The notes beneath the pieces were generated by a model, which was not told where the DNA came from, ran no database searches, and saw only the letters and a list, made by a program, of their open reading frames with translations. DNA of 26,861 nt from a virus. A program made the position numbers and the translations under genes. Below, piece by piece: positions 1-26,861 of the stretch; the first letter of the stretch is position 1; each line of letters opens with the position of its first letter. Location: positions 1 to 26,861 of the IMG/VR virus record IMGVR_UViG_3300025369_000053. One strand, 5' to 3'.

Positions 1-147
1 GTAATCCCCTTTAAACGAGAAAGTTGGGTATCTGTTTTGGGGACTAAAAAGCACGTCGATAAGTTTCTTATGGACGTTAAAAGGTTTAATCGTGTTTTCT
101 TTGACCGATATAAAAAGTTTTGGTGGAACAAAAAGGAGTACAAGTGA
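1..147 (+). CDS. C-terminal fragment of DUF6065-like paralogue (paralogue A, 5' truncated by window)
   Basis: The reading frame is open from base 1 to the TGA at 145-147 and has no start inside the window, so only the last 48 residues are present. The fragment opens with VIPFKRESW and ends WWNKKEYK. The same two landmarks close the three complete paralogues downstream (VVPFKRESW...KKEYK in 923-1603, VIPFKRDDW...NKSYR in 4854-5585, IIPVKRDAW...LKEYK in 144-923). It is therefore the tail of another family member and not a random open frame. The next gene starts at GTG 144 inside its stop region (GTGA overlap), as in a polycistronic unit. The biochemical function is unknown. Confidence 0.8.
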   Translation, partial: VIPFKRESWVSVLGTKKHVDKFLMDVKRFNRVFFDRYKKFWWNKKEYK

Positions 148-923
148 ACATTACTTTTACAGATGTTATGGGAATTCCTAAAGAGTTTTTTCCTAAACCA
201 GCTTCTTCATCCATACCAGATTGGTATAAGAATATGGACTCGTACATGGCTAAAGGAAAGATTCCTGATGGAAATGGGATGACTACAGCGACGATTAAAC
301 GTTGCATGCCAGTGTTTGATGCTATAAGTAACGGTTATATTTTGCACACTTATGCTGATGTTTATATTAAACAAGTTCCTATAGACTATGTGGACAAAGA
401 GCACTTTGAAAAAACTAAGGAAAGCAGATTTCTTTCAAAAGAAGAAGTGGAAGAAAAAGGGATGCCTACAACGCAAGCTCATTACGAGTGGCCTTCTTTT
501 GGCCCTATACAATTTCATCCAGTAGAACAAGCCCCTAATCATCCAAACAGGAATGGAACTCCGAACTCTTATCCCAAATGGATAAACCCTTGGTCAGTTA
601 AAACCCCAAAAGGGTACTCCACACTGTTTATACAACCTATGCACAGAGAGTCTGTATTTACTATACTTCCTGGTATTGTTGACACGGATGAGTATGATTC
701 ACCAGTTAACTTCCCATTTGTACTTAACGACCCTAAGTTTGAAGGAATGATTCCTGCGGGAACCCCAATGGCACAGATTATTCCTGTTAAAAGGGACGCA
801 TGGTCTATGAAAATAGGTACAGAAGAAGACTTAGAGCATCAAAAAGAAACAACAATTAGGCTTAGAACATCTATCTTTGATTCATACAAAAACAAGTTTA
901 GACAACTAAAAGAGTATAAGTAA
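144..923 (+). CDS. DUF6065-like protein, paralogue B
   Basis: This encodes 259 residues. I chose GTG 144 because AAGGAG at 134-138 lies about 5 nt upstream and the GTG overlaps the preceding TGA. The TTG at 120 would give an 8-residue extension with no ribosome binding site. Landmarks shared with its paralogues are an N-terminal I-P-D/E-W-Y motif (SSSIPDWYKNM), a K-x-C-M-P-F/V-x-D block (IKRCMPVFDA), P-K-G-Y-S, a HP/QPMHR block, I-V-D-T-D, and a C-terminal G-T-P-x-x-Q-x-x-P-x-K-R motif. From memory this pattern fits the DUF6065 family found in phages and bacteria; I could not search to confirm it. No catalytic role, signal peptide or membrane span is visible. The gene is AT-rich (bases 301-360 are 38% GC) compared with the glycosyltransferase gene that follows the array. 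Confidence 0.8.
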   Translation: MNITFTDVMGIPKEFFPKPASSSIPDWYKNMDSYMAKGKIPDGNGMTTATIKRCMPVFDAISNGYILHTYADVYIKQVPIDYVDKEHFEKTKESRFLSKEEVEEKGMPTTQAHYEWPSFGPIQFHPVEQAPNHPNRNGTPNSYPKWINPWSVKTPKGYSTLFIQPMHRESVFTILPGIVDTDEYDSPVNFPFVLNDPKFEGMIPAGTPMAQIIPVKRDAWSMKIGTEEDLEHQKETTIRLRTSIFDSYKNKFRQLKEYK

Positions 924-1603
924 TGTCTATAAATAAGTTTGAGTTTTACACCACAGAAGAAGCATTTCCAAACATAACTTCTGGTACAAGTAACATTCCT
1001 GAATGGTATAAAGGCGCTGCTCCGCTAAAGCCTATAAAAAGGCTGCCTGTAACCGATGGTATGAAGGCTTGTATGCCATTTTTAGACTCTTTCTTAACGG
1101 GATACCAAATACCTTTGCATCTAGATATTGCAGTAGAGCAAATAAACGGTAACCCCATAATTACTTGGAGAAGAGGGGACTTAAAAGCGGTAGATGTTAG
1201 AGAGCGAAATGAAAGCTCTACAATGCCTATACCTCATGGTTGCTCTCCTATTGAGTTCCTTTGGTATCACCAAACTTGGATTCGTGTGCCAAAAGGCTAT
1301 AGCATCCTCGCTATCCATCCATTAAATAGGTTTGATTTGCCTTTTGTTACTGGTAGTGCTGTAATCGATGCGGACTCTGTTTTTGGTCCAGGAAATGTCC
1401 CCTTCTTTTTAAAAGAAGGCTTTGAAGGAGTCATTCCTATGGGAACTCCTATTATGCAAGTGGTCCCTTTTAAGAGAGAATCATGGGAAGCTAAAGAAAC
1501 AAAATCGGTGTTTATAGACGGACAAAAGTTTAGAAACAAATCCGTCTTAAAAGGACGTGGTTTTTACAAAAATAACTTATGGCATAAAAAGGAGTACAAA
1601 TAA
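923..1603 (+). CDS. DUF6065-like protein, paralogue C
   Basis: This encodes 226 residues. ATG 923 overlaps the preceding stop (TAATG), so translation is probably coupled. It carries the family landmarks: SNIPEWYKG near residue 25, KACMPFLDSF near residue 50, PKGYS, HPLNRFDLPF, and the closing block EGVIPMGTPIMQVVPFKR followed by SVLKG and KKEYK. It resembles paralogue D (4854-5585) more than B: both have HPLNR-x-DLPF, GTPI-x-QV-x-PFKR and SVLKG. Function is unknown. The stretch around GTPIMQVVPFKR looks like paired beta strands, suggesting an all-beta domain, but that is only an impression. The gene is AT-rich like its relatives. Confidence 0.82.
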   Translation: MSINKFEFYTTEEAFPNITSGTSNIPEWYKGAAPLKPIKRLPVTDGMKACMPFLDSFLTGYQIPLHLDIAVEQINGNPIITWRRGDLKAVDVRERNESSTMPIPHGCSPIEFLWYHQTWIRVPKGYSILAIHPLNRFDLPFVTGSAVIDADSVFGPGNVPFFLKEGFEGVIPMGTPIMQVVPFKRESWEAKETKSVFIDGQKFRNKSVLKGRGFYKNNLWHKKEYK

Positions 1604-2295
1604 TGGCATCTAAAAAAGACACACTGACTATTGGTTGGTGCGACAACGGCATGACCGATGGCAAATTTACGCAGGGACTTGTCTACACCATCCTTGAGGC
1701 ACCTAAGATGGGCATCAACGTCACTCACAGCGTCCGTGTGCACGGCAATCAGATTGGTCGCCAGCGCCAGGTGCTCATTGACGGATGGTACGACCAACTC
1801 AAAACCGACTGGATTCTTTGGGTAGATAGCGACATTGCTCTAACTGCTGACGTGCTCCAAAAGCTATGGGAGACAGCCCATCCTGTCTTGCGCCCAATCG
1901 TCTCGGGCATCTACTTTGTCTCCAAGCAAGATGAGGGAACCCTAAAGTTTCCACTGCCTGTCATCTTCAACGACATTGACGAGCACACCATCCAGCACAT
2001 CCATCCTCTGCCTGTCAACGAAGTCATCAAGGTAGACTGCGCTGGCTTTGGTCTTGTTCTCATGCACAAGTCAGTGGTTGAGAAAATGCGTAAGGAATTT
2101 CCTAATGAGTCTCTCTTTGCAGAGAAAGAAGGTCTGGGAAGAGAGTACGTCAGCGAAGATATCGTCTTCTTCCGCAAGGCAAAGGCGGCTGGTATTCCTG
2201 TTCACGCTCACACGGGCGCCCTTGTCAAGCATATGAAGCGCTTTGACTTTGACGTCAATTACTACGAGCTGTTCTGGTCAAACTACAAGGAATAA
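1603..2295 (+). CDS. GT-A fold glycosyltransferase (family 2-like)
   Basis: This encodes 230 residues. ATG 1603 overlaps the preceding TAA (TAATG). The N-terminus (LTIGWCDNG near residues 8-16) is followed by a helix and then the strand TDWILWVDSDIAL, whose D75-S-D77 is a DxD motif that in GT-A enzymes binds the nucleotide-sugar diphosphate through a divalent metal. E185-D186 in YVSEDIVFFRKAKAAG and the following HTGALVKH fit the catalytic-base and acceptor regions of these enzymes. No membrane span is visible. The gene is clearly GC-richer (bases 1741-1800 are 58% GC) than the AT-rich paralogues before it. Placed in a structural gene region, it may glycosylate virion proteins or host surface glycans; the substrate cannot be told from the sequence. 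Confidence 0.85.
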   Translation: MASKKDTLTIGWCDNGMTDGKFTQGLVYTILEAPKMGINVTHSVRVHGNQIGRQRQVLIDGWYDQLKTDWILWVDSDIALTADVLQKLWETAHPVLRPIVSGIYFVSKQDEGTLKFPLPVIFNDIDEHTIQHIHPLPVNEVIKVDCAGFGLVLMHKSVVEKMRKEFPNESLFAEKEGLGREYVSEDIVFFRKAKAAGIPVHAHTGALVKHMKRFDFDVNYYELFWSNYKE

Positions 2296-2336
2296 TAGAC
2301 CTGATTTTCTAGACCCTGTGCGGGACAATTGCTGTC

Positions 2337-2870
2337 ATGCGTGGCACACAAGTACAGGGTCGCTTCAAAGTAGAGTTTGAGCACCAATCTATCGACGAGG
2401 GAATCGTCGATGAGTTGCGTGCGCCTGTAGGAACCACCGTCAACTGGTATGTGTGGGACCAGGACTATTTCACCAATAATCCCGACATTGTCCTTGACGA
2501 TATCTACGACGTTTCCAATCAGACCGTTGGTCAGGGTCGCCGTTGGAAAGACCCCTTTGAAATGCCTGTCGTCATGGCTCAACTCCTACGCTCCACCAAC
2601 ATCATGAATGAGCGTGGATTTTACGTGACGGACACCTTGCGTTTAGTTATCCCTGTGGTGGACGTCCAGCGACTCCTTCCATCTATGGTGGGAAATCCAT
2701 CAAACCACATTAAAGACCGTATAGAATTTCAGGGCGAAATCTTCATCCCTACTCGTGTACTTACACGTGGACGGTATGCAGACAACTACGCCGTCTTTAC
2801 CATTGACTGCAACCAGGTCAATTCTGAGGAAATGGTTAACGACGTTCAGTTCCAATCTTTTGTTCAGTAA
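2337..2870 (+). CDS. Probable virion/neck (head-tail connector-like) protein
   Basis: This encodes 177 residues from ATG 2337. No alternative start exists in frame just upstream, and the ribosome binding site is weak (GGGAC). The sequence is soluble and predominantly beta-like, with no membrane segment. Its C-terminal half (RIEFQGEIFIPTRV, then RGRYADNYAVFTIDC and EEMVNDVQFQSF) reads like a compact structural domain. Its place between upstream head genes (outside the window) and the neck/tail genes at 5861 onward suggests a connector or minor capsid role. I do not recognise a named family with certainty, so this call is positional inference. It could also be a decoration or minor tail protein. 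Confidence 0.5.
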   Translation: MRGTQVQGRFKVEFEHQSIDEGIVDELRAPVGTTVNWYVWDQDYFTNNPDIVLDDIYDVSNQTVGQGRRWKDPFEMPVVMAQLLRSTNIMNERGFYVTDTLRLVIPVVDVQRLLPSMVGNPSNHIKDRIEFQGEIFIPTRVLTRGRYADNYAVFTIDCNQVNSEEMVNDVQFQSFVQ

Positions 2871-2911
2871 TGTATTGTTAGTACACCCAACCCCCTATTG
2901 AAAGGCACCAC

Positions 2912-3262
2912 ATGTCAGACGTAACTCCAGTATCACCTGCTGATACAACAGCAGCTGTGACCACAGACGCAACAACCGCTCCTGCTGCAGATGCAACAGC
3001 ACCAGCTGCAGACGCAACAACCGCTCCAGTAGCTGCTCCAGCAGATGCCGCAGCTCCTGCTGCAGACGCAACAGCACCAGCTGCTGCTGCTCCAGCAGAC
3101 GCAACAACTGACGCAGCTCCAGCTGACGATTCAGCTGCTCCTGCAGATGATTCAACTGACTCAGATGACGATTCAGATGATGACTCAGACGATGATTTCG
3201 ATGACGAAGACTTCGATGACGAAGACTTTGACGACGAAGATGACGAAGACGACGCTGAATAA
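2912..3262 (+). CDS. Ala/Pro/Asp-rich acidic low-complexity protein
   Basis: This encodes 116 residues from ATG 2912, with GAAAGG about 7 nt upstream. Two parts are visible. Residues 1-87 are built of degenerate Ala-Pro-Ala-Asp-Ala-Thr repeats (AADATAPAADATTAPVAAPA), and residues 88-116 are almost pure Asp/Glu with Ser and Phe (DDSDDDFDDEDFDDEDFDDE). There are no Lys or Arg residues at all, so the protein is very acidic, with an intrinsically disordered repeat arm and an acidic tail. It sits directly upstream of a run of strongly basic micro-genes. Possible roles are a disordered virion arm, a linker or a binder of basic proteins; nothing enzymatic is visible. The repetitive DNA may vary in length between relatives. 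Confidence 0.75.
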   Translation: MSDVTPVSPADTTAAVTTDATTAPAADATAPAADATTAPVAAPADAAAPAADATAPAAAAPADATTDAAPADDSAAPADDSTDSDDDSDDDSDDDFDDEDFDDEDFDDEDDEDDAE

Positions 3263-3275
3263 GAAAGGCTAAACA

Positions 3276-3446
3276 ATGGCTAAGAAAGCTGCTCCTGTAA
3301 GCAAAGGCAAGGTCGAAAAGGTAATGAAGGAATACAAAGAAGGAAAACTTCATTCTGGCTCAAAGACTGGTCCCGTTGTGAAATCAAAGAAGCAGGCTAC
3401 AGCCATCGCTCTTTCTGAGGCTCGTAAGGCTTCTAAAAAGAAGTAA
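3276..3446 (+). CDS. DUF6496-like small basic protein
   Basis: This encodes 56 residues from ATG 3276, with AGAAAGG about 7 nt upstream, ending at TAA 3444-3446. It reads MAKKAAPVSKGKVEKVMKEY, then KEGKLHSGS, then VKSKKQATAIALSEARKAS. The pattern K-V-x-K-V-M-x-E-Y/F-K-x-G-x-L-x-S-G-S followed by K-x-K-K-Q-A-x-A-I-A-L-S-E-A-R-K is the signature I know for DUF6496, a short lysine-rich domain in many bacteria and phages with no established function. It is the first of nine consecutive micro-genes and its stop overlaps the next ATG (TAATG). The high lysine content would suit nucleic-acid binding, but that is inference. Confidence 0.8.
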   Translation: MAKKAAPVSKGKVEKVMKEYKEGKLHSGSKTGPVVKSKKQATAIALSEARKASKKK

Positions 3447-3637
3447 TGTTTACCAGACTTAAGCCCGCACCAGTTCCGTATCCTAATGGAGGAGGTCTTG
3501 CCGCTATGAACAAGAAGCAATCTGCTTCTCAAAAGCTAGAGGTTGAGGCTATGCGAAAGAAGCATGAAGCGGAACTGGCACGGCTTAAGGAAAAGCATTC
3601 TAAAGAAAATAAGCCCATGACACCAAAGGCAAAGTAA
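3446..3637 (+). CDS. Small basic coiled-coil-like protein
   Basis: This encodes 63 residues from ATG 3446 (TAATG overlap with the previous gene), or 43 residues from the in-frame ATG 3506. The inner ATG is preceded by a very strong Shine-Dalgarno-like GGAGGAGGT (about 3489-3497), which argues that the inner start is used at least part of the time. Residues 21-63 are a charged helix (LEVEAMRKKHEAELARLKEK) with a heptad-like spacing of hydrophobics, suggesting a short coiled coil. The first 20 residues are Pro/Gly-rich. No known family is recognised. Confidence 0.65.
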   Translation: MFTRLKPAPVPYPNGGGLAAMNKKQSASQKLEVEAMRKKHEAELARLKEKHSKENKPMTPKAK

Positions 3638-3831
3638 TGGCAAAAACTATTAAGATTAAAGGCGAAGGCCACACAATCAAGAAGAACAAAAAGGGCGATG
3701 TGATTGTTGACCATGCAGGTAATAAGGGCAAGTACGACAAGATTGACTTGACCAAAAAGACTAAAGGTAAAGTCAAGACCATCGACCAAGGCGTAAAGGC
3801 CACTAAAGATTGGCATAAGAAGAATGGCTAA
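3637..3831 (+). CDS. Small lysine-rich hypothetical protein
   Basis: This encodes 64 residues. ATG 3637 overlaps the preceding TAA (TAATG). It starts MAKTIKIKGEGHTIKKNKKG and continues with V-I-V-D-H, YDKIDLTKK and a WHKKNG end. The alternation of charged and beta-branched residues suggests a small beta-rich domain rather than a disordered tail. It is strongly basic. No family is recognised. The next gene starts inside it, 8 nt before its stop, so the operon is very compact. Confidence 0.7.
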   Translation: MAKTIKIKGEGHTIKKNKKGDVIVDHAGNKGKYDKIDLTKKTKGKVKTIDQGVKATKDWHKKNG

Positions 3832-3988
3832 AGCAAAGTTAGGTTCAGGAGCCCGCTTCAAGAAAGTTGAAGAAGAGGCAAAGAAGTCTGGTGCCAAAAA
3901 CCCTGCTGCAGTTGCAGCGGCTGCTGGCATGAAGAAGTACGGCGTTAAAAAGATGGAAAAGATGGCACAAAAGGGCAAGAAGAAGTAA
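3824..3988 (+). CDS. Small basic phage protein (KLGSGxRF...KNPAAVAA type)
   Basis: This encodes 54 residues from ATG 3824 to TAA 3986-3988, overlapping the previous gene by 8 nt. AAGAAG just upstream can serve as ribosome binding site. It reads MAKAKLGSGARFKKVEEEAK, then SGAKNPAAVAAAAGMKKYG and VKKMEKMAQKG. The same arrangement (KLGSGxRF, K-G-x-x-N-P-A-A-x-A-A, KKYG-x-K-K-x-x-x-M-A) recurs, from my memory, in small uncharacterised proteins of many environmental phages. I know no function for it. Lys is very frequent at the C-terminus. Confidence 0.7.
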   Translation: MAKAKLGSGARFKKVEEEAKKSGAKNPAAVAAAAGMKKYGVKKMEKMAQKGKKK

Positions 3989-4291
3989 ATGGCAGAGTCA
4001 CCAGCATGGCAACGCAAAGAGGGTAAGAACCCTAAAGGCGGTCTCAATGCCAAGGGTCGTGCATCTGCAAAGGCAGAAGGACATAACCTAAAGCCTCCTG
4101 TTAAGAAGGGCGACAATCCTCGTCGTGCATCTTTCCTAGCTCGCATGGGTAACATGCCAGGTCCAGAGCGCAAGCCTAATGGCGAACCAACTCGCCTTTT
4201 ATTGTCCCTGCAAGCATGGGGCGCATCATCTAAGGCTGACGCTAAGAAGAAAGCAGCCGCTATTTCTAAGAAGAACAAAAGTGGCAAGTAA
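3989..4291 (+). CDS. DUF6321-like protein
   Basis: This encodes 100 residues. ATG 3989 directly follows the previous TAA. The sequence WQRKEGKNPKGGLNAKGRAS, then NLKPPVKKGDNPRRASFLAR, MGNMPGPE, and EPTRLLLSLQAWGASSKADA matches the very conserved pattern I associate with DUF6321, a family common in marine and freshwater phages. The near-invariant NPKGGLNAKGR and RRASFLARM segments look like a basic, possibly nucleic-acid-facing surface. The function is not established. The last 11 nt overlap the next gene's GTG start. Confidence 0.82.
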   Translation: MAESPAWQRKEGKNPKGGLNAKGRASAKAEGHNLKPPVKKGDNPRRASFLARMGNMPGPERKPNGEPTRLLLSLQAWGASSKADAKKKAAAISKKNKSGK

Positions 4292-4445
4292 GCCAGTCTG
4301 GGAGAAAAAGAATCCCAAAAAGAAATCCACTCCTCTGTCTTCTGGACAGAAGGCAGCGGCTAAAGCCCGTGCTGAAAAAGCGGGTCGTCCATATCCGAAC
4401 GCCGTAGATAACATCTGGGCGTCTCGCCAATCGAAAGGAAAATAA
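4281..4445 (+). CDS. Small basic phage protein (GRPYPNAVDN type)
   Basis: This encodes 54 residues. I chose GTG 4281 because AAGAAG lies 6-10 nt upstream and because the protein then begins MASKPVWEKKNPKKKSTPLS. Frames open further upstream only in the shadow of the DUF6321-like gene. The middle is SSGQKAAAKARAEKAGRPYP and the end is NAVDNIWASRQSKGK. Small phage proteins with a VWEKxNPKKK start and an A-G-R-P-Y-P-N-x-V-D-N core are familiar from environmental phages but have no function that I know. It overlaps the DUF6321-like gene by 11 nt. Confidence 0.72.
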   Translation: MASKPVWEKKNPKKKSTPLSSGQKAAAKARAEKAGRPYPNAVDNIWASRQSKGK

Positions 4446-4446
4446 C

Positions 4447-4548
4447 ATGTGCAAAGCATGTGGATGCGGTTGCTCAAAGCCTAATTGCAAGGGCGCCTGC
4501 AAGAAGAAGCCTTCTACCAAGAAGCCTTCAACCAAAAAGGGCAAGTAA
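4447..4548 (+). CDS. Cysteine-rich micro-protein, metallothionein-like pattern
   Basis: This encodes 33 residues from ATG 4447 to TAA 4546-4548, with AAAGGAAAA about 6-10 nt upstream. Residues 2-18 hold six cysteines (C2, C5, C7, C9, C14, C18) in the pattern CxxCxCxCxxxxCxxxC, and the rest is a Lys/Pro/Ser/Thr tail with two near-identical KKPST units. The density of CxC and CxxC pairs is what metal-thiolate peptides show, so binding of Zn or another soft metal is a fair inference. A disulfide knot is the alternative. The stop overlaps the next ATG (TAATG) and the gene sits inside a tight run of micro-genes, which supports it being real despite its size. Confidence 0.65.
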   Translation: MCKACGCGCSKPNCKGACKKKPSTKKPSTKKGK

Positions 4549-4706
4549 TGGCTAAAGAGCTTTCCCCTAAGCAAAAGAAGATTGCCGCTATGGGCGGTAA
4601 TCCAAAGAAGATTGACTCCGCAGATTTTGCTGCTCTTCGCAAAGGCAAGAAGATGTCAACAGCCAAGAACCCAAAGGTTATTACTAACCGAAAGAAGGGC
4701 ATGTAA
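4548..4706 (+). CDS. Small basic hypothetical protein (LSPKQKKIAAMxGNPKKID type)
   Basis: This encodes 52 residues. ATG 4548 overlaps the previous TAA (TAATG). It reads MAKELSPKQKKIAAMGGNPK, then KIDSADFAALRKGKK and a Lys/Asn-rich end. The pattern L-S/T-x-K-Q-x-x-I-A-x-x-x-G-x-P-x-K-I-x-x-x-D-F-A-A-L-R is one I have seen in short phage proteins of unknown function. There is no Cys and no membrane span. A short amphipathic helix is likely in the first 15 residues. Confidence 0.68.
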   Translation: MAKELSPKQKKIAAMGGNPKKIDSADFAALRKGKKMSTAKNPKVITNRKKGM

Positions 4707-4882
4707 TGGCTAAAAAGATGTCGGATGCTGCTCAAGATGCTAAGGTCATGAAGAACATGACCCCAAAGCAGATGGTAGAGTTTAAAAAAGCAGATAAAAA
4801 AATGGACAAGAAACCTATGTCCAGAAAACGGGATACAGAATTGGACGAAAAACTTGCTAAAAAAATTAAAGGAAAAAAGTAA
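4706..4882 (+). CDS. Small basic hypothetical protein, last of the micro-gene run
   Basis: This encodes 58 residues. ATG 4706 overlaps the preceding TAA (TAATG); the stop is TAA 4880-4882. It starts MAKKMSDAAQDAKVMKNMTP and continues QMVEFKKADKKMDKK, ending with repeated Lys. It is Met- and Lys-rich and probably helical. No family is recognised. Its 3' end overlaps the apparent beginning of paralogue D by up to 29 nt and includes an A-run (4873-4878) just before the stop, which matters for how paralogue D is started. Confidence 0.65.
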   Translation: MAKKMSDAAQDAKVMKNMTPKQMVEFKKADKKMDKKPMSRKRDTELDEKLAKKIKGKK

Positions 4883-5585
4883 GTCTATTCAGTTCTACCC
4901 TGTAGCAAATGACGTACCCAGCTACTCCCCTGCTCCATCTACGGGGACGTCAGGAAACATCCCTGACTGGGTACGCCAGATGCCAAAATACACAGATGGA
5001 CAAACAACCTTTATTTATGAAGGTGGTTCATCTAATTTAACTATAAAAAATTGTTTACCATTTTTAGAAGCTCACACTTCTGGCTATGTGATGACTTTGC
5101 CTTGCGACATCCAGGTTCGCCGACTAGACAATGGAACCCCTAGGTTGACCTGGGGTCCTACTATTCCTGACCCTGTTAGAGCCCGACCAACAGTGGAAAG
5201 CTATATTCCTCAAATGAATGGGTACGACCCACTAACGTTTAGTTGGATGCCCCAATGGTCTGTTATAACTCCTCAAGGGTACAGCTGCCAGTTTATTCAC
5301 CCTTTAAACAGAATTGATTTGCCTTTCTACACCTTTGGGGGAGTAATTGACACAGATAAGTGGGGGGAAGCTGGAAACCATCCATTTGTCTTAAAGCAGG
5401 GTTTTAAAGGAATAATCCCAAAAGGAACTCCAATAGTGCAGGTAATCCCTTTTAAAAGGGATGATTGGAAGTCGACTGTTACGGACGATTTGGGGGGAAG
5501 GTACATGAAAAAAATTAGAGAAAGAGATAGCGTCCTTAAAGGATGGTATCGAAAAAATGCTTGGTCTAATAAATCTTATAGGTAA
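4854..5585 (+). CDS. DUF6065-like protein, paralogue D
   Basis: This encodes up to 243 residues from TTG 4854. There is no ATG or GTG near the family's usual N-terminus. The conserved part begins at SIQFYPVAND, corresponding to KFEFYTT in paralogue C, so about 10 extra residues result if TTG 4854 is used. ATT at 4887 is the alternative, with AAAGGA about 13 nt upstream. Family landmarks are all present: SGNIPDWVRQM, IKNCLPFLEA, PQGYSCQFIHPLNRIDLPF, GVIDTD, KGIIPKGTPIVQVIPFKR and SVLKG. It is AT-rich (bases 5041-5100 are 33% GC). It is separated from its relatives by 3.2 kb of GC-richer genes. Function is unknown. Confidence 0.78.
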   Translation: MLKKLKEKSKSIQFYPVANDVPSYSPAPSTGTSGNIPDWVRQMPKYTDGQTTFIYEGGSSNLTIKNCLPFLEAHTSGYVMTLPCDIQVRRLDNGTPRLTWGPTIPDPVRARPTVESYIPQMNGYDPLTFSWMPQWSVITPQGYSCQFIHPLNRIDLPFYTFGGVIDTDKWGEAGNHPFVLKQGFKGIIPKGTPIVQVIPFKRDDWKSTVTDDLGGRYMKKIRERDSVLKGWYRKNAWSNKSYR

Positions 5586-5690
5586 TTTAACCCTGTAAAT
5601 GCTTTCATAAATACGTATCCTTATCGATAACGGAACTCCGCTGCGGAGCCCGTCTACTGTTCCCACAGGTTGCGATAAAGGGGTTTGCTC
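5586..5690. other. Longest intergenic gap of the window, with a short GC-rich hairpin
   Basis: These 105 nt separate the AT-rich paralogue D from the neck/tail genes. The stretch contains one perfect short inverted repeat, CTCCG (5636-5640) and CGGAG (5644-5648) around a CTG loop. No T-run follows it, so it is not a standard intrinsic terminator. The left half is AT-rich (TTTCATAAATACG) but I could not find a pair of convincing -35 and -10 boxes. AAAGGGG near the right end is the ribosome binding site of the next gene. It may hold a processing or regulatory site. Confidence 0.4.
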
Positions 5691-5864
5691 ATGGCTCACA
5701 AGCCTTGGTATGAAGAAGTTGCGGAAATGAATGACAAGAACGAACGAGAAGAATTTGTTCGTGGTGTCTTCGGCTTTCGCCCTAAAGAAAAACAACCCAT
5801 CGTCGCAATGCTAGTCGCTGGTTATATAGGCGGTAAAGTTGCTTCGAAGGGTAAGCGTAAGTGA
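5691..5864 (+). CDS. Small hypothetical protein with a possible C-terminal membrane segment
   Basis: This encodes 57 residues from ATG 5691 to TGA 5862-5864, with AAAGGGG 7 nt upstream. The N-terminal two thirds is acidic and helical (KPWYEEVAEMNDKNEREEF). A short hydrophobic run follows (PIVAMLVAGYIGG, about residues 38-50) and then a basic tail (KVASKGKRK). The hydrophobic run is short for a transmembrane helix, so membrane association is only possible. The stop overlaps the GTG start of the following neck gene (GTGA), which suggests coupled expression with the tail module. No family is recognised. Confidence 0.65.
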   Translation: MAHKPWYEEVAEMNDKNEREEFVRGVFGFRPKEKQPIVAMLVAGYIGGKVASKGKRK

Positions 5865-6181
5865 GCAAACTTAAGCACATACACAGCGCCCTGCATCAAG
5901 CAAGCCTAGATACAACCAGAGTCCTGGGAGCCCATCTTCGTTCTGAAACCCGTGCATCGGGTTGGCCCCATGAGATTACTCGTCGCATGCGAGTCTCCTA
6001 TGATGGCGACTCATTCCATGTGCATTCCCATCCAGGCCATTCTGCACAAGTAGCGGACCTGGAATATGGCACTCCTAGCACACAGCCAACAGCTGCTATT
6101 CGCCGTTTCTCCAACCGCACCCATGAGGCAGAGTCTTTCTTGACAGGTCGCATGCACCAACTCCTAGGGAAGTCACTATGA
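5861..6181 (+). CDS. Neck/tail completion protein, HK97 gp10-like
   Basis: This encodes 106 residues. GTG 5861 overlaps the upstream TGA. The protein has a helical N-terminus (SKLKHIHSALHQASLDTTRV) and a beta segment around VSYDGDSFHVHSH. It then has the motif ADLEYGTPSTQPTAAIRRFS, which matches the E-Y/F-G-T...P-x-x-x-x-R-P/R pattern that ends HK97 gp10-type tail completion proteins. In such phages the protein joins neck and tail. Its position just before a terminator-like gene and the sheath fits. The family assignment is by eye and moderate. It overlaps the next gene by 4 nt (ATGA). Confidence 0.6.
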   Translation: MSKLKHIHSALHQASLDTTRVLGAHLRSETRASGWPHEITRRMRVSYDGDSFHVHSHPGHSAQVADLEYGTPSTQPTAAIRRFSNRTHEAESFLTGRMHQLLGKSL

Positions 6182-6858
6182 CATTTCTTCTTTCTGAAGA
6201 CAAGGCTCTTCGTGACTTGCTCAAGGGCATGACCGTTACTGACCAAAAGTCAGATGCATCAGGAACTGCCACTCGCAATGTGGGCGTGTACTTCGGTCAA
6301 CCTGACCAAGAAGTTCGTCAACAGGCTTACCCATACATCACCATTGACATGATTGACATATCTGAAGATATCCAACGGTCTATGCGTGGTTTGGTTAAGC
6401 CCGTATATATGGCTGACCCCAACACCATGCCTGATGGTTCTAGCTATGATTCTGCAACAAATGATTGGTATATCCACTGGCCTATTCCAGTAAACATCGA
6501 TTACCAAATCACTACATATGCCCGTCAACCACGGCACGACCGTGAGCTATTGGCGCAGATTATGTACAACAAGATTCCATTGCGGTTCGCCGTACTGGAG
6601 GTCGACGACAATACTTCTCAAGGAACTATTCGTCGTATCGACGTTCTGGACATCGCAAAGCGTGACGTCACAGAACAAGGAAAGCGTTTATTCGTAAACT
6701 CTTTCACGGTGCGAGTCTCTAGCGAGATTGCGCCCGAACTTTACAAGTCCGCATATAAGGCGCTCGAAGTCGTTGTTACAGGCACGGAAGGCACGTTTGT
6801 TCAAGGACAAACACAGCCACCGTTTACAGCCGTTGATTCGTTCACTATAACGAGATAA
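6178..6858 (+). CDS. Probable tail terminator / tail completion protein
   Basis: This encodes 226 residues. ATG 6178 overlaps the preceding TGA. The sequence is soluble. The N-terminal part (LLSEDKALRDLLKGM) is helical, and a mixed alpha/beta middle contains QQAYPYITIDMID and DYQITTYARQPRHDRELLAQ. The theme of P-x-I-x-I...(W)-x-Y-x-I-x-x-Y-A-x-x-x...D-x-x-L-x-x-x-I is common to minor tail/terminator proteins that cap the tail tube. In contractile phages the gene immediately upstream of the sheath usually has this role. The assignment is therefore mainly positional. Its last 36 nt contain a promoter candidate for the sheath gene. Confidence 0.55.
   Translation: MTFLLSEDKALRDLLKGMTVTDQKSDASGTATRNVGVYFGQPDQEVRQQAYPYITIDMIDISEDIQRSMRGLVKPVYMADPNTMPDGSSYDSATNDWYIHWPIPVNIDYQITTYARQPRHDRELLAQIMYNKIPLRFAVLEVDDNTSQGTIRRIDVLDIAKRDVTEQGKRLFVNSFTVRVSSEIAPELYKSAYKALEVVVTGTEGTFVQGQTQPPFTAVDSFTITR
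6823..6851 (+). promoter_or_regulatory. Sigma70-type promoter candidate upstream of the tail sheath gene
   Basis: TTTACA at 6823-6828 and TATAAC at 6846-6851 are separated by exactly 17 nt. Each box differs from the bacterial housekeeping consensus (TTGACA, TATAAT) at one position. Transcription would start near 6858, giving a leader of about 35 nt that contains AAGGAG before the sheath ATG at 6893. The elements lie in the last codons of the preceding gene. The sheath is among the most abundant tail proteins, so a dedicated promoter makes sense. No experimental evidence is available here. Confidence 0.45.
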
Positions 6859-6892
6859 CTCGGAACCCACCCCAACTAGTTAAGGAGAAAAA

Positions 6893-8404
6893 ATGGCTTA
6901 TAGCCGCCCAGGTGTGTACATCACCGAAACACTTCTTTCTGCCCCTATTACAGCGGTAGGAATTGCTAATGCTGCTGGCGCCGTTGCTGCACCTTTTGCA
7001 CAAGGCCCAGAAGCCGTCACTCGTGTGACATCATGGTATGAGTTCGCCACTCGTTTTGGTGGATACAATGCCGCATTCCCAGCAACCTTTGGAGTAGCTC
7101 AGTTCTTCTCTAATGGTGGACGTGAACTCTTTGTTAAGCGCATCCTTCACAGCGATGCAGCTGCTGCAAGCATTCAGCTCATGACTTCAGGAAGCACTTC
7201 TGTTGCAACCATCACAGCTAAGAACCGTGGAGCTGATGGCAACAACCTTCGTGTCACTGTTGAGACAGGTACTGTCAGCAGCACCTACACTCTCAATGTT
7301 TACAAGGAAGGCGTTGCAGGCACCGCTATGGACGTCACCAATGACGTTCTTCTTGAGCGTTATGAAAACGTTGTCTTTAACGACTCTACCTCAAGCGACT
7401 ACGCTCCAACTGTTGTGAACATCGTTTCCCCTAACATCACTATCAGTGCAACAGCATCAGGAGTTCCTGTTGCTACTGTATATCCATTGACTGGTGGTTC
7501 TGACGGTGGAAACATCTCATCTACAGACTACACCGCTTACAATGGCGGAAGCACATCTGTCTTTGAGGAGTTCACCTCATTTGACCGTGCTTTTGTTCTC
7601 TTCTTGCCAAATATCAACTCTTACATTAACTCTGGAGTTTCTGGCATCTACTCGGCAGCTATTTCATGGGCAGAGGCTAACGACGGCTTTGTTGTCGTTG
7701 AGACCCCTGAGAATGAAACCACTGCAAACGCAATTACCTATGCAGCAGGATTGACTTCATCAAGCAACGCTGCTGTCTACTTCCCACACCTTTACATTAC
7801 TGACCCAATCGGTCGCAGCAACCAAGCTCTTCGCAAGGTTGGCCCATCGGGTGCTGTTGCTGGTTTGTACTTGGGTACAGATGCAACTAAGGGCGTCTTC
7901 AAGGCTCCTGCAGGAATTAACTTGCCTTTGCAGGGAATCATTGCAACCGAGAAGTCTTTCTCGTCTGCAGAGCTAGACAGCCTTAACTCTGGTACTTCTC
8001 CAGTTAACCCTATCCGTCAAGTTCCAGGTGCTGGCCTTTCTGTTATGGGCGCTCGTACTTTGAAGCAAGATGGCACAGCAAACAAGTATGTCAACATGCG
8101 CCGTTCCTTGATTTACATCAAGAAGCAGCTCAAGTCATTGACAGAGTTTGCTATCTTTGAGAACAACGACGAAATCTTGTGGCAACGCATTCGTACCGTT
8201 CTCGACGTGTTCTTGAACCAGTACCGTAACCAAGGTGGTTTGCGTGGCGCCAATAGCGCTCAGGCATACTTCATTGTTTGCGACGGAACCAACAACACTG
8301 CAGCATCTATCCAAAATGGACAAATCAATATCCAAGTTGGTGTGGCGCTTCAATATCCAGCAGAGTTCATCGTCATCGACCTCAGCCAAAAGACGCTGAA
8401 CTAA
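6893..8404 (+). CDS. Tail sheath protein
   Basis: This encodes 503 residues. ATG 6893 follows TAAGGAGAAAAA, a textbook ribosome binding site. The start MAYSRPGVYITETLLSAPI is the hallmark of contractile sheath proteins (x-x-P-G-V-Y-I-x-E). The next block, V-x-S-W-x-E-F-x-x-R-F-G-G followed by G-V-x-Q-F-F-x-N-G-G-R-E-L-F-V-K-R, is the conserved N-terminal sheath domain. The C-terminal part (MRRSLIYIKKQLKSLTEFAI and LWQRIRTVLDVFLNQYRNQG) is the conserved domain that interlinks subunits and packs on the tube. Residues about 90-210 form a variable beta-rich insertion. The protein polymerises around the tube and contracts on infection. Length is typical for the family. Confidence 0.97.
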   Translation: MAYSRPGVYITETLLSAPITAVGIANAAGAVAAPFAQGPEAVTRVTSWYEFATRFGGYNAAFPATFGVAQFFSNGGRELFVKRILHSDAAAASIQLMTSGSTSVATITAKNRGADGNNLRVTVETGTVSSTYTLNVYKEGVAGTAMDVTNDVLLERYENVVFNDSTSSDYAPTVVNIVSPNITISATASGVPVATVYPLTGGSDGGNISSTDYTAYNGGSTSVFEEFTSFDRAFVLFLPNINSYINSGVSGIYSAAISWAEANDGFVVVETPENETTANAITYAAGLTSSSNAAVYFPHLYITDPIGRSNQALRKVGPSGAVAGLYLGTDATKGVFKAPAGINLPLQGIIATEKSFSSAELDSLNSGTSPVNPIRQVPGAGLSVMGARTLKQDGTANKYVNMRRSLIYIKKQLKSLTEFAIFENNDEILWQRIRTVLDVFLNQYRNQGGLRGANSAQAYFIVCDGTNNTAASIQNGQINIQVGVALQYPAEFIVIDLSQKTLN

Positions 8405-8424
8405 TCTAAGGGAGATATACACAC

Positions 8425-9081
8425 ATGGCAACAATTAAGAACAACCGCTCAACGTTAGCCACAGACCCAGTACGTAACTTTCGGTTCTTGGTTAACTTTA
8501 ACTTCCACGACAGTGCAAGTTCTGCAACCACGTCTGTAACCACCGTCCCTATGGGCTTTACCTCGGTATCAGGAATGGCTGTAACAACAGACTCTATTCC
8601 TTACCGTGAAGGTGGATACAACACCACAGTTCACCAGATTCCAGGACAGACCACTTTTGCTCCTTTGATGTTGCAACGTGGCGTCATCCTTGGAAGCCGT
8701 CAGAACTGGGATTGGATGAAGCAACTGTTCGCAACCGTACAAGCTGGTGGCAGCACCTTGGCTTTGGGTAGCGACTTCCGTTGTGATATCGAAATCCAGG
8801 TACTTAACCACCCAATCACCTCATTGGGCGCAGACGTCCTCAACGGTGGAACCGCTACTTCAAACCCAACAGCTGCGTCTGTTGGTACAGACGAAGTAGC
8901 AATGCGTTTTATGGTTTACAACGCATGGCCTACCTCTGTTGCGTACTCTGACCTCAACGCTGGCGACAACGCTCTCTTTGTAGAGCAGATGTCTCTTGTC
9001 CATGAAGGCTTTGACCTTAACTGGGGAACAACCTCCACCTCAAGTGGAACAACCGTCTTTACAAGCGCACCAGCATTCTAA
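8425..9081 (+). CDS. Tail tube protein, T4 gp19-like
   Basis: This encodes 218 residues. ATG 8425 lies about 10 nt after GGGAG. The sequence DPVRNFRFLVNFNF near residues 13-26 is followed by MGFTSVSGMAVTTDSIPYRE, GGYNTTVHQIPGQTTFAPLM and LQRGVILGSRQNWDWMKQLF. These are the conserved landmarks of the gp19/T4-like tube family: the loop before Y-R-E-G, the H-x-I-P-G-Q-T segment and the L-x-R-G-V strand. It would form stacked hexameric rings inside the sheath through which DNA passes. It directly follows the sheath gene in the standard order. Length is slightly above the approximately 150-170 residues usual for such proteins because of extra beta segments near residues 130-160. Confidence 0.95.
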   Translation: MATIKNNRSTLATDPVRNFRFLVNFNFHDSASSATTSVTTVPMGFTSVSGMAVTTDSIPYREGGYNTTVHQIPGQTTFAPLMLQRGVILGSRQNWDWMKQLFATVQAGGSTLALGSDFRCDIEIQVLNHPITSLGADVLNGGTATSNPTAASVGTDEVAMRFMVYNAWPTSVAYSDLNAGDNALFVEQMSLVHEGFDLNWGTTSTSSGTTVFTSAPAF

Positions 9082-9098
9082 TCTAACAAAGGAATAAC

Positions 9099-9911
9099 AT
9101 GACGAACACCATTAGTGCAGCGGCTAACCCCGCATTGGCAAACGACCTGCTTAAAAAGGCAACACAGGAAGAAGACCTTCCTGAAATTAATCCTACTATC
9201 CAACCTCCCTTGGATAACGTGGTTGAGCTTCCTGGTGGGTACATCACACCCACTGGGGAGCTTATCCGCACCGCTGAGGTTCGGGAACTTAATGGAGCTG
9301 ATGAAGAAGCAATTGCTAAGACCAACAACATTGGCAAAGCTTTCTTGACCATGCTTCAACGAGGAACCATCAAGGTTGGAGACCAAAAGGTGACAGAGAA
9401 GATTCTTGACAGCATGCTTGCGGGAGACCGTGATGCTTTGCTCTTGGGTATTCTCAAGACTACTTTTGGAAGCACCACTGACTTGGCTATCTTTTGCCAG
9501 GGATGCGGTGAAGCGAAGACTGTAGAAGTTGATGTCAATACTGACATCAAAACCAAAGTGCTTGCTGACCCTATCAACGACCGTGTCTTTACGGTTCAAG
9601 GCAAGGTTGGCGAAATCACTGTTCAGCTTCCTACAGGAGTCACTCAAAAAGAACTCATTAACAATGCGGATAAAACAGTCCCAGAACTTAATACCCTTTT
9701 GCTAGAGAACTCTGTTACCAAAATTAACGGCAATCCTGTTTACAGCAAGATGCAGGTACAAAACTTGGGAATTGCGGACCGCAAGTTGATTGTAGAAGAG
9801 ATTAACAACCGAGCCCCTGGACCACAATTTGATGATTTAACCGTTACGTGTCCTGATTGCGAAAGTGAGGTAACAGTTTCCATTAATTTGGGAAATCTGT
9901 TTCGCCTCTAA
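9099..9911 (+). CDS. Tail assembly chaperone / T4 gp26-type protein (upstream frame)
   Basis: This encodes 270 residues from ATG 9099, with AAAGGAATA about 6-10 nt upstream. The N-terminal 60 residues hold Pro-rich segments and GGYITPTGELIRTAEVRELN. The middle has ADEEAIAK and helices. Two CxxC pairs, C133/C136 (CQGCGE) and C251/C254 (CPDCES), frame the C-terminal half and look like a split zinc ribbon. The overall design recalls the T4-type baseplate/chaperone family (gp26-like) found between tube and tape measure. This location is the usual place of tail assembly chaperones, which are often made in a short and a frameshifted long form. Here a second frame continues past the stop (next entries). 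Confidence 0.75.
   Translation: MTNTISAAANPALANDLLKKATQEEDLPEINPTIQPPLDNVVELPGGYITPTGELIRTAEVRELNGADEEAIAKTNNIGKAFLTMLQRGTIKVGDQKVTEKILDSMLAGDRDALLLGILKTTFGSTTDLAIFCQGCGEAKTVEVDVNTDIKTKVLADPINDRVFTVQGKVGEITVQLPTGVTQKELINNADKTVPELNTLLLENSVTKINGNPVYSKMQVQNLGIADRKLIVEEINNRAPGPQFDDLTVTCPDCESEVTVSINLGNLFRL
9900..9903 (+). promoter_or_regulatory. Candidate +1 programmed frameshift site in the tail assembly chaperone
   Basis: The zero frame ends CTG TTT CGC CTC TAA (9897-9911). The frame that carries the downstream part is shifted +1 and is open from 9874 after TAA 9871-9873, so the shift must happen between 9874 and 9911. TTT followed by C at 9900-9903 lets tRNA-Phe (anticodon GAA, which prefers UUC) move from TTT to TTC by one base. 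This is the most convincing slip site in the overlap, and the stop only two codons later would pause the ribosome. A -1 shift is excluded because that frame meets TAG at once. Confidence 0.6.
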
Positions 9912-10074
9912 CTTAGCATCCTATGTAAGACTCTTTGCGGAATGGGCAGCCATTTCAGACTTACATAGCGGATGGACGTTAACCGAGATTAAGCAAATGT
10001 CACCACGAGAGCGTGAGAACTGGCTAGAACTAGCCAAGGCGCAGTACGGAAGGAGTGTGTCAGCAGATGGCTGA
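9904..10074 (+). CDS. Tail assembly chaperone, downstream frame (C-terminal extension of the frameshifted product)
   Basis: This frame has 56 codons from 9904 to TGA 10072-10074. It has no start codon near its beginning; its first ATG is at about codon 31. It reads ASNLASYVRLFAEWAAISDL, then HSGWTLTEIKQMSPRERENW, then LELAKAQYGRSVSADG. That is clearly coding: a helical segment followed by I-K-Q-M-S-P-R-E-R-E-N-W-L-E-L, a motif typical of the C-terminal part of tail assembly chaperones. Joined to residue 268 of the upstream frame by +1 slippage it gives a protein of about 324 residues. It overlaps the tape measure start by 8 nt. Confidence 0.7.
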   Translation, partial: ASNLASYVRLFAEWAAISDLHSGWTLTEIKQMSPRERENWLELAKAQYGRSVSADG

Positions 10075-12745
10075 TTTTTCCAGCAGCATCAAAGGCCTGT
10101 CTAAACTCCTGGGCGGCGCCAAAGGTGAACTGCAAAGTATCGAAACTCTTCTGGAGAAAATCGATACCGTAGGTTCCAAGGCTCTTGGACGCATGAAGGG
10201 CGTTGTCTCTTCATTTGGTCAAATGCAACTTGGTCGTGGAACCACGATGGGGCTGGGTACTGATGGTGCAAGCATCCCCACTGCTGGAACAGAAGGCAAC
10301 AAACTTCAGGGTGCGTTAGCAACATCTGCAGCACAACAGGCAAACGCAAGCGTTCCACGCATGCCAACAATGCCTACAATGACCAAGGGTCAGGCATACG
10401 GTACTGCGGCTCTTGGAGCTGGCTCTGTTCTTGCGGCATTTCCCGCAGGCATGTACGCCGCTGCTCCAGACTTGGGAACAGTTACCTCTACTGCTGCTGG
10501 GTTTTATGGCGCTGCCATTACAACTGGAGTAAACCGTAGTACGTTAGAACGTTCAACCATGAATGCCATGAATGGCAGCTTCGGTCGAGGAGTTACCAGT
10601 CCTACAGACATGGCTGCAGCTGCAGCACAGCTTACTCAAGGATACAACTACTCTGCTGGAAGCAACGCCTACCTGCAGACAATGAGTGAAGTAGGTGGTG
10701 CTGCTCGCTACCTGAATATGAACAACGCCACCGCTGCTCAAGCCATTGGTGGATTTCAAACAGGCTCTATGGGAGCCAATCTGTATCAGTACGGTATTGC
10801 TCAGTTTGACGCTAAAGGCAATCCTCGCTCACAGGGCGCAATTGCTACAGACTTGTACAAGTATTTCTTTGGAAATCAAAAGCTAAGTGCAGCTCAAGTG
10901 TCTGCAAACTTGCAGTACGGAACTGCGGGCGCATCTTTGCAAAACATGGGGTTCTCATCTGACCAACAGCAAATCTTAGCTCAACAGTTTAAGATGATTG
11001 CGTCTGGTCAAAACCCTGACCTAGCATCACAGTCGGGTGCAGCAAACCCAGCAGCGGCATCTCAGCAAATTACAGCGTCGCAAACAAGTTTGCAGCTACG
11101 TGCAGAACAACCAATGCTTGATGGATTTGCCAAGGCAGCTACTGTCGTAACAAACCTTAACAAAGCTATGGCGGGTCTTCCAGATGCATTCTTTACTTTA
11201 AAAGGAGAGCTGCAAGGAATTGCGGGTTCTAACATAGGTTCAGGAATTGCTTCTTTTAGCGCTGCCTTAACCGCTGGTATCAAGTCTATTCTTGATGCTG
11301 TTGTTGCCTTGAGAGCCATTAGCTTGTTGAGTGGAACTGGCGGCAGTGCATTGGGGGGAATGCTGGGAGTTGAAGGAGGAGTTACTGGAGCAACAGCCGC
11401 AGCTGCTGGAATGGGCTTAGGAGCAACGGCTGGAGTTGCTGGTCTTGGCGGAACATTGGCTGGACGACAAGTATCTCAAACTAATACAAAAGTTCTTAAT
11501 AGCGTAGGAGTTCATAGCCAAACGGCATCTAAACTTACGGGAATTGGCCTTGGAGCAACTGCGGGAGCTGGTATTGGTTTAGGTATAGGTTCAGCTTTAG
11601 CTCCATTTACATTTGGAGCGTCCGCACCAATTGGCGCCGCTATTGGCGCTGTTGCTGGAGGAATTGCAGGGTTCTTTAACGGTGGAGCAAGCTCAGGTTT
11701 TGGAGCTTCATTCGGTCCACATGGTGGCGGAAGTTCTACAGGAACAACCTCTATGCCTACCTCTCCAGTTCCTGGAGTAGCTCCTTCATACGGTTATGGT
11801 GCTAAAGATGCTTCTGGTATTTGGAATACATCATCCAGCAATAGCCACACAGGTTTAGATTATCCTGTTCCTGAAGGAACAAACATCATAGCTGTTCGTG
11901 CTGGAACAGTGATTGATGAAGGTCTTGGAAAAGATTATGGAATTTACGTACAGATTCAACAAGAAGATGGCTATCAGAGTATTTATGCACACTTAAGCGC
12001 CAAGTCTGTGCAGGTAGGGGACACTGTTGCCGCTGGTCAATCTATTGGAAAATCTGGCTCTACAGGAAACGTTAGCGGACCACACCTTCACTACGAAGTT
12101 CGTAAAGGAAAAAACAATCCAGTAGACCCTAAAACATATTTAGGAAGTAACAACTCTATTGGCATTGTGTCTGGAAGTACGGCAGTTGTTTCAGGAACTA
12201 TTTTGGGAACGGGTAGTGAGCAAGATTGGGCAAAAACATTTCTTCAAAAACTAGGAAAGCCTGTAACTACAGCTAACGTTCAAGCCATGACAACCTGGAT
12301 GGCGTATGAAGGCGGACAGTGGCATAACACTGCTCACTACAACCCTCTAAACACAACACAGCCAGCAGCGGGTGCTACCAATATGAATAGTGTGGGAGTT
12401 AAGTCTTACAAGAGCTGGGACCAGGGATTTCAAGCAACTATAGACACCATCAATAATGGTCGTTACGGAAACATTCTTGCTGCGTTGTCGAAGGGCAATG
12501 ATACTGCTGGAGTACTAAAGGCAGTAAACCATTCTCCATGGGGAACCCACATTACAGGAGCAGGTGGCGGCGCAAGTGGCTATGGAGCTTCTATGCCTTC
12601 CACAAATGCGGGAAGTACAATTAACCACTTTAACATGCCAATCACTATTCAAAATGCATCTGATGAAGAAGCTGTTCGTCTTGCAAACAAAATTCAAAGC
12701 ATTATTGAAAATAAACAGGCTATTACTATGAGCGGAAGTAGATAA
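10067..12745 (+). CDS. Tape measure protein with M23 peptidase and lysozyme-like domains
   Basis: This encodes 892 residues from ATG 10067, with GGAAGGAG 11 nt upstream. GTG 10055 would add MCQQ but lies inside that site. Residues 1-540 are Ala/Gly-rich with hydrophobic GxxxG stretches (about 430-540), as in tape measure proteins that set tail length and enter the host envelope. Residues about 580-695 are an M23 (LytM) endopeptidase with both zinc-site motifs: H594-x3-D598 in SHTGLDYP and H673-x-H675 in GPHLHYEV, plus the YAHLS strand. Residues about 715-830 look like a lysozyme/transglycosylase-like domain (WMAYEGGQWHN, E748 as candidate acid, then NPLNTTQ and SYKSWDQGFQATI). The protein probably cuts peptidoglycan peptides and glycans during DNA entry. 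Confidence 0.92.
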   Translation: MADFSSSIKGLSKLLGGAKGELQSIETLLEKIDTVGSKALGRMKGVVSSFGQMQLGRGTTMGLGTDGASIPTAGTEGNKLQGALATSAAQQANASVPRMPTMPTMTKGQAYGTAALGAGSVLAAFPAGMYAAAPDLGTVTSTAAGFYGAAITTGVNRSTLERSTMNAMNGSFGRGVTSPTDMAAAAAQLTQGYNYSAGSNAYLQTMSEVGGAARYLNMNNATAAQAIGGFQTGSMGANLYQYGIAQFDAKGNPRSQGAIATDLYKYFFGNQKLSAAQVSANLQYGTAGASLQNMGFSSDQQQILAQQFKMIASGQNPDLASQSGAANPAAASQQITASQTSLQLRAEQPMLDGFAKAATVVTNLNKAMAGLPDAFFTLKGELQGIAGSNIGSGIASFSAALTAGIKSILDAVVALRAISLLSGTGGSALGGMLGVEGGVTGATAAAAGMGLGATAGVAGLGGTLAGRQVSQTNTKVLNSVGVHSQTASKLTGIGLGATAGAGIGLGIGSALAPFTFGASAPIGAAIGAVAGGIAGFFNGGASSGFGASFGPHGGGSSTGTTSMPTSPVPGVAPSYGYGAKDASGIWNTSSSNSHTGLDYPVPEGTNIIAVRAGTVIDEGLGKDYGIYVQIQQEDGYQSIYAHLSAKSVQVGDTVAAGQSIGKSGSTGNVSGPHLHYEVRKGKNNPVDPKTYLGSNNSIGIVSGSTAVVSGTILGTGSEQDWAKTFLQKLGKPVTTANVQAMTTWMAYEGGQWHNTAHYNPLNTTQPAAGATNMNSVGVKSYKSWDQGFQATIDTINNGRYGNILAALSKGNDTAGVLKAVNHSPWGTHITGAGGGASGYGASMPSTNAGSTINHFNMPITIQNASDEEAVRLANKIQSIIENKQAITMSGSR

Positions 12746-12747
12746 CC

Positions 12748-14193
12748 ATGGCTGCACCTAAGTACCCTAAGACTTCTCCTCAAGGCACTCTTAAAGGAAA
12801 AGACCCACTACAAATAGCACAGCAAATTGCTGCAACACAGGGTGTGAAGGACGCTATCACTGCAAGTTTAGCCTCTCAACAAAAAAGCTTGACTAAAGCT
12901 CAAGATAGATTAGCTTCTATTAATACTGCCATGATTAACGCAAATAAAGCGGCTGCTGCAGACAAAGCTGCTATATCACAGCTGTTAAAGCAACCGCAAT
13001 CAAGTGCACGAGATGCACAGATTGCAAAACTAAATGCTCAATACACTCAAGATAACAACTCTTATTTGTATTACAAAAAAGAGTATGATGCTCAAGCAGT
13101 AACTGTGGGGTCTATTCAAGATACTATTAATCACTTAAACAAAGAACTTGCTGCTGGAAAAATCTTTGCCCCACCTGCTAGTAGCAACGCCTCTCCTAAA
13201 GGAGGAGGAGCCAGCAAAGCTGATAACGGTGCTGGTTCTACCATAACCTATAAATACAACGCTCCGATGGTAACTTCTGCCTATCTAGGTAAGGGAATCC
13301 AGTCGCAAATGTTAGGTGTTCCTGGCTTAATTACTAGCCCTCAGTTTGACAGCTCAATTGCTCCGTGGTCAGATGGCAAAACTGCAAAAGGCGTTATCCG
13401 TATGAGCAAACACTTTGCAGACATTGCTCCAAAGCCAACCAACTCAAATGCTCCTGGAAGTACCAGTAGCCAAATTTACGACCCAAATCCTTACGGTTTG
13501 CGATTTCTGTATAACCCTACTTCTGTGTCTATGGCATGGGGAATTGTTGACAGCTTCTCTCCACAATTTGAATCCATGGGGTTAGATAAGGCGCAAAACG
13601 TAAGCGTTGGTTTGATGAAAAGCGCTATTACTTTTTCTCTTATGTTTAACCGTATTGGAGACATGGCGTATATTAATGCTAATGGATTTAAAAATCCATC
13701 AGACTTTTTATCTCAAGAAACAGCTTCAGCAATATCTCTATACGACAGCCTTCCAGGAGTAACTGCTGCCCCTATACCTACATCGCCTTACCCTTCTGAT
13801 GTAGATGTTGAAGAACTCAAGCAAATCTACAAACGTGGAACTATGTATGACATGGAGTACTTGTTTAGAACAACAGGTGGTTACAGCAGTCAATACAAAT
13901 CTACTTTAAATGGCAATACAGCGGATAAAGGTTGGTTACAACCAATTCCAGTCGAATTGCATCTTGGAGATGGATTACGCTATTTGGTTCGTGTTTCTTC
14001 TTTAGATTTACAGCATTTAGTATTTAATGAACGAATGGTTCCCGTTATTACTACTGTCAACATAACTTGTACAAGGTATTTTGATGGGCCAGAAATGTTT
14101 ACTACCGTATCTACCAGCAGTACAACTGCTGGTCTTAGCTCTTCTGATGTTTTTGGTGCTGCTCAAACGTCAGCAACAACTGTGGTGAAGTAA
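12748..14193 (+). CDS. Baseplate hub/tube-initiator adaptor protein with N-terminal coiled coil
   Basis: This encodes 481 residues from ATG 12748, right after the tape measure stop, with GGAAG upstream. Residues about 20-140 are Ala/Gln/Lys-rich helices without Gly or Pro, which suggests a coiled coil. A Ser/Gly linker follows. The C-terminal half contains GLRFLYNPTSVSMAWGIVDS, SVGLMKSAITFSLMFNRIGD and IPVELHLGDGLRYLVRVSSL. The F-x-Y/F-N-P-T-S/E-V/I element followed by paired strands resembles the adaptor proteins that join the tube to the hub in contractile systems (T4 gp48/54, XkdP or Afp7-like). The following LysM-like gene supports this. The exact family is uncertain. Confidence 0.6.
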   Translation: MAAPKYPKTSPQGTLKGKDPLQIAQQIAATQGVKDAITASLASQQKSLTKAQDRLASINTAMINANKAAAADKAAISQLLKQPQSSARDAQIAKLNAQYTQDNNSYLYYKKEYDAQAVTVGSIQDTINHLNKELAAGKIFAPPASSNASPKGGGASKADNGAGSTITYKYNAPMVTSAYLGKGIQSQMLGVPGLITSPQFDSSIAPWSDGKTAKGVIRMSKHFADIAPKPTNSNAPGSTSSQIYDPNPYGLRFLYNPTSVSMAWGIVDSFSPQFESMGLDKAQNVSVGLMKSAITFSLMFNRIGDMAYINANGFKNPSDFLSQETASAISLYDSLPGVTAAPIPTSPYPSDVDVEELKQIYKRGTMYDMEYLFRTTGGYSSQYKSTLNGNTADKGWLQPIPVELHLGDGLRYLVRVSSLDLQHLVFNERMVPVITTVNITCTRYFDGPEMFTTVSTSSTTAGLSSSDVFGAAQTSATTVVK

Positions 14194-14201
14194 GGATAAT
14201 T

Positions 14202-14480
14202 ATGGCAATTTATCTTGATAGTCGGTATGCGGATGGCCCTGTTTTTAAAGCTTGGGATGCTCGCAAAAATGAATACCACATTACAGTGTTTCGTCAATGG
14301 CCTTCGTATTCTTCTTCGTTTTTTATTTACGAGTGGGTGCAAGGTGACCGTTTAGATAATGTTTCTAACAAATTTTTGGGTAGCCCCGATTACTGGTGGC
14401 AGATATTGGATGTAAACCCAGAAATTAACGACCCAGTGAACATTGCTCCTGGAACAAAACTTAGGGTACCAAATGCGTGA
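14202..14480 (+). CDS. LysM-like baseplate protein (gp53/gpX-type)
   Basis: This encodes 92 residues from ATG 14202, with AAGGAT 7-10 nt upstream. An N-terminal strand region (YHITVFRQWPSYSSSFFIYE) is followed by the LysM-type segment VQGDRLDNVSNKFLGSPDYW, then WQILDVNPEINDP and IAPGTKLRVP. The D-R-L-D-x-V-(S)-x-x-F-L-G-x-x-x-Y-W-W-x-I-x-x-x-N-P-x-I-x-x-P-x-x-I-x-P-G-x-x-L-x-V-P pattern is that of the T4 gp53 / P2 gpX group. This group carries a LysM fold and helps fix baseplate wedges or hub. The last 8 nt overlap the next gene (ATGCGTGA). Confidence 0.85.
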   Translation: MAIYLDSRYADGPVFKAWDARKNEYHITVFRQWPSYSSSFFIYEWVQGDRLDNVSNKFLGSPDYWWQILDVNPEINDPVNIAPGTKLRVPNA

Positions 14481-15732
14481 CCCTGAACGCCAAACCATTT
14501 ACGGAAGTAAATACTCCATCACGTTTCCTGATTTTCCAGGAATGACTCGTTTACCTAGATACATTACTGTCCACCAACAAATGGGACATCATGACATTGT
14601 TGAGTTGTACTACCAAGCTTTAAGCCCATTTATGGTTAAGTCATTAAAAACAGGTGTTCCTGTTCAAATTAAATTTAGTAACGATAAAACAACGGGAACA
14701 TTTCTTGGGTATGTGTCAGACGTCAAGTACCCAATTGCCCAAACCTTAGAGCGTCCCGCAACAATCACGTGCGTATCTTCTTCATACGTAATGAAAGAAA
14801 GAGCATCTAAAATTTGGACTAATCGTACAGCTCCTGAAATTGTGTCTGAGATAGGCAAGAAGTTTGGGTTTACGGTAAAAACAACTCCTCATAAAACACG
14901 GTTTAGTCAACAGTCTTTGGCTGGCCATTCCTATTGGGAAAAGATAAACGAGCTTGCTGCCCGTATAGGCTATGGTGTTAAAGTTATTGGAACTGAGCTG
15001 TACTTTCATCCAATTGACGTGATGATTGATGAATTTGTGTCTACTATTCCCATTCTTTCTTTTTCAGACCCTTTTATTAATTCTTACACAAATTACAACG
15101 GTCAAACACTTAATAAGTTTGAACCAAAAATGGGTGACTTTGTAGAAGCAGAAACCTATAACAGAACTACTAAAAACGTAGCTGGTGTGGACCCCATTAC
15201 AGGTAAGTTGTATAAGGCACAATCGTCTCCCCACACAGTAGGAAAACAAGTTCGGCAATCAATTACTGCTCCTTTATTCTCAACAATAGAAACCTCTACA
15301 GTTGTTGGAAGCTCACAAATGGCACAAGATATGGCTGATGCAAAGGCACAGCTATCTCGGTTAGCTATACCCGCAAGTGGGGATGCCTTAGGTGACCCAC
15401 GAATTTCTCCTTGGTCTACTATTCAAGTTAAGGGCACAGGAGATTCTTCAGATGGTTTTTGGGTAGTTAAATCTGCCGTTCATACTGTGCACTACGATGG
15501 ACGGTACACAACCTCGTTTACCTGCGCTACAGACGGAACGGGCATGAACCAACCTTCAGCTACTCGTCCTTCTGGAGCAACGGCAGTACCTATTAGAAAC
15601 GTTATTTCAGAGCTAACTAAACCCCAAACAAAACCTTCCTCCTATAAACTTGCAGCGGCTACAGCAATGGTTAGCCAATCCTTAACGGGATTTAACAAGG
15701 TTCCAAGAAGATGGGTAAGTCACAATGGCTAA
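14473..15732 (+). CDS. Baseplate hub protein, gpD/gp27-like
   Basis: This encodes 419 residues. I chose ATG 14473 because TTAGGG lies about 6 nt upstream and the start overlaps the previous TGA. A TTG 30 nt further up has no site. The protein starts with an all-beta part (YGSKYSITFPDFPGMTRLPR, then VPVQIKFSNDKTTGTFLGYV). It continues with the module APEIVSEIGKKFGFTVKTTP and HSYWEKINELAARIGYGVKV, then a strand GTELYF. Those two helices plus strand are the conserved core of late-control-D / gp27 / gp44-type hubs, which form the trimer that bears the spike. The C-terminal region after about residue 360 is low in order. Confidence 0.85.
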   Translation: MRDPERQTIYGSKYSITFPDFPGMTRLPRYITVHQQMGHHDIVELYYQALSPFMVKSLKTGVPVQIKFSNDKTTGTFLGYVSDVKYPIAQTLERPATITCVSSSYVMKERASKIWTNRTAPEIVSEIGKKFGFTVKTTPHKTRFSQQSLAGHSYWEKINELAARIGYGVKVIGTELYFHPIDVMIDEFVSTIPILSFSDPFINSYTNYNGQTLNKFEPKMGDFVEAETYNRTTKNVAGVDPITGKLYKAQSSPHTVGKQVRQSITAPLFSTIETSTVVGSSQMAQDMADAKAQLSRLAIPASGDALGDPRISPWSTIQVKGTGDSSDGFWVVKSAVHTVHYDGRYTTSFTCATDGTGMNQPSATRPSGATAVPIRNVISELTKPQTKPSSYKLAAATAMVSQSLTGFNKVPRRWVSHNG

Positions 15733-16129
15733 TGAAATCGCTATAGCGTTGCCTTTTTCTATTGACCCTTACGGAAAAGTTGCGTCTACACAGTCACAAT
15801 CCAAAATTTGGGCAGATAGAGTTTTATCCATTATTGGTACAACCGTACGTGAAAGGGTAATGAACCCGTCTATAGGAACAATCATTCCTTATGCAATGTT
15901 TGAGTCTACAGACACAGCCACAGCTGAAGTCCAACAAGAAGTTGAATCAGCTTTTCGCCAACAACTGCCAGCTCTAAACTTAGACAATGTAGTGGTAACA
16001 CTTGATTCATACACGGACACTATAAAAATACAAATTACATATGACCTACCTAACAACTTAAAAGTAACAACCAATCTTGGAATTATCAACATTTCAGGAA
16101 CCAAGCCTTCGTATGAGGAGATATCGTGA
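15725..16129 (+). CDS. Baseplate wedge protein, gp25/gpW-like
   Basis: This encodes 134 residues from ATG 15725, overlapping the hub gene by 8 nt. The family core is IWADRVLSIIGTTVRERVMN followed by PSIGTIIPYAMFES: helix, then R-x-x-x-P-x-x-G-x-x-I-x-x-x-x-F, as in the T4 gp25 / P2 gpW family. A regular alternating strand end (TIKIQITYDL) completes it. In contractile injection systems gp25 is the wedge core element that makes the first contact with the sheath. The neighbouring J-like gene follows in the usual order with a GTGA overlap. Confidence 0.92.
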   Translation: MANEIAIALPFSIDPYGKVASTQSQSKIWADRVLSIIGTTVRERVMNPSIGTIIPYAMFESTDTATAEVQQEVESAFRQQLPALNLDNVVVTLDSYTDTIKIQITYDLPNNLKVTTNLGIINISGTKPSYEEIS

Positions 16130-17664
16130 CCGTACAGCCATCGTCTATTCCAATTTCAGTAAACTACACAAGCCGAGATTACTACTCTCTTCGTGACGAC
16201 CTTATTACTCGTGTCAAAGACCGCTTACCTAACTGGGCTGGAACAGATGAGGCAGATTTTGGAGTAGCTCTCATAGAAGCTTTTGCTTACTTGGGTGACT
16301 TGATTGCTTACTATGTAGACCGTAACGCAAATGAAAACTCTATCTACACAGCTACTCAGCGCAATAGCCTTCTTAACATTGCTCAAACATACGGCTATAT
16401 CCCAGCAGGGTATCGTCAGTCATATGTTGAGCTTACCTTTACCAACTCATCGACTTCAGATGTAACTATCCCAGCAGGAACAGTGGTTTCTGGACAAGTA
16501 GTAACTAATGATGTTGTTCAGCCAGTCTACTTTACTACCGTTGCTGATGCGACTGTTCCTGCAAGTAGCTCGGACACAGTCGGTGCTGAAGAAGGACAAA
16601 CAGTGCAGCAAGTCTCTGCAACTGCAGACCCAACATATGGAGAATTAATTGGTACTTCTGATGGTTCTCCTTCTTTAAGTTTTGTATTGGGCAACAACCC
16701 AGTTGTTGATGGAACAGTGAACGTGTATGTACAAGACGGTGATGTGTATACAAAGTGGACCCAAGTACAGCACTTGATTGACTATGGTCCATTAGACCTG
16801 GTGTACACTGTTTCTTACGATGAATATAACAATGTTTACGTTAACTTTGGTGACGGTGTAGCTGGAGCAATCCCTGTCATTTACTCCTCAGTTCGAGCCA
16901 CATACATTGTCGGTGGGGGAGTTCTTGGCAACGTGTCTACAAATCTTTTGGATACTTTGGTATCTGTACCAGGATTGTCGGAATCACAACTAACTGCTTT
17001 GCAAGGAATTATCTCTGTTACCAATAACATTGTGGCTGTTGGCGGGTCTGACCCCGAATCTAACGACCAGATTCGTTATTCGGCACCTCTAACGTTACGT
17101 GCATCTAATCGTGCGGTTACTTTACAAGATTTTAACAACCTTGCCACCACAGTGAGCGGTGTAGGAATCGCTAATGCTGTGGCTTCAACATGGTCATCGG
17201 TCACCATTTACATCGCTCCTACTCGAAATGTCAACGACCCAGACCCACAGCCTGGCCTTGATAGCAACGGAAACCCAACACCAGAGTACAACTCATTGGC
17301 ATCAGGAGTAACTACTTTCTTGTCAGACAAAACTCTTATTGGAACAACAATTACTGTTCAACCACCTACCTATGTAGACGCAATTGTTACTGTGTCGTAT
17401 ACCAAAAAGCCTCAGTACACAACTGCAGAAACTGAGTTGGCACTAAAAACAACAATTATTTCTACATTTGGATATACCAACTTAACATTTCAACAAACAA
17501 TTACTCCACAAAATATTGAGTACTACCTTAACCAACTTCCGCAAATACAAAACGCACACATTACAGCGTTGTCTCGTTATGGGGGCTCAGGATTAAATAC
17601 TCTTACTGGTGCTGCTAACGAAATCTTTAGATTCCAAGAATCAAACATCAACGTAGGTTCGTAA
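16126..17664 (+). CDS. Baseplate wedge protein, gpJ/gp6-like
   Basis: This encodes 512 residues from GTG 16126, overlapping the preceding TGA, with GAGGAG about 10 nt upstream. The start NYTSRDYYSLRDDLITRVKD is followed by FGVALIEAFAYLGDLIAYYV and DRNANENSIYTATQRNSLLN, the conserved N-terminal helices of gpJ/gp6 wedge proteins. Strand-rich domains follow (SSTSDVTIPAGTVVS; YNNVYVNFGDGVAGAIP). The C-terminal SAPLTLRASNRAVTLQDFNN is the family's R-A-V-T-x-x-D-F/Y landmark. The protein links the gp25-like wedge to gpI-like proteins and fibres at the baseplate rim. Confidence 0.95.
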   Translation: MTVQPSSIPISVNYTSRDYYSLRDDLITRVKDRLPNWAGTDEADFGVALIEAFAYLGDLIAYYVDRNANENSIYTATQRNSLLNIAQTYGYIPAGYRQSYVELTFTNSSTSDVTIPAGTVVSGQVVTNDVVQPVYFTTVADATVPASSSDTVGAEEGQTVQQVSATADPTYGELIGTSDGSPSLSFVLGNNPVVDGTVNVYVQDGDVYTKWTQVQHLIDYGPLDLVYTVSYDEYNNVYVNFGDGVAGAIPVIYSSVRATYIVGGGVLGNVSTNLLDTLVSVPGLSESQLTALQGIISVTNNIVAVGGSDPESNDQIRYSAPLTLRASNRAVTLQDFNNLATTVSGVGIANAVASTWSSVTIYIAPTRNVNDPDPQPGLDSNGNPTPEYNSLASGVTTFLSDKTLIGTTITVQPPTYVDAIVTVSYTKKPQYTTAETELALKTTIISTFGYTNLTFQQTITPQNIEYYLNQLPQIQNAHITALSRYGGSGLNTLTGAANEIFRFQESNINVGS

Positions 17665-18125
17665 TGTCTGACCCTGTAAAACGTCTACATGGTATTTACA
17701 GAGGAGTTGTCCAGGACAATAAAGACCCTCAAAGTCATCGCCGCATTCGTGTGTCTATTCCTCAAACAACAGGCAATGAGATTACGGATTGGGTATGGCC
17801 TGTAGAGCCATCCAGTGTTCATCTGGACGTTCCCTCAATAGGTCAAGGTGTGTGGGTGTCGTACAGCGGAGGCGACCCTGAATATCCTGTATGGCATGGA
17901 GTATTTGGCACGCATCAGGGTGCCAGTAAGCCAATTAAAATAAAGCCATTGAGCAACTCCACTTCGTTGACGGGTATCACTTCATACATTGTTGTGAACA
18001 CATTGCCTGATGGAACTCAAGAGGTAGATTTAGTAGCGTCGTTGTTAGCAATGGCAAATAAGTTAGTAAATCTAGAAAGCCGTGTCCATACACTAGAGAC
18101 GACTCCAGACGTAGACCCAAGGTAG
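17664..18125 (+). CDS. Baseplate spike protein with gp5/gpV-like OB fold
   Basis: This encodes 153 residues. ATG 17664 overlaps the preceding TAA (TAATG). Residues about 6-90 are an OB-fold domain: LHGIYRGVVQDNKDPQSHRR and IRVSIPQTTG, then PSIGQGVWVSYSGGDPEYPV and WHGVFG. The order G-x-x-x-G-x-V-x-x-N-x-D-P-x-x-x-x-R-I/V-x-V and the P-x-x-G-x-x-V-x-V/I-x-x-x-x-G-D-P-x-x-P-V-W block are those of T4 gp5/VgrG/gpV N-termini. A short region follows, with a C-terminal helix LLAMANKLVNLESRVHTLET that may trimerise. There is no lysozyme domain and no long beta-helix, so the tip may need another protein. Confidence 0.88.
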   Translation: MSDPVKRLHGIYRGVVQDNKDPQSHRRIRVSIPQTTGNEITDWVWPVEPSSVHLDVPSIGQGVWVSYSGGDPEYPVWHGVFGTHQGASKPIKIKPLSNSTSLTGITSYIVVNTLPDGTQEVDLVASLLAMANKLVNLESRVHTLETTPDVDPR

Positions 18126-18188
18126 TTCAGCAGGTAAACGGGAGGCAAAACCGAGAAAATAGACCGTTAGGTTTAGAAGGGAAGTTTG

Positions 18189-18653
18189 ATGGCAACATAC
18201 TACGGCGTCACCGCCTATTACCCAGGTCAGGTAAAGTCTGACTTTGGCACGCACATTAACTTTACCGAAACCATTATCGCCAACCATGTTAACGCTCTTC
18301 AGTCAGAAGTTACAGCGATTGAAAGCACGTTGGGCTCTGCCATTACTACAGGCTCTGGTTGGATTGGCTCCTTTGACCAAACCACCGTTAACTGGAATAC
18401 CCTTAAGGACCGTATTGCCAACATCGAGTACGGAATTGGGACCATCCTTGGGGAAATCAACCCAGCAGGCGGTGCATCAGGGCAAGTATTGACCAAAAAC
18501 TCGTCTAGTGATTATGACTACTCATGGCAGACGATTAATGCGCTTCCTTCGTTCACAGGAAACGCTGGAAAGTATTTAACCAACAATGGCTCTACTGCAT
18601 CATGGGCAACAGTCGAGGCGACTATCAACCCATTATTTCTTATTGGAGCGTAA
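18189..18653 (+). CDS. Short tail fibre-like / baseplate-attached protein
   Basis: This encodes 154 residues from ATG 18189, with AAGGGAAG about 6-9 nt upstream. The first part (YYGVTAYYPGQVKSDFGTHI) is followed by a helical heptad-like stretch (NHVNALQSEVTAIESTLGSA). The end is rich in Gly/Ser/Asn, with GASGQVLTKNSSSDYDYSWQ and FTGNAGKYLTNNGSTASWAT. These two G-x-x-x-x-x-L-T-x-N-x-S/G-x-x-x-x-W units are repeats common in tail fibre proteins of environmental phages. A trimeric short fibre attached to the baseplate is likely. The 63 nt upstream (18126-18188) hold only the ribosome binding site. Confidence 0.6.
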   Translation: MATYYGVTAYYPGQVKSDFGTHINFTETIIANHVNALQSEVTAIESTLGSAITTGSGWIGSFDQTTVNWNTLKDRIANIEYGIGTILGEINPAGGASGQVLTKNSSSDYDYSWQTINALPSFTGNAGKYLTNNGSTASWATVEATINPLFLIGA

Positions 18654-18663
18654 GGTATAGTCC

Positions 18664-20808
18664 ATGGCTAACTACGGCGTTGGAGTATACGGTGCATCGA
18701 CCTATGGTCAAACGGCAAAAATTGGCTACTCAGTTAGCCCGATGTCCATTACAACTATTAACTTTTCTGAAGTGTATGTCTATTGGCAAATACCAACAGG
18801 AACATATTCCAAGGTTCGATTAGTTCGTAACCAAAACAGCTACCCAGAACATTCAGAAGACGGCGTAATCATCTATGAAGACACTGCCATGAATAGAACA
18901 GTTTTTAGAGACGGTGAAGACAACGTTAACTCTATTGCTATTGTTTCTGGTAAGCCTATTTATTACACCATGTTTTTGTTTACACAAGATTTAGTATGGG
19001 TAAACGCAGGTTCTGCGGGTGCAATTGTTGCTGCTGACCATAATTTGCAAAATACTTTTATGAACATGCTGCCACGTGTCTTTACCAGCAAAGAACAAAG
19101 TCCATTAGCAGAAATTGATACAACCTCTCCATTGTATTTAATGATGGACGGGTTTACGTTTACCATGGAAGATTTTGTTACTCGTCTTGATTTGCTTAAT
19201 CCTGACCACACACGCATATCTACTCCTGCTGAAATTTTGCCGTTAGAGCAAGTACATGTTGGATTAGACCCAGAGCCTGGAATCCCTGTTAAAAATCAAA
19301 AGCAACTTATTCGTGAAGCAATTTACATGTACACCAACAAGGGAACACCATCAGGACTAACGACTTACATTGAGTCATTGACGGGCTATTACCCACAGAT
19401 AACTGTCTCCCCTAATCTTTTGTTAAATGTTCAAGATTCAACGTTCTACCAAGCAATAGGTAACTGGCAAGCAACAGCGGGCACTCTTTCTTCTACGGAA
19501 GAACTGACCCCTACATCAAATGCAAATGCCATCGATGAAAATTACACGTGCAAAATCGTAGCTTCAGGTGCTGGCTCTATGACGTTAGGAATGGATTCGC
19601 CCATTCTAAAGGGAGTCCCTATTACTCCTGGACAACAGTACGTATTGTCTGCACAGATAAAGTCTCCTACTAGCGCTGGAACTATAACGCCATCAATTGT
19701 TTTGTATGATGGAAAAGGTAACGCCATCGGTTCCCCTATTGTTGGAAGTTCTACTTCAGCTAACAACACTTGGAAGAGCATATCCGTTACGGCAACGGCG
19801 CCTTTGTTTGTATCCGACTCAGTTCAATCGGCAACAGGTAATGGCACAACTACTGTTTATACAACCTTTGATAATCACAAATTTGTTGTTGGAGACACCG
19901 TTACTGTTACAGGCTTTGCCACGTCAGCCGCAAATACCTCATCAGCAACTATTACTGCGGTTACTACAAGTACCTTTAGTATTTCCAGTTCTTTCTCTGG
20001 CTCTACTGCTAACACTGAAGTAGGAAATGCAGTCAACCATAACACCAGCGCATTTTATGCGGGGTTAAAGTTCGCATGGTCTGCGTCAGGGACTTATTAC
20101 GTTGACATGGTCTGCTTACAGCAAGGCTCTACACCAGCGTATGACGAAGCTCGTGCTCTTACTATCTTTGTCAATCCTAACAAAACAAACTTAATCAACA
20201 ATCCATCTTTCGAACAAAACGTTACAGATGGTTGGACAAAGACTGGCGCAGTCACTGTTACCCAAGATACAGATATTGACCCGCAAGTGTATGCAGGCTC
20301 TAATAGTGCCAAGCTCGTTGCCACAGGTGCCTGGTCGTTTACCTCCAACACTGGAGCAATAAACAAAGGTCAGTACTACACCGCCTCTGCTGAAGTGAAG
20401 GGCACTGGTACGGTTACCATGACCATAACAGCAGGTTCTGACGTTCAGACATTTACCATTCCTGCCAGCTCAACATGGGGTCGTTATGCGGCAACGATGA
20501 TTGTTCCTGTCGACTCCACTGCTACAGGAATCAACGTGTCTTTCTCAGGGGCAGCGGGAACATTCCACATTGACACCGTTCAACTTGAACAGTCCTTCAA
20601 GGCAACAGAGTACTTTGACGGATACCTGCCCGAAGCCTATGGCGCTGTATGGACGGGAACTCCAAACAACTCTCCATCAGTCATTTACTTGAGCAAGCCA
20701 ATCAAAATGTTTAGATTGGGCAACACGCTCAATGACTGGGTTCCCAAGGGCACTTTTTGGCGAATCAAGTCTTACGCTGGCTTGGAGTACACCAACCTTT
20801 CGGTATAA
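18664..20808 (+). CDS. gpI-like tail protein fused to carbohydrate-binding-like sandwich domains
   Basis: This encodes 714 residues from ATG 18664. An N-terminal beta domain (1-120; fibronectin-like VYVYWQIPTGTYSKVRLVRN) precedes a gpI-like region (about 125-245; LPRVFTSKEQSPLAEIDTTS, LYLMMDGFTFTMEDFVTRLD, REAIYMYTNKGTPSGLTTYI), the part that in gpI proteins binds the gpJ wedge. Two CBM4/9-like sandwiches follow: about 250-495 (NLLLNVQDSTFYQAIGNWQA ... YYVDMVCLQQ) and about 505-655 (NLINNPSFEQNVTDGWTKTG ... FHIDTVQLEQSFKATEYFDG). The first is interrupted near residues 381-463 by a small Thr/Ser-rich module containing VVGDTVTVTGFA. This is the best receptor-binding candidate here, likely recognising host glycans. 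Confidence 0.75.
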   Translation: MANYGVGVYGASTYGQTAKIGYSVSPMSITTINFSEVYVYWQIPTGTYSKVRLVRNQNSYPEHSEDGVIIYEDTAMNRTVFRDGEDNVNSIAIVSGKPIYYTMFLFTQDLVWVNAGSAGAIVAADHNLQNTFMNMLPRVFTSKEQSPLAEIDTTSPLYLMMDGFTFTMEDFVTRLDLLNPDHTRISTPAEILPLEQVHVGLDPEPGIPVKNQKQLIREAIYMYTNKGTPSGLTTYIESLTGYYPQITVSPNLLLNVQDSTFYQAIGNWQATAGTLSSTEELTPTSNANAIDENYTCKIVASGAGSMTLGMDSPILKGVPITPGQQYVLSAQIKSPTSAGTITPSIVLYDGKGNAIGSPIVGSSTSANNTWKSISVTATAPLFVSDSVQSATGNGTTTVYTTFDNHKFVVGDTVTVTGFATSAANTSSATITAVTTSTFSISSSFSGSTANTEVGNAVNHNTSAFYAGLKFAWSASGTYYVDMVCLQQGSTPAYDEARALTIFVNPNKTNLINNPSFEQNVTDGWTKTGAVTVTQDTDIDPQVYAGSNSAKLVATGAWSFTSNTGAINKGQYYTASAEVKGTGTVTMTITAGSDVQTFTIPASSTWGRYAATMIVPVDSTATGINVSFSGAAGTFHIDTVQLEQSFKATEYFDGYLPEAYGAVWTGTPNNSPSVIYLSKPIKMFRLGNTLNDWVPKGTFWRIKSYAGLEYTNLSV

Positions 20809-20817
20809 GATGCTGGG

Positions 20818-21090
20818 ATGACATCCCTACTCATCGCCGTTCTTATATCAGCACCAGCAGTTACTTACGTCATTGAACTGATTGAGCTTGTTACGTTTGG
20901 ATTTTTTGGCGTATCGACTCTCAACAAATACCTTGCATTGCCATTGAGCGCTGGAGCGCTGTGGTTGATGCACGTGCGTGACCTTAAGTTGATTGTTGCA
21001 TCGCCCGCAGCAACGTTGGTTGCCATCATGATTAGTCGCTACCTCAATAAGCCAACTGTTGCCCAGATGCCACGTTTGCGTAGCTTGTAA
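20818..21090 (+). CDS. Small multi-span membrane protein (holin-like candidate)
   Basis: This encodes 90 residues from ATG 20818. The ribosome binding site is weak. Hydrophobic segments lie at about 2-20 (extending to 32 with an E-x-x-E in the middle), 38-51 and 57-75. A basic C-terminus follows (ISRYLNKPTVAQMPRLRSL). Size, two to three membrane spans and a charged tail fit a holin, and it comes just after the last tail gene where lysis genes often sit. No endolysin lies beside it, so the role is open. The stop overlaps the next gene (TAATG). Confidence 0.6.
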   Translation: MTSLLIAVLISAPAVTYVIELIELVTFGFFGVSTLNKYLALPLSAGALWLMHVRDLKLIVASPAATLVAIMISRYLNKPTVAQMPRLRSL

Positions 21091-21674
21091 TGAAGCAGAT
21101 AATCGTCATCTCATATCAGCAAGACGTCGACGTATCCGATGGTCTGTCACAACTTCTTGCCAAGTACCCAAAAGCAAAAGTCTTATTACCTCTTGAGGAC
21201 TACACGCTCTTTGCTAAAAGTGCCCTCAAAGTAATCCTTGAACGAAACGCCAAGTTTCATCTTTTCTTTTCAGATGATGCACAAGCAGTGATGAACTCAG
21301 GACTCAATGTTGAGGACATGACGTTCTGCTCTAATCCCAACCGTGAGGTCATGCAACACGTGCACCCCTATGACGTGCTCGCTCTTGTATGGGACGACAG
21401 CACCGATGCCCACATCACCCTGCACACGCTGGAAGATTTTGGTTTAGAGTCATGGGACATCAGCAATGGCTTGGACATCATCGAGATTGATGACTCGGAT
21501 GAGACAGCCGATGAGCTCTTTGAAGCTGTACAGGACAGCATGGCTGCCTTTGTGGATAACCTGTCCGCCTATGTGGTCACCACGGTCTTAGACGCCCTAA
21601 CCCAGAGCGTTAACAACCATATCGACGAGTTCGAGCGCCGCAAAGACCTCCCGCCCACCGACGACTTGGAGTAG
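21090..21674 (+). CDS. Acidic hypothetical protein, mixed alpha/beta
   Basis: This encodes 194 residues from ATG 21090 (TAATG overlap). The first 125 residues alternate strands and helices in a Rossmann-like order (MKQIIVISYQQDVDVSDGLS, AKVLLPLEDYTLFAKSALKV, HLFFSDD, DVLALVWDDSTDAHITLHTL), followed by an acidic stretch IIEIDDSDETADELFEAVQD. The last 60 residues are helical. The DVLALVWDDSTDA...L segment faintly recalls nucleotide-binding SLOG-type folds, but the usual GxxG/GT residues are not clear, so I make no functional call. It stands at the boundary between the tail and replication modules. Confidence 0.6.
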   Translation: MKQIIVISYQQDVDVSDGLSQLLAKYPKAKVLLPLEDYTLFAKSALKVILERNAKFHLFFSDDAQAVMNSGLNVEDMTFCSNPNREVMQHVHPYDVLALVWDDSTDAHITLHTLEDFGLESWDISNGLDIIEIDDSDETADELFEAVQDSMAAFVDNLSAYVVTTVLDALTQSVNNHIDEFERRKDLPPTDDLE

Positions 21675-21684
21675 GCTCCCACCC

Positions 21685-22656
21685 GTGGAAATTCCTCAGA
21701 GTGCCTTTTTAGCCAACCTCACCGATTATCAGTTTCGTTTGCTGGCTGTTTTGTGCCACAAATCGGGCTCTGAAGGCCGTTTTAAGGGCTCTCTAGCCGA
21801 GTTGGGTACATCGACTGGCAACGTTAGCGAGAAGACGGTCAGGAGAGGCTTGAAAGGCTTGGAGGAGGCGCAGTTCATCAAGCGCATCCCGACCAAGCGA
21901 GCCAATGGCTATCGGGGAATGGACATCTACGAGATGATGGACAAAAATGTCCAACAAGTTCCTGAGATTGTGGACAAAAATGTCCACGCCTCACGTGGCT
22001 ATAAGTCACGTAGCAGTATGGCTAATAAGCTATTAGTACCTAATAGCCATAATAGTAATCAATTAAAAGAATCTAAAACCGAAGGTTTTACAAAGGAGAT
22101 AATCATCCCTATGAGAAAATGGGAAGATGATGGAGACGATTTGGCGGGCTTTGGCCTCGTGGAAGAACGAGACGCCCCGCAACCCAAGATTAGAAAGTCC
22201 GACCCCAAGACTCGGGGCAAACGACCTGAGCACGAGTGGACAGCACTTGATGTCGCATCTGAGTTTAGTTTCCGAGTTGGTCGCAAGTACCCGCTCCTTC
22301 CAGGAACCGTCAACGTCAGACAGCTTGCAGGAGCACTCTCCAAGTTCAGAAAGCAATACGACACCAACGCTCTGATTGAGTTAGAGTTGCTGCGCCTGTT
22401 CATGGCGGATGAGCGCAACTTCAAAAACGTGGGCGATGAAGCCCCGTTGTTGTACAAGTTGTACCTTGCATCGTTTAAAACAAAGATTAATCAGGCACGA
22501 GAGAACCTCGGTTTGAAGAAGATAAACGCTGTCCTCGAACCTGTGGTTAAGATGGGCACACTCGTTGCTAGTGATGGTTTGGTCTTCCAGAACACCATAG
22601 CGGGACGAGCTCAATTGGAACGTTATGAGAAGAAGCTAAAGGAGGCGCAAGCGTGA
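21685..22656 (+). CDS. Winged-helix replication initiator-like protein
   Basis: This encodes 323 residues from GTG 21685, with TTGGAG about 13 nt upstream. Residues about 8-82 form a winged-helix DNA-binding domain: LTDYQFRLLAVLCHKSGSEG, then LAELGTSTGNVSEKTVRRGL and KGLEEAQFIKRIPTK. The helix-turn-helix and the wing are as in many plasmid and phage initiators. A low-complexity linker follows (about 90-142). The C-terminal part (143-323) has EHEWTALDVASEFSFRVGRK and a helical end. It opens the replication gene set (loader, helicase, primase), so an initiator role is likely. The linker DNA carries palindromes and an AT-rich stretch, and an internal start at 22111 with AAAGGAG is possible. Exact family not identified. 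Confidence 0.7.
   Translation: MEIPQSAFLANLTDYQFRLLAVLCHKSGSEGRFKGSLAELGTSTGNVSEKTVRRGLKGLEEAQFIKRIPTKRANGYRGMDIYEMMDKNVQQVPEIVDKNVHASRGYKSRSSMANKLLVPNSHNSNQLKESKTEGFTKEIIIPMRKWEDDGDDLAGFGLVEERDAPQPKIRKSDPKTRGKRPEHEWTALDVASEFSFRVGRKYPLLPGTVNVRQLAGALSKFRKQYDTNALIELELLRLFMADERNFKNVGDEAPLLYKLYLASFKTKINQARENLGLKKINAVLEPVVKMGTLVASDGLVFQNTIAGRAQLERYEKKLKEAQA
21938..21953 (+). repeat. Palindromic 16-mer, copy 1
   Basis: The sequence TGGACAAAAATGTCCA has 6-nt arms (TGGACA and TGTCCA) around AAAA. A second identical copy lies 33 nt downstream, centre to centre, about three helical turns, so both would face the same side of the DNA. Because 33 is divisible by three, both copies encode the same peptide DKNV. 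It is a plausible binding site for a dimeric winged-helix protein. Confidence 0.8.
21971..21986 (+). repeat. Palindromic 16-mer, copy 2
   Basis: This is identical to the copy at 21938-21953 (TGGACAAAAATGTCCA) and encodes the second DKNV. It is followed by GCC and the TCACGT pair, then by the AT-rich stretch. Two exact copies in a protein-coding region, in the same frame, suggest selection at the DNA level or a recent short duplication. Confidence 0.8.
22029..22047 (+). repeat. Perfect inverted repeat, 8-bp arms
   Basis: GCTATTAG (22029-22036) and CTAATAGC (22040-22047) pair perfectly around a TAC loop. The element lies in the AT-rich part of the initiator gene. It could extrude as a cruciform or fold in the mRNA. 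No T-run follows, so it is not an intrinsic terminator. Confidence 0.75.
22074..22090 (+). repeat. Perfect inverted repeat, 7-bp arms
   Basis: TAAAACC (22074-22080) and GGTTTTA (22084-22090) pair perfectly around GAA. The arm ends one base before the AAAGGAG of the candidate internal start, so in mRNA the hairpin could influence access to that site. It also marks the right edge of the AT-rich segment. Confidence 0.7.
22092..22113 (+). promoter_or_regulatory. Candidate internal translation start in the initiator gene
   Basis: AAAGGAG (22092-22098) lies 12 nt before an ATG at 22111 that is in frame with the full gene. Initiation there would yield a 181-residue product lacking the winged helix and starting MRKWEDDGDDLAGFG. 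The site is a better Shine-Dalgarno match than that of the full gene's GTG. The spacing is somewhat long, and usage is not proven. Confidence 0.4.
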
Positions 22657-22745
22657 GAGAAATCTTCGGTTATCTTTTGGTAGTGTTGGCAACAGCATCA
22701 GCGATGCATCTGATTAAAGGAGGAAGCAAGTGGCTAAGAAAGTAA
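22653..22745 (+). CDS. 30-residue single-span membrane micro-protein
   Basis: GTG 22653 overlaps the preceding TGA (GTGA) and follows AAAGGAGG at 22637-22644 with ideal spacing of 8 nt; the stop is TAA 22743-22745. The peptide is MREIFGYLLVVLATASAMHL followed by IKGGSKWLRK. It has a hydrophobic span at about 5-22 and a strongly basic end, as expected for an inner-membrane peptide with the C-terminus in the cytoplasm. It overlaps the next gene by 16 nt. The strong ribosome binding site and overlap pattern argue that it is real. Function is unknown; a lysis- or exclusion-type role is possible. Confidence 0.6.
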   Translation: MREIFGYLLVVLATASAMHLIKGGSKWLRK

Positions 22746-23008
22746 GCAGCAGTGTTTCAGTAGAAGCACGTAAGAACATCGAAAAGGGTGGCGCATGGTT
22801 AGCCACGTTTACTCTTCGCAATGAAGACACTGTGGAAGTTGTGTATACAGCCACTACTGCATGGACAAACGCCAATGCATGCAAGCGCTGGCTAAAGTCG
22901 CAAGTGCAAGAGCGCACCACACGCAAGACCATCAAGTTTGAAACTGTTGCCACAGATGCCAACGACAAGGCAACTGTCATCGTCGGGTCGTTGTTCTTCA
23001 AGTCATGA
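22730..23008 (+). CDS. Hypothetical protein, small basic, beta-rich
   Basis: This encodes 92 residues from GTG 22730, with AAAGGAGG about 6 nt upstream. The start MAKKVSSSVSVEARKNIEKG is followed by GGAWLATFTLRNEDTVEVVY, a helix (ANACKRWLKSQVQERTTRKT) and a last strand TVIVGSLFFKS. The layout beta-beta-alpha-beta suggests a compact alpha/beta domain such as those of small nucleic-acid-binding or regulatory proteins, but no family is recognised. The stop overlaps the next ATG (ATGA). Its place in the replication operon suggests an accessory role there. Confidence 0.7.
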   Translation: MAKKVSSSVSVEARKNIEKGGAWLATFTLRNEDTVEVVYTATTAWTNANACKRWLKSQVQERTTRKTIKFETVATDANDKATVIVGSLFFKS

Positions 23009-23235
23009 AGTTTGATTGGGATAATCCCATAAAGCGTGAACACCCCAATTGGTTTCTCCGTCATTACGGAAACCTCATGGGTCGCATTGCTCATTTCTGT
23101 TTGAAACGAGCTGAAGATTATCAAACTGTTTGGGAAATTCCTATGGAAGACGAAGACGAGATGTGGGACCGCAATAACGACATCGATTGGGAGAAGCTTC
23201 AGTTTGAATACAAGCGCTGGAAAGATGACCACTGA
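23005..23235 (+). CDS. Hypothetical protein, Trp-rich and acidic at the C-terminus
   Basis: This encodes 76 residues from ATG 23005 (ATGA overlap). The N-terminal part is basic and aromatic (FDWDNPIKREHPNWFLRHYG), and the second half is acidic (IPMEDEDEMWDRNNDIDWEK). There are six tryptophans in 76 residues. It may be an adaptor for the DnaC-like loader encoded immediately downstream, since its stop overlaps that gene's ATG (TGATG), but there is no family evidence. Confidence 0.65.
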   Translation: MKFDWDNPIKREHPNWFLRHYGNLMGRIAHFCLKRAEDYQTVWEIPMEDEDEMWDRNNDIDWEKLQFEYKRWKDDH

Positions 23236-23954
23236 TGTATGACATCAACACGCTCTCTCCTTTGAAGAAACACTGGTTACTACGTACCTCGAACATTCCT
23301 CGACGCTTTTTAGGCATGGAGCCAAGCGATATTGCCGAAAAGACTGGCTCGTTTTCTCCTCATGTGCAGAACTGGATTGACACTGTTCTAGAGGGCAAAA
23401 TCATCAAAGGCATTGGAAACATTGGTGTTACTGGTATCGGGTTGCTCTTTGATGGAGCGCCAGGAATCGGCAAGACCACAACTGCTGTCGTTGCTGCGAT
23501 GGAAGTTGTGCGACACATGCCTGAAGATGAGCTTCTTGCTGCCAAGCTTTTGCAAATGAAGGAATCTGATTACGGGCTAGGTGCACGAGTGGTGTATTAC
23601 TTAACCTATCCAGAATTTTTGTCTAGAAAAAAGTCAACCTTCGACGCTGACCCCGAAACGAAGAGAGACATGACTTATGAGTTGGATGGTCTTCACGGGC
23701 GGTCGAAGTTTGACTGGCTTAATGTTCGCATACTTGTTATTGATGATTTGGGTAAAGAATACGGCTCAAAATATGATGACACTTCTTTCGATGAGATTCT
23801 TCGATTACGGTACGATAAGGGATTGCCTACCATCGTGACAACAAACGTTCGGTTAGAAGATTGGGAAGCTCAGTACAAGGAAGCCATGGCGAGTTTCGCA
23901 GGCGAAGCGTTTAATCGAGTGCCTATCATTGGTACTGACTTGCGAGGCGCATGA
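23235..23954 (+). CDS. DnaC/IstB-like helicase loader ATPase
   Basis: This encodes 239 residues; ATG 23235 overlaps the preceding TGA. It is an AAA+ ATPase: Walker A GAPGIGKT at residues 74-81, Walker B ILVIDDLG at 166-173 followed by K-E-Y, sensor-1 TTN at 202-204 within LPTIVTTNVRLEDW, and an arginine-finger region FNRVPIIGTDLRG near the end. That order is typical of DnaC, DnaI and IstB. Such proteins open the replicative helicase ring and place it on origin DNA. A DnaB-like helicase and a primase follow in the same operon, supporting loader rather than transposition function; no transposase accompanies it. Confidence 0.9.
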   Translation: MYDINTLSPLKKHWLLRTSNIPRRFLGMEPSDIAEKTGSFSPHVQNWIDTVLEGKIIKGIGNIGVTGIGLLFDGAPGIGKTTTAVVAAMEVVRHMPEDELLAAKLLQMKESDYGLGARVVYYLTYPEFLSRKKSTFDADPETKRDMTYELDGLHGRSKFDWLNVRILVIDDLGKEYGSKYDDTSFDEILRLRYDKGLPTIVTTNVRLEDWEAQYKEAMASFAGEAFNRVPIIGTDLRGA

Positions 23955-23968
23955 TGAGAGGAAAGCAA

Positions 23969-24253
23969 ATGGCATCCCCTTGGAGAACTATCCAAGTGTT
24001 CATCTCGTCGCAAGCTGCTGGCATTTTTGAGGTAGAAGTTGATACGCAATCCAAAGCATTGCGATGCAACTGTCCAGTATGGAACAAGCGCCAATCTTGC
24101 AAACATACTAAGTTCGTCAGTCAAAAGATGATGCTCAATCATGGTCATTACTCCATCACCGTGGGTGAAGAGGTAGACGAAGACATTGACGTTGAAGACC
24201 CCAAGAAATTTAGAGAGTACGTACTAAAGTACGCTAAGGTAGAGGTACTGTGA
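23969..24253 (+). CDS. SWIM zinc-finger protein
   Basis: This encodes 94 residues from ATG 23969, preceded by GAGAGGAAAG with about 7-nt spacing. ATG 23951 or 23954 would add 6 or 5 residues and overlap the loader stop, but they have poor sites. The core LRCNCPVWNKRQSCKHTKFV holds C33-x-C35-x8-C44-x-H46, the CxCxnCxH pattern of the SWIM domain, a small zinc fold for DNA or protein contacts. The C-terminal third is acidic (EEVDEDIDVEDPKKF). Encoded between loader and helicase, it may act at the fork or in recombination-dependent replication; this is inference. Confidence 0.75.
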   Translation: MASPWRTIQVFISSQAAGIFEVEVDTQSKALRCNCPVWNKRQSCKHTKFVSQKMMLNHGHYSITVGEEVDEDIDVEDPKKFREYVLKYAKVEVL

Positions 24254-24666
24254 AAGGCGGGGACATTTCCAATGTCTCCTCTCCGCAAGTTATCGCCACT
24301 ACTACGCTCGTAGTGTCTTTAAAAGAGGTCGAAGAAAGAAAACTTTTGTCACGCAAAGTAACGCATGTTCTGGGTGAGATAAACATGCTGGCAGCAAACA
24401 AGCTGTGGCTATTGTCTAACGAGTATGGTTTATCGTTAGAGCTTGCTGGATTTGCAGACCAAGGTTGGACAGAAGAACTTCTTGATAAAGCCTTTGAGCG
24501 GTTAGAGCGTCGAGTAGTCAACCCATTTAACTATTGGGAACTATACGAAGATGTGGATGAGTTAGTAGGAATGCTTCCTTATCGACCCAACCTCAAGGCG
24601 GTCATTGACGTTCCAGGGCAAGTGGCACGATACGGTTCAGCAGGAGTAGAGTTAGACAACATATAA
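24250..24666 (+). CDS. Hypothetical protein in the replication operon
   Basis: This encodes 138 residues; GTG 24250 overlaps the preceding TGA (GTGA), with GAGG just upstream. It is largely helical: LVVSLKEVEERKLLSRKVTH, INMLAANKLWLLSNEYGLSL, WTEELLDKAFERLERRV. It ends with DVDELVGMLPYRPNLKAVID. No catalytic motif, cysteine cluster or membrane span is present. I do not recognise the family. Gene order suggests a helicase or loader partner. Confidence 0.65.
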   Translation: MKGGDISNVSSPQVIATTTLVVSLKEVEERKLLSRKVTHVLGEINMLAANKLWLLSNEYGLSLELAGFADQGWTEELLDKAFERLERRVVNPFNYWELYEDVDELVGMLPYRPNLKAVIDVPGQVARYGSAGVELDNI

Positions 24667-24675
24667 GGGGGAGCA

Positions 24676-25926
24676 GTGGCGGCAGATAACGAACACCGTT
24701 TAGTTAGCAAGGTAATTCGTGACAGGGACATCATTCCCGCCATTCAGCGTGGTGTAAACGACACGTGGTTCCTTGATGACGATAACCGCAAGGTGTGGGC
24801 ATTTGTCCGTAAGCATTACAGCGATTACAGCGAAGTCCCTACGGGCGTCACCGTTCTTGACCATTACCCTAATTACAAGATTCTTGATGTTGAAGACAGC
24901 ATCGAATACCTGCTCGACACGATGGTTGCCTTTCGTCGTCGCTTACTTACTCGTCAGGGACTAGAAGCATCAATTGAGCAACTGCAGGCACAAGACCATG
25001 AAGCTGCGTTGTTGCAGATGGAAGCCACTGTTTCTCGAGTTAACGCCCAAGGAGTTATTGGCACCAACGAGGTAGACCTCACCAAGAACGTTGAAGAGCG
25101 CTACAAAGAGTATCAAGCCATACAGAACCAACAGTTCCTTGGCATACCTACAGGATTTGAAAAGATTGATGAAGCCACCGCAGGATTACAAGGCGGTCAA
25201 CTTGTAACGGTTATTGCTCCGCCAAAGACAGGTAAGTCGCAGATTGCGTTGCAGATGGCTATCAACGTGCACGCTCAAGGCAAGATTCCTATGTTCCAGT
25301 CCTTTGAGATGAACAACCACGAACAACAGCAACGCCATGACGCTATGCGTGCCCACATTTCCCACAGCCGTTATCGCCGTGGAAAGCTAAGCCCAACAGA
25401 AGAGACTCGCTTAATTGACATGCTCAATGGCATGGAAACTATGCACCCATTCCACCTTGTCGATGCAGTCAGCGGAATTACCGTCTCAGCATTGTCTGCA
25501 AAGATAGAGCAGACCAAGCCAGACATTGTCTTTGTTGATGGTGTGTATTTGATGTTGGATGAAATTACTGGCGAGATGAACACGCCACAAGCGATTACTA
25601 ACATTACTCGTGCCCTCAAAAGACTTGCACAAAAGACAGGTTTGCCTATCGTCATTACCACTCAGACGTTGTTGTGGAAGATGCGAGCAGGCAAAGTAAC
25701 AGCAGACTCCATCGGTTACTCATCCTCATTCTTCCAAGACTCGGATGTTATCTTGGGTTTAGAACCTGTTGAAGAAAACGAAGAAGTGCGAAAGCTAAAG
25801 ATTGTTGCAAGCCGTAACTGCCCTCCTAGCGAAACTGCATTGACATGGAATTGGGAAACTGGTTGCTTCCATGATGAGAACTTCATGACAAAGTGCAAGC
25901 ACTGTATGGATTGGTTGAACCGATAG
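24676..25926 (+). CDS. Replicative DnaB-like DNA helicase
   Basis: This encodes 416 residues from GTG 24676, with AGGGGGAG about 5 nt upstream. Residues 1-120 match the helical DnaB N-terminal domain layout, shorter than usual. The RecA-like motor contains Walker A APPKTGKS (181-188; the first Gly of the classic loop is Ala) and Walker B DIVFVDGVYLM (283-293). It also contains ITTQ (327-330) and the C-terminal segment DSDVILGLEP. The protein would unwind the fork as a hexamer, with the loader (23235) and primase (25926) beside it. The last 20 residues carry C397-x-H399 and C407-x2-C410, an unusual cluster that might bind zinc. Confidence 0.92.
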   Translation: MAADNEHRLVSKVIRDRDIIPAIQRGVNDTWFLDDDNRKVWAFVRKHYSDYSEVPTGVTVLDHYPNYKILDVEDSIEYLLDTMVAFRRRLLTRQGLEASIEQLQAQDHEAALLQMEATVSRVNAQGVIGTNEVDLTKNVEERYKEYQAIQNQQFLGIPTGFEKIDEATAGLQGGQLVTVIAPPKTGKSQIALQMAINVHAQGKIPMFQSFEMNNHEQQQRHDAMRAHISHSRYRRGKLSPTEETRLIDMLNGMETMHPFHLVDAVSGITVSALSAKIEQTKPDIVFVDGVYLMLDEITGEMNTPQAITNITRALKRLAQKTGLPIVITTQTLLWKMRAGKVTADSIGYSSSFFQDSDVILGLEPVEENEEVRKLKIVASRNCPPSETALTWNWETGCFHDENFMTKCKHCMDWLNR

Positions 25927-26852
25927 TGGATGTTGAAAAGGTTCTTCTTAACCTAGACCTCAAGCTGTACTCGCAACGTGGCGCTGAGGTGTTGGGGTTA
26001 TGCCCAATGCACAAACAGCGTGTGGGCAAAGATGACCACAACCCATCATGGTGGATTAACTCAGAGACTGGTGCCCACATTTGTTTTTCGTGTGGGTACA
26101 AGGGAAATATCTACACTCTCGTCAAAGATGTTCTAGGACTTAGCTTAAACGACGCTAAAGCGTTCATTGCAGACAAGGCAGAGGTTCCCGTTGATGCGCT
26201 CATGAAGCGTCTGCACGAGTTACCTCAATATGTTGTTCCAGAACAGACCATAGCCATGTCCGAAGCTCGCCTTGCCGTGTATGGAGAGCCACCCGCTATT
26301 GAGTTAAAGAAGCGGTTTATTACTGCAGAAACAGCAAGCAAGTGTGGAGTGCTGTGGGATTTCAAAATGAGCGCTTGGATACTGCCTATTCGTAGTCCAG
26401 AAGATTTCTCGTTGTGGGGTTGGCAAGAGAAAGGTGCTACGGGACGGTACTTCCGTAATCAACCTGCAGGAGTAAAGAAGTCCCGCACTGTTTTTAACGT
26501 ACAGAATTTGCAAGAAGAATTACTTATCGTTGTTGAGTCACCGTTAGATTCTGTTCGTCTAACAGGTTTGGGATACAACTCCGTCTCTACATTTGGCGCC
26601 ATGCCTAGCGATGAGCAAGTCAAGATTATGCGCCGAGCACCTCGAGTCCTAGCTGCTTTTGACAATGACGAGGCAGGAAAGAAGGCGTCAGAAGCCATTC
26701 GAGTATCTGCAAAAAAGTATGGAATTGAATTATCGTTCTTTAATTACGAAGGAATAGACGCCAAGGACGTTGGCGACATGACTCAGGCTGAGATTCAACG
26801 AGGAGTTGAGACTGCCAAAGATATGATTTTCGGCAAGGCTGCCTACCTATGA
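25926..26852 (+). CDS. DNA primase (CHC2 zinc finger and TOPRIM domain)
   Basis: This encodes 308 residues from GTG 25926, overlapping the helicase stop (TAGTG); GTG 25893 would add 11 residues. I prefer the inner start because the family usually begins about 25 residues before the zinc motif (here MDVEKVLLNLDLK). The zinc ribbon is C26-x2-H29 ... C53-x2-C56 (LCPMHK and CFSCGYKG). The TOPRIM domain has E204 in VVESPLDS and D246-x-D248 in AFDNDEAGKKASEAI, the acidic residues that bind metal for primer synthesis. The protein is compact compared with DnaG (about 580 residues), with no clear C-terminal helicase-binding domain. Confidence 0.9.
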   Translation: MDVEKVLLNLDLKLYSQRGAEVLGLCPMHKQRVGKDDHNPSWWINSETGAHICFSCGYKGNIYTLVKDVLGLSLNDAKAFIADKAEVPVDALMKRLHELPQYVVPEQTIAMSEARLAVYGEPPAIELKKRFITAETASKCGVLWDFKMSAWILPIRSPEDFSLWGWQEKGATGRYFRNQPAGVKKSRTVFNVQNLQEELLIVVESPLDSVRLTGLGYNSVSTFGAMPSDEQVKIMRRAPRVLAAFDNDEAGKKASEAIRVSAKKYGIELSFFNYEGIDAKDVGDMTQAEIQRGVETAKDMIFGKAAYL

Positions 26853-26861
26853 TGGACTTAC
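26849..26861 (+). CDS. Start of the next gene (3' truncated by window)
   Basis: ATG 26849 overlaps the primase stop (ATGA), and a second in-frame ATG follows at 26852. Only MMDL is visible before the window ends. The same stop/start overlap is used by most gene pairs in this operon, which is the only evidence. Nothing can be said about the product. Confidence 0.35.

Follow-up and report, generated by a model that had tools for sequence, protein, structure and literature searches.

The analysed stretch of DNA, hereafter the window, comprises the 26,861 bases of a virus record. It contains a gene for a putative replication initiator, followed on the same strand by genes for a helicase loader, a replicative helicase and a primase (Table 1). 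This initiator-loader-DnaB-primase order is identical in 15 of 15 long related contigs. Two small proteins without a family (23951-24253 and 24250-24666) sit between the loader and DnaB, an order that is likewise kept in all 15 long relatives. Compared with most relatives, one related contig of 76,311 bases (L007) carries extra DNA, roughly 1 kb of it preceding the loader and roughly 0.6 kb ahead of DnaB. The helicase is closest to those of Streptomyces phages (33%), which is too weak for naming the host. At 18664-20808, after the baseplate genes, the window encodes a 714-residue protein with a CBM_4_9 carbohydrate-binding domain, probably a tail fibre or receptor-binding part.

Table 1. Features of the initiator gene and of the replication genes that follow it, in positions of the window.
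Feature	Position	Strand	Support
Initiator gene, 323 aa, GTG start	21685..22656	+	HTH_36 E=0.00098 (below Pfam cut-off), phrog_270, AlphaFold2
Winged-helix domain, aa 1-84; recognition helix NVSEKTVRRGL	21685..21936	+	
Iteron 1, TGGACAAAAATGTCCA	21938..21953		
Iteron 2, TGGACAAAAATGTCCA	21971..21986		
Conserved box adjoining last iteron, TCAC(A/G)TGRCTATAAGTCACGTAGC; second half varies between lineages	21991..22014		
Near-invariant core ATTAGTACCTAAT of AT-rich putative unwinding element	22032..22044		
Near-invariant AGTNATNAATTAAAAGA of AT-rich element	22054..22070		
Hairpin TAAAACC-GAA-GGTTTTA, 7-bp arms; structure kept via compensatory changes in relatives	22074..22090		
C-terminal helical domain, without match to solved structure	22117..22653	+	
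DnaC/IstB-like helicase loader	23235..23954	+	
DnaB-like replicative helicase	24676..25926	+	
DnaG-like primase (CHC2 zinc ribbon, Toprim)	25893..26852	+	

The initiator matches phrog_270, a family of replication initiation proteins, at 1.2e-7. Its score against HTH_36 (PF13730) is 19.3 bits at a Pfam cut-off of 25, and one relative (L357) scores above the cut-off with 27.7 bits. AlphaFold2 and a fold search assigned a winged helix to the N-terminal half, with a weak match to the solved structure 4PQL, and the nearest solved structures are winged-helix folds of transcription regulators. The initial annotation had placed the DNA elements described below in the linker between two halves of the protein. 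This agrees with the AlphaFold2 model, in which residues 88-140 have a pLDDT below 50 and form a predicted disordered linker between the ordered winged-helix half and an ordered helical half. The C-terminal domain, modelled with a moderate pLDDT of 76, had no match by fold in the PDB, DnaD and RepA C-domains included, and among viral models it matched uncultured phage proteins only. Searching solved structures by sequence with the initiator returned nothing meaningful. Pfam gave no lambda O match, and just a weak match to phrog_678, 'replication initiation O-like', was obtained (E=0.0014). PF06970 RepA_N was absent from the Pfam matches at E≤1, and a RepA_N-type DnaD-like C-terminal domain was found neither by sequence nor by fold against solved structures. 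A scan of GTDB 220 with one genome per species found no relative, and no relative of the initiator was present in the named phage records searched. Relatives were taken from IMG/VR, by protein searches and by a DNA-only search, and 138 distinct genes entered the main comparisons.

Two identical palindromes had been noted in the linker-coding DNA, and TGGACAAAAATGTCCA indeed occurs exactly twice, 33 bp apart from start to start. No third copy was found elsewhere in the 26,861-base window when up to two mismatches were allowed. Single palindromes with 6-bp arms and a 4-bp centre are not rare, with 15 such sites in the window, but two identical ones at a distance of 33 bp are unusual (mean of 0.38 matches in shuffles at three or fewer mismatches). 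The pair of TCACGT hexamers 15 bp apart was also recovered, at 21991 and 22006, and the first of them usually reads TCACATG in relatives. Within iteron 2, TGTGGACAA resembles an actinobacterial DnaA box. Relatives do not retain TGTGGACAA, and a host DnaA box is thus not conserved.

The AT-rich stretch of 75 nt spans 22016-22090 and has the 28.0% GC that had been reported for it. AT richness alone does not set it apart, since about 40 overlapping 75-nt windows elsewhere in the window are lower in GC. Among relatives, the core ATTAGTACCTAAT...AATTAAAAGA of this stretch is near invariant, and both core motifs are present in 116 of the 119 distinct loci found by protein similarity alone. None of these 119 loci keeps the gene and lacks the elements, the situation that the initial annotation had named as speaking against an origin. 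When IMG/VR was scanned with the DNA core only, blind to protein, 115 of 115 readable matches fell in the initiator gene. The core can serve as a DNA signature for finding this putative origin in uncultured phages. A variant core, TTAGTAGTACCTACTAG, replaces TTAGTACCTAATAG in the other three loci (L414, L416 and L417).

The two inverted repeats described within the AT-rich stretch fared differently. The one with 8-bp arms is present at 22029-22047 (GCTATTAG-TAC-CTAATAGC), and its outer pairs are usually mismatched in relatives (GCCATTAG...CTAATAGC). We rejected it as a kept hairpin, as relatives retain the sequence ATTAGTACCTAAT and not the outer pairs. Judging from the relatives compared, this repeat and the TCACGT pair are mostly private to the present sequence. 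The repeat with 7-bp arms was confirmed at 22074-22090, and it is kept as a structure while its letters change.

Codon usage was compared in 66 representatives that are less than 95% identical to each other. In pairs with the same amino acid, linker codons are identical in 0.90-0.996 of cases. The corresponding fraction is about 0.48 for the C-terminal half, codon usage alone would give 0.35, and the first half of the winged helix lies in between at 0.6-0.7. By this measure of codon choice, the comparison shows that the linker is under selection at the DNA level. The check on relatives that the initial annotation had proposed thus came out in favour of an origin, as the DNA elements are retained and their codons are strongly constrained. 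Another explanation would be that selection acts on the linker peptide only and the DNA pattern is a consequence, and the peptide LVPN is in fact invariant in a 40-sequence alignment. However, a same-codon identity of at least 0.9 at degenerate codons does not follow from protein-level selection, the linker is predicted to be disordered, and the segment with the right-hand hairpin encodes 40 different peptides in 51 distinct sequences. As far as codon identity reports on selection, this explanation is already contradicted by the codon data, and we regard it as extremely unlikely. We also considered that translation might start internally, at the conserved Met preceding RKWEDD, and dropped the idea because other sequences have AAAGAAATA in place of the Shine-Dalgarno-like AAGGAG.

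In these 51 distinct sequences from relatives, a short hairpin occurs at a fixed place, a few bases after AATTAAAAGA. A perfect stem of at least 6 bp is found in 48 of the 51, compared with 3% of other windows in the same genes, and the hairpin was significant against synonymous recoding in every sequence (p<0.05 in 51/51). The sequences contain 14 different inner five-pair stem cores, or 24 stem strings when length is counted, with no fewer than 26 changes of inner core along the C-domain tree. Among the 372 stem pairs of the 51 hairpins there are two mismatches and no G-T pair. The loops are 91% purine, most commonly GAA or AAA. Stable DNA mini-hairpins follow a general GNA loop rule. C-GAA-G closes an unusually stable DNA mini-hairpin (PMC10527192).

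These features favour a DNA structure formed by the top strand, with an mRNA structure as the less favoured possibility. A hairpin kept by compensatory changes would also be expected if, instead of an origin, the conserved linker were an mRNA element that controls translation or the end of the transcript. G-U pairs would be tolerated in an RNA stem, whereas the corresponding G-T is absent from all stem pairs; moreover, there is no Rfam match and no terminator-like site at the hairpin, and the invariant AT core and the helix-matched iterons described below have no part in an mRNA element, which we consider very unlikely. As to what the DNA hairpin does, we tentatively suggest, with somewhat less than even confidence, that it has a function in the origin as single-stranded DNA. 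Selection would then retain a short perfect stem and, on the top strand, a loop that is rich in purines and often of the GNA type, but not the sequence itself, and the hairpin may act as a structure-specific signal that offers a landing place or a boundary when the helicase is loaded or priming begins. Read in this way, it cleanly illustrates how the hairpin of an origin can evolve through compensatory changes inside protein-coding sequence, and the compensatory series makes the role of such a hairpin at initiator-driven origins testable.

The iterons differ between lineages and fall into TGTCC/GGAC, TTACC/GGTAA and a third type. We compared the site type with the recognition helix in all genes that belong to the two main classes, omitting 18 genes classed as 'other' on one or both sides. 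Helices with SD[KR] pair with TTACC sites (73 genes) and helices with E[KR] pair with TGTCC sites (45 genes), in agreement for 118 of 118 genes. Such agreement is as expected of binding partners and is an indirect hint that the iterons are bound by the winged helix. At least 10 switches of class are counted on the tree of the C-domain and a single one on that of the N-domain, which indicates that the winged helix is passed, together with its sites, from one C-terminal domain to another as a cassette. Thus, recognition domain and site appear, from their sequences, to be exchanged together in this uncultured phage family. Their joint movement is explained by linkage within one gene, and linkage of the neighbouring iteron and winged helix can by itself account for part of the association. 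Well-supported branches hold only three independent helix-site pairs, so the argument draws on how many changes there are rather than on a sign test. The third site type is found in L066 and L081 (CCAGACTGTC); in the linkers of L066, L068 and L081 it appears as ATCCAGACTGTC ... TAGTCTGGA, with a helix, NPSDSTVRRAV, outside both main classes. Such a natural helix-site series of three types in one family makes initiator-origin specificity testable. It also bears on which phages share or interfere with each other's replication, which could be tested by cassette swaps.

Palindromes with 4-bp arms and a 6-bp centre are present in somewhat more than half of the distinct linkers, and the rest contain only direct half-site repeats. 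The earlier proposal of a dimer bound to each palindrome thus fits the two copies present here but does not hold in general, because many relatives have direct half-site repeats only.

The cumulative GC skew, which had been proposed as a check, has its minimum for the window at 21,722, about 300 bp left of the AT core. The skew is higher to the right of the site than to the left in 15 of 15 long related contigs, and genes are nearly all on the + strand on both sides of the skew step. In longer contigs the step at the site is often not the largest (a median of 5.6% of positions exceed it), and many of the contigs used for skew may be incomplete. Because the step at the site is not always the strongest in larger contigs, we take the skew as support and not as proof.

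The palindromes could alternatively be operators, by which the winged-helix protein represses transcription through or from the region, with the origin located elsewhere. This would be in line with the transcription regulators that are structurally nearest to the N-terminal half, but the sites lie inside the gene and promoter-like matches nearby (9/12) are close to the shuffle level. Furthermore, operators would account neither for the hairpin and the near-invariant AT core nor for the step in skew or the order of the replication genes. We therefore judge this alternative to be improbable. The replication origin suggested by the initial annotation is supported by the skew, by the constrained DNA elements of relatives and by the finding that none of the 119 loci from the protein search lacks them. 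We consider it highly probable that the best explanation as a whole is a phage replication origin inside the linker of its own initiator gene, working by the following steps.

If the initiator works like lambda O (PMC7466680, PMC3349717) and like Rep of pSK41 (PMC5703833), its N-terminal winged helix would bind the iterons, here the two palindromes, and the bound initiator would melt the neighbouring near-invariant AT-rich core. With help from the C-terminal domain, the DnaC-like loader of the phage may then place the DnaB-like helicase; this part for the C-terminal domain is conjecture, because the domain matches no solved structure. The phage primase would act after placement of the helicase. 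At its right edge, the AT-rich stretch has the small hairpin, which would form in the opened DNA and mark or hold the opened strand. The sequences show the anatomy of the locus, with its constrained elements, helix-site match, cassette exchange, kept hairpin, skew step and gene order, whereas binding, melting, helicase loading and the function of the hairpin are inferred.

Lambdoid O proteins are specific for their own iterons, and in lambda a further inverted repeat lies on the far side of the AT tract. The lambda ori, like that of Stx phages, lies in the middle of the initiator gene O, with inverted-repeat iterons beside an AT-rich tract, and the O protein hands over to a helicase loader (PMC7466680, PMC3349717). 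The locus described here is similar in that the iterons lie in the linker-coding part of the initiator gene and are directly adjoined by an AT-rich tract. Unlike in lambda, the DnaC-like loader, the DnaB-like helicase and the primase are all encoded by the phage, and the hairpin is retained while its sequence changes. The protein also differs from lambda O, as no sequence relation was found and the C-terminal domain is unrelated.

The RepA_N initiator of plasmid pSK41 has a winged-helix N-domain, origin boxes in the linker-coding DNA and a C-domain with a separate role, and in pPR9 an HTH_36 (pfam13730) domain and its origin were swapped in as a cassette of about 500 bp that is similar to a phage replication protein (PMC5703833). 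The present initiator resembles them in its winged-helix N-domain, in the putative origin boxes within its linker-coding DNA and in a C-domain with a presumably separate role, and its N-half matches HTH_36 and the structure 4PQL weakly. It differs from the RepA_N plasmids in being part of a phage module, in having no RepA_N match in Pfam and in its C-domain, which has no detectable similarity to solved structures. Judged by sequence, the design matches lambda ori and pSK41/pPR9 in kind, while the matches that would place the protein in the lambda O or RepA_N families were not found. Origins inside an initiator gene are already known, and pPR9 documents that an HTH_36 domain and its origin can be swapped jointly. 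In the literature we searched, three features had no precedent: a natural series of cassette exchanges on this large scale, the signature formed by the near-invariant core, and a hairpin in coding DNA that keeps its structure while its letters change.

The origins of PLE RepA are likewise modular replicons with cognate RepA-origin specificity, and in Odn of ICP1 a nuclease is joined to an origin-binding domain (PMC8263062). Four of the related initiator genes (L280, L308, L345 and L357) carry an HNH endonuclease domain (PF01844) of three sequence types, in frame between the winged helix and the iterons. These genes retain the iterons, the AT core and the hairpin. Odn exists as a protein of its own, whose GIY-YIG-type domain cuts the origin of another element, whereas the HNH domain is part of an initiator in which the initiator's own origin is retained. 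The inserted domain might be a homing-type invader, or it might act against rival origins.
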